64,000 nucleotides of DNA, taken from NCBI RefSeq assembly GCF_000222485.1, contig NC_015914.1, forward strand, positions 4,198,001 through 4,262,000. Reading direction: 5' to 3'. Position 1 is the first letter of the stretch. Each line of letters starts with the position of its first letter. The notes beneath the pieces are model-generated. The model made no database searches. It had not been told where the DNA came from and saw only the letters and a list, made by a program, of their open reading frames with translations. This stretch comes from Cyclobacterium marinum DSM 745 (GTDB lineage Bacteria; Bacteroidota; Bacteroidia; Cytophagales; Cyclobacteriaceae). Positions 1 through 64,000 of this stretch are shown piece after piece. Made by a program: the position numbers and the translations under genes.

Positions 1-1314
1 GCAATAAATGACAGGTGGAACAATTACTATCAGTTCTTGGCCCAATACAGAGAACTGGAAAAAGTATACAATGGGCTTTCAGAGCTCGATAAGCAAGATA
101 ATAGGATCTATATGATTACAGCTGCTACTTACCTCTATGACCATACCCAAAAGATAGTGGACCTTCATGGAGCCATTCCTTTTTCTGAAGCAGGAATGCT
201 AAGTACCAATGGTGGTGATTACAGCATGTCTTATCCAGGATATGATGAACCGGAAGCCATTTACACTAAAATGTTAGATGATTTGGCTGGTTTTGCTGAC
301 GAACTGAGAACAATGGATATCAACCCTGGAATCCTTACAGGCTTTCAGACCCAAGATTTAATCAATAGAGGGGATATCGATATGTGGTTAAAATATATCA
401 ATTCATTAAGGTTGCGAATGCTGAATAGGGTAAGTGCGGCTCCAAATTTTGCATCCAGAGCTGCGACAGAAATTAGGGAGATTTTATCTAATCCTACTAA
501 CTACCCCGTTGTGACAACCAATGATGAAAATATTACCTTTCGTATTTATCAATTGGGTACGCTGATAAGTGCAACAAGCTGGCAAGGTGGTTTGGAAGAT
601 TGGAATGGAAATGTTGCAGGGAAAGAAATCGTAGATCATATGCTTGATAATAATGATCCAAGATTGACATACGTTTTCGAGCCGGGTGAAGATGCAGAGG
701 GCGAGTATATGGGGCTTGATCCATTATTGAATGGTTCTGATCAAACAGACCTAATCGGTACGAATACACTTACGATCTATAACAGGTCTACCCTTAGTCG
801 AAACCAGTATTTTCCAGGTATGTTAATCAATGCTTCTCAGGTTCATTTGATTGCCTCAGAATTCTACCTCAAAGAGGGACAAGATGCCAATGCCATGATG
901 CATTATGAAACGGCTATTAAGGAGTCCATTGATTATTATGAAATGTTGAGAGGGATGACCAATACTACCATTTCACCTGATCCTGTGGTTCCATCAGAAG
1001 ATGATGTGATGGCGTATTTATCAGAAGATGAGATTAGCTGGAGTATGGCATCTTCTGAACTGGAAAAAATGAAATTGATCGCTAGACAAAGATGGTTACA
1101 TTATAATGTAGTGCAGCCTCATGAAAACTGGGCAGAAATCAGAAGGAACGACGTGTTGGGTCTTGAGTTTTGGGAAGATCAGTCAAATCAGCAATCCTTA
1201 CCGCCGAATAGATGGATTTACCCTGGGTCTGAGCAAACTTATAATACCGAAAATTATGAGAGGGTTCAGGCAGATGACGTGCTTTCCAGAGAACTTTTCT
1301 GGGATGTTGATTAA
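1..1314 (+). CDS. SusD/RagB-family nutrient-binding lipoprotein, 5' end missing
   Basis: The reading frame is open from base 1, so the N-terminus (signal peptide and lipobox) lies outside the window; about 437 residues are visible. SusD-like proteins sit on the outer-membrane surface and cap a SusC TonB transporter, binding the glycan before import. The region reading KIVDLHGAIPFSEAG is typical of the SusD-like_2 branch (RagB-type, PF12771 as I recall it), as are the helical stretch around MLINASQVHLIASEFYLKEG and the C-terminal RQRWLHYNVVQPHENWAEIRR. A SusC partner would be expected just upstream, off the window. The gene ends in front of a strong bidirectional hairpin and is followed by sulfatase and lyase genes, so it is probably the binding protein of a sulfated-polysaccharide locus. 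The exact glycan cannot be read from the sequence. Confidence 0.85.
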   Translation, partial: AINDRWNNYYQFLAQYRELEKVYNGLSELDKQDNRIYMITAATYLYDHTQKIVDLHGAIPFSEAGMLSTNGGDYSMSYPGYDEPEAIYTKMLDDLAGFADELRTMDINPGILTGFQTQDLINRGDIDMWLKYINSLRLRMLNRVSAAPNFASRAATEIREILSNPTNYPVVTTNDENITFRIYQLGTLISATSWQGGLEDWNGNVAGKEIVDHMLDNNDPRLTYVFEPGEDAEGEYMGLDPLLNGSDQTDLIGTNTLTIYNRSTLSRNQYFPGMLINASQVHLIASEFYLKEGQDANAMMHYETAIKESIDYYEMLRGMTNTTISPDPVVPSEDDVMAYLSEDEISWSMASSELEKMKLIARQRWLHYNVVQPHENWAEIRRNDVLGLEFWEDQSNQQSLPPNRWIYPGSEQTYNTENYERVQADDVLSRELFWDVD

Positions 1315-1354
1315 TTGTAAATAAATTAGAAGAGCAATGGTTATTAAAAATTTG

Positions 1355-1408
1355 CTCAATTTGATAAAAGGGGTGGCTGTTTAAGCCACCCCTTTTTATC
1401 AAATTGAG
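1355..1408. terminator. bidirectional intrinsic terminator between convergent genes
   Basis: A long, almost perfect inverted repeat of about 24 bp per arm with a 4-nt loop. The core is GGGGTGGCT / AGCCACCCC, flanked by A/T runs on both sides. It lies between the convergent SusD-like and sulfatase genes and can end transcripts from both directions. Confidence 0.85.
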
Positions 1409-1464
1409 TTCAAAATGATTTCCCTGTCTTGATATGCAATAGTACTGCTATTTCTAAGTGTATT

Positions 1465-2880
1465 TTAATTAGGGCTTGAAACTTCATTTTCCCAGAATTT
1501 TAAAGAACGGGTAAGGTTTTCGAATGTTTCAGGGTAGGCAGATTTCACATTTTTCTTTTCAGAAATATCCGTGGAAAGATCAAATAACAAACCATCTTTG
1601 TTTTTTTCATCAAATAAAATTTTCCAATTTCCTTTTCTTGCCGCTTTAGCTTCAGGTGTTTTCCAAAATACGGTTCTTTCAGGCATGTCTTTCTTTTGCG
1701 TGAGAACGTTCAGAAAGCTTGTTCCATCCAAGGCATGGTTTCCATTTTGATTTGGCATAGGGCTGCCAATTATTTCTAGAAGGGTAGGCAAGATGTCCAT
1801 ACTCATCAGGGGTGCATCAGAAATTACGTTTTCCGGTATTTTTTCCGGCCAATAGGCAATGGACGGAACTCTGTGTCCACCTTCATAGAGGTCTCCTTTC
1901 TCCCCTCTCAGAACGCCATTGGATCCCACTTTTGGCCAGGTGGAGCCATCGTAATTAAGGTATTGCCCATTGTCTGAGGTGAAAAATATAAGCGTGTTTT
2001 TATCTAGGCCTTCTGCTTCCAAATATTCAACTAGCCTTCCTACATTTTTGTCTAGGGATTCAATCATTTCCTTTAAAATTTCAGGTATATCCTTGGGCTG
2101 GTGAGGACCCAATTTACTGTGAGATCCGGGTTTATTGCTGGTAAAATCTTCTCCTTGTATCCGGGTTTGAAGATTTTCATCATCCGGTGATTGCCAAGGG
2201 AAATGAACCCCAAGATGGGCCAGGTATAGAAAGAATGGTTGCTTTTTATGTTGCTTGATAAAGTCTATCCCATTTGAAGTGATCACATCTGTGGTATACC
2301 CTTTTTGAAAAGCCAATTGGTCATTGTGCCACCAGTCCGGATAACCGTAGCGATCGATTTTAGTAAAATAATCACCACAGCCGGAGGTTAGGCCTTTAAA
2401 CGTATCAAATCCATACCGTGTAGGGTTGGCTTCAGGATGATTCCCTAAGTGCCACTTACCAAAAAAGGCGGTTGCATAGCCAGCATTTTTCAAATAGTCT
2501 GCGATGGTTTTGGGTTTAGCATGGCTATTACTGTTTATACCATTTACACTTCCAACTCCTGGTTTTTGCCAGTAACCCGGTAAGGGATCTTCTATACCTA
2601 CCCTTTGCTGGTAGCGTCCTGTTAACAATGCCGCACGTGTAGGTGAGCACATGGCGCCATTGCTGTGAAAATCCGTGAATAGCATTCCTTTTTGAGCCAA
2701 AAGGTTTAAGTGAGGAGTGTTGGCTTTTCCCCCATAATAACCACCTAGGTCTCCATAACCGATGTCATCAGCCAAAATGATGATGATATTGGGTGGAGCA
2801 GAATTTTGGGCATGAATAGAAAGAAAAGGAATGTGGAGGTTTAAAACAAAAATCAAGATATAAATTTGTATTTTTTTCAT
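1465..2880 (-). CDS. secreted S1-type sulfatase
   Basis: A 471-residue arylsulfatase-superfamily protein with a signal peptide (residues 1-25, ending SIHAQ). The family removes sulfate esters from carbohydrates after a maturase converts the active-site Cys to formylglycine. The metal-binding start IIIILADDIGYGD (about 32-44) is present. The formylglycine motif is MCSPTRAALLTGR with Cys78, followed by FFGKWHLG and the downstream metal motif FFTSDNGQY. It is transcribed divergently from the next sulfatase over a 169-bp shared upstream region. It likely acts in the periplasm on sulfated oligosaccharides imported by the SusCD pair. The substrate position (for example 2-, 3- or 6-sulfate) is not deducible here. 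Confidence 0.92.
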   Translation of the reverse strand: MKKIQIYILIFVLNLHIPFLSIHAQNSAPPNIIIILADDIGYGDLGGYYGGKANTPHLNLLAQKGMLFTDFHSNGAMCSPTRAALLTGRYQQRVGIEDPLPGYWQKPGVGSVNGINSNSHAKPKTIADYLKNAGYATAFFGKWHLGNHPEANPTRYGFDTFKGLTSGCGDYFTKIDRYGYPDWWHNDQLAFQKGYTTDVITSNGIDFIKQHKKQPFFLYLAHLGVHFPWQSPDDENLQTRIQGEDFTSNKPGSHSKLGPHQPKDIPEILKEMIESLDKNVGRLVEYLEAEGLDKNTLIFFTSDNGQYLNYDGSTWPKVGSNGVLRGEKGDLYEGGHRVPSIAYWPEKIPENVISDAPLMSMDILPTLLEIIGSPMPNQNGNHALDGTSFLNVLTQKKDMPERTVFWKTPEAKAARKGNWKILFDEKNKDGLLFDLSTDISEKKNVKSAYPETFENLTRSLKFWENEVSSPN

Positions 2881-3049
2881 TTTACAGAGGGTAAAATTTT
2901 AATTTTTGCTGTTCTGGCATATTATATCATACCGAATTTTTGATGTTTAGGCCATTGTCTATGCAATTGAAAATGCGAGACGAAGTATGGTTTTGATATA
3001 AATTTTCTATATTGGTTATTTATAAAATCTTAAAGAAACCAAACCATTT

Positions 3050-4606
3050 ATGAACTTAAAATTACCTGGTCAATTAACCTATATTTTTGGCATGTTGCTG
3101 CTATTGGCATCATGTGGCCCAAAAGAGATAAAAGAAGAAGAAAAAACTGAAAACCCCAATATCGTTATCATTTATATGGACGACCTCGGTTACGGGGACA
3201 TGAGTGCATATGATGCCGGGACATTGGAAACGCCAAACATGGATAAATTGGCAGAAGGTGGGGTGAAATTTACAGCCGGCTATGCTTCTTCTGCTACCTG
3301 TTCTCCCAGTAGATATGCCTTATTAACAGGAACCTATCCTTGGAGGAATAAAGATGCAAAAATATTGCCCGGAACTGCCCCTTTATTAATAGGAACAGAT
3401 GAAATGACCATACCCAAGATGCTAAAAAGTCAGGGGTATGCCACTGCAGTCGTGGGTAAATGGCACCTAGGCTTGGGAGATGGTACTGTTAACTGGAATG
3501 AAAAGGTAAGCCCCGGCCCTAATGAGGTAGGTTTTGATTATTCCTATATAATGGCTGCTACGCAAGATAGGGTGCCTACAGTTTACCTAGAAGACGGAAT
3601 GGTCCAAGGCTTGGACCCTAATGACCCTATTGAAGTGAGTTATGACAAAAACTTTGAAGGAGAACCAACCGGTAAGGATAATCCGGAAATGCTCAAAATG
3701 AAATGGCACCATGGACATAACAATAGCATTGTCAATGGTATTCCTAGAATAGGCTTTATGAAAGGTGGTAAAAAGGCACAATGGGTAGATGAAGACATGG
3801 CGGATCATTTCCTTGAGAAAGCCAAAGCATATGTTAAAAAAGACAGGGATGAACCTTTCTTTTTATACTATGCTCTTCAGCAACCTCATGTTCCCAGGAC
3901 GCCGCATCCAAGGTTTGAAGGTAAATCAGGTATGGGGCCAAGAGGAGATGTAATCCTTGAAGCAGACTGGTGCATTGGTGAATTTATAAAAACCCTGGAA
4001 GAAGAAGGTCTTTTGGAAAATACACTGATAATTTTTTCCAGTGACAATGGACCGGTTTTGAATGATGGATACTATGATGATGCAGAGGAACTGGTTGGAG
4101 ATCATACACCTGCTGGTCCGCTCAGAGGTGGAAAATACAGTTTGTTTGAAGCAGGAACAAGGGTGCCATTTATAAGTTATTGGAAAGGAAAAGCTCTACC
4201 GGGAACTACGGATGCTATGGTTAGTCAAATTGATATTTTTAACTCATTGGCCGCTATTTCAGGAAGTCAGGAAAGGACTAAAGATGGCAAGGATTTTTCT
4301 CAATTGTTCTTAGGAAGTGATGGCGAAGGAAGAGATGCCCTAGTACTTGAAGCCACTACCCGCACCGCTTATAGAAAAGGAGATTGGGTATTGATTCCTC
4401 CCTATAAAGGCCCTGCTGTAAATAAATTTGTGAATATTGAAATGGGGAATGACTCTGATTTTCAATTGTATGATTTAAGTACTGATTTGGAACAGCAAAA
4501 TAACCTTGCAGAAGAAAATCCTGAAAAATTGAAAGAATTGTTGGAAGAGTTTATTGCCATCAGAGGTGAAGACTTTGTGGATACCAAAGGACTTGAGTTG
4601 AAGTGA
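3050..4606 (+). CDS. lipoprotein S1-type sulfatase
   Basis: A 518-residue sulfatase with a lipoprotein signal (LLLLASCG, lipid Cys22), then an acidic/lysine-rich linker. The catalytic start is NIVIIYMDDLGYGD, and the formylglycine motif is TCSPSRYALLTG with Cys84. GKWHLG and IIFSSDNGP complete the metal and sulfate site. It opens a plus-strand run that continues through the DUF1593 and heparinase-like genes (gaps of 49 and 122 bp) to the symporter, so these are probably one operon or regulon. The lipid anchor suggests attachment to a membrane, unlike the soluble divergent sulfatase. Confidence 0.92.
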   Translation: MNLKLPGQLTYIFGMLLLLASCGPKEIKEEEKTENPNIVIIYMDDLGYGDMSAYDAGTLETPNMDKLAEGGVKFTAGYASSATCSPSRYALLTGTYPWRNKDAKILPGTAPLLIGTDEMTIPKMLKSQGYATAVVGKWHLGLGDGTVNWNEKVSPGPNEVGFDYSYIMAATQDRVPTVYLEDGMVQGLDPNDPIEVSYDKNFEGEPTGKDNPEMLKMKWHHGHNNSIVNGIPRIGFMKGGKKAQWVDEDMADHFLEKAKAYVKKDRDEPFFLYYALQQPHVPRTPHPRFEGKSGMGPRGDVILEADWCIGEFIKTLEEEGLLENTLIIFSSDNGPVLNDGYYDDAEELVGDHTPAGPLRGGKYSLFEAGTRVPFISYWKGKALPGTTDAMVSQIDIFNSLAAISGSQERTKDGKDFSQLFLGSDGEGRDALVLEATTRTAYRKGDWVLIPPYKGPAVNKFVNIEMGNDSDFQLYDLSTDLEQQNNLAEENPEKLKELLEEFIAIRGEDFVDTKGLELK

Positions 4607-4655
4607 TCTTGAATGATTCCAAGATTTTGTTCTTAAGCACCAAAAAAATGACCAG

Positions 4656-6008
4656 ATGCTAAAATTTATATCCATTTCTTTACCCATTATAGTATTTTGT
4701 TGGTTAGTGCCGGTACTGCTTCAGGCACAGGAAAAACCGCAAGTGATAGTACTTACTGATATTGGGGGAGATACAGATGATGAACAAAGCTTGGTTAGGT
4801 TTTTATATTATGCAGACCAGTTTGACATTAAAGCTATATGTGCTACAAGTCGATTGGGGCATGGTCAGGACATCAAACCGGAAATTATTCAGCGCCAATT
4901 GGCAGCATATGGGGAAATATACCCCAACCTTATCCTGCATAAGAAGGATTTTCCTCACCCTGATATGCTTACAAAATTGATCAAATCGGGTAATGGTAAC
5001 TCAGAGGCTTTTGGAGAAGGCTACGATTCCGAGGCCTCTGAGGCCATTATTAAAATTGTAGATAAGAGTAAAGCAATGGTCCATATTCCGGTATGGGGTG
5101 GACTGAGGGAATTGGCTCAGGCTCTCTGGAAAGTAAACAATACCCGTGGTAAAGAAGAACTTGATGAATTTTGCAGAAAAATTCAAGTCCATGCAATTGG
5201 TGATCAGGATGGTCATAGAAATTACCTTTTAAAAAATTTTAAAGCTTTAAGATTTATTGCCAATGGCTACGCTTGGAATGGTTTTACCGGAATTAGAGAA
5301 CTATCTGCCTTTAGGGGCATGTACATGACCGGTAACCAGCAAATGCAGGATGCACACTGGGTGAAAAATAATATTCACGGCAATGGACCATTAAGTGATT
5401 GCTACCAGCTAAACGGTCATGGAACTGACGGTATGAAAGAAGGAGATAGTCCCTCATTCCTTGGCTTGATTGGCAATGGTTTGAATGTTCCGGACCATCC
5501 TGAATGGGGAGGTTGGGGAGGTCGATACAGGTTGTTGTTTAACCAACTGTACATCGATGCACCTGATTTTATGGAAGGGACATTGAATGAAAGACATGGG
5601 GTGGCCCGGTGGAGAACAGCTTTTCAGTCGGACTTTATGGCTAGGGTTAAATGGGGCGTACTGACCTATGAAGAGGCCAACCACAATCCTGTAATTAATG
5701 TAAATGGACATAAGTCGAATGCACCTTTATTCCTGAAAGTTCAACCAGGAAAGGAATTGGAGCTGGATGCCTCCGCAAGTACAGACCCTGATGGGGATTC
5801 ATTAACCTACAAATGGTGGGTTTACAATGAAATTTTTCAGCCTGTAAATCCTGTCGAGTTTAAAGCTTCTTCAGAAGAATCTAAAATTAAGATCGAGATT
5901 CCTCCTCTGCCTCCGGGAAAAGAATTGCACCTTATTTTAGAAGTTATGGATAGTGGTTTACCTTCAATGGTGGGTTATAAACGGGTCATTATTACGGCTG
6001 CAATTTGA
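4656..6008 (+). CDS. DUF1593 nucleoside-hydrolase-like secreted protein
   Basis: A 450-residue secreted protein (signal peptide about 1-24, ending LLQAQ). Residues about 28-330 form a DUF1593 domain related to inosine-uridine nucleoside hydrolases. VIVLTDIGGDTDDEQSLVR carries the Asp cluster that binds calcium in that superfamily. A C-terminal immunoglobulin-like domain (about 350-450, SASTDPDGDSLTYKWWVYN) follows. Proteins of this build occur in polysaccharide-degrading loci of marine bacteria and have been called cellulose-binding, but their reaction is not settled. Position between a sulfatase and a lyase-like gene suggests it cleaves a glycosidic bond of the same glycan; that is inference. 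Confidence 0.85.
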   Translation: MLKFISISLPIIVFCWLVPVLLQAQEKPQVIVLTDIGGDTDDEQSLVRFLYYADQFDIKAICATSRLGHGQDIKPEIIQRQLAAYGEIYPNLILHKKDFPHPDMLTKLIKSGNGNSEAFGEGYDSEASEAIIKIVDKSKAMVHIPVWGGLRELAQALWKVNNTRGKEELDEFCRKIQVHAIGDQDGHRNYLLKNFKALRFIANGYAWNGFTGIRELSAFRGMYMTGNQQMQDAHWVKNNIHGNGPLSDCYQLNGHGTDGMKEGDSPSFLGLIGNGLNVPDHPEWGGWGGRYRLLFNQLYIDAPDFMEGTLNERHGVARWRTAFQSDFMARVKWGVLTYEEANHNPVINVNGHKSNAPLFLKVQPGKELELDASASTDPDGDSLTYKWWVYNEIFQPVNPVEFKASSEESKIKIEIPPLPPGKELHLILEVMDSGLPSMVGYKRVIITAAI

Positions 6009-6130
6009 ATTTATTCTACCAACCTTTAATGGATAAGGAGGGATAATCGAAACACCTAATTTTGTGAAATAAGTCAAAAAATGCAGGAACTTGGCCTTCT
6101 GCAGATATAAAAAATTATAAGCCCAAATCT

Positions 6131-8116
6131 ATGCCTATTGCTATGCCATCAATTATTCGTAAAATTTTATTGCTATTACTTTGCAGCGGTATAGTATTTT
6201 CGGTCTATTCTCAGGAAAATAGAAACTTGTTGACCAATGCTTTGAACAGAAAACAAGTAGCGGATAATTTAAATAGCACCAAACAATGGGTCAATTTTCC
6301 AGCTTACGAAGACAGAGATGCATGGAATCAAATTTCTGAAGAAGTACGAAAAGCCATAATAAATGAGGGAGAGGCCTACTTGGATTACAATTGGCCAATT
6401 GTCAAGGCCAGCATGTACCTTGAGTTTACACGTACTGGTGACAGAACTAAAGACGCTGCCGTAAACAGTGCCAGGAAGAAGGCCCTTCAAGCGTTGATGA
6501 TGGCCGAGCTAGTGGAGGGGAATGGTAGGTTTTTGGATGATTTGATCAATGGAGTTTTTGCTTTTTGCGAACAAACTTATTGGGGTGCCTCAGCACATTT
6601 TTACTTGTATGGATTTGAAGGAAGTATTGCTAAACCTACCACCATTTTGCCTGATATTGATGACCCAATTATAGATTTGATGGTTGGAGATATTGCAAAT
6701 GATTTGGCTTGGACCTTGTATTACTTCCAAAATGCTTTTGATGGCATCAGCCCTGTAATAAGCAGAAGGCTTTCCTCAGAATTAAAGAAAAAAGTGTTGC
6801 AGCCTTTTTATGAGCGAAATGATTTTTGGTGGATTACTGGCTGGGGAGAAGGACGGGTGAACAACTGGACCCCTTGGTGCAATTTTAATGTGCTTACCGT
6901 ATTGTTACTAGTAGAAGATGATCCGATTAAAAAACAGGATGCGGTTTATAAATCCATGCAATCGGTGGATCTATTTATTAATTCTTATCCTGATGATGGA
7001 AGTTGTAGTGAAGGCCCTGCTTATTGGGCACATGCCGGTGGCAAAATGTTTGACTACCTGGAGTTATTGGACAAGGCTTTAGGAGGGAAAGTAGCTTCTA
7101 TTTTTGATCATCCACTAATAGGGAATATGGGAAAATACATCTATAGGTCTCATATTAATGATGGAAGTTATTATATCAATTTTGCTGATGCGCCTTTAAA
7201 AATCAAGCATGACCCCGGAAGAATATTCAGGTATGGAAAAAAAATAAATGACCCTGTTATGGAGAAATTTTCCGCCTATTTGGCAAATAAAAGAAGTGAA
7301 GAGGATCTAATAACTTCTGGATCAATAGTGGATAGGATTGGGAATGTATTTTTGCTAGGGGCTTTGAAAGAATTGCCTTCAGAAGCTCCTCAGGTTAAAG
7401 ATTTCTATTTTCCTGACTGGGATGTGGTGATTGCCAGGGAAGAAACGAATGCCAAAGGCTTTTATTTTACAGCAAAAGGAGGAGATAATAACGAACACCA
7501 TAATCACAATGATGTGGGTTCTTTTATGCTTTATTATGATGGGAAACCTGTATTTATGGATGTGGGAGTGGGTACTTATACCAGGCAAACCTTCAGTCCT
7601 GAGCGGTATTCCATATGGACCATGCAATCCAATTACCACAATCTACCACTTATTAATGGGGTGGCACAAAAGGCAGGTGGGGAATTTAAAGCCACAGGAT
7701 CGAATTATCATCTTAAGAATAATCAGGTCTGTTTTCAGACAGATATTGCCGCTGCTTATCCTAAGGAAGCAGCAGTGAAAAGCTGGGAAAGGTCCTTTGA
7801 ATTTAGGAGAGAAGATGGTTTAATCATTACAGAACATTTTCAATTGGAAAAAAATAAAAATTCAACCAGCTTTCATTTTATGAGTGCATTGCCTGTTGCC
7901 TTAAAATCTCCCGGCTTACTAGAAATTTCAGGAGAAGGATTTACAATAAATACTAGCTTTGACCGAAGTAAACTTGATGTTTCAATTGAGAGTATTCCCA
8001 TCAAGGACCCTAAGTTAATTTCTAATCATGGCGAGCAATTGTATAGAATTGCTTTTAAATGGAAGGAAGACAGACTAAATGGGGATATTAGGTTCTCAAT
8101 TAGTGCAAAAAACTAG
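6131..8116 (+). CDS. heparinase II/III-like polysaccharide lyase
   Basis: A 661-residue secreted protein with an N-terminal signal peptide (about 1-27; Met1 and Met5 are both possible starts). The middle is an alpha-helical toroid rich in Trp and Tyr (NWTPWCNFN, EGPAYWAHAGG). The C-terminal half is a beta-sandwich with the heparinase II/III signature GGDNNEHHNHNDVGSF at about 455-470, whose His/Asn residues are typical of the active site. Family members cleave uronic-acid-containing polysaccharides by beta-elimination. With three sulfatases around it, the likely substrate is a sulfated uronate-containing glycan, of algal or glycosaminoglycan type. The exact PL family cannot be fixed by eye. 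Confidence 0.85.
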   Translation: MPIAMPSIIRKILLLLLCSGIVFSVYSQENRNLLTNALNRKQVADNLNSTKQWVNFPAYEDRDAWNQISEEVRKAIINEGEAYLDYNWPIVKASMYLEFTRTGDRTKDAAVNSARKKALQALMMAELVEGNGRFLDDLINGVFAFCEQTYWGASAHFYLYGFEGSIAKPTTILPDIDDPIIDLMVGDIANDLAWTLYYFQNAFDGISPVISRRLSSELKKKVLQPFYERNDFWWITGWGEGRVNNWTPWCNFNVLTVLLLVEDDPIKKQDAVYKSMQSVDLFINSYPDDGSCSEGPAYWAHAGGKMFDYLELLDKALGGKVASIFDHPLIGNMGKYIYRSHINDGSYYINFADAPLKIKHDPGRIFRYGKKINDPVMEKFSAYLANKRSEEDLITSGSIVDRIGNVFLLGALKELPSEAPQVKDFYFPDWDVVIAREETNAKGFYFTAKGGDNNEHHNHNDVGSFMLYYDGKPVFMDVGVGTYTRQTFSPERYSIWTMQSNYHNLPLINGVAQKAGGEFKATGSNYHLKNNQVCFQTDIAAAYPKEAAVKSWERSFEFRREDGLIITEHFQLEKNKNSTSFHFMSALPVALKSPGLLEISGEGFTINTSFDRSKLDVSIESIPIKDPKLISNHGEQLYRIAFKWKEDRLNGDIRFSISAKN

Positions 8117-8324
8117 GCGGAAACCTGAATTGCCCATGATTTTGTAACATGATAAACGAGTGCAAAGGGAAGGATGATGAATCAAACAATGGATTACTTT
8201 TTCGTTTTGCGCAAGCAACGGTTTATCCGGTCATCCTTAAAATAAGGGCAATAACATAATTTTAACCCTTATTTCAGTAATTAAGTGATTTTTTCAATTA
8301 GATTGTATCTTTATAAATTGATCA

Positions 8325-10205
8325 ATGAAAAATATTACCTATCTCTTCCTACTTTTGAATTGTATGGCTTGTAATAATAGTCATAAAGAGGTGAGACAGC
8401 CAAATATTCTCTGGATATCTCATGAAGATCTTGGGCCGATATATGGCGCCTATGGAGACGATTATGCCAATACCCCTATTTTGGACCAATTGGCAGAAAA
8501 AAGTATAAGGTTTACCCAGGTGTTTTCAAATGCGCCCATCTGTGCCCCTGCACGCTCCACCTTAATCACGGGTATATATGCGAGCTCTCTCGGTACCCAG
8601 CACCTAAGGTCTGATATACCGGTTCCTGAACAAATGAAAATATTGCCGGAAGTTATGCGAGAGGCAGGGTATTATACGAGCAATAATGTAAAAACGGATT
8701 ATAATTTTAGCTATGAAGGTAGGTGGGATGAGAGCAGTAAAGAGGCACACTGGAGAAATAGGCCGGATGGTAAGCCTTTTTTTAGTGTCTTCAATTTTAT
8801 GATTACCCACGAAGGACCTACAAATGCTTTACGCCCATCAGATACCTCAGGTCTTAAAAATTTCCATGATCCAAAAAAAGCTAATCTCCCACCTCATTTA
8901 CCGGACAGTCCAAAAATGCGCGAAATATGGGCACATATGTATGATTTGCTTTCTGTATTTGATCAGCAAGTAGGGGAGTTATTAGGTCAATTGGAGGAAG
9001 ATGGTTTACTGGAAGAGACAATTGTTTTCGTTTTTTCTGATCATGGACATGGCCTACCGGGGCACAAACGTTGGCTTGACAATGCCGGTTTACAAGTCCC
9101 CTTTCTCTTGCATGTTCCGGAAAAATACAAAAACTTGGTAGGGAATATCGCTGCTCCGGAATCGGATAGATTGGTAAGCTTTGTAGATTTTGCACCTACG
9201 ACCCTTGCGCTAGCAGGAGTTTCTGTTCCTGAAATAATGGAAGGGGTAAACTTCTTGGCAGAAGAAGAAAGAAAATATGTTTTTGGCTACAGGGACAGGG
9301 CAGATGATGTTTATGAGGTGTCAAGGTCAGTATTTGATGGAAGGCATCTTTATATCCGCCATTTTATGCCCCACTTGCCTTATTACCAGAATGCTTTAAT
9401 CTTTAACAAAGGAGGGAGTTATGCGGAAATAAACAGGTTGCGGGAGGTAGGAGACCTTCCTGAAGCAACCAGAAAAATGTTCACTCCCAAGCCCGTTGAG
9501 ATTTTGTATGACCTGAAGACAGACCCCTTAGAGCAGCATAACCTTGCAAATGATCCTAAATTTAAAAATAAAATAGCAGAATTGGCCGATAAGCTAGATG
9601 GATGGATGATAGAAAACCGAGATACCGGATTACTTTCTGAAGGCTTAATGATACAACAGGCATCAGTAAATAATGCCAGTGTTTATGAGGTCAGTAGGGC
9701 CTATCCGGAAGCTGATTTCAAAGTAATTTTGAATGTGGCCAAAATGGTTGGTAAAATAAAAGATGTGTCCCAAGTAATGCCTTATTTGGAAAGTGAAATT
9801 GATGCTGTACGGTTTTGGGGTTTGGTAGGAATAGATGCTTATGAAGGTGAAATTGATGCAATTTTCAGCCAACTTTATGGTATGTTGTCTGATGAAGCCC
9901 CGGCCGTTGCCATCAAGGCGGCCGAAATTCTGATCAAACGAGAGGAAAATAAGCTTGCTTATAAAGTGTTAGGTGAAATGCTCTTATTAGCCGATGAAGT
10001 TCAAGTCTTACAAGCAGCCATTAGTGTCCGACAATTAGGAGCCAAAGCGAATCCTTTAATCCCATTAATTAAGGAAGAAGTATTTCCCAAGTATTCAGGC
10101 GATATTTGGGGAAGGTATAGAAGTTGGAGTTATCCCATGTTTATAGGCATGGCTTTGGATCAGGCCCAGATTAATTGTGGGCTGGATATCCCCGTTAAAA
10201 AATAG
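8325..10205 (+). CDS. sulfatase with C-terminal HEAT-like region
   Basis: A 626-residue sulfatase with a probable lipoprotein signal (LLLNCMAC, lipid Cys probably Cys16; the lipobox is weak). The formylglycine motif is ICAPARSTLITG with Cys73, and the later metal motif is FVFSDHGHG. The usual DD pair at the start of the domain reads SHED (residues 32-35), so one metal-site Asp is Glu. Residues from about 455 onward are no longer sulfatase: they form helical repeats such as VMPYLESEIDAVRFWGLVG, resembling HEAT repeats. The sulfatase at 55834 has the same architecture and the same SxED start, so the two are paralogues. It is followed by the symporter after 72 bp. Confidence 0.9.
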   Translation: MKNITYLFLLLNCMACNNSHKEVRQPNILWISHEDLGPIYGAYGDDYANTPILDQLAEKSIRFTQVFSNAPICAPARSTLITGIYASSLGTQHLRSDIPVPEQMKILPEVMREAGYYTSNNVKTDYNFSYEGRWDESSKEAHWRNRPDGKPFFSVFNFMITHEGPTNALRPSDTSGLKNFHDPKKANLPPHLPDSPKMREIWAHMYDLLSVFDQQVGELLGQLEEDGLLEETIVFVFSDHGHGLPGHKRWLDNAGLQVPFLLHVPEKYKNLVGNIAAPESDRLVSFVDFAPTTLALAGVSVPEIMEGVNFLAEEERKYVFGYRDRADDVYEVSRSVFDGRHLYIRHFMPHLPYYQNALIFNKGGSYAEINRLREVGDLPEATRKMFTPKPVEILYDLKTDPLEQHNLANDPKFKNKIAELADKLDGWMIENRDTGLLSEGLMIQQASVNNASVYEVSRAYPEADFKVILNVAKMVGKIKDVSQVMPYLESEIDAVRFWGLVGIDAYEGEIDAIFSQLYGMLSDEAPAVAIKAAEILIKREENKLAYKVLGEMLLLADEVQVLQAAISVRQLGAKANPLIPLIKEEVFPKYSGDIWGRYRSWSYPMFIGMALDQAQINCGLDIPVKK

Positions 10206-10277
10206 ATATTGTATGAACCCAAAATCAAACCCAAAATCATTTCATTGAAAATTAATCCCCACTCACAAATTTAAATT

Positions 10278-12053
10278 ATGTTATTACAAGGAATTGATTG
10301 GTTGATATTGGTTGCATTTTTTGCGGTCTCTCTGGGAATAGGTCTGTATAGTTCCAGGCAATCATCTAAGAATATTAATGAATTTTTTAAAGCAGGCGGC
10401 AACCTACCTTGGTGGATTTTGGGGACTTCCATGGTGGCCACCACCTTTTCTACAGATACGCCAAATTTAGTGACAGATATTGTAAGGAAAAATGGGATAT
10501 CCGGAAACTGGGTGTGGTGGAGTTTTCTATTAACAGGAATGCTAACAGTATTTTTCTTTGCCAAACTATGGAAGAGGTCTGGAGTGTTAACCGATATAGA
10601 ATTTTATGAATTGCGTTACAGTGGCAAAGCAGCTTCTTTTTTAAGAGGGTTTAGAGCGATCTTTCTTGGCTTGTTCTTTAATGTGGTGATTATTTCCGGC
10701 GTTTCTTTGGCAGCAATAAAGATTGGCGGCGTGTTATTGGGAATTAGTCCCATGGCTACCTTATTGATTTCTGGTGTTGTGACAGTGATTTATAGTTCTT
10801 TAGGAGGACTTCGCGGAGTAGTTTTTACGGATTTTATACAATTTGTACTCTCATTAGCAGGAGCGATTGCTGCTGCTTGGGTAGCAGTGAGTCATCCGGC
10901 CGTTGGAGGGCTTGAAAACCTTGTCAACCATGAAATGATTGTAGACAAACTTGACTTCATTCCGGATTTGGCCAATAAAGAAATATTTTTGACCATCTTT
11001 CTTATCCCCTTGTTTATCCAGTGGTGGTCTGTGTGGTATCCGGGATCTGAACCAGGTGGTGGAGGCTTTATTGTTCAAAGAATGCTTGCTGCCAAAGATG
11101 AAAAAAATGCTTTGTCATCGGTTATGTTTTTCACCATTGTCCATTATGCCATCAGACCATGGCCTTGGATTTTGGTAGCCTTGTGTAGTATCATTGTTTT
11201 TCCGGATATGGCTTCACTAAGGGATGCGTTTCCTAATGCAGATCCGTCCATTGTTCAAGATGACATGGCTTATCCTGCCATGTTGTCTTTTATGCCTGTA
11301 GGCATTATGGGATTGGTGGTCACTTCTTTGGTGGCTGCCTATATGTCCACCCTGTCTACCATGCTTAATTTGGGGGCTTCTTATATGGTCAATGATTTTT
11401 ACCTGAGGTTTATCAAGCCGGATAGCTCCCAAAAACATTTGGTGACCGTAGGGAGAGTGGCCACTGTAACGATAATGATTTTGGGTGGTTATGTAGCATT
11501 GCAACTACAAAATGCCCTGCAAACATTTAGTATCTTGTTGCAAATAGGTGCTGGAACTGGTTTGATATATATATTACGTTGGTATTGGTGGCGAATCAAT
11601 GCCATGAGTGAAATTGTGGCCATGGCAGCTTCGTTTTTAACTGCTTTGTATTTTGCTTTTGTTCATGATGCTTACTTTGATCCCTTGGCAACCCATGAGG
11701 AATTAATTATTGGGATCATGGTTACCTCATTTTGTTGGATTTTAACAGCTTATATTTCTACACCTACCGATAGGGAAGTACTGGTTTCATTTGTTAAAAA
11801 AACCAAAGCTCCCGGTCCTGGTTGGAAAAGGATACATAATTTTATGGGAAGTACAGGAGAAAAAATAGATACAAGCGAATATTTTGATTTTCAAGCAGCG
11901 ATACTTGCCTTCGGCGCAGGGGTTATAGGGGTGTTTAGCTTTTTATTTGGTTCAGGAAATATTTTACTTGGTGACCCTCTCAATGGAATATTACTGATGG
12001 TCCTTGCCATAATTGCATTCTGGGCTTTATTTGCTTTAAGGAAACGATTCTAA
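10278..12053 (+). CDS. sodium:solute symporter (SSS family)
   Basis: A 591-residue inner-membrane transporter with about 13-15 hydrophobic helices. The start WLILVAFFAVSLGIGLYSS and the segment FFKAGGNLPWWILGTSMVATTFS are typical of the SSS/SGLT family, which imports sugars or organic acids with sodium. As last gene of the sulfatase/lyase run it probably brings the monosaccharides released in the periplasm into the cytoplasm. Many Bacteroidota glycan loci use an SSS transporter in this position. The specific substrate is unknown. Confidence 0.9.
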   Translation: MLLQGIDWLILVAFFAVSLGIGLYSSRQSSKNINEFFKAGGNLPWWILGTSMVATTFSTDTPNLVTDIVRKNGISGNWVWWSFLLTGMLTVFFFAKLWKRSGVLTDIEFYELRYSGKAASFLRGFRAIFLGLFFNVVIISGVSLAAIKIGGVLLGISPMATLLISGVVTVIYSSLGGLRGVVFTDFIQFVLSLAGAIAAAWVAVSHPAVGGLENLVNHEMIVDKLDFIPDLANKEIFLTIFLIPLFIQWWSVWYPGSEPGGGGFIVQRMLAAKDEKNALSSVMFFTIVHYAIRPWPWILVALCSIIVFPDMASLRDAFPNADPSIVQDDMAYPAMLSFMPVGIMGLVVTSLVAAYMSTLSTMLNLGASYMVNDFYLRFIKPDSSQKHLVTVGRVATVTIMILGGYVALQLQNALQTFSILLQIGAGTGLIYILRWYWWRINAMSEIVAMAASFLTALYFAFVHDAYFDPLATHEELIIGIMVTSFCWILTAYISTPTDREVLVSFVKKTKAPGPGWKRIHNFMGSTGEKIDTSEYFDFQAAILAFGAGVIGVFSFLFGSGNILLGDPLNGILLMVLAIIAFWALFALRKRF

Positions 12054-12083
12054 GAATTAGTGTCCTTTGGGATGGTTATTTCT

Positions 12084-12209
12084 AACCCTTTTTTGGAGAG
12101 GGAAGCGGGTAAAGGAAAGTGTGTGGCAAGCTCTTTCAATGCTGCACAAAACGGAGCGGAATTGAATCCCGGTGGCTGAGTGGAGCCGAAGCCATAGGGT
12201 GACGGCTCC
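12084..12209. repeat. dispersed intergenic repeat, copy 1
   Basis: Shares with 12413-12530 the blocks ACCCTTTTTT, GCTGCACAAAACGGAGCGGAA and GGTGGCTGAGTGGA-CCGAAGCC. The opening part (CCCTTTTTTTGGGAGG, then GGGAAAGGGAGTGGCAA) also recurs near 48950 and 49680. No gene is visible. The gap 12054-12819 consists of this copy, a cluster of small hairpins, the second copy and the promoter of the TonB receptor. Confidence 0.75.
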
Positions 12210-12237
12210 GATGTACTTCCTCCTCTTTTCACCTTTT

Positions 12238-12356
12238 GTCCCTTGATGTATGAACAGTAGCTGTTCAACACCTTCAGTGTTGAGTGTGGGTGTGTTTTCC
12301 CAGCCCGTGGGTTTCCACCCACGGTTATTTTAATTCAGACCCTTCAGGTCTGTTTT
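12238..12356. repeat. REP-like cluster of short hairpins
   Basis: Four short palindromes follow each other: GAACAG-CTGTTC, AACAC-GTGTT, CCGTGGG-CCCACGG and CAGACC-GGTCTG, the last followed by a T run. Similar arrangements (GAAGCC-GGCTTC, CCACGGGTTTGACCC) occur in the duplicated region near 48600 and 49330. This resembles REP-type elements moved by RAYT transposases. No such transposase is in the window. Confidence 0.6.
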
Positions 12357-12412
12357 TTTAAGTAAAGAGATTGGTAATATCAATTTGGTGTTCCAATATA
12401 CCGTCATTGGAG

Positions 12413-12530
12413 ACCCTTTTTTAGGAGGGGCTGAACAAAGAAAAGGGTGTGGAAACCTCTTTAATTGCTGCACAAAACGGAGCGGAACGGAATCGAGGTG
12501 GCTGAGTGGATCCGAAGCCTTAGGGTCCGG
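12413..12530. repeat. dispersed intergenic repeat, copy 2
   Basis: Second copy of the repeat at 12084-12209, in direct orientation and about 330 bp away. It is diverged, with the same GCTGCACAAAACGGAGCGGAA core. The remaining bases up to the promoter at 12753 hold nothing I recognise. Confidence 0.7.
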
Positions 12531-12752
12531 AAATATGAATTCTTATTCTAAAATGCTTTAATAATACACAGTGTAGCGAAATGCATTCATTATACGTCTC
12601 GTGATTGGGCAGGTTATAAATTTTAAATAAAACCCTGTAACTTAAATTATTGCATGAATTTTAATGTGATAAATAAATTATTGTTTCCTTTGGGGGTAAT
12701 TTGAATGGTTTATTCAGGCTATTACTATTAGGTTTAAGATTTAATAAATTAG

Positions 12753-12782
12753 TTGCCAAGCCATTGAATTAAATTATCTTTG
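12753..12782 (+). promoter_or_regulatory. Bacteroidota-type promoter of the TonB receptor gene
   Basis: TATCTTTG at 12775-12782 is an exact TAnnTTTG -7 box. TTG at 12753-12755 lies 19 bp upstream, matching the -33 element of the primary sigma factor of this phylum. The start codon is 38 bp downstream of the -7 box. Confidence 0.55.
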
Positions 12783-12819
12783 CCAAATTATTTTTGGAAG
12801 TGTACCTATTTATATAAAA

Positions 12820-15171
12820 ATGAGATTCTTTGTATTTTGTGTATTATCCATCCTTTTAGCTTTTCCGGGGTTTTCTCAGAAAATCACCATAAGCGGCACA
12901 GTAAAAGAAGAAGGCACAGGTGAGAACCTTATAGGGGCAAATATTTATGATAAGGTTTCTCAAAAAGGAACTGTGGCGAATCAGTTTGGTTTTTATAGTT
13001 ATACCACTACCGGAGATAGTTTAGATCTTTACTTTAGTTTTGTTGGTTTTCAGGCCAAACATATCCAATTCCAAGCAAAAACTGATACCGTAATCAATGT
13101 GACATTGGTGCCGGACGGCAACCTGGAAGAAGTGGTGGTCTCCGCATCTGACATGGATCAAATTCAAGAAATCACCAGGATGAGCTCTGTAAATGTCCCA
13201 ATAGAGCAAATCAAGGAATTGCCGGCATTGATGGGTGAAGTAGATGTTTTTAAAGTCTTACAACTTTTGCCCGGTGTGCAATCAGGAACTGAAGGTGGGA
13301 GTGGCTTATATGTTAGGGGAGGAGGACCTGACCAAAATTTGATTTTATTGGATGGTGTACCGGTTTATAACGCTTCGCATTTGTTTGGTTTCTTTTCTGT
13401 GTTCAATGCAGATGCCATCAACAATGTAGAACTTATAAAAGGTGGCTTTCCTTCAAGGTATGGGGGGCGCCTTTCTTCCGTGATCGACATCAGCATGAAG
13501 GAAGGCAACATGCAAGAGTTTAAAGGAGAAGGGTCTATTGGTCTTATAGCTTCTAAAGTAACCTTTGAGGGACCGATTAAAAAAGACAAAACATCTTTTA
13601 TTCTTTCTGCGAGGCGGACTTATTTGGATATTTTGGCGCAACCGATTATCAAGGCTTCCACTGAGGGTGATGAAAACATAGGCTATTATTTTTATGACCT
13701 CAATGGAAAAGTTAACCATATCATTAATGATAAAAACAGGTTGTACCTGAGTGTGTATTCAGGAGATGATAAGGCTTATTCAAAGTATAAAAACTTTTAT
13801 GTCAATGACAATGAAAGGACCGATTATGATGAGGAATTTGGCTTGAAATGGGGGAATTTTATTTCTGCTCTAAGATGGAATAACGTGATCAATAGTCGCC
13901 TCTTTAGTAACTATACTTTCACCTATAGTCGTTATAATTTTGATTTATTTAGCAATTATGAGGAGACAATTACCGGTTTAGGTACCACGGAAACCAATGT
14001 TTATTCGGACAGGTATTTCTCCGGAATCAGAGATTGGGCAGGGAGGGCAGACTTTGAATTTATCCCTAATCCGGATCATTATTTTAGATTTGGGACCAAT
14101 GTTATATTTCATAAGTTCTCCCCCGGCGTATATGCTAGCAAAAGCAGTTCCGGAGACAATGATCTTCAATTAGGTGCAGATGAACTGAACTCTACGGAGA
14201 ATTCGGTATATGCTGAAGATGATTTCAATATCAGCAGTCGCTTGAAAGCAAACTTAGGACTTCATTATTCAGGATTCAACACAGATAACCAACATTATAA
14301 CTCCCTCCAGCCAAGAATATCTGCCAGGTATTTAGTCGATGAAAGCACCTCAATCAAAGCATCTTATGTTACCATGGCACAATTTATACATTTGCTAACC
14401 AATGCGGGCTTAGGATTACCTACTGATCTATGGGTGCCGTCCACAGCCAATATTGGCCCTCAAAAAGCGATGCAAGTGGCTTTAGGAGGAGTTAAAAACT
14501 TCAATAGTTTTGAATTTAGTGCTGAGGCTTATTACAAAACCATGGATGGCCTGATTGAATACAAGGATGGGGCAACTTATCTTAACCTTGATGAAGATTG
14601 GCAGGATAAAGTGGCTGTAGGTGAAGGGGTGAGTTATGGCCTTGAGCTACTGCTGCAAAAGAAAGTAGGCAAAATATCCGGATGGATTGGATATACCCTC
14701 TCCAAAACCGAAAGGAGGTTTGATGAAATTAACTTTGGGGAATGGTTTCCTTATAAATATGATAGAAGACATGATGTGAGCTTCGCTCTTACCCATGAGT
14801 GGACAGAAAATAAAGATTTCTCTGCGGTATGGGTGTATGGTACAGGAAATGCGGTATCCTTGCCCACCCAAAGGTATGAAGGAGCCGAGGTTAATACCCG
14901 GTTTGGAGGTTCATGGAGACCGGATATAGAATATTATGAGAGTAGAAATAACTTTAGAAATAGGGCCTATCATAGACTTGATCTGAGCTTCAGTTGGTGG
15001 AAAACCAAAAAGTGGGGGGAGCGGAAATGGACTTTAGGTATATACAATGTCTATAATCGAATGAATCCATTTTTTATGGACATTGGTTATGATCAGCAGA
15101 GCAACAAAAAAGTGAAACAGTACAGTCTCTTTCCCATTATACCTTCATTTTCTTACGGGTTTAAATTTTAA
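12820..15171 (+). CDS. TonB-dependent outer-membrane receptor
   Basis: A 783-residue receptor with a signal peptide (about 1-19, ending GFSQ) and a CarboxypepD_reg-like domain (about 22-105, ISGTVKEEGTGENLIGANIY). The plug domain (about 115-230) contains GSGLYVRGGGPDQNLILLDG and GGFPSRYGGRLSSVIDI. A 22-strand-type barrel ends in an aromatic residue (SYGFKF). It is shorter than typical SusC proteins (about 1000 residues) and has no SusD neighbour. The following gene encodes a DUF4249 lipoprotein whose start codon overlaps this stop by one base (TAATG). The pair is common in this phylum and probably imports a small ligand or peptide; the ligand is unknown. Confidence 0.92.
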   Translation: MRFFVFCVLSILLAFPGFSQKITISGTVKEEGTGENLIGANIYDKVSQKGTVANQFGFYSYTTTGDSLDLYFSFVGFQAKHIQFQAKTDTVINVTLVPDGNLEEVVVSASDMDQIQEITRMSSVNVPIEQIKELPALMGEVDVFKVLQLLPGVQSGTEGGSGLYVRGGGPDQNLILLDGVPVYNASHLFGFFSVFNADAINNVELIKGGFPSRYGGRLSSVIDISMKEGNMQEFKGEGSIGLIASKVTFEGPIKKDKTSFILSARRTYLDILAQPIIKASTEGDENIGYYFYDLNGKVNHIINDKNRLYLSVYSGDDKAYSKYKNFYVNDNERTDYDEEFGLKWGNFISALRWNNVINSRLFSNYTFTYSRYNFDLFSNYEETITGLGTTETNVYSDRYFSGIRDWAGRADFEFIPNPDHYFRFGTNVIFHKFSPGVYASKSSSGDNDLQLGADELNSTENSVYAEDDFNISSRLKANLGLHYSGFNTDNQHYNSLQPRISARYLVDESTSIKASYVTMAQFIHLLTNAGLGLPTDLWVPSTANIGPQKAMQVALGGVKNFNSFEFSAEAYYKTMDGLIEYKDGATYLNLDEDWQDKVAVGEGVSYGLELLLQKKVGKISGWIGYTLSKTERRFDEINFGEWFPYKYDRRHDVSFALTHEWTENKDFSAVWVYGTGNAVSLPTQRYEGAEVNTRFGGSWRPDIEYYESRNNFRNRAYHRLDLSFSWWKTKKWGERKWTLGIYNVYNRMNPFFMDIGYDQQSNKKVKQYSLFPIIPSFSYGFKF

Positions 15172-16103
15172 TGACAATGAATACATTATTAAGCTTTCGA
15201 AGGGTTTTTCTATTTGTTTTTGTTGCGGCGGGGTTGTTCATCAGCTCTTGTGAAACTACTGTGGACATTGATATTCCTTTTGAAAAACCCCAGGTCACTT
15301 TAAATGCTACCTTTTTACACAATGCTTTTCCGAAAGTTAGGCTTACCTATTCCAGACATATTCTGGATACCAATTGGGAGTTTGAGCCAATAAAAACGGC
15401 TGAAGTAAAACTAATCACCGGAAATGAAACTTATTTTTTGAATTATAATGAGGAGAGTGGGGAATATTCAAATCTACAATATTTAGTCTCTGAAGATACT
15501 GAATACACAATAGAAGTAGATTTGGAAGGATATGAAAAAGTGCAGGCCACTGAAATGGTTCCCATTTATGTTTCTATCCAGGATTTGGTTTATAATGGGA
15601 AAGGACAGCAAGATGCATGGACAAGTGGAGATGATTTTTCTCTGATTTTTAACGACCCCGTGGGTGAACATTACTATGAAATTTCTGCCTATTATGTACG
15701 AAGAGAGCACTATATTAACGAATATGGGGAAGAGGTCTATTACGAAGACAATCGAACCATTTATCTGGAACCTAAAAACCCCAGCTATGAAACCGATTTT
15801 TTCTTAGATGGTGGGATTATTATAGACGATAAATTATTTGAAGGCAAACAAGCTAAAATAGATCTCTTTACATCAGGCAATTTTATGGAATTGGAGGATA
15901 GAGGAGAAATTTATTTTGTGTTAAAAAATATATCTAAAAGTTATTATGACTTTCAGTCTACATATGGATTGCAAGATTGGAATGATGGGGATCCCTTCGC
16001 CCAGCCTGTTCAAGTTTTTTCTAATATAGAAAACGGAATTGGTATTTTTATGACGGGAAATATTGCTTCTGAAAAAATAGAAACCGGTTCTGGACAAAAT
16101 TAG
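15171..16103 (+). CDS. DUF4249 lipoprotein
   Basis: A 310-residue protein with a lipoprotein signal (GLFISSCETT, lipid Cys27). The start VDIDIPFEKPQVTLNATF and the beta-rich body are those of DUF4249 proteins, which habitually follow a TonB receptor. The start codon overlaps the receptor stop (TAATG), so translation is probably coupled. The likely role is a surface accessory or lid of the receptor, by analogy with SusD; no function is proven from sequence. It ends SEKIETGSGQN, slightly short compared with relatives that run on for some tens of residues. Bases 16104-16160 contain readable in-frame-like sequence after the stop, so a small 3' truncation is possible. Confidence 0.85.
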   Translation: MTMNTLLSFRRVFLFVFVAAGLFISSCETTVDIDIPFEKPQVTLNATFLHNAFPKVRLTYSRHILDTNWEFEPIKTAEVKLITGNETYFLNYNEESGEYSNLQYLVSEDTEYTIEVDLEGYEKVQATEMVPIYVSIQDLVYNGKGQQDAWTSGDDFSLIFNDPVGEHYYEISAYYVRREHYINEYGEEVYYEDNRTIYLEPKNPSYETDFFLDGGIIIDDKLFEGKQAKIDLFTSGNFMELEDRGEIYFVLKNISKSYYDFQSTYGLQDWNDGDPFAQPVQVFSNIENGIGIFMTGNIASEKIETGSGQN

Positions 16104-16181
16104 TCCGTAATGAAACGGTACATTTGGGTACAATAAAAGTTTACTTCAACCCGGATAATGTGATAGAACATGAAATGAGTA

Positions 16182-16300
16182 GGGAAATTTTAGCCTAGCC
16201 CCGCTATAGTGAAATTTAAAACAGCAATAACGTGTCTGATTTTGAAGCGATTTCAGCACGTAAAAGATGGTCTATTTCAAATTTCGGGTTTAAAATAGGA
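16182..16300. repeat. dispersed 0.1-kb repeat, copy 1
   Basis: Begins GGGAAATTTTAGCCTAGCC and ends near TTTCGGGTTTAAAATAG, with ATTTCAGCACGTAA in the middle. The same order of blocks is found at 40879-40985 and, more diverged, at 43383-43470. Each copy lies at the end of a gene; the function is unknown. Confidence 0.7.
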
Positions 16301-16352
16301 TTAAGGTTTAAAATATTTTTAATGCATTGTAAACAAATGATTTACAAAATAT

Positions 16353-16967
16353 TTAAAATTTTAAATTGTCTAAATCAGTAGGGGAGTTTATGGTCATTTC
16401 TTGGTATTGTAAGCTCCAACCTAGAGAATTGGTTAAAATATATATTTTGGAAAGCTCATTGATCAGCCTTTCCTTGGCATTCGCTTTAAGATCCGATTGA
16501 TCAACTTTGGTTTGGATCATTTTATCCACACTACCTTTGATCTTATTATAATCTGCTGCATCAAATTTATTGAAGTAATCTTGGCTGATATCATAGTATT
16601 TAAGATCAGGATAAATGTTGATTTCAGGTTCCGGTACTTCTAATATGATCACCTGTTTGTTCTCTTGGTCAATTTCTGTTTTAATTTGCCTCAAGTCATA
16701 AGCGACTGTTACTTTCGCATTGACTATCACCAAGGCTTTTTTGTTGGCCGAAAAAATATCGAAGTAATTTTTTTTGGTGTTTTTATAACTGAGGACCTGA
16801 GAAAATTGTCCTTCAGTAACGATAAGTTTTCCTACCTGTTTGATCTGTTGTTCTAAAAGTGCTGAATTGAATTGGATTTCATCTTTTTGTTTACTTTTGT
16901 CCGTGAAATATTGAATTGCCCAAATAACCATTAATGCAGTTATTATTCCTGCCAAGAATCTAAACAT
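16353..16967 (-). CDS. DUF4230 membrane-anchored protein
   Basis: A 204-residue protein with one N-terminal membrane helix (about 3-21, FLAGIITALMVIWAIQYF). The soluble domain has the DUF4230 pattern: GKLIVTEGQFSQVLSY, a central KALVIVNAKVTVAYDL and VIILEVPEPEINIYPDLKYYD. DUF4230 proteins are widespread in Bacteroidota and Firmicutes; their function is not known. The gene stands alone on the minus strand between plus-strand genes. No signal for regulation is visible. Confidence 0.85.
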   Translation of the reverse strand: MFRFLAGIITALMVIWAIQYFTDKSKQKDEIQFNSALLEQQIKQVGKLIVTEGQFSQVLSYKNTKKNYFDIFSANKKALVIVNAKVTVAYDLRQIKTEIDQENKQVIILEVPEPEINIYPDLKYYDISQDYFNKFDAADYNKIKGSVDKMIQTKVDQSDLKANAKERLINELSKIYILTNSLGWSLQYQEMTINSPTDLDNLKF

Positions 16968-17169
16968 AATTATGGATTAAAATCATGATGATAGCTTCAT
17001 TATAACAAAATAATGAAGAAATAGATTGCTTTTCCCTGAAAATTATGTTCATAGTAGGCTATTCAATGAGATTAGGGAATAAATTTAATTGAGAAAAACC
17101 TTTTAATAAAAGAAATACATTGAATATATTAGTACAAATGCCCTTAACAATATACTCAAATTAACAATT

Positions 17170-18852
17170 ATGATGGATTTTCCATGGTTTCAATTTTATC
17201 CGGAAGCTGTTCCAAAGCAAATAGATCCGGAGGAATACAGTAGTGCTGTAGATCTTTTTGAGGAAAGCATAAAAAAATATGGAGATGCAATTGCTTACGA
17301 ATGCATGGATAAAACCATCTCATTCAATGAATTGGATCAATTGTCTGCAACTTTTGCTTCTTTCTTACAGCATGAGTTTAAATTAAAAAAGGGAGACAGA
17401 ATAGGCATCCAAATGCCTAATTTACTCCAATACCCAATCGTTATGTTCGGCGCACTTCGGGCTGGTTTGATTGTAGTTAATACCAATCCTTTGTATACCT
17501 CCTCAGAAATGGAACATCAATTTTCTGATGCGGGTGTAAAGGCCATTGTCATTGTTGCCAATTTTGCCCATAATCTTGAAAAAATCAAAGAAAAAATTGG
17601 TGTCAAAAAGATAGTTGTCACACAAATCGGAGATTCACTAGGTGGATTGAAAGGGTCAATTGTCAATTTGGTGGTCAAGTATGTTAAAAAAATGGTGCCC
17701 GCCTATAATATTCCCGAAGCTTGGAGTTTTAAAAGCGCTATGGCAGCAGGGAAAAATAAACCTTATGAAAGGCAACATCTAAAAGGAGAAGATTTAGCCT
17801 TTTTGCAATATACCGGAGGCACCACAGGGGTTTCTAAAGGAGCCATGTTAAGCCATACCAATATTGTAGCCAACATGCAGCAGATTTCTGCATGGATGAA
17901 GCCCAAGCTGATAGAAAGCAAAGAGACCGTGATTACAGCACTTCCCTTGTATCATATCTTTGCCTTAACGGTAAACTGTTTAGCGATGATGAAAATCGGA
18001 GCGCATAATGTGTTGGTCACAAACCCTAGGGATATGCCGGCATTTTGTAAGATTTTAAAAAAGCATCCCTTCAGTGTATTTACGGGGGTCAATACGCTTT
18101 TTAATGGATTACTCAATCAAGAGTCCTTTAGGTCATTGGATTTTAGTTCATTAAAAATCGCAGTTGCAGGTGGTATGGCCCTACAATCGTTTGTAGCCAA
18201 ACGCTGGAAGGAAGTAACAGGGGTTCCTATTTCTGAAGGTTATGGACTTACTGAGACATCTCCTGTGGTTACCTGTAACCCTATTGATGGAACAGAGAGG
18301 CTTGGAACCATTGGTATTCCACTACCGAATACGGAGGTAAAAATTAAAGACGACGAAGGAAACGATTTGGCTTTAGGCGAGAGGGGGGAGTTGTGCGTCA
18401 AAGGACCTCAAGTAATGCCCGGATATTGGCAAAGACCTGATGAAACAGCAGAGACATTTATAAAGGAGTGGTTTAAAACCGGCGACATTGCAGTTATGGA
18501 TGAAGACGGTTTTTTCAAAATTGTTGACCGCAAAAAAGAAATGATTTTGGTATCAGGGTTTAACGTATATCCCAATGAGGTAGAGGATGCTTTGTCTGCA
18601 CACGAAATGGTCAATGAGGTAGGTGTAATAGGAATCCCCGATGAGAGGTCTACTGAAAGGGTAGTTGCATATGTTATTGCCAATGACAAATCACTTACAG
18701 CGGAAGAGTTGATAGCTTTTTCAAGACAAAGCCTGACAAGCTATAAGGTTCCCAAGGAGATATACTTTGTAGATGAACTACCTAAATCTAATGTAGGAAA
18801 AATCCTTCGAAGAATTATTAAAGAAAATCATGAAAAGAAGATGGCCAATTAG
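17170..18852 (+). CDS. fadD: long-chain fatty acid--CoA ligase
   Basis: A 560-residue AMP-binding enzyme, the normal FadD length. It adenylates a fatty acid and transfers it to CoA. The P-loop-like motif YTGGTTGVSKGAML lies at about 214-227, YGLTETSPVV at about 357 and WFKTGDIAVMDEDGF near 435. The C-terminal lysine motif is KSNVGKILRR. Met1 and Met2 are both possible starts. It converges with the acetyltransferase gene, the two stop codons overlapping by 4 bp (TTAG/CTAA). Other acyl-CoA synthetases of the same superfamily cannot be fully excluded, but the similarity to FadD is strong over the whole length. Confidence 0.9.
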   Translation: MMDFPWFQFYPEAVPKQIDPEEYSSAVDLFEESIKKYGDAIAYECMDKTISFNELDQLSATFASFLQHEFKLKKGDRIGIQMPNLLQYPIVMFGALRAGLIVVNTNPLYTSSEMEHQFSDAGVKAIVIVANFAHNLEKIKEKIGVKKIVVTQIGDSLGGLKGSIVNLVVKYVKKMVPAYNIPEAWSFKSAMAAGKNKPYERQHLKGEDLAFLQYTGGTTGVSKGAMLSHTNIVANMQQISAWMKPKLIESKETVITALPLYHIFALTVNCLAMMKIGAHNVLVTNPRDMPAFCKILKKHPFSVFTGVNTLFNGLLNQESFRSLDFSSLKIAVAGGMALQSFVAKRWKEVTGVPISEGYGLTETSPVVTCNPIDGTERLGTIGIPLPNTEVKIKDDEGNDLALGERGELCVKGPQVMPGYWQRPDETAETFIKEWFKTGDIAVMDEDGFFKIVDRKKEMILVSGFNVYPNEVEDALSAHEMVNEVGVIGIPDERSTERVVAYVIANDKSLTAEELIAFSRQSLTSYKVPKEIYFVDELPKSNVGKILRRIIKENHEKKMAN

Positions 18853-19424
18853 GCCATCTTTTCTTTTTGGTCGATATCTTTTATAATTCTTGCCGGATTT
18901 CCACCCACGATTACGTCTGTCGGTACATCTCTGGTCACCACTGCTCCTGCAGCCACAATGCTTCTGTCACCAATATTTACTCCCGGGCAAATTATAGCAC
19001 CACCACCTACCCAAACATCATCACCAATAGTAACGGGTTTCCCAAACTCAAGCAGACTACTTCTGGTCTTTGCATCAAGAGGATGAGTGGCTGAATAAAT
19101 ATGTACTCCGGGACCAAACATGCTTCTATTTCCTATTTTAATTGGCGTAATGTCTAAAAGGACACAATTGAAATTAAAAAAAACCTGGTCCCCAACACTA
19201 ATGTTATAACCATAGTCACAGAAAAAAGGAGGCTCCAATCCAAAATCCTTTCCTACTCTATTGAAAAGCTTTTTGACAATATTGTATGTGTGCTCATTGT
19301 CTCCCGGACGCTCATTATTAAGGGCTTTTAGTAGCTGTCTTGCCTGAAAGCGGTCATTGCTAAGGGTTTTGTCTGAAGCAAGATACAATTCACCGGAGAG
19401 CATTTTTTCTTTTTCTGATTTCAT
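18849..19424 (-). CDS. sugar O-acetyltransferase, maltose/galactoside acetyltransferase type
   Basis: A 191-residue left-handed beta-helix acetyltransferase. The N-terminal Mac domain (MKSEKEKMLSGELYLASD) is followed by hexapeptide repeats with the active-site stretch HIYSATHPLDAKTRSS and the CoA-binding end GAVVTRDVPTDVIVGGNPAR. The family transfers acetyl from acetyl-CoA to a sugar hydroxyl in the cytoplasm. It lies 3 bp downstream of the DinB-family gene in the same direction, so the two are probably cotranscribed. The exact sugar acceptor is unknown. Confidence 0.9.
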   Translation of the reverse strand: MKSEKEKMLSGELYLASDKTLSNDRFQARQLLKALNNERPGDNEHTYNIVKKLFNRVGKDFGLEPPFFCDYGYNISVGDQVFFNFNCVLLDITPIKIGNRSMFGPGVHIYSATHPLDAKTRSSLLEFGKPVTIGDDVWVGGGAIICPGVNIGDRSIVAAGAVVTRDVPTDVIVGGNPARIIKDIDQKEKMA

Positions 19425-19427
19425 GGG

Positions 19428-19976
19428 TTAGATGTTTTTAAGAATGTTTTTTATTTGTGACAAGTGCCTTTTTTCATGAGCAAGGATGATATCTATTGCG
19501 GAATCCAAGGGGTAAACAATCCATTTATTTGCAGGGGAACTTATCATTAAATTTTTTCCCAGAAATGGTTCCAGCTTTTGTAAATAGTTTGACAGTAGAT
19601 CTTGTTGCGTAAAAAATTTTATTTTTAAATCATTGTTATGCAATTTGTCCGACGGTTTCCACGAATTAAAAGTTTTAATTTTAGAAGATTTGTTCATGGA
19701 AGCTAAAATAATATTTCCCATTTTAGAGCCATAAAATGGGAGTTTTCCTATCATAGGGCTTTTGTATCGCTGAAGAATAATTTGGTCGAAAATAGGAAAA
19801 TAAGAAGTGTTGACGAGAATTAAATGGTGCACAATTTCCATAGGGCTCCATTGTTCAGGGGAAGGTTTAACATTTAAGGTAGTAATAGTAAGGTCAAAGT
19901 CTTCCAAGATCTTTTCATATTGCCAGGTGATTTCAGTTAATTCCATTTGCCAAGCATCTGCTTTCTCTTTGATCAT
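19428..19976 (-). CDS. DinB-superfamily protein
   Basis: A 182-residue four-helix-bundle protein of the DinB/YfiT type. SPEQWSPMEIVHHLILVN provides one His of the metal site, and IILAHEKRHLSQI near the C-terminus provides the other two. Many members are metal-dependent thiol transferases (bacillithiol or mycothiol S-transferase type); whether this one is active on a thiol is unknown. It precedes the acetyltransferase by 3 bp. Confidence 0.85.
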   Translation of the reverse strand: MIKEKADAWQMELTEITWQYEKILEDFDLTITTLNVKPSPEQWSPMEIVHHLILVNTSYFPIFDQIILQRYKSPMIGKLPFYGSKMGNIILASMNKSSKIKTFNSWKPSDKLHNNDLKIKFFTQQDLLSNYLQKLEPFLGKNLMISSPANKWIVYPLDSAIDIILAHEKRHLSQIKNILKNI

Positions 19977-20143
19977 TGTGAGTTATTTGATAAGTTTTGA
20001 ATAAAAAGATGACCTGAAGGAAATTGTTTACTTCATTCGATAGTTAAATATTTAATATTACAAATTTGACACCTTTAACTTCAAGTGGAATTCAAAGGAG
20101 ACAATTTTGTTTGTAGTAGTGTTTAATTAACAAAAACCTATTT

Positions 20144-21511
20144 ATGTACGCGATCGTTGACATTGAAACTACCGGAGGCTTTTCTGCAAATAATAGGATC
20201 ATTGAGATTGCGGTGGTTTTTCATGATGGTGAGCAAATTACGGGCCAATTCGAGACCTTGTTGGATCCTGAAATGTCTATCCCTAGTTTTATTACAGGTC
20301 TAACAGGGATTGATGCTCAAATGTTAATAGGAGCTCCAAAGTTCTCGGAAATAGCAGTTGAGCTTTATAATTTATTGGAGGGAAAGGTTTTCGTGGCACA
20401 TAATGTAGGATTTGATTACAGTTTTGTAAAACAGTCTTTCGAAAGAGAGGGGATGGTTTACAAGCCCAAAAGACTCTGCACTGTCCGGCTAAGTAGAAAA
20501 TTGTTTCCAGGTCTTAAAAGTTACAGTCTAGGCCGATTGTGTGAGTCGAGGGGGATTGTTGTGAATGATCGGCATAGGGCCATGGGTGATGCTTGGGCAA
20601 CCTCCATTTTATTCGGTCAATTGTTGCAGGCAGACAAAGAAGGGCATATTGAACAAGCGATAAAGGGAAAACATAAGGCTTTAACTTTGCCTCCCAACAT
20701 AAGCAAGGAAAAATTTAACGAAATTCCTCAATCTACAGGTGTATATTACTTCCATGATGCCAATGGTAAGGTGATTTATGTAGGTAAAGCAGTCAATATT
20801 CAGCGTAGATTCAATGGTCATTTTAGCGGGAAGGCCAAGTTGAATTTAAAAACTGAAATTTTTGATGTGAGCTACGAAATTACAGGTAGTGAGTTGCTGG
20901 CTTTGTTACTGGAGGCATTGGAAATCAAGCGACTTTGGCCAAAATATAACCGATCTCTAAAAGTGAAAGCCTTATCGTGGGGAGTTTTTTCTTATACCGA
21001 TAGAGAGGGGTATTTACGTTTTCAGCTCAATAAAGTAGTGGCCGGTATAAAGCCATTGGCTACATTTACCAGCCACGCTTCTGCTTGGAAATTTCTCCTA
21101 GATAAAAACAAAGAATTGAAGCTATGTCCAAAACTTAATGGAATCCAGAAGAAAAATGGAGCTTGTTATGACTTTCAATTGGGTGAATGTTCCGGTGCTT
21201 GCTGTGGGGTGGAAGCTGCTGAAGATTATAACAAAAGAGCCGAAGAACTAATTGCCGGGGTGAAGCTTGAAGGAGAGAAATTTCTAGTCAAAGATTGTGG
21301 TAGAAACCCTGGTGAAGAGGTAGCTTTATTCTTTGAGGATGGCTTTTTATCAGCCTATGGATTTATTGATATGAGCCAATCATTTCAGACAGCAGAGGAG
21401 GTGGTTGCGGTGCTTAAACCGGTTAAAAGGGTGATTGAAACCCAGTATTTACTAAAATCCTATTGGGATAAAATCCCTGAAAAAAATATAATTTATTTAA
21501 CCAATAATTGA
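20144..21511 (+). CDS. DnaQ-like 3'-5' exonuclease fused to a GIY-YIG nuclease (Cho/UvrC-like)
   Basis: A 455-residue two-domain nuclease. Residues 1-165 form a DEDDh exonuclease: YAIVDIETTGG (Asp6, Glu8), HNVGFDYSFV and the closing HRAMGDAWATS. Residues about 195-280 form a GIY-YIG domain: STGVYYFHDANGKVIYVGKA and LLLEALEIKRLWPKYNR. The C-terminal part has the Cys-containing region CYDFQLGECSGACCGVE, as in UvrC and Cho. The fusion is known in several phyla and is thought to act in excision repair, incising beside a lesion and trimming. It stands alone, 40 bp upstream of the aldo/keto reductase gene. Confidence 0.9.
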   Translation: MYAIVDIETTGGFSANNRIIEIAVVFHDGEQITGQFETLLDPEMSIPSFITGLTGIDAQMLIGAPKFSEIAVELYNLLEGKVFVAHNVGFDYSFVKQSFEREGMVYKPKRLCTVRLSRKLFPGLKSYSLGRLCESRGIVVNDRHRAMGDAWATSILFGQLLQADKEGHIEQAIKGKHKALTLPPNISKEKFNEIPQSTGVYYFHDANGKVIYVGKAVNIQRRFNGHFSGKAKLNLKTEIFDVSYEITGSELLALLLEALEIKRLWPKYNRSLKVKALSWGVFSYTDREGYLRFQLNKVVAGIKPLATFTSHASAWKFLLDKNKELKLCPKLNGIQKKNGACYDFQLGECSGACCGVEAAEDYNKRAEELIAGVKLEGEKFLVKDCGRNPGEEVALFFEDGFLSAYGFIDMSQSFQTAEEVVAVLKPVKRVIETQYLLKSYWDKIPEKNIIYLTNN

Positions 21512-21550
21512 TATAGACCTATTTACAACCCATTAATAAACGAAAAATTT

Positions 21551-22570
21551 ATGAAAATAAACGACAAAGAACCATTACAGACCTATGTAGCGGCATCCTC
21601 AAGATATGATCAAATGAAATTCCGTAGGTGTGGAAAGAGTGGTTTGGATTTACCGGCAATATCTTTAGGGTTATGGCATAATTTCGGACATAGCGATGAT
21701 TTTAAATTAGGAAGGGAGATTGTAAGAACTGCATTTGATTTAGGGATTACACATTTTGATTTGGCTAACAATTATGGCCCGCCCTATGGAGCGGCAGAAG
21801 AGAATTTTGGTAGAATTTTTAAGAAAGATTTATTACCGTATAGAGATGAACTATTAATTTCATCTAAAGCAGGTTGGGACATGTGGCCGGGGCCTTATGG
21901 GAATTTTGGGTCTAAAAAATATTTGGTAGCCAGCCTAAATCAAAGCCTAAAAAGAATGGGTTTGGAATACGTGGACATCTTTTATCATCACAGACCTGAT
22001 CCCAATACTCCGCTTGAAGAAACCATGAGTGCTTTAGATCTTCTTGTTAGACAAGGGAAGGCCTTATATGTAGGCATTTCTCAATACAGCGCAGAGGACA
22101 CTGCAAAGGCTTCAAAAATACTTAATGAATTGGGTACTCCATGCTTGATCCATCAGCCGAGGTACAATATGATGGACAGATGGGTGGAAGATGGACTTTT
22201 GCAGGTTTTGGAAAAATCAGGGATAGGTGCCATTGCATTTTCTCCTCTGGAACAAGGGGTTCTTACAGACAAATACTTGAACGGTTTTCCTGAAGATTCC
22301 AGAGCAGTAAAAGATGGGAGGTACTTGAAGTCTGATGCCATTACCCCTGAAATACTAGCCAAGGTTAAGGCACTGAACGCTATTGCAATTGAAAGAGGTC
22401 AAAGTTTGGCTCAGATGGCTATTGCTTGGCTGCTTAAAAGCCCTGCCATTACCTCAGTGCTTGTGGGAGTGAGCAAGGCAGGTCAACTTCATGACAATGT
22501 GAAAAGTTTGGATAATTTGGACTTTTCCACAGCTGAATTGAAAAATATCGAAGCCATTTTAAAGGAATAA
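21551..22570 (+). CDS. aldo/keto reductase, L-glyceraldehyde-3-phosphate reductase type
   Basis: A 339-residue NADPH-dependent reductase with a TIM-barrel fold. The catalytic tetrad is visible as FDLANNYGPPYG (Asp, Tyr), SSKAGW (Lys) and FYHHRPDP (His). The N-terminal extension and the sequence KAGWDMWPGPYGNFGSKKY are typical of the YghZ/Gpr and Kv-beta-like branch. These enzymes reduce L-glyceraldehyde 3-phosphate, methylglyoxal and other aldehydes. It ends with a clear terminator 30 bp downstream. Confidence 0.88.
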   Translation: MKINDKEPLQTYVAASSRYDQMKFRRCGKSGLDLPAISLGLWHNFGHSDDFKLGREIVRTAFDLGITHFDLANNYGPPYGAAEENFGRIFKKDLLPYRDELLISSKAGWDMWPGPYGNFGSKKYLVASLNQSLKRMGLEYVDIFYHHRPDPNTPLEETMSALDLLVRQGKALYVGISQYSAEDTAKASKILNELGTPCLIHQPRYNMMDRWVEDGLLQVLEKSGIGAIAFSPLEQGVLTDKYLNGFPEDSRAVKDGRYLKSDAITPEILAKVKALNAIAIERGQSLAQMAIAWLLKSPAITSVLVGVSKAGQLHDNVKSLDNLDFSTAELKNIEAILKE

Positions 22571-22598
22571 AAAGAATTATCCCGAAATATTCGGAATT

Positions 22599-22640
22599 AA
22601 AAAGCCCTAAAAACCAGTATGATGTTTTAGGGCTTTTTTT
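22599..22640 (+). terminator. intrinsic terminator after the aldo/keto reductase gene
   Basis: Inverted repeat AAGCCCTAAAAAC / GTTTTAGGGCTT with a 10-nt loop, followed by a run of T. It is preceded by a smaller hairpin, CCGAA-TTCGG, at 22582-22594. Confidence 0.85.
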
Positions 22641-22740
22641 AATTCCAATAAATTTATTTTTACAGGTAAAAATAAATTATAATCGGTATATATTGTATTC
22701 TAAATTTTGTATATTGGCTAGGAACCCAAAATAATAAGGT

Positions 22741-23538
22741 ATGAAAAAGCAATTAATAATTTGGATAATCTCCCTATTTGCAGTAGCCAATGTTTATGGA
22801 CAAGACGAACAATTTTTAGTCTTGGAATTTATTAAGGTTGAGCCCAATAAAGTTCTGGATTATTTAGAATACAAAGAGTTTTTAACCAAGGTTTACGAAC
22901 AGGAAAAAGAAGATGGCCATATTAAAGGCTGGGATTTTTGGTCCCTTCAATCCGGCTCTGATTTAGAAGGGGAAAATTTTCAATACTTGACGGTTACCTA
23001 TTATGACGATCCTGTTTCAATGATGAATGGAAACAATATTGACCAATTGGTAAACAGTGCCGTTCAAGCCTTCCCTAATCTAAGTGCCGAACAGGCTAAA
23101 AATAGAATAACCTCTTCTTTGGAAATGCGTGACCTGGCTGTCAGAAGTTATATGATAGAGGTAGCCAGAACGGATGACGATTTTCAATATAAGCCAGGGA
23201 TTTTGGCAACTTTTGATCTTATGAAGGCAGTAGAAGGTAAGTTTCAAGACTATGAAATTGCTGAGCAGGAAATATTTCTTCCTCTTCATCAGAAAAAAAT
23301 CTCAAATGATCTGATGGAGGATTGGAGGTTTCTAAGAACAGCTCTTCCTACTGGTAGTGAAGCCAAGTCTACTCATTTGACCATGAATATTTATAAAGAC
23401 TATATTCAGTTTTTTAATTCTATGGAGTATGAGGACATGGAAATGACCGATAAAGAAGAGGAGGCGATGATTGAAGGCCTAAAGTCTAGGGATCAAAAGT
23501 GGGTCTATTTGGCAACCTTGGATTCAGTAGTCAGGTAA
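22741..23538 (+). CDS. secreted protein of unknown function
   Basis: A 265-residue protein with a signal peptide (about 1-20, ending NVYGQ), probably periplasmic. I do not recognise a named family. Its two halves share a pattern (FLVLEFIKVEPNK... and RSYMIEVARTDDDF..., each followed by helices and a beta strand such as FQYLTVTYYDDP). This is reminiscent of duplicated dimeric alpha/beta-barrel (ferredoxin-like) domains such as the NIPSNAP or ABM type; that fold guess is inference. It sits alone after a terminator. Confidence 0.7.
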   Translation: MKKQLIIWIISLFAVANVYGQDEQFLVLEFIKVEPNKVLDYLEYKEFLTKVYEQEKEDGHIKGWDFWSLQSGSDLEGENFQYLTVTYYDDPVSMMNGNNIDQLVNSAVQAFPNLSAEQAKNRITSSLEMRDLAVRSYMIEVARTDDDFQYKPGILATFDLMKAVEGKFQDYEIAEQEIFLPLHQKKISNDLMEDWRFLRTALPTGSEAKSTHLTMNIYKDYIQFFNSMEYEDMEMTDKEEEAMIEGLKSRDQKWVYLATLDSVVR

Positions 23539-23710
23539 TAGCAGGTTTAGTATACTGATTTAAAAAGAATTAGTGAGGTGTTAAATCTATATTTATTGCC
23601 TTGATGTTCTACCAATGATGAGATCGGTAGGATGGATTAACAATCTTGGGGCTTTATGGGTTTGATTGCTGTAGTTTTCCTAAGAATGTTCGGCTTGTAT
23701 ATGTCAAATT

Positions 23711-24361
23711 TTATGGATTGAATACAGGGTTTTTCCAGCCAAACTGTTTGCAAATTAAAACCATCAAAAAGTTGACACCGGTGTGAAAAACTACAAGTAA
23801 AAATATGGCCAATAAAGGAACACCAAATACCTGAAAAGGCCAGGAATAGGTCCAAACTCCTAAATTAATGGTGATAATTTCCCCATAGGTTGGGAAAATC
23901 ATTGCCACAATTAGGGAAAGAATAATTTTAGTTGACATTTTAGAAACAGCTAAAACCCTGAATAAATCTTTTTCCAGCTGGTAAATAAAGGTAAAGGCTA
24001 AGGCCCAAGCAAAAGGGAGCCAATATGGAAAGGAACGATTGAAAGAAAGGTCATGGTATTCCCAATATCCATAATATATTCCCCATAATTCACAGCAAAC
24101 ACCAAATATCCCTCCTAAAAGAGTGCCTGTTAGGAATACCATCTTGTCCTCTGCATTTCGCTGCCACCTTTTTATAATAGAGTAGACAAGGTACAAGGCC
24201 AGTAATAAACCTATCCAAAAATCATAAGCATGGAAAAAGCCAATTAGCAAGCCTGCCAAAGTTAATTTTACAAAACTTTTAATTAATACTCTGGAAATTT
24301 CCGAAGTTGCTTTGCTGCTGTATTCTGTATCCAATTGATTGGTTTTAAAAGTGAAAGTCAA
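23711..24361 (-). CDS. multi-pass membrane protein of unknown function
   Basis: A 216-residue protein with about six hydrophobic helices (for example FVKLTLAGLLIGFFHAYDF, MVFLTGTLLGGIFGVCCE and VPLLAIFLLVVFHTGVNFLM). Conserved-looking polar residues sit inside the helices (CELWGIYYGYWEYHD, FPTYGEIITINLGVWTYSW). I cannot name the family. It lies 20 bp downstream of the sirtuin gene in the same direction and may be cotranscribed with it. Confidence 0.7.
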   Translation of the reverse strand: MTFTFKTNQLDTEYSSKATSEISRVLIKSFVKLTLAGLLIGFFHAYDFWIGLLLALYLVYSIIKRWQRNAEDKMVFLTGTLLGGIFGVCCELWGIYYGYWEYHDLSFNRSFPYWLPFAWALAFTFIYQLEKDLFRVLAVSKMSTKIILSLIVAMIFPTYGEIITINLGVWTYSWPFQVFGVPLLAIFLLVVFHTGVNFLMVLICKQFGWKNPVFNP

Positions 24362-24381
24362 AACTATAAAATATATGTTTA

Positions 24382-25086
24382 TTAGTCTTCAAAATTCCAA
24401 CTTTTCAATATATTTTCCATTTTTAAGATACCCGAGCTGGCTTTTTCCTCAATACAAGTGATGTTATTTCGTGAACTTAAATAAGGGATTTTCAGGTCAA
24501 TGATAATTTTCAAAATTTTCTCAGGTGCATAGTCGATCAGACCCGCTGCAGGGTATACCAGCATGGAGGTACCTACGATAACCAAAGCATCGGCTTTTTC
24601 TACTGCTTCAATGGCTTCCTTCATTTTGGGTACGGCTTCTCCAAACCAAACAATAAAAGGTCGCAACTGACTTCCTTTTTCACAGGTATCTCCCAATTTC
24701 AGCTCCCAACCATTTATATCATAAATTAGGTTTGGATCCTTCGTACTCTGTGATTTAAAAAGTTCTCCATGCAAATGAATTACTTTGGAAGAACCTGCGA
24801 GTTCATGAAGATTGTCCACATTTTGAGTGATTATTGTGACATCATGGCTTTTTTCCAACTCGGCTAATTTCAGGTGCGCTTGATTGGGTTTAGCCTTAAG
24901 GCATGCTTGTCTTCTTGCATTATAAAATTCCAGTACTTTTGCTTTATTATTATTCCACCCCTCAGGTGAAGCTACCTCCATAATATCATGACCTTCCCAA
25001 AGGCCATTATCATCTCGGAAAGTCCTTAACCCACTTTCTGCTGAAATACCTGCTCCTGTTAATACTACAATATTTTTCATTGGCAT
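24382..25086 (-). CDS. cobB: NAD-dependent protein deacylase, class III sirtuin
   Basis: A 234-residue sirtuin. It removes acyl groups from lysines using NAD+. GAGISAESGLRTFRD (11-25) and TQNVDNLH (87-94) form the NAD site, and His106 in HLHGELF is the catalytic base. FYNARR at 54-59 carries the Tyr55/Arg58 pair that marks desuccinylase/demalonylase-type (SIRT5/CobB) sirtuins. The zinc ribbon is largely missing: of the four Cys expected between about 110 and 145 only Cys135 remains. It lies 7 bp after the OmpA-family gene and could be part of the same transcript. Confidence 0.9.
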   Translation of the reverse strand: MPMKNIVVLTGAGISAESGLRTFRDDNGLWEGHDIMEVASPEGWNNNKAKVLEFYNARRQACLKAKPNQAHLKLAELEKSHDVTIITQNVDNLHELAGSSKVIHLHGELFKSQSTKDPNLIYDINGWELKLGDTCEKGSQLRPFIVWFGEAVPKMKEAIEAVEKADALVIVGTSMLVYPAAGLIDYAPEKILKIIIDLKIPYLSSRNNITCIEEKASSGILKMENILKSWNFED

Positions 25087-25093
25087 TAATTTT

Positions 25094-27064
25094 TTAATAT
25101 AGTACCTGGACCTCCACCTTCCTGTCTTGAGGGCGAGAAGTTTTGTGGCTTCCTCGTATTAATTGCGCACCGGGTTGTCGGGTTATTCTTTCAGGAGCAA
25201 GACCAAGTTGATTGGTTAGTATTTCTTCCACCGCCATCGCTCGCCTTTCAATCAAGAGCATATTGTAAGCCATGGCCCCTGTATTGTCAGCATAGGCTTT
25301 AATCAATAATTTTGCGTTGGGAAATAGATCTAGCATTTGCTTTAAAGGGAGAAGTTTTAATACCTCTTCTTCTGATATTTTACTTTCATTGTTTTCAAAA
25401 AACACCTCTGCATAAAGACCATTTTTTATTAAATCAACTTTACCTTTGCCTGAATTATACCCTTGTAGGTTCATTCCCTGAATAGATGGCCCCGGTTCAA
25501 ATTTGTATTTTTGCAAGGCTATATTTTGTCTTGAGGAAGCTTTGATTCCGGGGCTTAAGGATGATGTTTTTACACTATCAAAGGGTACATACCTGCTGCT
25601 GTCAACTATTAAAGTTGAGTCAATGCCCATAGGTTTGTTAGTGTTAGCCGGTTGGTTGACATAAGTTGAAGAACGACTGTAATAAGGGAGAAAATAGGGG
25701 AGACTGGAATTGGTGACCTGCCCATCTGAAACACCTAGGATTAACTTTTCATTCTTTTGAGGGATATTTTGTTCAGCAGGATAATTGCCATAATAAGGGT
25801 TATAATAGGTCTGTTCATAGGGGGGATTTTCAAATCCTGAATCATTTATTCTATATGGATATTGCCAAACCATTACCCTATTTACTCTTTGATTTGCTTC
25901 ATACCTTTCGGAATTTTCTAAGGTGAAGTTTCCGATAGAATCCAATTCCATTAATGCAGGAGTTTCCTGGCTGCTGTAAACATTAGGTAAGGCATTTTCC
26001 TCCTGAGAAGCCTGCTTTTCATTAATCCTGCTAGAGTGATTAATCCTTAACTCTGATATTGCTGAATTTTTAGATGAATCCACTTCAATATATTCATCTT
26101 TTATGGGGTATTCTGACCGGATATGGGTAAAAGATGGACTAATGGCGTTTGCCCTGAATGCATTTTTTGAAGGAGAAAAACTTATTTTCAGGCCAAATTG
26201 GTGATTGAAAAACCAATCCTTATTTGACTGAATATCTCCTCTGATGTTGCTGTTAGCATTGCTCAGGTCTATGCCCGGATAGGCAGCATACGTTTGAAAT
26301 TCATCAAGAAAGGTAGTAATCGAAGATCCATCAACATCATCAATAAAATCTGTGTTGGTTCTTTTTACGTCAGATTGGAAATAAACTTCAATTTGCTTGG
26401 ATAATTTTATTCTAAAGCCAACCCCTGCCCCTATATAATAAGTGTTTTCATCATAGCCATTATTACTCGAAGCTTTAAGTTTAGTCAAATCTGTCTCGAA
26501 GTTCCCATCAGTAATCAGAAGGTTTTGTGTATAATCGTATTGGTTTCCCTCTGCATCCAATAAATCTCCTTTAGGGCTGAATTGTAACCACCCACCATGT
26601 ATAGAAAGGTAAGGGGCAACTAGGGCATTTTCTCTTAAAATTTTCCCATTGTCAGTTCTGAATGTAAAGCCCAAACCAATGTCTCTAACGCTTGTTTCAA
26701 AATTTAATGACCTATGGAAGTTTGGAAAATCAGTTTTCAAGACATTATTCTTATCAAGGTAGCGATCACTCATGGATAAAATATATTGTCCACCATTGAG
26801 AAGCAGTCCAAAACTCGAATTTAATCTTCGTTCGATTGATAAAGAAATAGAAGGAGATTGGTTATAATTCTTATTGTATGAATAAGCTTCTCCCATAGCC
26901 TTCCAATCGGGAAAGTTGCCATATCTGTAATGACTGAGATCTCCGTAATAATTGGAATAGCCAATACCAGCTCCTATACGGAATTTATAGGGGTTCAATT
27001 GACCTAGTAGATCAGCTGATTGATATAGTAACAAGCATGATAAAATCAATATGGTTTTAAACAT
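25094..27064 (-). CDS. OmpA-family outer-membrane protein
   Basis: A 656-residue protein with a signal peptide (about 1-22). The N-terminal half is an outer-membrane beta-barrel-like region (about 23-300; FRIGAGIGYSNYYGDL is a common opening). The middle (about 320-540) is low-complexity, rich in Ser, Asn, Pro and Tyr. The C-terminal OmpA domain (about 550-656) has the peptidoglycan-binding pattern KAYADNTGAMAYNMLLIERR; the usual NxxLSxxRA is altered to NMLLIERRA. It probably links outer membrane and peptidoglycan. It is preceded by a related-looking secreted protein only 6 bp upstream. Confidence 0.85.
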   Translation of the reverse strand: MFKTILILSCLLLYQSADLLGQLNPYKFRIGAGIGYSNYYGDLSHYRYGNFPDWKAMGEAYSYNKNYNQSPSISLSIERRLNSSFGLLLNGGQYILSMSDRYLDKNNVLKTDFPNFHRSLNFETSVRDIGLGFTFRTDNGKILRENALVAPYLSIHGGWLQFSPKGDLLDAEGNQYDYTQNLLITDGNFETDLTKLKASSNNGYDENTYYIGAGVGFRIKLSKQIEVYFQSDVKRTNTDFIDDVDGSSITTFLDEFQTYAAYPGIDLSNANSNIRGDIQSNKDWFFNHQFGLKISFSPSKNAFRANAISPSFTHIRSEYPIKDEYIEVDSSKNSAISELRINHSSRINEKQASQEENALPNVYSSQETPALMELDSIGNFTLENSERYEANQRVNRVMVWQYPYRINDSGFENPPYEQTYYNPYYGNYPAEQNIPQKNEKLILGVSDGQVTNSSLPYFLPYYSRSSTYVNQPANTNKPMGIDSTLIVDSSRYVPFDSVKTSSLSPGIKASSRQNIALQKYKFEPGPSIQGMNLQGYNSGKGKVDLIKNGLYAEVFFENNESKISEEEVLKLLPLKQMLDLFPNAKLLIKAYADNTGAMAYNMLLIERRAMAVEEILTNQLGLAPERITRQPGAQLIRGSHKTSRPQDRKVEVQVLY

Positions 27065-27070
27065 AACATT

Positions 27071-28231
27071 TTAGCGTTTTAGCCCTAACCAGATATGAAA
27101 TTCTGCGCTGAAACCTACAAATGGATACAAGGTAACATCCTCGAATTTATTATTGATTTCTGTAGAAGTTAATACAGCCCCTGCATTAAACCGTAATATT
27201 CTAAAAAGACTATACCCAAGGCCAATATAACTTGGCCTACCAATAAGGGGGCCGCTGATTTCTGTTTGGCTGGCGTTGGTCATGTTGGAAAAGAACACCC
27301 CTGTAGAAATCGATGCATTGCCTAGAATTTTAGTAAAGTTTTTGTTACCAAGTGGCATCGATATTCCTGCAAAAGCAGAAGTACCATAATCAAGATCATT
27401 GAAACCTCCTCCAAAGTAAGTTCCCGCATAACCAATGTTGATAGGTAAATAGTTAGGTTTTTTCTCTGTTGGGTAGTTGTTAATTTCACGGATGTCTACC
27501 AGCATCAGTAGATTTGACCGAAGGTATTGATTGGTTTCAGCTTTTGTAAGATCAATTAACTGGTCGATAACTTGCTTGGCATAATAGGCATTATCGGTGC
27601 CTTTTGTATCCACACTTTTCTTCAATAAATTAAATTTTGAATCTTTTAATTTTATTCCATGAATTTGTTCTATTTTTTGTTTTACAACATCACTAAAACC
27701 ACTAAATCCCTGGTCTAGTTGGTGTGAATAATTGCTCAGCCCTTGTGTGACTATTTCATTCAATTGCACCAACATGGCCTTTTGACTGACCAAGGCTTTA
27801 ATTTCCTTTTTGTTAACCACAAAGTTAGCATTAAGATAGGTTTCCAAATTTTCATGTATGGCTTCTTTTACAGCCTTCATTTCAGTGGTGTCCGTGGAAT
27901 TAAAGTAGTAAAATTTAAGAGTATAAGTATCATTGCTTCGAAGGGGATAGGCAACGTAAATTTCAAAATCAGATGGATTACTTAGGTAGGCAGCTTTCCA
28001 CGTATAAGTTTCTGCTGAATTCTCTTTTTTATTTGTCTTGAATATTTTCACTTCAACCCTTCTTATACCTGAAGGGATAAGACCTTGAATTAAGAATCTT
28101 TCTTCAGAAGGAAGGGGCAGACCGGCGTTAATCTGATTTTTCTCGGGGGAAAAGCTCACCGATTTTATTTGACTAAAAACCTCCATAGGAATTGTCAAAA
28201 TTAAACAAAGGATAAATAAATTTTTCATCAT
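27071..28231 (-). CDS. secreted protein with barrel-like C-terminus, unknown function
   Basis: The frame is open up to 28291, but the signal peptide MMKNLFILCLILTIPMEVFS begins at 28231, so I place the start there (about 386 residues). The N-terminal part is soluble (about 20-130, beta-rich) and the middle is helical (about 130-270). The C-terminal part is glycine- and aromatic-rich (INIGYAGTYFGGGFNDLDYG, GLGYSLFRILRFNAGAVLTS) and resembles an outer-membrane barrel. It is 6 bp upstream of the OmpA-family gene, so the two are an operon. The family is not recognised. The minus-strand protein at 50015-51364 has a similar build. Confidence 0.7.
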   Translation of the reverse strand: MMKNLFILCLILTIPMEVFSQIKSVSFSPEKNQINAGLPLPSEERFLIQGLIPSGIRRVEVKIFKTNKKENSAETYTWKAAYLSNPSDFEIYVAYPLRSNDTYTLKFYYFNSTDTTEMKAVKEAIHENLETYLNANFVVNKKEIKALVSQKAMLVQLNEIVTQGLSNYSHQLDQGFSGFSDVVKQKIEQIHGIKLKDSKFNLLKKSVDTKGTDNAYYAKQVIDQLIDLTKAETNQYLRSNLLMLVDIREINNYPTEKKPNYLPINIGYAGTYFGGGFNDLDYGTSAFAGISMPLGNKNFTKILGNASISTGVFFSNMTNASQTEISGPLIGRPSYIGLGYSLFRILRFNAGAVLTSTEINNKFEDVTLYPFVGFSAEFHIWLGLKR

Positions 28232-28624
28232 ATTTTTAAACGATATAGGGCCAATGTAGATAATTGTTTTATTATTTTGCTTTTTGTGCAATAATATTTT
28301 TTTAAAACAGTTATATAAGGTTAATCTATAATCATGCCAGATTTTCGCTTACTATTTAGTTATAAGGGATGGCTAACAAAAACTCCCAAATGCGATTCAG
28401 CTTCTAGAGGGGACTACAAGTGCTAAATGAATCGTCTTTTTGGTGACGAATTTGATGGAAAGGTATATCAAGGTTAAACCGGATTCAAGCATTTAAATTA
28501 ACCAGGTGTTCTTTATTAAATAAGGACCCTAAAAAATGTCACGGGATGCCCTTGGAGACCGAAATAAGTAACAGTGTATTTTGCTTTTTTCGGCAGAGGA
28601 AATGGATTATATAATTATATAGCA

Positions 28625-28660
28625 TAAAAAAAAGAGAGGCTTTTTAAAACCTCTCTCTCT
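28625..28660 (-). terminator. intrinsic terminator of the DUF1080 operon
   Basis: On the minus strand AGAGAGG / CCTCTCT with a 10-nt loop is followed by eight T. It lies 40 bp beyond the stop of the DUF1080 gene. The rest of 28292-28701 holds no gene or repeat that I can recognise. Confidence 0.85.
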
Positions 28661-28701
28661 AATTGATTATAAAAAAATTACGCTATCGCGTTGTGATTTG
28701 C

Positions 28702-31700
28702 TTATAAGGCTTTGATTCGGATATTTTTAAAATACAAAATATCACCATGTCCCAAGAAACCTATATGTCCCTTTTTGTTGGAAAGTCCCGGATGTTCTCT
28801 TTTGTCTAAGGTGCCATTTTCACGTGCATCGGAAATGTTCACATCCAAAGTTTTGGTGCCATTTAAAATCACTTGAATTCTGTCTCCTTTAACAATCACT
28901 TCCTGATAATTCCATTCTCCTACAGGTTTTAGGTGCCCTTTTTTAGCAGCACTTACCCCATACAATGAGCCGTGGTACTGATAAGGTTTAAGTTTGCTGT
29001 ATATTTCAGCAGTATCATCAAGAATTTGAAGCTCCATGCCGGCATAGGCTGCATCACCTTTAAGGGGAGACCTGATACCTAAACCATTGTTTGCTCCAGG
29101 AGTCAATTTAAATTCAAACCTAAATTCAAAATCTTCAAATTCATCTTTTGTCATTAAATTTCCACTTCCTCCTCTTCCGGGATTGATGGCCAAAACTCCA
29201 TTTTCTATAAAATAATCAGTTTTGTTACCTGTCCATTTTTCTAAATCTGAGCCGTCGAATAGAACTTCAAACCCCTCATTCTTTTCTTGCTCGCTAAGTT
29301 CAAATTTTGGAGCTCCAATTAATTCTTTAATGTAAATATCTCTGTAGGCAACATAAGTGCCATGTGCTTGCAATTCTATTTGGCCGGTTGGGAAAATAGG
29401 CATTGATCTATCCCAGAAATTTTCTAAGGTAACATCGTCTACTACCAACTCGCCATTCAAATAGACGGTAACTTTTTCACCTTTCATAATGATATGAAAA
29501 GTATTCCATTCTCCTACCGGATTGTCAGCTACCTTAAGAGGCTTGCTAGGATTCTTTTTATTATTGTACAAACCTCCTGATCCTACTTCAGCCCCCACAT
29601 TGGTTCTTGCTATATCCCATATCTGAACTTGTGGTGTGCCTCTCAAATAGATGCCTGCATCTCCATCAGGTGTGATTTTCCAATCTACCAACATTTCAAA
29701 ATCCCCAAATTCTTTTACAGCTGCGATGTTTTGACCTTTACCGGTAAAAACCAATAAACCGTCCTGAGCTACCCAGCCTTCTTTCATGATTTCGTCAGCT
29801 TTGGCTTGTTCCTTTTTTAAGGTTCTTTCGCTCATTTCAGCCCTTTTGATAGGATTGCTAAAGACTCCCTTCCATCCTTCTAAATTTTCCTCATTGAATA
29901 GGCTATAGAAACCCTCGGTTTTAGGCATCTCATCTAAGAACTTTTTTAATGAGGTTTTATAATACTGGCTATCCTGACCACTGATTACTTCTATGGTGCG
30001 TTCAACGATTGATCTAACCTTTGTTCCATATAGATTGTCATTGTTCAAGACAATTTTCATAACGGCTCTGGCAGCGGTTTGCTGGTAAGCAGGTGTTTCC
30101 TGATATTTTCCTGCAACGAGCAATGCCTGAAAAGTAGGGTAATTTCCAAGTTGTCTCAATATAGCCTGTACATTGTCTTGGCTTTTTGCCAGTGCCAATG
30201 CATCCCTTAACATCAATACCTTTTGTTCATTGGCTCCTTCCGTTGAAGGGACTAATCTAATAAAGCCTGATAAGGCATCATCCATCATTTTGTCTGTACT
30301 TGCATTTCTGGCAATATGCAATAAAGGAACAGTTGCTGCCGGATCTTCTGATTGGTTTAATGCACCAACGACTGCTTGTTTTTGTTTTACATTCCCGGTC
30401 TCATAGATGTCCTGTAGCTTACTCAAGGCTTCAGCGCCTCCCGTTTTAGCCAATACTTTATATATATATTCTTGTTTGTCTAAAAGCAAAGTCGGCAACA
30501 AGTCCATTGCCCATTTTGTCTCGGCACTTAGGTCTCTTTTTTGAGCATTTGCCACAATAATAGCTTCCTGGATTTTCTCCAAGTCATCTGAATTGCTTTC
30601 TGTTTTTAGCAAGCTTACCAATTGGCTTAGGTCATTTGGTGTAGCCATAGATGCAAGCGCTGTTAGCGCAGCTGATTTGACATTTGAATTGCCGCTTGAA
30701 ACAGCTCCGAAGACAACGTCAATTTGATCTTCTGCAGCCCTTGAAGCCAATAGCCCTAGCAATTTTACTTTAAGCACATCGTCAGCATCCGAAACTCTTT
30801 TGGCTATTTCAGTCGTGACATTGTCACCTTTCATTGACTGCAAAGCAGCTATCAATTGGGCTTGATCTGATTCATCAGCAGTTGCCAAAAGATCAAGTAT
30901 TTGAGTTAAAGCCAAATTGTCTCCGGCAGTAACAACAGCGGCAATGGCAGTTTGACGAATTTTTTCATTTGAGCTTGAGAGGTAGGGCAAAATTACCTCT
31001 GCAACCGCTTTGTTATTGATTTTACCCATTCTTTGAAGAATGGCTGCAATACTTTCATCAGAAGCTTTGCTCAAAGCTTTTTTCCAATCATCCAATTCTT
31101 CGATCAACTGGTCGTTGTTTAGGTATTGTAAGGCGGTACCCCTGTATCTAAACTCATCTGACTGAGCAGCTTTGATGATTCTTTTATTCGATTTGAGTGG
31201 GTCAAATTTCACTAGCAAATCCAATGCTCCGGCCTTAGTATGATAATGTTCAGTTACATTGGTAGACTTATCAAGCTTTTTGGCCAGTTTAAGCGCCAGC
31301 TTTTGATTGCCTGCTTCTCCTAAATTGTCAATATACCTTAAATATTGGGCTGCAGCATTGGTAGATTCAAATGTGAAACCTGCCTCTTTAGCCGCCGCAT
31401 ACAAGAGGTCAGCACTAGCAGGAGAAGCGATGCTAGCCAAAGCGTAGATAGCTACCCTTCTAAGTTCAGGTTGGTTGCTATTGACGTAGGGAGCAATAAT
31501 TTCGGAAGCTTGATTGACACCAATATCACCTAATGCTTCGATAAAATTCGCCTTTTGTGCATCAACTGTAGATGCTTCTAACGCAGCAATCAATGCTGCT
31601 GCTGCCCCAGTGGAACCAACGTTTGCCAGAACTCTGGAGGCAGTTCCAGAAAGTCTGTCATCGGTCAAATAAGGTTCAATATTAGCTACATTTTCATCTT

Positions 31701-32109
31701 TGGCAATGAACTTTATTTGCTTCAAAACAAAATTTTGTGCTTCTGGGTCATCCAATTGGTTAATGGCAGCAATATAAGCGGCTACAGCCATATTGGCTAA
31801 GTCTTCCTTACCATCTTTGCTTGCATAAAAAGCAAATCCCGCCAAGGCATATTCTATTTTTTCATTGTTTACGCCCGGTTTTTGCATTAAGGCCATTTCG
31901 GTAATGCCATTGGCGCCAAGTGCTTCCATTTGTTTCATGGCAGCTTCTAAATTACCGGCATTTTCAGCAGGAAACCGGTTCAGTAAATCTGCAATTTTTG
32001 TAGCGGTGGTTCTTCCCGCATCGAGTTGATTTTGCGCTTGACTTATAAAGACTTGGCCTATTAAAAGACAAAGAACAAAAGTCATTTTCTTTATAAAATA
32101 TTTTTCCAT
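28702..32109 (-). CDS. large secreted HEAT-repeat protein with two C-terminal DUF1080 domains
   Basis: A 1135-residue protein with a signal peptide (about 1-26, ending FISQAQ). Residues about 95-700 are alpha-helical repeats of HEAT/PBS-lyase type (EASTVDAQKANFIEALGDIG, RRVAIYALASIASPASADLL). Two DUF1080 domains follow, at about 733-940 (SLFNEENLEGWKGVF) and about 947-1135 (VLFDGSDLEKWTGN). DUF1080 is a concanavalin-like domain; studied members hydrolyse 3-keto-glycosides. It lies 28 bp downstream of a Gfo/Idh/MocA oxidoreductase gene, the enzyme type that makes or resolves keto-sugars. A two-step oxidise-then-cleave pathway in the periplasm is therefore plausible, and the HEAT part may be a scaffold. 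Confidence 0.88.
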   Translation of the reverse strand: MEKYFIKKMTFVLCLLIGQVFISQAQNQLDAGRTTATKIADLLNRFPAENAGNLEAAMKQMEALGANGITEMALMQKPGVNNEKIEYALAGFAFYASKDGKEDLANMAVAAYIAAINQLDDPEAQNFVLKQIKFIAKDENVANIEPYLTDDRLSGTASRVLANVGSTGAAAALIAALEASTVDAQKANFIEALGDIGVNQASEIIAPYVNSNQPELRRVAIYALASIASPASADLLYAAAKEAGFTFESTNAAAQYLRYIDNLGEAGNQKLALKLAKKLDKSTNVTEHYHTKAGALDLLVKFDPLKSNKRIIKAAQSDEFRYRGTALQYLNNDQLIEELDDWKKALSKASDESIAAILQRMGKINNKAVAEVILPYLSSSNEKIRQTAIAAVVTAGDNLALTQILDLLATADESDQAQLIAALQSMKGDNVTTEIAKRVSDADDVLKVKLLGLLASRAAEDQIDVVFGAVSSGNSNVKSAALTALASMATPNDLSQLVSLLKTESNSDDLEKIQEAIIVANAQKRDLSAETKWAMDLLPTLLLDKQEYIYKVLAKTGGAEALSKLQDIYETGNVKQKQAVVGALNQSEDPAATVPLLHIARNASTDKMMDDALSGFIRLVPSTEGANEQKVLMLRDALALAKSQDNVQAILRQLGNYPTFQALLVAGKYQETPAYQQTAARAVMKIVLNNDNLYGTKVRSIVERTIEVISGQDSQYYKTSLKKFLDEMPKTEGFYSLFNEENLEGWKGVFSNPIKRAEMSERTLKKEQAKADEIMKEGWVAQDGLLVFTGKGQNIAAVKEFGDFEMLVDWKITPDGDAGIYLRGTPQVQIWDIARTNVGAEVGSGGLYNNKKNPSKPLKVADNPVGEWNTFHIIMKGEKVTVYLNGELVVDDVTLENFWDRSMPIFPTGQIELQAHGTYVAYRDIYIKELIGAPKFELSEQEKNEGFEVLFDGSDLEKWTGNKTDYFIENGVLAINPGRGGSGNLMTKDEFEDFEFRFEFKLTPGANNGLGIRSPLKGDAAYAGMELQILDDTAEIYSKLKPYQYHGSLYGVSAAKKGHLKPVGEWNYQEVIVKGDRIQVILNGTKTLDVNISDARENGTLDKREHPGLSNKKGHIGFLGHGDILYFKNIRIKAL

Positions 32110-32137
32110 AATTCTGGGTATTCCTTTAATGTTTTAA

Positions 32138-33403
32138 TTAAATGGTATAGGGTGCTCTCATGGGCTGATCTATAAGTCTATTTGCCCCTTCATCATTAAT
32201 AAACGCTAATTTCACAGGGTCAAAATGTAAATCTCTATTCAGCCTCAAAGCTGCCAATCCCATATTTACAAGGGTACAAGAACGGAACCCATTTTGCTCG
32301 TTCAAGGCAAATTTCTTTCTGTTTTTAACTGCATCGACAAAGTCTGTCACTTGTGGGGCAGGTTCTGGGAATTGAGCCAGTTTTCTTTCAAGATTGGGTA
32401 TGTCAGATTTAAATCCTCTATATAAATTCCCTTCAGGTCCCTCGATATAAGGTGCCTCAGTGGTCCCTTCCCCATCCAATATTATTTGGCAACCATCTTC
32501 ATAGGTATAAGTGATCTTTCTCCAGGTACCTACGGCTTCCGGATGTTGCTGTGGAGCGTCAACTTCCACTTTTACGGGGCTTGTTTCATCCTTACCCAAG
32601 AAATATTGTACCGGATCCAGGTAATGCTGTCCCATGTCACCTAGTCCACCTCCATCGTAATCCCAATAACCTCTAAAAGTACCATGCGTTCTGTGTTCAT
32701 TGTATGGTTTGTAAGGCGCAGGGCCCAGCCACCTGTCATAATCCAATTCCTTAGGTATTGGCATTTCATTTAAGCCGGTTTTTCCTACCCAGTAAAATTT
32801 CCAGTCAAAACCGGTTAGTTTACCCACAGTTACTTTTAAAGGCCAACCCAGCATTCCTGAGTCCACCAATTTCTTTATATTTTTAACCTCAGTATTCATT
32901 CCGTAGAAATTGCTATCGAAGCGAAACCAAGTATTTAACCTAAATACATTTCCATGTTGCTTGACGGCTTCCATGACTTTTTTTCCTTCACCAATAGTTC
33001 TGGTCATTGGTTTCTCACACCATATATCTTTCCCTTCCCTTGCAGCATCTGCAGCCATGATACCATGCCAATGTGGAGGAGTGGCAATGTGAACTATGTC
33101 CACTTCAGGGAGTTGAATCAGGTCCCTATAATCAGCAAAAGTTTTGACAGTTTTACCTAAAGTTTCTTGAGCAATACCTATGTGGCGGGTGTCCACATCA
33201 CAAATTGCAACAGTCTTGGTTCCGGCATAATCAAAATGTCCTCTCCCCATACCGCCTACACCAATGATGCCTTTCGTCAAATGATCACTTGGGGCCAGGT
33301 GTCCTTTTCCCAAAACGTGTCGGGGTACAATACTTATACCTCCTAGCGCCAAAAGGCTACCTTTTAGGAAGCTCCTTCTGGAATTTTTTAAGTTACTGCT
33401 CAT
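32138..33403 (-). CDS. Tat-exported Gfo/Idh/MocA-family oxidoreductase
   Basis: A 421-residue NAD(P)-dependent sugar oxidoreductase. The N-terminus has a twin-arginine signal (NSRRSFLKGSLLALGGISIV, about 7-26), so it is exported folded with its cofactor. The Rossmann start KGIIGVGGMGRGHFDY (about 44-59) and the conserved Lys motif DIWCEKPMTRTIGEGKKV are present. The C-terminal domain has DYDGGGLGDMGQHYLDPV. Family members oxidise or reduce a sugar hydroxyl, commonly at C3. It is followed by the DUF1080 gene after 28 bp, which fits joint keto-glycoside metabolism. The sugar is unknown. Confidence 0.9.
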   Translation of the reverse strand: MSSNLKNSRRSFLKGSLLALGGISIVPRHVLGKGHLAPSDHLTKGIIGVGGMGRGHFDYAGTKTVAICDVDTRHIGIAQETLGKTVKTFADYRDLIQLPEVDIVHIATPPHWHGIMAADAAREGKDIWCEKPMTRTIGEGKKVMEAVKQHGNVFRLNTWFRFDSNFYGMNTEVKNIKKLVDSGMLGWPLKVTVGKLTGFDWKFYWVGKTGLNEMPIPKELDYDRWLGPAPYKPYNEHRTHGTFRGYWDYDGGGLGDMGQHYLDPVQYFLGKDETSPVKVEVDAPQQHPEAVGTWRKITYTYEDGCQIILDGEGTTEAPYIEGPEGNLYRGFKSDIPNLERKLAQFPEPAPQVTDFVDAVKNRKKFALNEQNGFRSCTLVNMGLAALRLNRDLHFDPVKLAFINDEGANRLIDQPMRAPYTI

Positions 33404-33572
33404 ATCTTTTTAAAATTTTTCTGAACTAATGATCCGTGAATATATTTCCTTGTAAAAGGATAAACAAGTAAAAATGGATTTAGGGTAAAATTTTTCTGTG
33501 AAAATATATGTCAAAATCAATTTGGAATGGTTTTGGTTATAATTTACATATAATTAAACAAAAAAGACTAAG

Positions 33573-33806
33573 ATGAAAAATACAAAAGGAAGCAGAAAAG
33601 AAGAAGATTTTCAGGACAATAGCTTTCTTGATGCTCAGGAAGAGGCTCAAGATGGAAAGGCCGAAAAAAAATCATCGGAAGAGAAAGATTTAGAGCAGTC
33701 CAGTAAAGCTGCCAAGGATGCTTTGAGAAGAGCAAAAAATGCGGACAAAGATGTAACGATCGAAAGTGAAAAATACAGGAGAGAAAAAAGTGAAAACAAT
33801 GAGTAA
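33573..33806 (+). CDS. small highly charged protein, unknown
   Basis: A 77-residue protein made almost only of charged residues and Ser/Ala (EEAQDGKAEKKSSEEKDLEQ), probably disordered or helical. It has no signal peptide and I do not recognise the family. Its last 8 bases overlap the start of the next gene (ATGAGTAA), suggesting translational coupling, which supports it as a real gene. Confidence 0.6.
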   Translation: MKNTKGSRKEEDFQDNSFLDAQEEAQDGKAEKKSSEEKDLEQSSKAAKDALRRAKNADKDVTIESEKYRREKSENNE

Positions 33807-34059
33807 AAAGGATAATAAAATGAAAAGGATTAAAAATGAAGCGCAGTATGAAGCGCTCAGAGATCAAGGATACAGTAAGGAAAAATCAGCTAGAATTGCC
33901 AATTCTCCAGATACAAAGACTGGAAAGAAAGGGGGTAAAGCTGCTCCATACGAAGAATGGACCAGAGAGGAACTCTATCAGAAAACAAAAGAGATTGGCA
34001 TGGAGGGTGTAAGTCAATTGAATAAAAAAGAGTTGATCGAAAAATTAAGGAATCACTAA
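33799..34059 (+). CDS. small basic protein with Rho-N/SAP-like helix-extension-helix end
   Basis: I choose the ATG at 33799 (MSKKDNKMKRIKNEAQYEAL), which overlaps the upstream stop by 8 bp; an in-frame ATG at 33766 would give an N-terminal extension lying inside the upstream gene. The resulting 86-residue protein contains GYSKEKSARIANSP and then WTREELYQKTKEIGMEG with VSQLNKKELIEKLRNH. The latter is like the Rho termination factor N-terminal or SAP motif, a small nucleic-acid-binding fold. Similar short proteins are common in environmental bacteria and often called Rho-N domain or DUF7218-like. The function is not established; nucleic-acid binding is inferred. Confidence 0.75.
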   Translation: MSKKDNKMKRIKNEAQYEALRDQGYSKEKSARIANSPDTKTGKKGGKAAPYEEWTREELYQKTKEIGMEGVSQLNKKELIEKLRNH

Positions 34060-34143
34060 ACCGGAATAAACCTTAGTTTAGTGATTAATTAAAGTTAAAT
34101 CTCAGTAATATTGGAGAGGTGGCTTTAACTTGAATGGTGCTTT

Positions 34144-34413
34144 TTATTGATCCCTTCTATTTTTTTTAGCCCTTCTCCAAAAGAAAAACAAGATAAGTAC
34201 TACTATTGGTAATATAATAAAGATTACCAAATCACTGGTCTTTGACGGGTCCACAGGATCTGTCGGTTTGGGGAGTCCCTTTTGTATTTGGGCCAAGAGG
34301 GGAAAAGGAATGAGCGCAATAAAAGTTAAGGCTAATCGCTGAAGGAAATTATCATTAGCTTTCACCTTGTAGTTATCTATAATTCTTAGAAATAAATTTT
34401 TCATTTTATACAT
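34144..34413 (-). CDS. small membrane protein, unknown
   Basis: An 89-residue protein (Met1 or Met4 start). A first hydrophobic stretch at about 25-41 (LALTFIALIPFPLLAQ) looks like a late signal peptide. A Pro/Asp linker (KPTDPVDPSKTSD) follows, then a second membrane helix at about 62-79 (LVIFIILPIVVLILFFFW) and a basic tail. Proteins of this pattern recur in Cyclobacteriaceae-type genomes, but I know no function. It stands between the Rho-N-like gene and topA. Confidence 0.65.
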   Translation of the reverse strand: MYKMKNLFLRIIDNYKVKANDNFLQRLALTFIALIPFPLLAQIQKGLPKPTDPVDPSKTSDLVIFIILPIVVLILFFFWRRAKKNRRDQ

Positions 34414-34738
34414 GTTTTTATAATGATTATTTGTTTCAAATGCGTCAAACTACTTTAAGTTTTACTAGCTGGAGAATAAATAATGGCAATTTAAATGGTT
34501 GTAATACGGCTAGGGAAAATACAATTTAAGTTTAATCCCTCTTGAAACATTCCATAGAACCACTTCCCCTAAAAATTCGCAAATACCATAATGTAAAACA
34601 TCTGTCTATCTATAGCAGATTTTTAAGTAGGTTGCACTACTTCTATAACCAACAAATAATAGGCCAACTGTAAAAAGGTATAATAGATTAATCCTAATAA
34701 CTGGTCTTAAATGGTAAAAATTTTTGAAAGCTTAAAAC

Positions 34739-34770
34739 ATAAAAAAAGAGGCAGATACTTATCCGCCTCT
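34739..34770 (-). terminator. intrinsic terminator of topA
   Basis: On the minus strand GAGGC-GATA / TATC-GCCTC with one internal mismatch is followed by seven T. It begins 9 bp beyond the topA stop. The rest of 34414-34778 shows nothing I recognise. Confidence 0.85.
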
Positions 34771-34778
34771 ATCATTGA

Positions 34779-37130
34779 TTATTTTTTAGCTTTCTTTTTT
34801 GCCGGAGCTTTTTTTGCGGCCGTCTTTTTTGGTTTGTTCTTTTTAGCATCCCCCTGTGTTTCGATAAGTTTCATGACTTCTTCGTATGTCAAAGATTCTG
34901 CCTCTTTGTCTTTAGGGATCTTAAAGTTGCTTTTGCCCATTTTGATATAGGGGCCCCACCTACCATTGAGTACCTGAATTTCAGGGTTTTCATCAAAGGA
35001 TTTAATATGCTTTTTGGCATCTGCCTCCCTTTTGTCTTTAATTAACTGAATGGCTTCATCCAAAGTAACTGAAAGAGGATCGTATTCTTTGCCTAAAGAA
35101 ACAAATTTACTATCATGCCTGATATAAGGACCAAAGCGACCAATGGCAGCGACCACTTTTTTATCTTCAAAAGTACCTAAATCTCTTGGAAGCTTAAACA
35201 ACTCTAAAGCATCTTCTAAGGTAATGCTTTCGATAAACTGTCCCTTACGAAGGCTGGCAAATCGTTTGTCTTCATCTTCTGCATCCCCAATCTGAACGAG
35301 TGGGCCAAATTTTCCAAGTCTTGCAATTACTACTTTGCCTGATTTGGGGTCAATTCCTAACTCTTTGCTTGAGTTAACATCAGTTCGCTTGATGTTTTCT
35401 GTAAGCTCAACCTTTGAATGGAAGTTTCCATAAAAATTTTGAATCATCTCTTCCCAAGGTTGATCACCTTGAGCAATATGGTCAAACTCCTTTTCGACTT
35501 TTGCTGTAAAAGAAAAGTCAATCACATTTGGAAAATGCTCCACTAGAAAATCATTGACCACCATGGCAATATTTGTAGGAAACAATTTGTTCTTTTCCGT
35601 TCCTGTGGTTTCTGTTTTTTCTGCTTCTTTGAATTGACCATCACCTATGGTCATTTCAATGTATTTTCTTTGAACACCATCTCTGGATTCCTTCACCACA
35701 TAATTTCTTTTCTGCACTGTAGAAATTGTGGGTGCATAGGTAGAAGGCCTTCCTATGCCCATCTCCTCTAATTTTTTTACTAGGGATGCTTCTGTATACC
35801 TCGCCGGTGGACGAGTGAAAGACTGGCGCCCTTTCATTTCGATTAGCTGTAAAACTTGTCCTACTGTCAGTGGAGGTAATAATCCTTTTCCTGTTGTTTC
35901 TTCTTCCTCCTCATCATCAGTGCTTTCAAGGTAGACCTTTAAGAATCCTTGAAATTTAATTACTTCTCCACTTGCACTTAATGTTTGGTCTACATTTGAT
36001 ATGGCTATGCTAACATTTGTTTTTTCAAGTTGTGCATCTGCCATTTGAGAGGCAATGGATCGCTTCCAAATCAATTCATACAAGCGCTGCTCATTCCTGT
36101 CCTTACCGGCATCATGTTCGGAAAAAGAGGTAGGCCTAATGGCTTCGTGGGCTTCTTGTGCCCCTTCAGATTTTGATTTAAATTTTCTCTTTTTATGATA
36201 TTCATCCCCATAAGCCGACTTTATCTCTTTTTCTGCATCCTTTAATGCATCATCAGATAAATTAAGGCTATCCGTCCTCATGTAGGTAATTTTACCTGAC
36301 TCATATAGCTTCTGGGCAATATTCATTGTCTGGGCCACAGAGAAATATAACTTCCTACTGGCTTCCTGTTGCAATGTTGAGGTTGTAAAGGGGGGTGCCG
36401 GACTTTTCTTTGCCGGTTTCGTTTCGAGAGATTTTATAGAAAAGTCAGCTTCTAAGCATTTTTTCAAAAATTCCTCTGCCTCTCCCTTGCTCTGGAATTT
36501 CTTTGGCAATTCTGCCTGCAGGGTTTTACCTTCTACATCGAAAAGGGCTGTTATTTTAAAAGATACCGTAGGTTTAAATTTATCAATCTCCCGCTCCCTG
36601 TCCACAATGAAACGAACGGCTACAGATTGTACCCTACCTGCGGAAAGCCCTGCTTTTATTTTTTTCCATAGTACCGGAGAAAGCTCAAAACCAACAAGTC
36701 GGTCGAGAATTCTTCTTGCCTGCTGTGCATTTACCAAATCATAATCGATGCTTCTTGGACTTTCTAAAGCCTTGGTAATGGCAGATTTGGTGATTTCCCT
36801 GAAAACGATCCTTTTTGTATTTTCATCTTTTAATTTAAGTACCTCTTTTAAATGCCAAGAAATAGCTTCTCCTTCACGGTCATCATCACTTGCTAGGTAT
36901 ACAGTGTCTGCACCCTTTACTAATTTTTTAAGTTCTTTAATTACTTCCTTTTTGTCCGAAGTTACCTCATAAGTAGGTTGGAACTTGTTTTTGATATCTA
37001 TGGCATTTTCACCCTTAGGGAGATCTCTTACATGCCCGTAGCTGGAGGTGACTTTAAAGTCTTTCCCTAGGTAACCTTCTATTGTCTTGGCCTTTGCAGG
37101 AGACTCCACTATGACTAAATTCTTTGGCAT
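34779..37130 (-). CDS. topA: DNA topoisomerase I
   Basis: A 783-residue type IA topoisomerase that relaxes negative supercoils. The TOPRIM domain is at the start (LVIVESPAKAKTIEGYLG, with YLASDDDREGEAISWHL near 82-98). The active-site Tyr lies in KITYMRTDS at about 285. GIGRPSTYAPTI and the regulatory loops are present. The C-terminus has topoisomerase C-terminal repeats (DPKSGKVVIARLGKFGPLVQ, VVAAIGRFGPYIRHDSKFVS, IQVLNGRWGPYIKMGKSNFK) instead of Cys4 zinc ribbons. The end is a Lys/Ala-rich tail (KKTAAKKAPAKKKAKK) likely to bind DNA. This build is normal for Bacteroidota. Confidence 0.95.
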   Translation of the reverse strand: MPKNLVIVESPAKAKTIEGYLGKDFKVTSSYGHVRDLPKGENAIDIKNKFQPTYEVTSDKKEVIKELKKLVKGADTVYLASDDDREGEAISWHLKEVLKLKDENTKRIVFREITKSAITKALESPRSIDYDLVNAQQARRILDRLVGFELSPVLWKKIKAGLSAGRVQSVAVRFIVDREREIDKFKPTVSFKITALFDVEGKTLQAELPKKFQSKGEAEEFLKKCLEADFSIKSLETKPAKKSPAPPFTTSTLQQEASRKLYFSVAQTMNIAQKLYESGKITYMRTDSLNLSDDALKDAEKEIKSAYGDEYHKKRKFKSKSEGAQEAHEAIRPTSFSEHDAGKDRNEQRLYELIWKRSIASQMADAQLEKTNVSIAISNVDQTLSASGEVIKFQGFLKVYLESTDDEEEEETTGKGLLPPLTVGQVLQLIEMKGRQSFTRPPARYTEASLVKKLEEMGIGRPSTYAPTISTVQKRNYVVKESRDGVQRKYIEMTIGDGQFKEAEKTETTGTEKNKLFPTNIAMVVNDFLVEHFPNVIDFSFTAKVEKEFDHIAQGDQPWEEMIQNFYGNFHSKVELTENIKRTDVNSSKELGIDPKSGKVVIARLGKFGPLVQIGDAEDEDKRFASLRKGQFIESITLEDALELFKLPRDLGTFEDKKVVAAIGRFGPYIRHDSKFVSLGKEYDPLSVTLDEAIQLIKDKREADAKKHIKSFDENPEIQVLNGRWGPYIKMGKSNFKIPKDKEAESLTYEEVMKLIETQGDAKKNKPKKTAAKKAPAKKKAKK

Positions 37131-37299
37131 GGTTAATTTCTTTAAAGATAAAAATAAATGGAACCAGGTTAATTCCCATAATTCAAGTCCTAAAAATAGA
37201 TGTCATATTATTCTCTTCCAAATATTCATTCAAAGCAATTTTTATTGCCGACAAAATTTCCACATATTTATTTTTCATTTTGAAGTTTAAATAAAGGAC

Positions 37300-37776
37300 A
37301 TGGCTAAGGAATTATTGTTGGTGCGACATGGGATTACAGAGGCTCCCGGTTTTGATAAAAATGACCTTAAAAGGGATCTAATAAAGCCCGGAATTGATCA
37401 ATTGGAAAGGTTAGCCAAGGTTTTGAATTCAAATGGACAAATTTGTGACCATATGGCCCATAGCCCTGCAAATAGGTGTAGGCAAACTGCGCAAATTCTT
37501 TCATCACAACTTGAAGTAAGGAAGTCCTCAGTGGTTATGGATATATATCAGGCCGGACATGGAGAGTTGCTCCAAGTTTTAAATAACTTCGAAAATGAAG
37601 ATACCCATGTAATGATGGTGGGACATAATCCGGGTGTAAGTCATTTTGCAGCTTTTCTTACAGGTGAAGACCATTTGCTTTTTTCACCGGGAATGATGGT
37701 TCGAATTGCCTTCTATGTGGAAGAGTGGGAGCATATTTCTAAAAATAGTGGCGTACTTATAGAAATTCTGCAATAA
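37300..37776 (+). CDS. sixA: SixA-type histidine phosphatase
   Basis: A 158-residue histidine phosphatase. LLLVRHGITEAPGF has the RHG catalytic motif (His10), and VMMVGHNPGVSHFAAFL carries the second catalytic His. The short length and the helices match SixA, which dephosphorylates phosphohistidine in signalling proteins. Phosphosugar or other phosphomonoester activity is also possible in this superfamily. The next gene starts 44 bp downstream in the same direction. Confidence 0.85.
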   Translation: MAKELLLVRHGITEAPGFDKNDLKRDLIKPGIDQLERLAKVLNSNGQICDHMAHSPANRCRQTAQILSSQLEVRKSSVVMDIYQAGHGELLQVLNNFENEDTHVMMVGHNPGVSHFAAFLTGEDHLLFSPGMMVRIAFYVEEWEHISKNSGVLIEILQ

Positions 37777-37820
37777 AGAATGCTTATGAATTTTTATCAA
37801 TAACCCAAAAGTGAAAGAGA

Positions 37821-38894
37821 ATGTCAGCATCAGAAAAATTATCCGAAATCTCTAAATTTGATCCCAATGGCGTAGGGGTCAACACAAAGCTATTTGGATT
37901 ACCCTTTACAGTAGATATGGCGGAGATGGTGATTCTTCCTGTGCCATGGGAGGTGACCGTAACTTATAGAGAAGGCACTATCAATGGGCCCGAAGCAATT
38001 CTCAAGGCTTCCACCCAAGTAGACCTTTTTCAAGAAGATATTATTGATGCGTGGAAAATGGGAATTACCATGCTACCCATAAACGATCTGCTTAAATCCC
38101 AAGGTGTGCAACAACGAAGCATTGCCAATGCTTATGATCAATGGCTTGAGGCAGGTGAACCTGAAACGGTAAGGAATCTTTATGAAAAAAGCCCTGAAAG
38201 AATCAATGCAGCATGCGAGAAAATGAACGATTGGGTTTATCAGCATGCAAGATTGTACATTGAACAGGGAAAAATAATCGGATTGCTGGGAGGTGACCAT
38301 AGTACGCCTCTTGGCTTAATTCGAGCAATGGCAGTAAAGCATTCCTCTTTTGGTATTCTCCAAATTGATGCCCATGCAGATTTACGCCCGGCTTATAAAG
38401 GCCTTGAATACTCCCATGCATCCATTGCCCATAATTTTATGAAAATTCTGGAAGTGAAACACCTGGTCCAAGTGGGTGTGAGAGACTTATGTGAGCAGGA
38501 ATGGGTCTACATTCAATCTGAAAAAAGGATCTCATTGTATACTGACGACCAACTCAAAGAAGAGCAGTATCTGGGAGTAAACTGGAGTGAGATTTGTAAA
38601 CGGATTATTGCAGATCTACCGGAAAAGGTGTACTTGACAATTGATATTGATGGCCTTTTACCCCATCTATGTCCCAATACAGGTACTCCTGTTCCGGGGG
38701 GATTGGATTATCAGCAATTGATGTTTCTAATTAAAATGCTGGTCAAATCGGGAAGGCAGATTATCGGTTTTGATTTAGTAGAAGTAGCCCCCGGGGAAAG
38801 CGGAGATGAATGGGATGCCATTGTTGGAGCCAGAATTTTGTATAGGGTTGCCAATTTGGTAGGGCTTTCACAGGGGAAATTATCCTGGTGCTAA
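37821..38894 (+). CDS. ureohydrolase (agmatinase/formimidoylglutamase family)
   Basis: A 357-residue arginase-superfamily enzyme that hydrolyses a guanidino or formimino compound with two Mn ions. All six metal ligands are visible: GLLGGDHSTP (His), ILQIDAHADLR (Asp, His, Asp) and VYLTIDIDGLLP (two Asp). The third motif normally reads SxDxDxxDP; here the last Asp is Leu, which is not a metal ligand. GVGVRDL and the C-terminal GFDLVEVAPG also fit. The N-terminus is longer than in arginases. Which substrate is used (agmatine, formimidoylglutamate, other) cannot be decided. It may be cotranscribed with sixA. Confidence 0.85.
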   Translation: MSASEKLSEISKFDPNGVGVNTKLFGLPFTVDMAEMVILPVPWEVTVTYREGTINGPEAILKASTQVDLFQEDIIDAWKMGITMLPINDLLKSQGVQQRSIANAYDQWLEAGEPETVRNLYEKSPERINAACEKMNDWVYQHARLYIEQGKIIGLLGGDHSTPLGLIRAMAVKHSSFGILQIDAHADLRPAYKGLEYSHASIAHNFMKILEVKHLVQVGVRDLCEQEWVYIQSEKRISLYTDDQLKEEQYLGVNWSEICKRIIADLPEKVYLTIDIDGLLPHLCPNTGTPVPGGLDYQQLMFLIKMLVKSGRQIIGFDLVEVAPGESGDEWDAIVGARILYRVANLVGLSQGKLSWC

Positions 38895-39064
38895 TAATAT
38901 TATATATAAGTTTGAAGACATCATTTAGGGGATTTGAAAGTAGATTTTATACGATTTCTGCTCATCCTATCAAGAATTCTTTGGTTTGACCCCATCTTAA
39001 TTTATCGGTTGAAAGTGGATCATTGGTTCCTATAAAGACACAAGGCTTGGCAATTGAATTCCTC

Positions 39065-40459
39065 ATGAAGAAGTTACTTTCTATTTATCGTATGATTTTG
39101 CTAGCCATCCGTGGCAGCGAACAGGATTTTACCAAATTGCCCATTAAAACCGGTATTTTTCTTTTGGCAATTCCCATGATCTTGGAAATGGTCATGGAAT
39201 CCCTTTTCGCGGTAGTTGATATATTTTTTGTGGGCAAGCTTGGGGAACATGCCGTTGCCACTGTGGGGCTTACAGAAGCCGTGTTGACCTTGATCTACTC
39301 TTTGGGAGTAGGCATAAGCATGGCCGGTACGGCTTTGGTGGCACGGAGATTTGGTGAGAAAAAATTCAAGCAAGCAGGGACCTTGGCTTTTCAATTGTTA
39401 CTGGTGGGCATTTTGGTCTCCCTGGCGCTGGGAATTGCCGGATTCTTATATGCCGGCAAAATTTTGCAGTTGATGGGGGCAGAGATGGAAGTTTTGGAAA
39501 CAGGAACCTCTTATACCAAGGTGATTTTCGCAGGGAACACCGCCGTGATGTTACTGTTTCTGATCAATGGTGTTTTCCGTGGAGCAGGGTCAGCTCATTT
39601 GGCTATGCGTGCTTTGTGGATTTCCAATGGGTTAAATATTTTCTTGGACCCTCTGCTGATTTTTGGCTTAGGACCTTTAGAAGGCTTGGGTTTAACTGGT
39701 GCAGCTTGGGCCACCACAATTGGAAGAAGTTTAGGTGTAGTATACCAATTGTACCACCTTTTCAATGGGAAGCATCGCTTGGTGATTAGGGCTGACAACC
39801 TGATGGTGCGTTGGGAAACCCTTAAAAAGATCATTCAAATTTCACTGGGGGGTATGGGGCAATTTTTGGTTGACTCTGCTGCTTGGATTGTACTTACCCG
39901 TATAGCGTCAGAATTTGGCAGTGCAGCTGTGTCCGGGTATACCATTGCTTTTAGAATACTGCTTTTCAGTCTTATGCCTGCCTGGGGTTTGTCTGCTGCC
40001 GCAGCCACCCTTGTTGGTCAAAATCTAGGGGCAGGAAAAGCGTTCAGAGCGGAAATAGCTACTTATCTTACGGCCAGGTACAATTTTATTTTTCTTGCCT
40101 CCGTCACCCTGTTTTATTTGCTTTTTGCAGATTATTTGGCTGGAATTTTTTCGCAAGATGCTGCTGTAAGATCCATTGCAGCTGTTGGGTTAAAAGTAAC
40201 CGTATTGGGTTATGTGTTTTATGCTGTTGGTATGGTGATGGTGCAAGCTTTTAATGGGGCTGGCGATACCAAGACTCCGGCCTATATCAACGTGGGTGTG
40301 TTTTGGTTACTGGAAATTCCCTTAGCCTATTATTTAGCAATTGTCCTTGATCTCAATACTATGGGGATTTTTATAACCATTGCCTTTTGTCATTCTTTGC
40401 ATGCCTTGATCGCTCTCTGGTTTTTCAGAAAAGGCTATTGGAAATTTGTTAAAACCTAA
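39065..40459 (+). CDS. MATE-family efflux transporter
   Basis: The frame is open from a TTG at 39023, but the ATG at 39065 (MKKLLSIYRMILLAIRG) gives a normal start, about 464 residues. The inner-membrane protein has twelve hydrophobic helices in two similar halves. The opening IPMILEMVMESLFAVVDIFF and the linker GAGSAHLAMRALWISNGLNI are typical of MATE exporters, which expel drugs or metabolites using a Na+ or H+ gradient. The substrate is unknown. It converges with the channel gene. Confidence 0.9.
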   Translation: MKKLLSIYRMILLAIRGSEQDFTKLPIKTGIFLLAIPMILEMVMESLFAVVDIFFVGKLGEHAVATVGLTEAVLTLIYSLGVGISMAGTALVARRFGEKKFKQAGTLAFQLLLVGILVSLALGIAGFLYAGKILQLMGAEMEVLETGTSYTKVIFAGNTAVMLLFLINGVFRGAGSAHLAMRALWISNGLNIFLDPLLIFGLGPLEGLGLTGAAWATTIGRSLGVVYQLYHLFNGKHRLVIRADNLMVRWETLKKIIQISLGGMGQFLVDSAAWIVLTRIASEFGSAAVSGYTIAFRILLFSLMPAWGLSAAAATLVGQNLGAGKAFRAEIATYLTARYNFIFLASVTLFYLLFADYLAGIFSQDAAVRSIAAVGLKVTVLGYVFYAVGMVMVQAFNGAGDTKTPAYINVGVFWLLEIPLAYYLAIVLDLNTMGIFITIAFCHSLHALIALWFFRKGYWKFVKT

Positions 40460-40491
40460 AACCATAAAATGGAATTAAGGCCAATCGCAAC

Positions 40492-40526
40492 AAAAAAAGC
40501 TACCGGCTTTCTAAATACCGGTAGCT
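40492..40526 (-). terminator. minus-strand hairpin terminator
   Basis: Perfect 9-bp arms AGCTACCGG / CCGGTAGCT with an 11-nt loop. On the minus strand seven T follow, so it would stop read-through from the channel gene; it may also end the MATE transcript, although no T run follows on the plus strand. Confidence 0.75.
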
Positions 40527-40878
40527 AGGGAAAATAGGTTTTGATAAGGTAGTATGTGTCCGTTTGAGCTTTACCTTATTTCTTTATCAAATTTATCAAA
40601 TATATATCTACAGGAGGGTATTCAAATGTAATCATTAAGGGTATAAAATGTAGTCAAATCCTTCAAGAGGCCTATTTCTTAAGGATAGGTAAAGTTTATA
40701 CATATAAAATAGTGTCCCTATTCAACATTGACCAAAGGGTGCAGGCAACAATATATTAGCCTTTATTTCTTTAACCTGTATTATGAAATAAGATTTCTCC
40801 GTCCTGATAAAAGTTAGGAGTGAAGTCTGTACGATGTTAAAGGGAAGGATTGAAATCTCTTAGAGAATCAGGCTTCTT

Positions 40879-40985
40879 GGGAATTTTAGCCTAGCACCGC
40901 TATGATGAAATTGAAAGCAATAAAGAAGTGGCTGATTTTACAGCAATACTAGCACGTAATAGATTGTCTATTGTATTTTTCGGGT
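40879..40985. repeat. dispersed 0.1-kb repeat, copy 2
   Basis: Begins GGGAATTTTAGCCTAGCACC and ends TTTTTCGGGTTTA at the stop codon of the channel gene. It matches 16182-16300 in the same order of blocks (GCCTAGC-CCGCTAT, GGCTGATTTT, AGCACGTAA). The preceding 40527-40878 shows nothing else that I recognise. Confidence 0.7.
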
Positions 40986-42941
40986 TTAATAGACAGTAGT
41001 GAGGATTACAAGACTGTCCACTTCTGATAAGTTCAATACCAAATCTTTTGCAGGATTCAGCAAAAGTTCTTTCCCATGGGCTCTTTCTATAAATATCCCC
41101 AAAGCTGTTTCACCATGGGACTCTGCTTGGGCTTCTAATTCAAAAAAAGTAGCAGTGGATCCATTCATGGCATATTCTTCTATCCTTCGAAAGATCATTT
41201 CCGGACCCCCAACAGTGAAAAGTTCATTGTATATGCTATAAAGTTCCCTTTGCATAGCAATGCCGGCCAATAGGTGACTTAATACCATCGGACTAATAAT
41301 CACTTCACTCTGAAATGGCTTTAACAAGGATTCGTTGCTTGGATCAGCCAATTCCAATAATATAGATGGGGTCTTGTTCGAATTTTCTAAAATCTCTTCT
41401 ATAAGGACAAAGCCTACCATTGTTCTAGCATCCGCCTCTTCTTCCTCCTCCATCCTGTCGCTACTTAACATTAGAATATGATCAAAAGTTGTGACTTCAA
41501 TCCTTTTTATGACAGACTCCCTTACATAATCTGCTACAATATGATCGATAACAATTCTTTCGGGGATTTCATTGAAAATCCCAAAATCTTTCGTCCTCTC
41601 TTGAAGTGGTTTTAAAGAAACTAGCCTTATAAAATAAGATTCATCTTCATAAGTTGTTAGTTCTTTAATTAGAGAAGGTACGTGTTCATTCCATCCCAAA
41701 ATTAGAATACGATTTACTTCACCTTGTTCCTCAACTTGCAAAGGATTTTTATTGGAAAATTCTAGGCTATCATTTTCCAAAATCTCTAAATCCGCTTCTA
41801 AATCCGAATATTTTCTTGAGATTAAAATTAATTGATCCCCGGATTCAATTTTTTGCTTTCTATCCGGGTTCAATAAAGGGATGTATTTTCCCTTTTCTTC
41901 TTTCACAATACCTACAACTATCGCGCTTGAAAAGGCTTTCTTTACAGCCCCAAATGAGAAATCAATAGCTTCGGGAAACTCCTTAGTAAAAATATTGTTT
42001 TTTGTCAATTGGGCCAATAGCTCATTATATACTTGAGAAAGTCCCGGGTGACGAATGTTTTGTGCCATCAATCGGCTGATGATCGCATTACTTCCTATAA
42101 TTTCTAATGGGCCATTATAAGACCTGTAAGCAGCATTGATTTTATTGTCATCTTGGATTTCTGCCACCACATAGGGAAGGTTGGTAATATTAAATTTTCT
42201 AGCTTCAGCATTTAATGAAAGTAAACATTTAATGGTTTCAATGTCTGGATTAATCAGTTCTTTTCTGTCATAGGCCAAACTGGGAATTATGATGACAGAG
42301 GCATTCAAAGCATCTACTCTCCGCAAATGTTCTCTATCTATGGCCATTCCTGTCCTTAAAATTATTTCATGTGCCTTTCGGCCTATCATGGGGTTGTCCT
42401 TTAATTCCTGCATTTGAAAAGGACTCACCTCCTCAGAAAGAATGATCAGTTGTAACTTTTTAATATTTAATTTTTCGAAAAGCCTTTTTAGGTTGCCTGC
42501 AGATTGGAAAATTTCTGCTGCTATATGAATTGTACGATTGGACCAGCCCAAAATAACCATGTGATTATTGGCTGTTACAGGGGTTAGCCCTTGTTCTAAA
42601 TGCCTGATTTTTCGGTTCATCCATGTGGTAATAATCGCTACCAAGGAACCTAAAAAAATTACGTAGCCCGCAAGGGTTAATAGGGTTGAAATAAAACGGC
42701 GCCAATTACCTTGATCGTCTCCCAAATAGCCGGGATCAGTGAGCCTCAAGAAAGCCCACCAAATGGCTTCTCCCAAGGTTTGGCTGGGGCTATTGGTCGG
42801 AACTACCAGCAAACCTCCAATAATTGATATCATGCCTATCAAAGCAGCTACGACCAATAATTGGTATTGGGCACCCTTCACCAACTGCCTTTCCAGGGTA
42901 AATAAAATTTTTCTCCGAATTCTAGGTCTTTTTAATCGCAT
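40986..42941 (-). CDS. CASTOR/POLLUX-like ion channel with RCK-type domains
   Basis: A 651-residue inner-membrane protein. Two hydrophobic helices (about 25-48 and about 85-110) flank a pore-like loop LGEAIWWAFLRLTDPGYLGD (about 57-76). This replaces the K+ filter TVGYG with a non-canonical TDPGYLG. The soluble part has two Rossmann/TrkA-like domains: HMVILGWSNRTIHIAAEIF (about 127-145) and NRILILGWNEHVPSLIKEL (about 410). The architecture is that of the plant CASTOR/POLLUX (DMI1) channels and their bacterial homologues, which are gated by ligand binding to the RCK ring. Ion selectivity is unknown. The end overlaps the edge of a dispersed repeat. Confidence 0.85.
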   Translation of the reverse strand: MRLKRPRIRRKILFTLERQLVKGAQYQLLVVAALIGMISIIGGLLVVPTNSPSQTLGEAIWWAFLRLTDPGYLGDDQGNWRRFISTLLTLAGYVIFLGSLVAIITTWMNRKIRHLEQGLTPVTANNHMVILGWSNRTIHIAAEIFQSAGNLKRLFEKLNIKKLQLIILSEEVSPFQMQELKDNPMIGRKAHEIILRTGMAIDREHLRRVDALNASVIIIPSLAYDRKELINPDIETIKCLLSLNAEARKFNITNLPYVVAEIQDDNKINAAYRSYNGPLEIIGSNAIISRLMAQNIRHPGLSQVYNELLAQLTKNNIFTKEFPEAIDFSFGAVKKAFSSAIVVGIVKEEKGKYIPLLNPDRKQKIESGDQLILISRKYSDLEADLEILENDSLEFSNKNPLQVEEQGEVNRILILGWNEHVPSLIKELTTYEDESYFIRLVSLKPLQERTKDFGIFNEIPERIVIDHIVADYVRESVIKRIEVTTFDHILMLSSDRMEEEEEADARTMVGFVLIEEILENSNKTPSILLELADPSNESLLKPFQSEVIISPMVLSHLLAGIAMQRELYSIYNELFTVGGPEMIFRRIEEYAMNGSTATFFELEAQAESHGETALGIFIERAHGKELLLNPAKDLVLNLSEVDSLVILTTVY

Positions 42942-43260
42942 AAACTACTTGGAAAAGGAATCTTTATAGACGCCAATATAGATATTATGTTAGAATAAAC
43001 GTTAAAGATTCCTATTGCATACAGTAGCCTTTTATATTTTCGGAACTGATTTCAGCACCTAATAAAGGTTTATTGAATATTTCCGGATTAAGGCCTTAAA
43101 AAATCTCAAAACATGCTATAACGATTTCCCTAGGAGGTGAAAAACCTTCACCTATACCAAATTAGGACTTGCTGAAGTTATAAAATAAATCTAGGCCACA
43201 ACCAAGTATTAAGCACTGCTATCAATTAAGAATAACTCGGATAGAGCGTGGATTGGACAT

Positions 43261-43293
43261 GAAAAAGCCGAAATAGTTTGGGCTATTTCGGCT
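43261..43293 (-). terminator. terminator downstream of the TPP-riboswitch operon
   Basis: Perfect 11-bp arms AGCCGAAATAG / CTATTTCGGCT with a 6-nt loop. On the minus strand five T follow. It lies about 230 bp after the last gene of the operon and is the first strong terminator there. The region 42942-43260 shows no gene. Confidence 0.8.
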
Positions 43294-43382
43294 GTTGATT
43301 ACCTTCAATGAACTCAACTCTCTCCAATCAAACTTAATCTCAGATTAGGCAATAGAATTTCCTGGACTTTCTCAGGAAGTTC

Positions 43383-43470
43383 GCTAAGGTGAAACTAAAA
43401 CAGTATGGATGAATTTTTATCGATTTCATCACGTAATAGAAATTCCATTCCATATTTCAGGTTAAAATAG
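43383..43470. repeat. dispersed 0.1-kb repeat, copy 3 (diverged)
   Basis: GCTAAGGTGAAACTAAAACAG, GATTTCATCACGTAATAGA and ATATTTCAGGTTAAAATAGG follow the same order as in copies at 16182 and 40879. A still weaker piece (GATTTCAGCACCTAATA) is at 43032-43080. Confidence 0.5.
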
Positions 43471-43520
43471 GGGAAGGAGTGAGGAAGGTAGCCCATATTA
43501 TTTCAGGTGATTTGTTATTC

Positions 43521-43805
43521 TCACTCTGTTTCTTGCTCGCTTTCTATCAATCTGAAATTACTAACAGTTTTACCTTCCAAGTGTTTGCTCCATTTCTCCA
43601 ATAAGGGTTTCTCTAAAGAAAGTTCCCTGTATTCATCCGGATTCATAATCGGCAAACCTTTTACGATCGGGTAAATTCTTTTACATTTACTGCAGTGGAG
43701 CCAACCTTCTAAAACGCGTTTTTCCGTGTCTTCTGTAATGGTTGTTAGGCTCAAGTCGGCTTTATCAAATGGGCAACATAGTTTATTTATGGTGGATAAT
43801 CTCAT
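43521..43805 (-). CDS. Trm112-like zinc-ribbon protein
   Basis: A 94-residue protein. The zinc site is formed by Cys10/Cys11 (LCCPFDK) and HCSKCKRIYPI with Cys38 and Cys41, followed by VKGLPIMNPDEY, the usual YPI-x-GIPxMLPDE end of Trm112/YcaR proteins. In eukaryotes and archaea Trm112 activates SAM-dependent methyltransferases by binding them. Here the operon starts with a methyltransferase, so this protein may be its partner; that is inference. The start overlaps the ThiE-like stop by ATGA. A C-terminal extension (about 62-94) has no clear match. Confidence 0.85.
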   Translation of the reverse strand: MRLSTINKLCCPFDKADLSLTTITEDTEKRVLEGWLHCSKCKRIYPIVKGLPIMNPDEYRELSLEKPLLEKWSKHLEGKTVSNFRLIESEQETE

Positions 43806-44449
43806 GATTGATTCTTTTGAATTGAATTTAAATAATTTTGTAAGGCCATCTCGGGGTTATCATTCTGCATCACCCCGGAAATGATCGCAATTCCCGAATA
43901 GGGGAGTGCATGTAGCTCAGGTAGGTGCCTTGTCTTGATTCCACCTGCTAAGAATACCGGTAGGTTTGTAATTTCAGCCGCCTTCCTAATGGATTCGAAA
44001 CTTACCAAGTCACAATGTTGAGTAGTAGAAGTAGGGTAGACGGAGCAGAATGAAACATAATCGAAGCCCAGTAGGTCAGCCTGATGGATCAGATTTAGGT
44101 CGTTATTTACTGTCAATCCTACTAAATGATTTTTTTGGGAAAATTCAGGGATTCCGGACAAGTTAACCGGAATGCTATCTAGATGAATGCCATCAGCCTG
44201 ACTAAGCTTAAGCAAATCCCATCTGTTATTTACCAATATGGGAAAATTATAAGCTGAAGCCAAATTGACTACTTTATTGGTAAATGCTACCGCATCTTGC
44301 GTTTCTCCAAAATTATCCCAAATTTGAACAGCAATAAGAGGGAAGGTAAACAACTTTTCTAGTAAAGAAAATAGCTCCTCCTCAGGTTTATCTGAAGGGT
44401 CAATCACCAAGTAAATGCCTTTTTCAGATTGTAGGTTTAGTTTTTTCAT
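43802..44449 (-). CDS. ThiE/TenI-like thiamine phosphate synthase family protein
   Basis: A 215-residue TIM-barrel protein. ILVNNRWDLLKLSQADGIHL matches the ThiE motif with the phosphate-loop Asp and the ADGxHL step. YVSFCSVYPTSTTQHCDLV matches the FGPxFPTxTK loop, and LPVFLAGGIKTRHL the phosphate-binding GGI. ThiE joins HMP-PP and thiazole phosphate to thiamine phosphate; TenI relatives isomerise thiazole precursors. Several canonical residues are changed (the Lys of PTxTK is absent: PTSTTQH), so it may be a diverged synthase or a TenI-like enzyme. Overlaps with both neighbours (ATGA) show tight coupling. Control by the TPP riboswitch supports a role in thiamine metabolism. Confidence 0.85.
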   Translation of the reverse strand: MKKLNLQSEKGIYLVIDPSDKPEEELFSLLEKLFTFPLIAVQIWDNFGETQDAVAFTNKVVNLASAYNFPILVNNRWDLLKLSQADGIHLDSIPVNLSGIPEFSQKNHLVGLTVNNDLNLIHQADLLGFDYVSFCSVYPTSTTQHCDLVSFESIRKAAEITNLPVFLAGGIKTRHLPELHALPYSGIAIISGVMQNDNPEMALQNYLNSIQKNQS

Positions 44450-45498
44450 TTCCAGCCTTTTTTATATGCTTCATAAAATGCGGCCCAGTAGGGGTCGACC
44501 TCCTGGTAGGGTAAAGGGGTAAGTTTTCCTTCCTTTTGAAGCAAAACACCCTTATCTGGACTAGTCAAACTACCAATTTCAGCACAGGGAATATTTTCTG
44601 TTTTCAACCGACCTATGATTTCCTGAACTTTATCTTTTTTGCAGGCAATCAACATGGCCCCTGCTCCAATGCAATGATTTGGATCCAGTTCGAAAAGTTG
44701 GCAAATAGCCTTTTGAACGTCACCAACAGGGATCGATTGTTCCGCTATAATTGCGCCACATTTGGCTGCTGTAGTCATTTCATAAACAGCACCCAAAACC
44801 CCACCTTCCGTTACATCATGCATGGCCGTGACCTCTTGGTTTTCAGGTTTTCCTCTTGCCACCAGCGCATCTTTCAAAGAGCTTGTTTGATAAAATGATG
44901 CTTCTGCTTGTTGGTAAATTTCTTTCCCGAGTTTGTTAGCAACTGTTTGGGGAAAACACATGCCCAGAATAGCCGCAGAAGAAATTGCTGCTCCTTTAGT
45001 AAGCAGTAAACTATCTCCCTCCTGAGCTTTGGTAGTGGTTAAAATTTGTTCAAGTGGTGCAATGCTAATAAAGGTACCCCCACCGGCAATGGTGGAATTT
45101 TGTCCTTCAACAAAGCCCGTATGTCCTCCTGTAATATTCACTCCTAGTGCCGTGCAATATTCATGAATGTATTGCCAATATGTTTTAAAATCCTCCTGAC
45201 TAAAGGTAGCCGGTAAATTCAAAACAAACTGACCAAATTGTGGAGCGAAGCCGGTGGTAGACATGTCGTTGGCCATCAGGTGAACCGAGAGCCAAGCCGA
45301 CTCTTGTAATCCCAAGCTAGGGATCAAGGAAAGTGGATCACTAGTGAGTGCCATGCCTTGGTCTCCGGCTAAGGCCACCACAGATACATCAATGCCAAAG
45401 CCCGGTTTTACCCGAACATTTTCATTGGGTTTTCCACAACGTGAGGTAATAAAATTACCTAACATATGTTCATCAATCTTTCCAGGTTTTTGGCTCAT
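44446..45498 (-). CDS. PurM/HypE/ThiL-superfamily ATP-dependent enzyme (AIR-synthase-related)
   Basis: A 350-residue protein with the PurM two-domain fold. The N-terminal half has PGFGIDVSVVAL (place of the GDDAAV motif), SDPLSLIPSLG, HLMANDMSTTGFAPQF and NITGGHTGF. The C-terminal half has MHDVTEGGVLGAVYEM, the DxTxGG motif shared with HypE. ThiL (thiamine-phosphate kinase), PurM, SelD and HypE all belong here. This protein is closest in motif layout to the HypE/AIR-synthase-related group, not a standard ThiL. Its start abuts the methyltransferase stop directly, and its stop overlaps the ThiE-like start. The substrate is unknown; thiamine-linked phosphorylation is an inference from the riboswitch. 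Confidence 0.85.
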   Translation of the reverse strand: MSQKPGKIDEHMLGNFITSRCGKPNENVRVKPGFGIDVSVVALAGDQGMALTSDPLSLIPSLGLQESAWLSVHLMANDMSTTGFAPQFGQFVLNLPATFSQEDFKTYWQYIHEYCTALGVNITGGHTGFVEGQNSTIAGGGTFISIAPLEQILTTTKAQEGDSLLLTKGAAISSAAILGMCFPQTVANKLGKEIYQQAEASFYQTSSLKDALVARGKPENQEVTAMHDVTEGGVLGAVYEMTTAAKCGAIIAEQSIPVGDVQKAICQLFELDPNHCIGAGAMLIACKKDKVQEIIGRLKTENIPCAEIGSLTSPDKGVLLQKEGKLTPLPYQEVDPYWAAFYEAYKKGWK

Positions 45499-46221
45499 TT
45501 ATTTGACATCATTGAACTGAACATAAAGACCAAAGAAATCCCCATAGGGCATATTCCATTGTTGGACTGGAAACCACTTAGGCAAACCGGTGCAGGACCA
45601 GGTTATGGTATAATCTCTCCCTGCTAATGCCTCTTCGATAATTTTGATAAGGTGTTTTGGGGTGTAAAATGTGGCTGTCACATAAAAAGGGTTTTTGCCA
45701 AATAGTTGTTGCACCCTGCGTCTAAGGACTTTAGGAGAGTTTTTGTTCATCATTCCCATGGCTATACCGTATTTACCAACCCTTGCCGCTTCACGGATTA
45801 CCTTGACAGGATCTTTGTAATATTCAAATGTTGTAATAAAAGCAAGGGAATCAAAAGTGTGGTCTTTGAAAGGCATATGGTGGGAATCTGCCATCACCAA
45901 GTCCCCATCAAATAAATGAATTGCTTGGGATAACATCAATGGTGAAATGTCCCCACCGGTGGACTCAATGCCTATTTCTTTCCACCACCTGGTAAATCTG
46001 GTGGTGCCACAGCCAAATTCCAGTAAGGTCTTTACCCTTTTGTCTTTGGTAACCAGCTGTTCCATTACTTTTTTCTGCCAGATCTCGGCTCTCTTATAGC
46101 GGCCTTCATACCAAAGTTCATAAGTGTCGGTATGGTCTCTGTTGAAGAACCATTCAGGCCTATTTTGCCAGTTACGTTGCTGCTGTGGGATCAGCCCCAT
46201 TTTTTGTTTTTCTATTTCCAT
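45499..46221 (-). CDS. class I SAM-dependent methyltransferase, first gene of the TPP-riboswitch operon
   Basis: A 240-residue Rossmann methyltransferase. Motif I is LLEFGCGTTRFTRWW (about 68-82), the acidic strand is STGGDISPLMLSQA, and motif IV-like is MADSHHMPFKDHTFDSLAFI. The fold and length fit small-molecule methyltransferases of the Methyltransf_11 type. It is the first gene after the riboswitch terminator (start 16 nt after the T run) and is followed without gap by the PurM-like gene. The methyl acceptor is unknown. A TPP-controlled methyltransferase suggests a step in pyrimidine, thiazole or thiamine-derivative metabolism. A Trm112-like activator is encoded last in the operon. Confidence 0.85.
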   Translation of the reverse strand: MEIEKQKMGLIPQQQRNWQNRPEWFFNRDHTDTYELWYEGRYKRAEIWQKKVMEQLVTKDKRVKTLLEFGCGTTRFTRWWKEIGIESTGGDISPLMLSQAIHLFDGDLVMADSHHMPFKDHTFDSLAFITTFEYYKDPVKVIREAARVGKYGIAMGMMNKNSPKVLRRRVQQLFGKNPFYVTATFYTPKHLIKIIEEALAGRDYTITWSCTGLPKWFPVQQWNMPYGDFFGLYVQFNDVK

Positions 46222-46236
46222 TTTGTCATTCTTTTT

Positions 46237-46275
46237 AAAAAAAAAACATTCGACCGGATAATACCAGTGGAATGT
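46237..46275 (-). terminator. riboswitch expression-platform terminator
   Basis: On the minus strand ACATTC-C-ACTGG / CCGGT-C-GAATGT (11 bp with one C.C mismatch, loop TATTAT) is followed by about ten T. It lies between the TPP aptamer and the first gene, so binding of TPP would be expected to favour this terminator. Confidence 0.85.
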
Positions 46276-46304
46276 AGCTTCAAATCACAAAAGGAAATCT
46301 GGCT

Positions 46305-46380
46305 TGCATCCCTACGTTGGCATTATCCAAATCAGGTTTCGGGTATTTTCTCAGCCGGATTAAGTCCAGCACCCCGTGCA
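46305..46380 (-). promoter_or_regulatory. TPP riboswitch (THI element)
   Basis: Read on the minus strand the conserved blocks occur in order: CGGGGTGC, GGCTGAGA, ATACCC, GAAACCTGATTTGGATAATG and CCAACGTAGGGA. They form the P2/P3 pyrimidine-sensing arm and the P4/P5 pyrophosphate arm. TGCA at each end can close P1. It precedes a terminator and the operon 46221-43521, so thiamine pyrophosphate probably represses these genes. Confidence 0.95.
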
Positions 46381-46556
46381 TACAATAATGATTACAAAGA
46401 TATTCAATAACCCATGTAAAGCAAGCAGTCTTAACTATGGCTGTATGAAAGAGAAGCTGGAATTCTAAATTAATAAAGGGTAAAATAGGTGTATTTTTAA
46501 TATTTTCGATAAATTAGATAGTTGATTAATGATTTTTAAAATATAAGATTAAATAC

Positions 46557-48473
46557 ATGTCCGCATTAACAAAATTTATTACCTGGAAGAAAGGTAACAC
46601 AGTAGTTTCATGGGTACTTTTTGGCTTATTGGTTCAGGTGATATTTAATCGAAAGAATGTACCGGCACATATAGAGGTGCTGGATGATACACTTACCCAT
46701 CACTGTTCAAGGACTAAGAGGAATCGATGGGTTAGTGTCATTAATTTTATGGTAACCCCCAGATTTGTTAGGAGATTGGTTGAATCCCAATTAAACAAAA
46801 ATATGGTTGAGCATGAGCGAGTGATTTTGTCGCTCGATAAAGAATTGACCAAGGATGATTTTTTTGACAAGGACAAGCCCCACAGGCAAAAGTGGGGCAA
46901 TTGGTATGGCAACCATTTTTCGGAACCATTGAGATTTTTTGTCCCAGGAAATGGGGATTATAAAAACTTTTCTCCTAATAATGAGGCTTGCAATAGGTAT
47001 GATTACAAGGGTTTGATGGAGGTAAGTGAATTGGTGAGAAATGCCGAGAAGGAAAAAAGAAAAGTACGAGCTGTTGGTTCCGGTCATGCTTTGACTGCAG
47101 TGGCTCAATGTGAAGATTTTTTGGTTTGCACCCAAAATATGAACATGACCCAGCGACCTGCTGAAGAATGGATCAAAGCGGATTATAAGGATGGTTTCGA
47201 TGTAGAAGTGAATTATGGCAATAAAAAGTCCTTGGAAAAACACTACCTTTTTGAAACTGGAGGTGGGACCAAGATCCGGCATCTAATAGAGGCCTTGACC
47301 GATCATGGCTTGGCATTGATCAACCAAGGTGGGTCCAGCATCCAGTCCATTACAGGTGCCATTGCCACTTCTACCCATGGTTAGGGAATAGGTATCGGTC
47401 CGGTGTCTGCTTTTGCCAAGTCAATGACCATTGTTGGCAAGGGAGGCAAAATTTTTCGAGTAGAACCTAGCGATGGTATCACAGATCCGGAGGTATTCAA
47501 TAAAGACGGAAAGGTCAAAGAATATGGCATAGAATTGATTCAGGACGATGAGAAATTCAATGCAGTTATGGTGGGAATAGGCTCTATAGGCATTGTTTTT
47601 TCAATGATTCTTGAAGCCCAACCCAATTACCGGCTTTTTGAAGAAAGAAAAAGGTACAATTGGGAGGACCTTAAAGCAGAGATGCAAAAAGATGATTTAC
47701 ATCATTTCATAAATCAACACCGTCATTTTGAGGTGTTGATCAACCCTTATTGTGATCTTACTGCCGAAACTGAAGAAGGCCAAAAAAGAAAATGTTTGGT
47801 AACTACTAGAAATTATTGTGAAAATTCCAACAGGAAACAGGCCGGTAGAGAGCGGAATTATATCTCTTCATTTATTTCTGGCATAGCCATTTCCGGAAGG
47901 CTTTCCCCTTGGGTGTTCAATAAAAACCACCAGTCCATTCCTGCCATGACCAATAATTCTATTCATAGATTGATTGACCATAGTGGAGATGAAGGGGGAG
48001 GTTTTGAAGACGATTGCCGTTTTGTTTTGGATCAGGGCTTGGGAGAGTTAAAATTTTATGGCTATGCCGTAGAATTTGGTTTTCCTTTGGAAAGGGTTTT
48101 TGAGGCAGTAGATTTGATTATTAAGGTGTGCGAAGAAGCCCAAGCTTACCAACACTTATTGGCGGCTCCTTTTTCTTTGAGGTTTGTAAAACAATGTGAT
48201 GCCCACCTATCCATGATGAATCAGCACGATACCTGTATGATTGAATTGGTAAGCGTGAAAGGGGTTACCGGAAGCCTCCCGCTTTTTAGGCGTTTAGAAA
48301 GAGAATTGTTGGACTTTGGAGCCATACCACATTGGGGACTATCTGTAGAACCCTGGTACAGAGCAAGGGTTGAAAAAGCCTTTCCCAGGTTCAAAGACTG
48401 GGAGGTTCAGCAAGCTTTCTTTGGTGGGGATACTTTCAAAAATGCATTTTTGGAACGGATTCAGGATTCCTAA
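46557..48473 (+). pseudogene. FAD-dependent sugar-lactone oxidase (ALO/GULO type) interrupted by TAG
   Basis: Two pieces in the same frame (46557-47384 and from 47385 on) together encode about 638 codons of one FAD_binding_4/ALO-family oxidase. The first ends SITGAIATSTHG and the second continues GIGIGPVSAFAKSM, exactly where the family has STHGTGxxxG, so codon 276 (TAG at 47382-47384) replaces one residue and nothing else is lost. AVGSGHALT in the first part is the FAD-binding loop. The C-terminal part holds the ALO domain ending EPWYRARVEKAFPRFKDWEV. The intact protein would oxidise an aldonolactone or alditol. A TCG or similar codon changed by one base would explain it; a sequencing error is also possible. 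The truncated 275-residue product would lack the substrate domain. Confidence 0.85.
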
Positions 48474-48502
48474 TTCGGGTTATTTGTAAAATTTCATTGT
48501 TA

Positions 48503-49218
48503 GTAAATATCGAGGAACCTATCCATTAGATTTAAAGCCTAACATCCTGAAAACTATGATTGTATACCTTTTGTGTTGTGAAGAGAGGTATTGTTCAACC
48601 CGCTGTCGGGGTTGAGGAATAGCTGTGGAATTGGCCATCCACGGGTTTGACCCTTGGTTATTATTGTTGAAGCCTTTCAGGCTTCTTTCGATTAAATTCA
48701 GTTTGATTTTAAATCTTATGGGTAAAATTAGGTTTTTTTAGTCAAGCAGTTCCCTAGATACAGGAAATACAAGTAAGGTAAATCGCTTAATCTTATGAAG
48801 GGAAAAAGGGGAATTTTTCGATCCCAATTCTCTGGAGATTCATTAAGCTTTCTACGAGTAATGTCCCTGCAAAGTCTCGGAATGACGTTTTTGGGTCACT
48901 GAGCTTGTCGAAGTGCACCGAATTAGCCATACCATTTCATCATTAAGAACCCTTTTTTTGGGAGGTGTAGTGAAGGGAAAGGGAGTGGCAATCTTAACAG
49001 GTTGGAGATTCCTTCGACTTTCTACGCGCAAGACCTCGCAAAGTCTCGGAATGAAGGATTTCAAAAATCAGGGTTAAGGAGCCACTGGCATTAGCGGAAA
49101 GCCGGTTTCACTTTTGAGCTTACTGAAGGCTAATGCCCTAAAAGCTAACTCATTAACACCCCGGGTGCTCCTCCTGCGTCGGATTACCCCGGGCTACAAA
49201 GATTGCACTCCCCTGGAG
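48503..49218. repeat. tandem intergenic duplication, unit 1
   Basis: Begins GTAAATATCGAGGAACCTATC and ends near GCACTCCCCTGGAG. The whole block recurs in the same order and orientation at 49234-49956 with few differences. It contains REP-like hairpins (GAAGCC-GGCTTC), TCACTGAGCTTGTCGAAGTG, and two copies of a short GCAAAGTCTCGGAATGA block. No credible gene is inside. Confidence 0.88.
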
Positions 49219-49233
49219 TGCTGAAATTTACTG

Positions 49234-49956
49234 GTAAATATCGTGGAACCTATCCATTAGATTTAAAGCCTAACATCCTGAAAACTATGATCGTATACCT
49301 TTTGTGTTGTGAAGAGAGGTATTGTTCAACCCGCTATCGGGGTTGAGGAATAGCTGTGGAATTGGCCATCCACGAGTTTGACCCGTGGTTATTATTGTTG
49401 AAGCCTTTCAAGCTTCTATTGTATAATCTGAGTTTGATTTTAAATCTTACCGGTAAAGTGAGGTTTATTTAGTCAAGCAGTTCCCTAGATACAGGAAATA
49501 CAAGTAAGGTAAATCGCTTAATCTTATGAAGGGAAAAAGGGGAATTTTTCGATCCCAATTCTCTGAAGATTCATTTAGCTTTCTACGAGTAATGTCCCTG
49601 CAAAGTCTCGGAATAACGTTTTTCGGTCACTGAGCTTGTCGAAGTGCACCGAATTAGCCATACCATTTCATCATTAAGAACCCTTTTTTTGGGAGGTGTA
49701 GTGAAGGGAAAGGAAAGGGAGTGGCAATCTTAACAGGTTGGAGATTCCTTCGATTTTTTCTACACCAAGCTCCTGCAAAGTCTCGGAATGACAGCTTTTA
49801 AAAACCATGGGTAAGGAGCCTCTGGCATTAGCGGAAAGCCGGTTTCACTTTTGAGCTTACTGAAGGCTAATGCCTTAAAAGCTAACTAATTAACACCCCG
49901 GGGTGCTCCTCCTGCGTCGGATTACCCCGGGCTACAAAGATTACACTCCGCTGGAG
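49234..49956. repeat. tandem intergenic duplication, unit 2
   Basis: Second unit, 731-738 bp downstream of the first and separated by only about 15 bp. One visible difference is a small insertion, GGAAAGGAAAGGGA instead of GGAAAGGGA; others are scattered substitutions. The opening of its mid-part (CCCTTTTTTTGGGAGG) is shared with the repeat at 12084. Confidence 0.88.
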
Positions 49957-50014
49957 AACTCCATTGATTACTGAAACCTTAATTCCTTCATTTTTAAAAT
50001 GTCGATTCTCGTAA

Positions 50015-51364
50015 TTATATGCCCTCACTGGTAGCCTTTGGGCGGGGAATTGTAGGAATTAGGTTCTTTGGGACTTCTTCCATAATTTTTTTTAGTTGAT
50101 TTAGCTCAAAGCCAATTTTCAATTGAAACCTGGAAGTAGAAATGCTCCGACTTTCTTTGAATAAGGGATCCCAGGTCAGCAAAAATACTGATTGAAGCCT
50201 TTTTCCAATTGGAATGCTTCTTCCGGCCCCTAAACCCGATATCCAGATGACTCCATCAAAATTTTTGTGTTCATAACCAGGGGCATATGCCACGCTAAGC
50301 CTACTTCTTGCCAATTCTCCCTGAACCATCCATTTTCCAAGGGTAAAGCGCAATCCTCCTTTAATTCCTTCACCGGTACTTACAGGTCCTATTTGACTTT
50401 TAAATTGACGTTTGGCGATGATTCCGGCATAGGGGTGCCACTGACTGTTTATGCTGTATTTTATACCCAGGTCTATAAAAATTCCCTCCGCAAATGAGGT
50501 CAATGGATCATACCAAAAGTATAAACCTGTTCGGTTAACAAATGGAGCATTTTTCAAGCTTTTGGATTCCCTAAGGTTAAATTTTTTAACTGATTTTTTC
50601 GCCTCCTCCACTTGGATATTTCCCAAGGAGTCCATACTTATTTTGCTATAGTTATTTCCGATGTTCCGTAAGTATTCATTAGTAATACCCTTGGATTTTT
50701 CTTTAACCATAGTTTGAGCTTTGGCCATGGTAAGTGTTGGACTTATTTTTTCACGTAACAATTCTTCCATTGCGCCTTTACCATAATAATCTATGGTGGT
50801 TGCACCGGTAGGTTTTATCTGATTACTTAGGGGGCCCCCTAGTTTTAGTTCGAGTTCAGGCATCAGCTGTTCATTGAAAATTGCTTTCAAGTTTTCCTCA
50901 TTTTGCCTGATAATTTTTTCTATGGCAACCATATCCTTTGCTTCATGCATGGCTGCCTGTGACTTTTCTACGTGACTTAAAAGGTAATTGGCGGAATTTT
51001 TTAATTGTTGACTTGATGGACTTGTTTGAGAGCTTAATCCGAGAAGCATGGCTTTATCCTGTTCGATAATTTTTAGCCCACGAATCTTTAAACCATTCAC
51101 AAGGCTATCTTTTTGGGTACTGTCAATTTTACTTTCCTGTAGTTTTCGGATTTCCCGATTTAGAGAATCGTAAGCATTTTTTATGGATTGTATTTGTCGA
51201 ATTTCCTCTTTAAAGGGAAGTGGCTTTCTAATCAAGGAAGTTGTAGGGGGTTGATGAAGCAATCCGTTTGTGGGTAACGGAACGGGGCCTTTGATTGGGA
51301 CTTGGGCTGCGATAGAAAAAACAAGCAGATAGGTAAAGAGCAAAGATAGGCAAGTCTCTTTCAT
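50015..51364 (-). CDS. secreted coiled-coil protein with barrel-like C-terminus, unknown
   Basis: A 449-residue protein with a signal peptide (about 1-20, ending FSIAAQ). Residues about 50-260 are helical with coiled-coil character (KNAYDSLNREIRKLQESKID). The last 180 residues are glycine- and aromatic-rich with alternating strands (GLYFWYDPLTSFAEGIFIDL, WHPYAGIIAKRQFKSQIG), suggesting an outer-membrane or surface beta structure. The general build resembles the protein at 27071-28231. I do not recognise a family or function. Confidence 0.7.
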   Translation of the reverse strand: MKETCLSLLFTYLLVFSIAAQVPIKGPVPLPTNGLLHQPPTTSLIRKPLPFKEEIRQIQSIKNAYDSLNREIRKLQESKIDSTQKDSLVNGLKIRGLKIIEQDKAMLLGLSSQTSPSSQQLKNSANYLLSHVEKSQAAMHEAKDMVAIEKIIRQNEENLKAIFNEQLMPELELKLGGPLSNQIKPTGATTIDYYGKGAMEELLREKISPTLTMAKAQTMVKEKSKGITNEYLRNIGNNYSKISMDSLGNIQVEEAKKSVKKFNLRESKSLKNAPFVNRTGLYFWYDPLTSFAEGIFIDLGIKYSINSQWHPYAGIIAKRQFKSQIGPVSTGEGIKGGLRFTLGKWMVQGELARSRLSVAYAPGYEHKNFDGVIWISGLGAGRSIPIGKRLQSVFLLTWDPLFKESRSISTSRFQLKIGFELNQLKKIMEEVPKNLIPTIPRPKATSEGI

Positions 51365-51557
51365 GGCAGGACTTTTTATTGGGTCTCAAAACTGCATTGA
51401 TCAAAAAAATGGCTGAACAGAAAATCAAAAAGGTAATGATTACCTCAGTTGATGAATTGTCCTCAACTAAAATACCAAAACTAATTGGTATATGCAAGTA
51501 ATTGAAAATGAGTATGGTATTGGTTTGTGGGCAGTTGATGAATTGGATCGGTGCTGA

Positions 51558-52514
51558 TCAATTCTCTTTTCGATAGGCCGCCAATTCTTTGTAAACCCTT
51601 CGTCTTGCTCGATTGATACCGCCAACAGGTTCGTGATCAACTAATCCCATCCAAGGAGAAAACTCCAGCGTTTCTCCCATTTCTATTCGGCCTTCACAGT
51701 CAAAAGATTGCTGGGGAATATGTAAAGTGGCCACGGGAATTAAGGGAGCCTTCCAGGCAATTGAAGTGTTTTCCAATGGCTGGTCTTTGTCATTTTTGTG
51801 GACTTGCACATTTAAAGTAAATCCGTGAGCCCTTGTTTCACAGTCTTTTATTAATTGGGATTTCAAAAAATTATCCCCCTTTTCTTCATTGAGTGTATAA
51901 CCCAAATTGGCTTCCATAGGAGTCAAAACAAATTTGACATACAAATTGGGACCAAATTTAAAAGCTCCCCCCGAAAAATAGGTTTGTGAGAGCAGGTTGT
52001 CGTGCTTTTTACTGTACTTAAATGTCAGGTAAATACTTCTCCAATGTGAAGGGTTGAGGGCAAATTTAACCTGTTCCCAAAGACCGAACAACACGGCTTT
52101 TATGGCTTTGGCGTACAAAGAAATATTCCAGGCCGATAGAATTGGACTAGTGGTCAATAAAAAGTTTTGGGTGGGTACTCCTATGGGATCCTGCTCAATA
52201 ATGTCTCCCTGAACGCCCATTACTTTAATGGCCAAGCCTCTTCCGGAGGCCGGCTTATCTGATTTTATCTTGGGGGGTGCATTTGAAAGCCTGATCCATG
52301 CCTCATAGCTTCTTGCCTCTTTAAAGAGACCTTGCCTAAACTCTTCCGGTAAACCCTCTGCTATACTTAAGGTGCCTTTTAAAAGTCCATGCATTTTGGG
52401 ATGGAAATTTCTAAGTTTCTTACCATTCCGGTATTCCTTGTCCAGGTAATCCTTCATGGTCCGGATCAAGTCTTGAATCTCCTCTTCCTCTCTGGTATTT
52501 TGGTTATCATTCAT
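51558..52514 (-). CDS. catalase-family (catalase-like) heme protein
   Basis: The frame is open to 52568, but the ATG at 52514 (MNDNQNTREEEEIQDLI) overlaps the Dyp stop by 8 bp (ATGAATGA) and avoids a long overlap, so I choose it; 318 residues. The pattern RNFHPKMHGLLKG (about 36-47) corresponds to the catalytic His region of catalase-like proteins, and WIRLSNAPPKIKSDKPASGR and GRGLAIKVMGV follow as in that clade. The C-terminus is GGINRARRRVYKELAAY. I cannot place the proximal heme Tyr with certainty. Small catalase-like proteins can be peroxygenases, lyases or isomerases rather than catalases. Tight coupling to a Dyp peroxidase gene suggests joint oxidative chemistry. Confidence 0.8.
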   Translation of the reverse strand: MNDNQNTREEEEIQDLIRTMKDYLDKEYRNGKKLRNFHPKMHGLLKGTLSIAEGLPEEFRQGLFKEARSYEAWIRLSNAPPKIKSDKPASGRGLAIKVMGVQGDIIEQDPIGVPTQNFLLTTSPILSAWNISLYAKAIKAVLFGLWEQVKFALNPSHWRSIYLTFKYSKKHDNLLSQTYFSGGAFKFGPNLYVKFVLTPMEANLGYTLNEEKGDNFLKSQLIKDCETRAHGFTLNVQVHKNDKDQPLENTSIAWKAPLIPVATLHIPQQSFDCEGRIEMGETLEFSPWMGLVDHEPVGGINRARRRVYKELAAYRKEN

Positions 52515-53916
52515 GGTTTGCGATGTATTGTAAGGCTTTGATTCCCGGAAAAAAGAAATAGGCTCCACCTTTAATTAAGGTGAAATTGGGAAGATTGCTA
52601 TACTTTTTCCTAATGGGGTAGTTGGGGACACTAAACTCATCCGTTTTGTAGTGGCCATTATTGAAGTGGTTGCCGATGATGGGGTCAGCATCATTTTCCA
52701 AACCACCGAATTTATGAAAGCTTACCCAATTGTTCTGAACAAATTCAAATTGCCTTCTGATGTCTGTTACCATACAAATAAAATGTAGGCCTCTTTCTTG
52801 ATCATCATCACCGGAATCCATAATGTTTTGCGGGTCAAGTTCCGGAGTGACCGGTGGCCCGTAAGGTCTGCCTTTTCGAAGCAATTGATGTTTGGCTGCC
52901 ATTTCGGAGGAGTCTTTTTTACTTGTTTCGGTCACCAAGTGATCCCTGGGGTTGGTTCTTCTGATATGGGCACCTAAAGGGCATTTTAGTCCGGCTTGGT
53001 CATCGTCCCAATAACCAAAATCGTTAGATTCTGATAATTCGGGATCGGGAGCCATTGGGCAAGTGGCCAGTGGAGAACCATCCGGCCACCTGCCCACCAT
53101 TTTACTGGCCAATTTGATTGCTTCCCCTTTCTCTCCGGTTTGCTCCTTCATGTATTGCCAAAAACTGTGGACATTTTGATGCATCTGTCTGAAGACCAAA
53201 TAGCTGCCATTCTTGCCCAAATCCTTTCTCTCCGGGAAATCCGGATGCACAGGCAATATCCCTTTGGTATCCAGCTCGAAAGGGACATGGGGAGCAGGTG
53301 CATATTCATCATAGAGGTTTTTATAGCCCATGATAAATTCTCCCGCAGGAAAGGTGGTAATGTTTTCAGGTGGTGTTTCATTCAATAATTCCCGAATAAC
53401 CGGCCTGGAGATATCATCCCGGAACCCAAAATGTTCCTTCTGATGCTGCAATAGGCCTGTAGGTAGTGTGTGGATTAATTCAATGCCGCAGCGGTCTGTT
53501 TGTTCTTTTATTCGAAGCATGCTTTTATCCAGCTGCTCCTGGTCTTTGGCATAAACCATCAACAAAAAATGTATGCTGTCTTGTCCCCAATCCCAATGAT
53601 CCGGGTCATTGTCTCCTATATCCCCCAACACAGCTCTTCGTTGATCGGCAGTCATGCCTTCTTTAAATTCTCGGCAAAAGCTATTTAAAAGAGGTGGAGG
53701 TAACTGAAGAAAAGAAAGTCCTTCATAGGTAAAAGCGATCTGAATGGCCTCTTTTTCAGGTTTTTCTTCGGCATTAGTGATCAATGGGACTATTTCTTTC
53801 AAGAAATCACAGGAGGTAGCAGGATCTGTGCAGTTGTACAATAAAAATCTTGCGCTTTTTAGGTTTCCATGACCACGAACCATAAGCCCCTGAATGTCTT
53901 TTTTTTCCAATTTCAT
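52507..53916 (-). CDS. Dyp-type heme peroxidase
   Basis: A 469-residue dye-decolourising peroxidase, no signal peptide. EHFGFRDDISRP (about 161-171) is the family signature with catalytic Asp167; the usual GxxDG reads GxxDD (Asp168 in place of Gly). GSYLVFRQMHQNVHSFW and GAHIRRTNPRDH (proximal His317 and the conserved Arg) complete the heme pocket. Dyp enzymes oxidise dyes, porphyrins and phenols with H2O2. It is the second gene of three, 4 bp after an unknown membrane protein and overlapping the catalase-like gene. No Tat signal is present, so it is probably cytoplasmic or exported with a partner. Confidence 0.9.
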   Translation of the reverse strand: MKLEKKDIQGLMVRGHGNLKSARFLLYNCTDPATSCDFLKEIVPLITNAEEKPEKEAIQIAFTYEGLSFLQLPPPLLNSFCREFKEGMTADQRRAVLGDIGDNDPDHWDWGQDSIHFLLMVYAKDQEQLDKSMLRIKEQTDRCGIELIHTLPTGLLQHQKEHFGFRDDISRPVIRELLNETPPENITTFPAGEFIMGYKNLYDEYAPAPHVPFELDTKGILPVHPDFPERKDLGKNGSYLVFRQMHQNVHSFWQYMKEQTGEKGEAIKLASKMVGRWPDGSPLATCPMAPDPELSESNDFGYWDDDQAGLKCPLGAHIRRTNPRDHLVTETSKKDSSEMAAKHQLLRKGRPYGPPVTPELDPQNIMDSGDDDQERGLHFICMVTDIRRQFEFVQNNWVSFHKFGGLENDADPIIGNHFNNGHYKTDEFSVPNYPIRKKYSNLPNFTLIKGGAYFFFPGIKALQYIANHE

Positions 53917-53920
53917 AGGT

Positions 53921-55246
53921 TCAAATCGTTAATAGCCATTTTTTTATTGCTTCATTATCCATTTCTTTAAACAAACCTTCTCGGAAAGCTCGGTTTCTTT
54001 TGAGGTTTTCTACGCTTTCATACTGGTTTCTACTGTACCAAAATTGAGTGATTTTTTGGTGGGCCCGGACCCCTTTCATGTATTCAGATCTGTGGTTGTA
54101 TTGTTTATGAATCAACCAACGAGTGGCAGGGAAACCAAATGCATGACTGAAAATAACGGCCATGTTTTTGGTCCTTCTTTCACTGTCTACAAAGTCATGG
54201 GCATAAGCCTCAGACAGGTTGTCGAAGTTGGCGATAAAAACCAATCTTTTCCCCTTGTCCAGTTGCAACCACCTTGCAGTATGCACTGTGGGGATATAGG
54301 TGAAGTAGGCCAGCAGCCCCACTAGTTTTAAACTTACACTTAAAAAAGCCCTTCTGATCCAGCCATTTTTCAATGGAGCAATGACAGTCATTTCATTAAT
54401 AACCGGATTGGTTTCCAAGGCAACGATCTTTCTTACTTCCTCATCTGTCAGTTCCTTACCCGGGATATGTGGTCTTTTTTCATTTTGGCGAAGCAGCAAT
54501 AACATTCCCCCCATCAACAGGAGAAACAATGGGAAAACCCATGCCATGACCTTTACAAATAATGCATCCACAAAAAAACTTAGAACAATACAAACAATGG
54601 AGCATGCCATGATCAAGCCGAAAATGACAAGGGGAAGAAGCATCTGTATTTTATTTTTTCGGGCATAAGGAATGCCTGAAACAGCCCAGTTGAGTGTGGG
54701 GTTATTGGCTACATAAGACTCAATTTTTTGCTTTATTTTTGAAGGTGGAAGTTGGGCCGCCTCCGGATCTGTGTTCATTTGCCGGGCATACTCCCATACT
54801 TTGGCTTTAAGTTCTTTCTCCCTGACCACATCTGTAGTACTGATAAATTTAAAACCACTATAAAAAGTGTTGGGCACAGATTTATCGTGCAGAAAAGCGA
54901 TCATTTCTGATTCCCCTGAATAACTAACAGGAAACTCCTCACTTTCCCCAAACACCTTCTTTAATTTGGGCTCCAAAAAGGCAACAAGCTCTTCAATGTG
55001 TTGGTTTTTATCACCAACATAACTTGTCATTAATATAATCCTGGCAGGAAGTTGCTCCTTTTCCTCGTAAACCTGTGTGGGTAAGGTCAACCAGCTGATA
55101 AAAAAGGTGCCGGGCAAAGCTTTCTCATATTGTTCTCTGTTGGTCTTTAGCTCATTTCGAAATTGAAACAATAGGGCATTGACATCTGCTAGTTTATCTT
55201 CTTGTAACGTAACGGTAACTGTAAGCCCTTTATGAATTGTAGACAT
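53921..55246 (-). CDS. membrane protein of unknown function, upstream of Dyp peroxidase
   Basis: A 441-residue protein. Residues about 1-200 and about 280-441 are soluble, and about 210-260 form two hydrophobic helices (MLLPLVIFGLIMACSIVCIV, VMAWVFPLFLLLMGGMLLLL). The N-terminal part (GLTVTVTLQEDKLADVNALL) and the region RLVFIANFDNLSEAYAHDFV resemble ferredoxin-like folds of the sort found in Dyp and chlorite-dismutase-type proteins; this is a guess. I cannot name the family. It is the first gene of the tight operon with Dyp peroxidase and catalase-like protein and could anchor them to the membrane. Confidence 0.7.
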   Translation of the reverse strand: MSTIHKGLTVTVTLQEDKLADVNALLFQFRNELKTNREQYEKALPGTFFISWLTLPTQVYEEKEQLPARIILMTSYVGDKNQHIEELVAFLEPKLKKVFGESEEFPVSYSGESEMIAFLHDKSVPNTFYSGFKFISTTDVVREKELKAKVWEYARQMNTDPEAAQLPPSKIKQKIESYVANNPTLNWAVSGIPYARKNKIQMLLPLVIFGLIMACSIVCIVLSFFVDALFVKVMAWVFPLFLLLMGGMLLLLRQNEKRPHIPGKELTDEEVRKIVALETNPVINEMTVIAPLKNGWIRRAFLSVSLKLVGLLAYFTYIPTVHTARWLQLDKGKRLVFIANFDNLSEAYAHDFVDSERRTKNMAVIFSHAFGFPATRWLIHKQYNHRSEYMKGVRAHQKITQFWYSRNQYESVENLKRNRAFREGLFKEMDNEAIKKWLLTI

Positions 55247-55833
55247 AAACCTTATAATATTTGATACAATATAAAAAAATTTTATTTCTATTTAATAAAG
55301 AAATGCCATAAATAAATAAGGTTTTATTTGAATTTTATAGAAAAAAGAGGAGGGTTCAATTCCTTGTTGGGAGGATTACGATCGAGGATACATTTAGTAA
55401 AATATCGGGCGATCGTTTTTAAAGCTCCTAGACTTCTTTACCAAAATAAATACCCTTAATAAATTAGGTTAACAGTGTTGTGGCTAGTTTATCAAAATCT
55501 TTGACTGCTAAGAATAAGGGTAGGGTTTCAACTTTTTTGACCTGTATTTACCGGCTAAAATAAATAAAAATACACGTTTTAATTCATTCAAAAATTTGAA
55601 AACCAGGTTGATAGAAAAAGCTATTTGAGTTTTTGGCCCCATGCCACAGGTCAAATTCATTGACTAGGTATTGCCTCCTATAGAAAAGGGGTTCAAAATG
55701 TAGACATGGGAGGGTGAATAGAATTATACCCACCTATTCGTTAATAATTTTTTGGTTTTTAGTTTATCCACTAAAAAATTCAAAAAAAATGAGTTTATTT
55801 ATGTTTTCACGATAATAAATAGTAAAACCCAAA
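55247..55833. other. intergenic region between divergent operons
   Basis: 587 bp of AT-rich DNA between the minus-strand peroxidase operon and the plus-strand sulfatase. It must hold both promoters, but I could not assign -33/-7 boxes with confidence. No gene, repeat copy or strong hairpin was seen. Confidence 0.6.
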
Positions 55834-57708
55834 ATGAAACATACTTTATATTTTCTTACACTCTTGTTATTTTTTGGATGTGCAAAGGCTGAAGAAGAAT
55901 TACCTCTCCCCAATATTTTATGGATCACTAGTGAGGACAACAGTCCAATCGCCGGATGCTATGGAGATGAATTTGCCACCACACCTAATATGGATGCCTT
56001 GGCAGCAGAGGGATTTCTTTATACCCATGCCTATGCCAATGTACCTGTTTGTGCTCCGGCCAGAAACACAATATTGACCGGGATTTATGCGATCTCCGGT
56101 GGAAATCAGCACATGAGGAGTTATTATGACAAATCGGATGAAGTGAAATTTTACCCACAAATGTTACGAGAGGCAGGTTATTATGCCACTAATAATTCCA
56201 AAGAAGACTACAATATCAACCCAGCGCAAAATGTAAACATTTGGGACGACTCAAGTAAAGATGCGCACTATAAAAACAGACCTGAAGGGAAGCCATTTTT
56301 TGCTGTTTTTAACAGTACCATCTCTCATGAAAGTTCGATTCACAAATCCATTCCCAATGAAGACTTAAGGCACAGTCCTGAGGAGGTTACCTTACCTCCT
56401 TATCATCCGGATACTCCGGAAATGCGCCATGATTGGGCTCAATATTATGACAAGGTGGAGGACATGGATAAAAAAATCGGCGAGATTCTTCAAGAATTGG
56501 AAGAAAGTGGAGAAGCGGAAAACACCATTGTTTTTTATTATGGCGATCATGGTGGGGTATTGGCCAGGAGCAAGCGCTATGTGTATGAAACCGGTACCCG
56601 CGTGCCATTTATTGTGCGAATCCCTGAAAAATACAAGCACTTGTTTCCTTCCGAAAAACCGGGTGATAAAGTAGATCGAATGATCAGTTTCGTGGATTTA
56701 TTTCCTACACTGCTAAGCATTATCGGCACCGATATTCCTGACTACCTGCAAGGAAAAGCCTTTTTGGGAGAGAAGAAAACAGAAGATCCTGAATATGTAT
56801 TTATGTTTCGCGGTAGAATGGATGAGCGCTATGACATGAGCAGGGCAGTACGTGACCAAAAATTCAGGTATATCCGTAACTATATCCCTTACAGGGTTTA
56901 TGGGCAATATTTAGAATACTTATTCAGGGCACCATCGATTAGGTCTTGGCAAGCTGCTTTTAAAGCCGGAGAGTTGAACCCCATTCAATCGGCCTTTTGG
57001 AATACCAAGCCTGCGGAAGAATTGTATGATACCGAAAATGATCCATGGGAAGTAAATAACCTGGCCAATGATCCCGAATACCGTGAGGTATTGGAGCGGA
57101 TGCGTGGAGCGGCCAAAGAGTGGATGTTGGAAATTCACGATACCGGATTTATTCCTGAAGCGGAGTTGATAGACAGAATGGAAGGCACTACTGCCTATGA
57201 TTATATGCGCAACTCCGATATCAATTTGGAGCAATTGATAGAAGCCGCCAATTTGGCCTCAACAGCCAAAGAAGAAGACCTTTCCCAATTGATGGATTTA
57301 CTGAACTCGGAGGAAGCCGCTAAACGGTACTGGGGAGCTACCGGATTATTGATTTTGGGAGAAAAGGCCAGGCCGGCTTTGGGTGCACTGGAGGAAGCCT
57401 TAAATGATTCCTCTCCCAATGTTAAATCTGTAGCGGCTGAGGCATTGTATGGCTTGGGTGCCAAGGAAAAAGCCTTGAAAGCGCTGGCTGAGGTATTGAT
57501 GACGCCCAATTCTTTTGCCAGAACCCATGCGCTAAATGTAATTGACAGCATAGAAGATGAGTCCAAAACCAGCCTGGATGCGGTCATTGCCATGGTAGAA
57601 AATGCCGGAGAATTGGACCGAAGCCAGTATGACCTGCGTGCCGCCAGGGGTTTGCTGGAGAAGTGGAACATCAACCCTTCAGATTACGGTTTTGATATGG
57701 ATTGGTAA
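55834..57708 (+). CDS. lipoprotein sulfatase with C-terminal HEAT-like region
   Basis: A 624-residue sulfatase with a lipoprotein signal (LLLFFGC, lipid Cys16). The domain start is NILWITSEDNSP (ED in place of DD), the formylglycine motif is VCAPARNTILTG with Cys73, and FYYGDHGGV is the late metal motif. Residues about 475-610 are helical repeats (DLLNSEEAAKRYWGATGLLI, SPNVKSVAAEALYGLGAKEK). It has the same architecture as the protein at 8325 and is its paralogue. It stands alone, far from the 1-12 kb locus, just before the mobile region. Confidence 0.9.
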   Translation: MKHTLYFLTLLLFFGCAKAEEELPLPNILWITSEDNSPIAGCYGDEFATTPNMDALAAEGFLYTHAYANVPVCAPARNTILTGIYAISGGNQHMRSYYDKSDEVKFYPQMLREAGYYATNNSKEDYNINPAQNVNIWDDSSKDAHYKNRPEGKPFFAVFNSTISHESSIHKSIPNEDLRHSPEEVTLPPYHPDTPEMRHDWAQYYDKVEDMDKKIGEILQELEESGEAENTIVFYYGDHGGVLARSKRYVYETGTRVPFIVRIPEKYKHLFPSEKPGDKVDRMISFVDLFPTLLSIIGTDIPDYLQGKAFLGEKKTEDPEYVFMFRGRMDERYDMSRAVRDQKFRYIRNYIPYRVYGQYLEYLFRAPSIRSWQAAFKAGELNPIQSAFWNTKPAEELYDTENDPWEVNNLANDPEYREVLERMRGAAKEWMLEIHDTGFIPEAELIDRMEGTTAYDYMRNSDINLEQLIEAANLASTAKEEDLSQLMDLLNSEEAAKRYWGATGLLILGEKARPALGALEEALNDSSPNVKSVAAEALYGLGAKEKALKALAEVLMTPNSFARTHALNVIDSIEDESKTSLDAVIAMVENAGELDRSQYDLRAARGLLEKWNINPSDYGFDMDW

Positions 57709-57782
57709 GAAAAACATAACTATCAAACCTTCGAAATTTAAAATAAGGCAATCTAAATATAAAAGGAAATAAAACTATACCC

Positions 57783-57839
57783 ATTCAACCAAATACGGAT
57801 ATATTGTGCAATAATACTGCGCATATAAACGAGTTGAAC
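57783..57839 (+). other. attC-like site 1 (candidate cassette recombination site)
   Basis: A 57-bp imperfect palindrome. The outer arms are ATTCAAC (fits RYYYAAC) and GTTGAAC (fits GTTRRRY). The inner arms are ATATTGTGC / GCGCATAT with one unpaired base. The length equals the classical minimum for integron attC sites. The second repeat unit, at 62848, begins with the same GTTGAAC. Confidence 0.5.
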
Positions 57840-57971
57840 AAAACCTCCTACGTCGGTAGTTTTTCACTTTTCCTATATTAATTCTCTTATTTTCAGGCAT
57901 ATAGGTTATTTTTATTCCATGTTTAACTTTTAAACTTTACTTATCATGGAAAAAAAAGCCTACGTCAGCAG

Positions 57972-58781
57972 ATGTATCAGGAGATGCAGATCAGAAACTA
58001 CTCTCCCAGAAGTATCCAAAATTACATTTCCCAAGTATCACTAGTTTCCGGCCATTTTGAAAAAAGTCCCGACCAGATCAACCTATCCGAGCTAAAAGAG
58101 TATCTTTCTCACAAGATTGAGACAAAAAACCTGTCGGCCTCGAGCGTAAACCAGACTATCAGTGCGTTCAAAATTCTTTTTAGGGACGTTCTCGGCAGAG
58201 ACTGGAACCCGGTAAAGATCAAACGGCCCAGACGTCCTAAACCTCTTCCGGTCGTCTTTTCAAAAGAGGAGATATCCCATATCCTAGACGGTATTATAAA
58301 CAGAAAACACTATTGCCTGGTTGCTCTCACCTATGGCTCCGGCCTGAGGCTTGGTGAGGTGATTGGCCTTAAGTTTGGCGATATCGACAGCGACAGGATG
58401 CAGTTGAGAGTCCGCGGAGGCAAGGGAAACAAGGATAGGTATACTCTCCTTTCCATGGAACTGTTGGAAAAGCTACGAGAGTATTACAAGTACTACCGTC
58501 CCAAAACCTATCTTTTCGAAGGTCGTACGGCAGGTAAGGCATACAGCAAAAGGAGTGTCCAGGACCTGTTCAAAAAGATCCTTCTGCAAAGCAAGGTAAA
58601 GAAGGATGCCACTTTCCATACACTCCGGCATACATTTGCCACACATCTTCTTGAGCAGGGCACCAACATTAGGGTGATCCAAGAACTCTTGGGGCATAGA
58701 TCCCTGAGAACGACCTCGGTTTATCTGCATGTAACCAACTTCGATCCCTCGAAGATCAAAAGTCCTCTGGATAAGCTGTGA
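57972..58781 (+). CDS. tyrosine recombinase (site-specific integrase), copy 1
   Basis: A 269-residue tyrosine recombinase with an N-terminal SAM-like core-binding domain (about 5-85) and a catalytic domain (about 95-265). The catalytic residues are visible: Arg126 (GSGLRLGEV), Lys in GKGNKDR, His216/Arg219 (HTLRHTFATH), His242 (LLGHRS) and Tyr251 (TSVYLHV). The end SPLDKL resembles the SPLDAL end of integron integrases, but the extra internal domain of IntI is absent. Upstream, ATGGAAAAAAAAGCC at 57946 lies out of frame; with one more A it would add MEKKSLRQQ in frame. The stop overlaps the transposase start (TGATG). Such pairs with IS91-type transposases are known in Bacteroidota. Confidence 0.9.
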   Translation: MYQEMQIRNYSPRSIQNYISQVSLVSGHFEKSPDQINLSELKEYLSHKIETKNLSASSVNQTISAFKILFRDVLGRDWNPVKIKRPRRPKPLPVVFSKEEISHILDGIINRKHYCLVALTYGSGLRLGEVIGLKFGDIDSDRMQLRVRGGKGNKDRYTLLSMELLEKLREYYKYYRPKTYLFEGRTAGKAYSKRSVQDLFKKILLQSKVKKDATFHTLRHTFATHLLEQGTNIRVIQELLGHRSLRTTSVYLHVTNFDPSKIKSPLDKL

Positions 58782-59953
58782 TGGAAACGGCCAATAGCAG
58801 GAACTGTGGGGCGGAGCTTTCCGATATTCTGGGTTCCCAAAAGGAAAACTTTTTGGGAAAGGGGAGGCTATGCGCCGACCAGGCGAAGGCCTACAATGAC
58901 ATTCTAGACTGCAGGACTGCAAAAATGGGCAGTCATACCCTCACCTGCGACACCTGTGGCAAAAGCAGGGTAAGTTACAACAGCTGCCGTAACCGCCACT
59001 GTCCCAAGTGCCAGTATGTCAGGCAGCTTTTATGGGTGGAAAAGCTGCAGTGTAGGTTGCTCCCAGTTAGGTATTTTCACGTCGTGTTCACCATACCGAA
59101 ATTCCTCAAGCCCCTGTTCTATCTCAACCAGCGGGAATGCTACGGCATGCTCTTTGCCGCATCGGCCCTTGCGGTGAAGAAGGCAGCATCGAACCCTGCC
59201 TTCCTGGGGGTGGACAGTGGCTGCCTGTCGGTGCTCCATACCTGGGGACAGGCACTCAATTACCACCCCCATATCCACATGCTGGTGCCTGCCGGAGGGC
59301 CCGACCCCGACAACATGGAATGGATAGCTGCGAACAAAAAGTTTTTTGTGCCAGTGAAAGCCCTCTCAGGTATATTCAGGGGGGTATTCATGGAAAATCT
59401 CTTTCATGCCTTGCGGTCAAACCAGCTCAGGATACCTGAAAAACAGAAAGGGATGTACGCCACCCCGGAGCTTGTAAAAAAGGAAGCTTATTCGAAGTCC
59501 TGGCATGTCTATATCAAAAAAACGTTCAAAGGTACCAACCAGGTAGTTAGCTATCTAGGCAGGTACACCCACAGGGTGGCCATCAGCAACAGCCGGATAC
59601 ATTCTGTCGAAAACGGCACGGTAAAGTTCAGTTGGAAGGATTACAGGGACCGTAAAACCAAAATCATGGAACTTCCGTGCGGCGAATTCACTCGCAGGTT
59701 CATGCAACACGTCCTTCCAAGCGGATTTTACAAGATAAGGTATTATGGGATCATGTCATCGGCGAACAGCAAGACCAAAATGGAGGACTGTTTTAGGCTG
59801 CTGAAAGCGCCAAGGCTCATTTCCTTTTATGAGGGATTGTCGACCTATGAGATTTTGGAGGAAATACTGGGTCAGGACCCGTTCAGGTGTCCGGGATGCG
59901 AAACCGGAAAGATGATGTATGGCCTTGCTGAGGGGAAAGGAACAGACCCATAA
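58781..59953 (+). CDS. IS91-family HUH transposase, copy 1
   Basis: A 390-residue rolling-circle transposase (GTG at 58778 is an alternative start). The N-terminal zinc ribbon is CDTCGKSRVSYNSCRNRHC and CPKCQYVRQ. The HUH metal motif is YHPHIHMLVPAGG (about 170), and the catalytic Tyr lies in VVSYLGRYTHRVAISNSR (about 258-270). The C-terminal end CPGCETGKMMYG adds another Cys pair. Family members move as single strands and can mobilise neighbouring DNA by one-ended transposition. The start overlaps the recombinase stop. Confidence 0.92.
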   Translation: METANSRNCGAELSDILGSQKENFLGKGRLCADQAKAYNDILDCRTAKMGSHTLTCDTCGKSRVSYNSCRNRHCPKCQYVRQLLWVEKLQCRLLPVRYFHVVFTIPKFLKPLFYLNQRECYGMLFAASALAVKKAASNPAFLGVDSGCLSVLHTWGQALNYHPHIHMLVPAGGPDPDNMEWIAANKKFFVPVKALSGIFRGVFMENLFHALRSNQLRIPEKQKGMYATPELVKKEAYSKSWHVYIKKTFKGTNQVVSYLGRYTHRVAISNSRIHSVENGTVKFSWKDYRDRKTKIMELPCGEFTRRFMQHVLPSGFYKIRYYGIMSSANSKTKMEDCFRLLKAPRLISFYEGLSTYEILEEILGQDPFRCPGCETGKMMYGLAEGKGTDP

Positions 59954-60158
59954 GATCGCCCAAATAGCAAAGTTCTTTGAAATCATGGCTACAAATCAAA
60001 ACGCAGCAGGGCGTTAATGGGAAGGGACTGCCCCTACAGTATCCAAAACAACCAGAAGTCATCGGTTAGGGAGATCAAAACTGGGGTTCCTGGTACTAAA
60101 CACTCCAAACTCTCCCAAATAACGAAACATAAATGCCCATAGACAGGCCCCCGGTTTC

Positions 60159-60250
60159 GTCCAACTAAGTTTTAACCGCAATCTAAGGGACTCCACCTCA
60201 AATAGTTATTTTTTTTGGCTAGATTGCGTTTAAAACTCTTTACGTTGGCG
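60159..60250 (+). other. attC-like site 2 (candidate cassette recombination site)
   Basis: The outer arms are GTCCAAC (fits RYYYAAC) at 60159 and GTTGGCG at 60244. The inner 17-bp arms GTTTTAACCGCAATCTA (60169-60185) and TAGATTGCGTTTAAAAC (60220-60236) pair with one mismatch, around a 34-nt spacer. The right core is only a partial match to GTTRRRY. The 191-residue gene starts 12 bp after it, as cassette genes do. Confidence 0.5.
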
Positions 60251-60261
60251 AGCATTTAAAA

Positions 60262-60837
60262 ATGAACAACTCCGAAAATCACATTAATATCCTGCTTGAC
60301 AAGCGTGACAGTCGTTTTAAATCGTATCTGACTAGGCGACTAATTCAGATAGCTTGGTATTTGTTGTTATTAGGAACTCCGACCCTATTATTGGTTAAAA
60401 CAAACGGTCTTATTGCACTATACATTTTAATACCATTTATTATTTTTTGGTTGACGTGGGATTATCTTGAAGAAAGAAGATTTAAATACACTACCTTATT
60501 CCTCTCACTCAATTCAATAAAGGGCGAATTATATTCTGAGAATATTGATATAGAGAACAGAGAAAAAGTGATTACAGTAGACCTAAGTAAATGCACCGTA
60601 ATCCTTAAAGAACTCCGACTCGGTCAATTTTATGTTCCAGGCTATGAACTCTTAGTCAAACAAGGCTCAAAGGTTGTTTACAGGCAAAAGGACAGTTATG
60701 TAATAGCACGACTTGAGATTAAGGAAATTGCGGACAAATTAATTGACTACCAAGTTGAAAAAGGACGTCAGATAAAACCAATATCTCTATTCGAAAAAAT
60801 AAAAATTAAAATGAAAACGCTCGCCAACAATGGCTAA
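60262..60837 (+). CDS. small membrane protein, candidate cassette gene
   Basis: A 191-residue protein. Two hydrophobic helices lie at about 27-46 and 48-66 (IAWYLLLLGTPTLLLVK, LIALYILIPFIIFWLTW). A cytoplasmic-looking beta-rich domain (about 78-165, FLSLNSIKGELYSENIDIEN) follows, resembling PH-like membrane proteins. I know no function. Start and stop lie close to two attC-like palindromes, and the stop codon (TAA at 60835) is inside the left arm of the second, a typical cassette layout. No promoter is evident. Confidence 0.75.
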   Translation: MNNSENHINILLDKRDSRFKSYLTRRLIQIAWYLLLLGTPTLLLVKTNGLIALYILIPFIIFWLTWDYLEERRFKYTTLFLSLNSIKGELYSENIDIENREKVITVDLSKCTVILKELRLGQFYVPGYELLVKQGSKVVYRQKDSYVIARLEIKEIADKLIDYQVEKGRQIKPISLFEKIKIKMKTLANNG

Positions 60838-60938
60838 GAAAACATAGGGGTTGCTGTGCAGCCCGAAACGGTGGATTTTCTTACTTTGTTCTTGTCTCGG
60901 TCGACAAGAACGCAGCTCGAAATCCCCTACGTTTCTTA

Positions 60939-62839
60939 GTGTGCCAAGAATCAACCACGGCAATAAAAGGTTGAATGCTTTAAATAAGATGATGGTAGGT
61001 CCATCAGGGTCGTTGTATAGGCGATGGCTCTAAACCACCTAAAGGTGCTTTGATTAATAGTCTTGGTGCTGAGCGTTTAGGAGAATCTAGTCCAAAGAGG
61101 CTAGCAGGTACGAATAAAGGAGTTGAACGAAAGTAAACCATTGAAGAGGTGTCGAGAAGTAGGAACCCCCAGTCAAAAGCTACGAAGTATGATACGGAGT
61201 TAAAAGTGATGTTAGTGATAACATTAATTACAGAGTTAACCTATTTATCTTCTGTAAGGCTGGCGTCATTCAGATGGCAAGAACTTTATTCAGGCTTATT
61301 TACGGAACTTGGGAAACTACACACAAATGCCAAGGGAAATACACAATAAGATCAACTTAGAGGTAGAAAACCGATAGTGTGTGTAGAGACAGATTGACTT
61401 GTAATAGCGTTGAGATTTCTGTAATGGGAATGGAGCAAAGGGGTCAAGTTGTACAGTTACATTTTATTAACCAACTCATAAGAATGAGGATGAATTTATG
61501 GAATGAAACAAAATCAATACCTATAAGTCGCCAAATGGTTTGGGAGGCTTATCAAAAAGTGCGTTCCAACAAAGGGAGTGCAGGAGTTGATGCGATAAGT
61601 ATGGAAAAATTCGATGTGGACCGTAGAAAACATTTGTACAAACTTTGGAATCGTATGTCATCAGGGAGTTATTTTCCCCCAGCAGTCAAAGAAGTGGAAA
61701 TACCCAAGAAAGACGGTGCAGTCCGTAAATTGGGCGTTCCCACAATCAGTGACAGAGTTGGGCAGATGGTTGTCAAAATGTTCATTGAGCCAAGATTAGA
61801 GGCAATATTCAGTACAAACTCTTACGGTTATCGACCCAATAGAAATGCCCATCAGGCATTGTCAGAGGTACGAAATAACTGTTGGAAAAATAATTGGGTA
61901 ATTGACCTAGATATCAAAGGTTTCTTTGACAACATTGACCACAATAAACTGATGCTTGCTTTAGAGAAACACGTGCCTGAAATCTGGGTAAAACTCTATG
62001 TCAGACGATGGTTGGAAGCACCCGTTGTTACAGTATCTGGGCAACAAATCGAAAAGCAAGGAAAAGGAACACCACAGGGTGGAGTAATCAGCCCGTTATT
62101 AGCAAATCTTTTCTTACATTATGCTTTTGATAAATGGTTAGAAAAGATAGATAAAAATGTAGTTTTTACACGTTATGCCGATGATGTAATACTACACTGT
62201 AACACAAAATCCCATTCAGAACAAATATTACGATTGGTACATCAAAGAATGGAATCGGTAGGGTTAGAACTACATCCACAGAAGACAAAAATTGTCTATT
62301 GCCGAGATTTTAGAAGAAGAGGAAAATACCCAACAGTCAAATTTGATTTCTTGGGATATTCTTTTCAGCCAAGAACTGCCTACTCTAAGAAAAAGGGAAA
62401 GCTGTTTATAGGTTATGATTGTGCTATAAGTATAAGTTCAAGAAAACGAATTGCAGACAGGCTTGAAGAACTTAAGGTAAACAAACTTACTTTTAAAAGT
62501 ATTGTAGGGGTGGCTCAATTCCTTAATCCAATGATTAGAGGATGGGTGCATTATTATGGTAAATTTAAGATGTTTGAACTTACCAAAGTCTTCAGATTAT
62601 TGAGTAAGCGATTGGTTTGGTGGGCAAGGAAAAGGTATAAGCGATACAAAACCAGTATCAGGAAAGGTTACAAATGGTTAGCAAGAGTACGGAGTCAATA
62701 CCCCACCTTGTTTTACCATTGGCAATTTTCAGAAATAAATGTAGTAGCTTAGATTTGTACAACAAGAGCCGTGTGAAGGGAGACTTTCAAGCACGGTTCT
62801 GTGAGAGGCTTAGGGCGAAATTCCCTTTGCCTACTCGAT
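60939..62839 (+). mobile_element. group II intron, about 1.9 kb
   Basis: The 5' end is GTGTGCC, fitting the GUGYG consensus. Domain V is 62766-62799, 34 nt: GAGCCGTG / CACGGTTC with loop GAGA and a 2-nt bulge. Domain VI follows with arms GAG-AGGC / GCCT-A-CTC; the bulged A at 62833 is 7 nt from the 3' end CGAT at 62839. The intron ORF lies in domain IV. The joined exons restore a palindrome, which supports both borders. 60939-61400 is structured intron RNA without a gene. Confidence 0.9.
61424..62752 (+). CDS. ltrA: group II intron reverse transcriptase/maturase
   Basis: The frame is open from 61379 (GTG); I take the ATG at 61424, about 442 residues. The RT domain contains VRSNKGSAGVDAISMEKF, IPKKDGAVRKLGVPTISDRV, VIDLDIKGFFDNIDH, GTPQGGVISPLLANLFL and the catalytic FTRYADDVILHC. 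The maturase X domain follows (about 350-420, MIRGWVHYYGKF). It ends SQYPTLFYHWQFS without an HNH endonuclease domain, as in bacterial intron classes that use single-stranded or hairpin targets. It splices its intron and copies it into DNA. It is intact and probably functional. Confidence 0.93.
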   Translation: MGMEQRGQVVQLHFINQLIRMRMNLWNETKSIPISRQMVWEAYQKVRSNKGSAGVDAISMEKFDVDRRKHLYKLWNRMSSGSYFPPAVKEVEIPKKDGAVRKLGVPTISDRVGQMVVKMFIEPRLEAIFSTNSYGYRPNRNAHQALSEVRNNCWKNNWVIDLDIKGFFDNIDHNKLMLALEKHVPEIWVKLYVRRWLEAPVVTVSGQQIEKQGKGTPQGGVISPLLANLFLHYAFDKWLEKIDKNVVFTRYADDVILHCNTKSHSEQILRLVHQRMESVGLELHPQKTKIVYCRDFRRRGKYPTVKFDFLGYSFQPRTAYSKKKGKLFIGYDCAISISSRKRIADRLEELKVNKLTFKSIVGVAQFLNPMIRGWVHYYGKFKMFELTKVFRLLSKRLVWWARKRYKRYKTSIRKGYKWLARVRSQYPTLFYHWQFSEINVVA

Positions 62840-62986
62840 GCCGGGCCGTTGAACAAAACCTCCTACGTCGGTAGTTTTTCACTTTTCCTATATTAATTCT
62901 CTTATTTTCAGGCATATAGGTTATTTTTATTCCATGTTTAACTTTTAAACTTTACTTATCATGGAAAAAAAAGCCTACGTCAGCAG

Positions 62987-63796
62987 ATGTATCAGGAGAT
63001 GCAGATCAGAAACTACTCTCCCAGAAGTATCCAAAATTACATTTCCCAAGTATCACTAGTTTCCGGCCATTTTGAAAAAAGTCCCGACCAGATCAACCTA
63101 TCCGAGCTAAAAGAGTATCTTTCTCACAAGATTGAGACAAAAAACCTGTCGGCCTCGAGCGTAAACCAGACTATCAGTGCGTTCAAAATTCTTTTTAGGG
63201 ACGTTCTCGGCAGAGACTGGAACCCGGTGAAGATCAAACGGCCCAGACGTCCTAAACCTCTTCCGGTCGTCTTTTCAAAAGAGGAGATATCCCATATCCT
63301 CGACGGTATTATAAACAGAAAACACTATTGCCTGGTTGCTCTCACCTATGGCTCCGGCCTGAGGCTTGGTGAGGTGATTGGCCTTAAGTTTGGCGATATC
63401 GACAGCGACAGGATGCAGTTGAGAGTCCGCGGAGGCAAGGGAAACAAGGATAGGTATACTCTCCTTTCCATGGAACTGTTGGAAAAGCTACGAGAGTATT
63501 ACAAGTACTACCGTCCCAAAACCTATCTTTTCGAAGGTCGTACGGCAGGTAAGGCATACAGCAAAAGGAGTGTCCAGGACCTGTTCAAAAAGATCCTTCT
63601 GCAAAGCAAGGTAAAGAAGGATGCCACTTTCCATACACTCCGGCATACATTTGCCACACATCTTCTTGAGCAGGGCACCAACATTAGGGTGATCCAAGAA
63701 CTCTTGGGGCATAGATCCCTGAGAACGACCTCGGTTTATCTGCATGTAACCAACTTCGATCCCTCGAAGATCAAAAGTCCTCTGGATAAGCTGTGA
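62987..63796 (+). CDS. tyrosine recombinase (site-specific integrase), copy 2
   Basis: The 269-residue product is identical to that of 57972-58781, with the same catalytic Arg126, His216, Arg219, His242 and Tyr251. The same out-of-frame ATG followed by eight A precedes it. The two genes differ by two silent changes. Confidence 0.9.
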   Translation: MYQEMQIRNYSPRSIQNYISQVSLVSGHFEKSPDQINLSELKEYLSHKIETKNLSASSVNQTISAFKILFRDVLGRDWNPVKIKRPRRPKPLPVVFSKEEISHILDGIINRKHYCLVALTYGSGLRLGEVIGLKFGDIDSDRMQLRVRGGKGNKDRYTLLSMELLEKLREYYKYYRPKTYLFEGRTAGKAYSKRSVQDLFKKILLQSKVKKDATFHTLRHTFATHLLEQGTNIRVIQELLGHRSLRTTSVYLHVTNFDPSKIKSPLDKL

Positions 63797-64000
63797 TGGA
63801 AACGGCCAATAGCAGGAACTGTGGGGCGGAGCTTTCCGATATTCTGGGTTCCCAAAAGGAAAACTTTTTGGGAAAGGGGAGGCTATGCGCCGACCAGGCG
63901 AAGGCCTACAATGACATTCTAGACTGCAGGACTGCAAAAATGGGCAGTCATACCCTCACCTGCGACACCTGTGGCAAAAGCAGGGTAAGTTACAACAGCT
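63796..64000 (+). CDS. IS91-family transposase, copy 2, 3' end outside window
   Basis: The first 68 codons of the second transposase copy, identical to the start of 58781-59953, including the beginning of the zinc ribbon (CDTCGKSRVSYNS). The HUH and Tyr motifs would lie beyond the window. Confidence 0.85.
   Translation, partial: METANSRNCGAELSDILGSQKENFLGKGRLCADQAKAYNDILDCRTAKMGSHTLTCDTCGKSRVSYNS

Follow-up and report, generated by a model that had tools for sequence, protein, structure and literature searches.

Two kinds of group II intron are close, in lifestyle or in class, to the intron described here. Homing to fixed sites occurs in all group II lineages except class C, and the targeting of attC sites and terminators has been assigned to class C (PMC4424553). 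The group IIC-attC introns, S.ma.I2 and its kin, insert into the bottom strand of attC at the R'' box (TTGT/T), antisense to the gene cassettes (PMC7923331). RmInt1 and RmInt2 of Sinorhizobium meliloti belong to class D (IIB3); according to PMC5894124 the RmInt1 maturase has no endonuclease (En) domain, and RmInt-type introns lie mainly in the lagging-strand template. The present intron resembles the former in its habitat and the latter in its maturase and ribozyme. Very probably it represents a mobile Bacteroidota lineage within the class D (IIB-like) group that has specialised in the attC sites of cassettes.

The intron lies in the window, by which we mean the whole 64,000-nt stretch analysed (positions 4,198,001-4,262,000 of a single 6.22-Mb contig), and its features are collected in Table 1. 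It is complete: start, RF01999 core, RF00029 domains V-VI and maturase are all present, and an AGC triad can be seen by eye in domain V. The borders named in the original prediction are backed by the GTGTG start, the placement of RF01999 and the RF00029 end, and the maturase is indeed devoid of an En domain, its profile matches being RVT_1 and GIIM only. The intron was also rightly placed within an arm of an attC, since it splits the L' box of the attC that ends a cassette. With the intron letters removed, CTTA^GCC faces GGCTAAG (60832-60838), the rebuilt GGCTAAG/CTTAGCC palindrome that had been foreseen, and outside this L box lie CGCCAAC as R'' and GTTGAAC as R', so that the span first noted, 60822-62854, runs exactly from R'' to R'.

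The integron attC features are present in this site: R'' AAC and R' GTT cores, L box, spacers and hairpin. The cassette starts at 60244 with G/TTGGCGAGC, complementary over 10 nt to GCTCGCCAAC in its own R'', and start/R'' complements of 8-10 nt recur in further, successive cassettes of this array and in a second array at 1.85 Mb, which bears out the proposed cassette array. Our attC scan, which found nothing in locus L006, also gives mirror readings of these palindromes on the opposite strand; direction was set by the ORF. Neither Pfam nor NCBIfam yields a match to the cassette ORF at E 0.001.

Table 1. Coordinates within the window of the intron, its attC and cassette, and neighbouring elements
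Feature	Position	Strand	Description
TPP riboswitch	46292-46386	-	
IS91-family element with Xer/IntI-like recombinase gene	57833..60244	+	GTT on both sides, own attC at its end; one of four copies
attC preceding the cassette	60159..60250	+	R'' GTCCAAC 60159-60165, R' GTTGGCG 60244-60250; palindrome and core complement
Intron-interrupted gene cassette	60245..62848	+	G/TTGGCGAGC ... own attC ... G/TTGAAC
Cassette ORF	60262..60837	+	191 aa; TAA stop 60835-60837 inside L''
5' attC part	60822..60938	+	R'' 60822-60828, L'' 60832-60838, imperfect hairpin, L' to CTTA
IBS1	60933-60938	+	TTCTTA, at the end of the 5' attC part
Group II intron	60939..62839	+	1901 nt, GTGTG (from 60939) to CGAT (at 62839); ribozyme matches RF01999, like class D RmInt1
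Domain I core	60991..61109	+	Rfam RF01999 (D1-D4), 102.5 bits
Proposed EBS1	61188..61192	+	TATGA in loop GTATGATAC; proposed partner of IBS1, both sides changed in L064 and L068
Intron-encoded RT/maturase	61379..62752	+	457 aa from GTG; 438 aa from ATG 61436
Domains V and VI	62764..62839	+	RF00029, 66.7 bits; RF00029 end equals intron end
3' attC part	62840..62854	+	L' remainder GCC, spacer GGGCC, R' GTTGAAC (62848-62854)

Relatives of the intron were gathered from a scan of named genomes (25 loci, 24 of them used, L072 being left out as a fragment without ends) and, in the case of L020, from 395 sampled genomes of the phylum. Together with the three copies in this genome they make 28 loci, of which 24 have a 5' exon, 20 a 3' exon and 16 both; L065, a truncated copy with an extra C before GTGTG, was excluded from the 5' count. 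The named relatives of the maturase are Bacteroidota, with members of the lineage in Gelidibacter, Mesonia, Arenibacter, Tenacibaculum, Cryomorpha and others, and the nearest is a 188-residue maturase piece from Cyclobacterium (95% identical), which points to a Bacteroidota host, as had been supposed. All 23 counted 5' exons have C at -4 and T at -2, 22 have A at -1, and position -3 varies between A (16) and T (7). On the other side GTT starts at +7 to +10 in 19 of the 20 3' exons, whereas a random position, calculated on six of these sequences, would have it there with a probability of 0.066; the lone misfit, L071, is a decayed copy in which GTA replaces GTT and was kept in the counts, as was L062, another site that speaks against the pattern. 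By the evidence of these exons the lineage inserts repeatedly at one exact spot of attC, on the top strand, in the L' box, 7-10 nt upstream of the R' GTT and in cassette orientation. The attC homing first proposed from a single locus is therefore a matter of repeated insertion, in three copies here and throughout the lineage, and not of accident.

A later sample of 397 genomes, from the family of genome G198, added two members. One (L097, 72% identity) fits at both ends. The other (L098, 60% identical, no 5' exon), seen in the longer stretch L140:1-2251 of genome G866, is directly followed by a second, ORF-less RF01999 intron and then by ACCCAAACGTTGGC, an attC-like R' with GTT at +8 again. 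Among ten more distant relatives with clear ends, examined as a control, the C(A/T)T(A/T) exon end occurs in none, and GTT at +7 to +10 in one (L080, +10). In the L022/L075 group GTT is found by eye at +8 to +9; there, however, the introns follow other introns that lie in attC.

How the site might be recognised is suggested in part by the intron itself. UAUGA (61188-61192), in the loop GAAGTATGATACGG, is complementary to UCAUA at the exon end. Of the 23 copies compared, 13 can form all five pairs and 8 can form four of five, the window's own copy, with UCUUA, being one of the 8; the other 2 lack the loop motif. Both partners are changed in two relatives (UAUGC/GCAUA in L064, UAAGC/GCUUA in L068). 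We call this loop EBS1 because of these matched changes and because it sits where EBS1 lies in group IIB anatomy. Another candidate, TAAGA near intron position 50 (chosen by eye), was dropped, the matched changes being those of the 61188-61192 loop. As for EBS2, a GUAGG loop opposite CCUAC fits the window and does not fit L062, L064 and L020 (by eye), and we claim none.

An EBS1 of about five bases is too short to single out attC, and so the hairpin or the sequence of the arm must help. It is possible that the intron practises plain sequence homing, EBS1, EBS2 and the maturase reading a long stretch of the arm and the hairpin playing no part, which would alter the mechanism only and leave the same attC target. 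Conservation reaches beyond the five IBS1 bases: 21 of 23 sites have A at -10, and as many have C at -9. The consensus of the arms in Bacteroidota sites is approximately C-C-G-C-N-A-C-T-A-Y-T-C-A-T-A, and class D introns such as RmInt1 do home to fixed sequences (PMC5894124). However, the arms vary among sites and no EBS2 that follows the exons could be seen by eye in the intron alignment, and we consider plain homing unlikely, though it deserves to be kept in mind.

The stem extends across the junction. An inverted repeat lies immediately upstream of the short IBS1. Pairing of the final 20 exon nucleotides with the upstream arm was scored wherever both exons are available: shuffled arms average 13.4 (95th percentile 18, maximum 24), and the 16 sites score 14-25, 14 of them (not L054 and L062) above that percentile. 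When gapped pairing is summed over these sites, native 3' exons add more to the stem than swapped exons do (416 vs 383.8 +- 9.2; 1 of 5000 permutations as high), with zero gain in L055, L061, L062, L063, L064 and L067 and a gain of 2 in L060. An ungapped test at the junction gives 33 of 64 pairs, as against 25.0 +- 3.2 for swaps (14 of 2000 as high), with doubtful registers in the window, L061, L062 and L067; the latter three have no R''-anchored register, and the exon of L061 is cut by a contig end. Single-stranded DNA folds of this genome's three sites, with the exons joined, reach z = -2.69, -4.33 and -2.39 relative to shuffles. R'', R' and stem pairing outside the IBS are common to the sites of the lineage, but every attC possesses them, and so they do not discriminate between hairpin and sequence. 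Recognition of the hairpin by the intron is suggested by position and pairing and by analogy with IIC introns.

A second class D-like lineage was encountered in the family of G198 (L100-L108), with a GTGTGTCCTG start and 45-48% maturase identity. In eight of these nine loci GTT stands 13-15 nt upstream of the intron, and by eye L100, L106 and L107 lie in the bottom strand of attC. Arm pairing exceeds the 95th percentile of the null in L100, L103, L105, L106, L107 and barely in L108, and does not in L101, L102 and L104.

The palindromes could also be terminators or ends of insertion sequences rather than attC sites. In keeping with this, nothing in the genome exceeds the TIGR02249 cut-off for an IntI integrase, as a complete integron would require, and nothing does in 14 control genomes either, a search that had no positive control; complete integrons are described as rarely reported in Bacteroidetes (PMC9024848). 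Against it stand the 8-10 nt start/R'' complements, the R''/R' cores, the chain of cassettes and an ORF that ends at the site, all of which make this reading very improbable. The interrupted site is a genuine attC, more than a mere palindrome.

A local substitute for IntI may be supplied by the IS91-linked recombinase, an Xer/IntI-like tyrosine recombinase that scores 212.2 with TIGR02249 (cut-off 265). Four copies of the IS91-family element (57833-60244 and 62848 to past 64000 in the window, L094, and L007/L096) share at least 99.7% identity across a core of 1,982 nt. Each starts with G/TTGAAC and ends with its own attC at G/TT, bounds that resemble those of a cassette, and three are preceded by a common leader, about 100 bp long, in which a short att-like hairpin can be seen by eye. 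An IS91-family transposase was found beside related recombinases (41-47% identity) in none of 24 loci, with flanks of up to 1.5 kb.

The original prediction assigned the intron to the IIC-attC type, and here the sequences disagree. Its maturase is 44% identical to that of RmInt1 and only 29-32% to two class C enzymes, 32% to an RT fragment on pRmeGR4b taken for a class E intron, and 34% to a stretch of LtrA (class ML). The RmInt1 anchor (L092) was taken from pRmeGR4b, and the class E anchor (L090) was taken for S.me.I4 on the basis of its plasmid and of PMC5894124, which places one RmInt1 copy and a disrupted class E intron on pRmeGR4b. In the maturase phylogeny that had been called for (54 sequences), classes C, E and ML split at 99.5/100 from the rest, which includes RmInt1 and the attC lineage, and the attC lineage splits from all others at 100/100; since classes A, B, CL, F and g1-g4 have no anchor in the tree, we use 'class D' for whichever group RmInt1 falls into among these sequences. 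The ribozyme models agree, RF01999 matching both the window (102.5 bits) and RmInt1 (113.7 bits), while the class E intron matches RF02005 and class C introns RF02001. By maturase and by ribozyme sequence the intron is class D (IIB-like) in this sense.

Presence in attC and the absence of an En domain are what an ordinary IIC-attC intron would show as well, and yet the class C maturase, the IIC ribozyme and the bottom-strand insertion at R'' (TTGT/T) are all missing. Maturase clade, ribozyme model, strand, box and target are each wrong for such an intron, and we rejected this membership as extremely improbable. Class D has no hairpin or attC targeting on record, in name the very outcome in which the attC idea was expected to fail; the class first assigned is given up, but the attC targeting is nonetheless real.

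Introns of the IIC-attC kind can be seen, as a contrast, in genome G103 of the same bacterial class. Four RF02001 introns there lie in the bottom strand of attC (by eye), each after TTGT, and the 3' side, where seen (behind a second intron), begins with T; the maturases of two (L138 and L139) group with class C at 99.6/100. Their position is the one given for IIC-attC introns in PMC7923331. These bacteria thus harbour both modes, one on each strand. On a Persicobacter plasmid there is a fifth RF02001 intron, which starts with ATGTG and follows CAGTGT, not TTGT. We also observed tandem introns, in which a class D-like intron stands at the 3' end of an RF02001 intron in an attC-like site (L137, L138 and L139 in G103, L141 on the Persicobacter plasmid); the RF02001 partners in L138 and L139 are the class C introns just mentioned.

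The genome carries three full copies of the intron, the other two differing from that of the window at 4 and 1 of 1,901 positions. They occupy the same position in three dissimilar attC sites with unlike flanks, the junctions reading TTTCTTA^GCCGGGCCGTT, GCCATA^TGCAAACCGTT and ATTCTTA^TACTTAACGTT, with GTT 8 nt downstream in each. The attC type of the second copy also has an intron-free paralogue, located close to the third copy. It reads GCCATATGCAAACCGTT, with GCCATA^TGCAAACCGTT continuous across the junction, in agreement with the prediction. For the window's own attC a pattern search of the genome with up to 3 mismatches found no empty allele, and its 5' arm occurs a single time in the genome. 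A 59%-identical maturase fragment with a stop (L004, C1:1846514-1846942) lies 3.2 kb away from the third copy's maturase gene. That one attC insertion was merely copied with its cassette or by a flanking IS91-like element is barely credible, although the arrays do contain duplicated segments and the IS91-like element four times: the three intron copies differ in attC site and in flanks, and named relatives from at least five genera occupy further, different attC sites.

We propose the following for this class D lineage, whose splicing and mobility are predictions. The lariat RNP would reverse-splice into the top strand of a single-stranded attC, the hairpin 5' of the site and the conserved arm bases at -10/-9 supplying the specificity that a long EBS2-IBS2 pairing provides elsewhere. 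The maturase would then copy the intron, and as it has no En domain it would have to borrow a primer from replication. The attC would be broken by the insertion, and the cassette should become fixed in place. If the origin lies at dnaA (108-1487) and the terminus opposite, the sense strand of the intron would be the leading-strand template at both arrays, two places only, in contrast to the lagging-strand preference described for RmInt-type introns.

This lineage adds a second intron class to those that reach attC, and it does so on the other strand from the one that the known integron-targeting introns use. We lean slightly towards the view that hairpin/attC targeting arose more than once, a Bacteroidota class D lineage having dropped the long EBS2-IBS2 pairing and come to read the top-strand hairpin at L'. 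A class D lineage faithful to attC would mean that the attC lifestyle arose outside class C too. The pair of classes, class D on the top strand and class C on the bottom, offers a tractable system for asking how a complex of ribozyme and RT reads a DNA hairpin, and Bacteroidota cassette arrays, so seldom reported with a complete integron, host several intron lineages.

In the literature on group II introns and integrons, at the level of titles and the starts of abstracts and with subscription papers mostly outside, we found no class D lineage in attC. The group IIC-attC introns resemble the present one in inserting into attC behind a hairpin, in their short IBS1 and in their En-less maturase; they differ in class, strand, box and orientation, the window intron being class D-like, in the top strand, in L' after UC(A/U)UA and sense to the cassette. 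RmInt1 shares 44% of its maturase residues and the same Rfam D1-D4 model, and RmInt1 and RmInt2 differ in their canonical targets, ISRm2011-2 and ISRm17 rather than attC (PMC5894124). Other non-IIC introns at attC are described from halophile cassette arrays, namely UHB.I2 (IIB1/CL1) and H.ha.F1/F2 (class E); these are of other classes, one full intron and two truncated, and UHB.I2, sense to the cassettes, stands just after attC rather than in L' (PMC7923331, Sonbol and Siam 2021). Finally, a top-strand group IIC case cited in PMC7923331 is like ours in strand and cassette orientation, and differs in being IIC and a single case.
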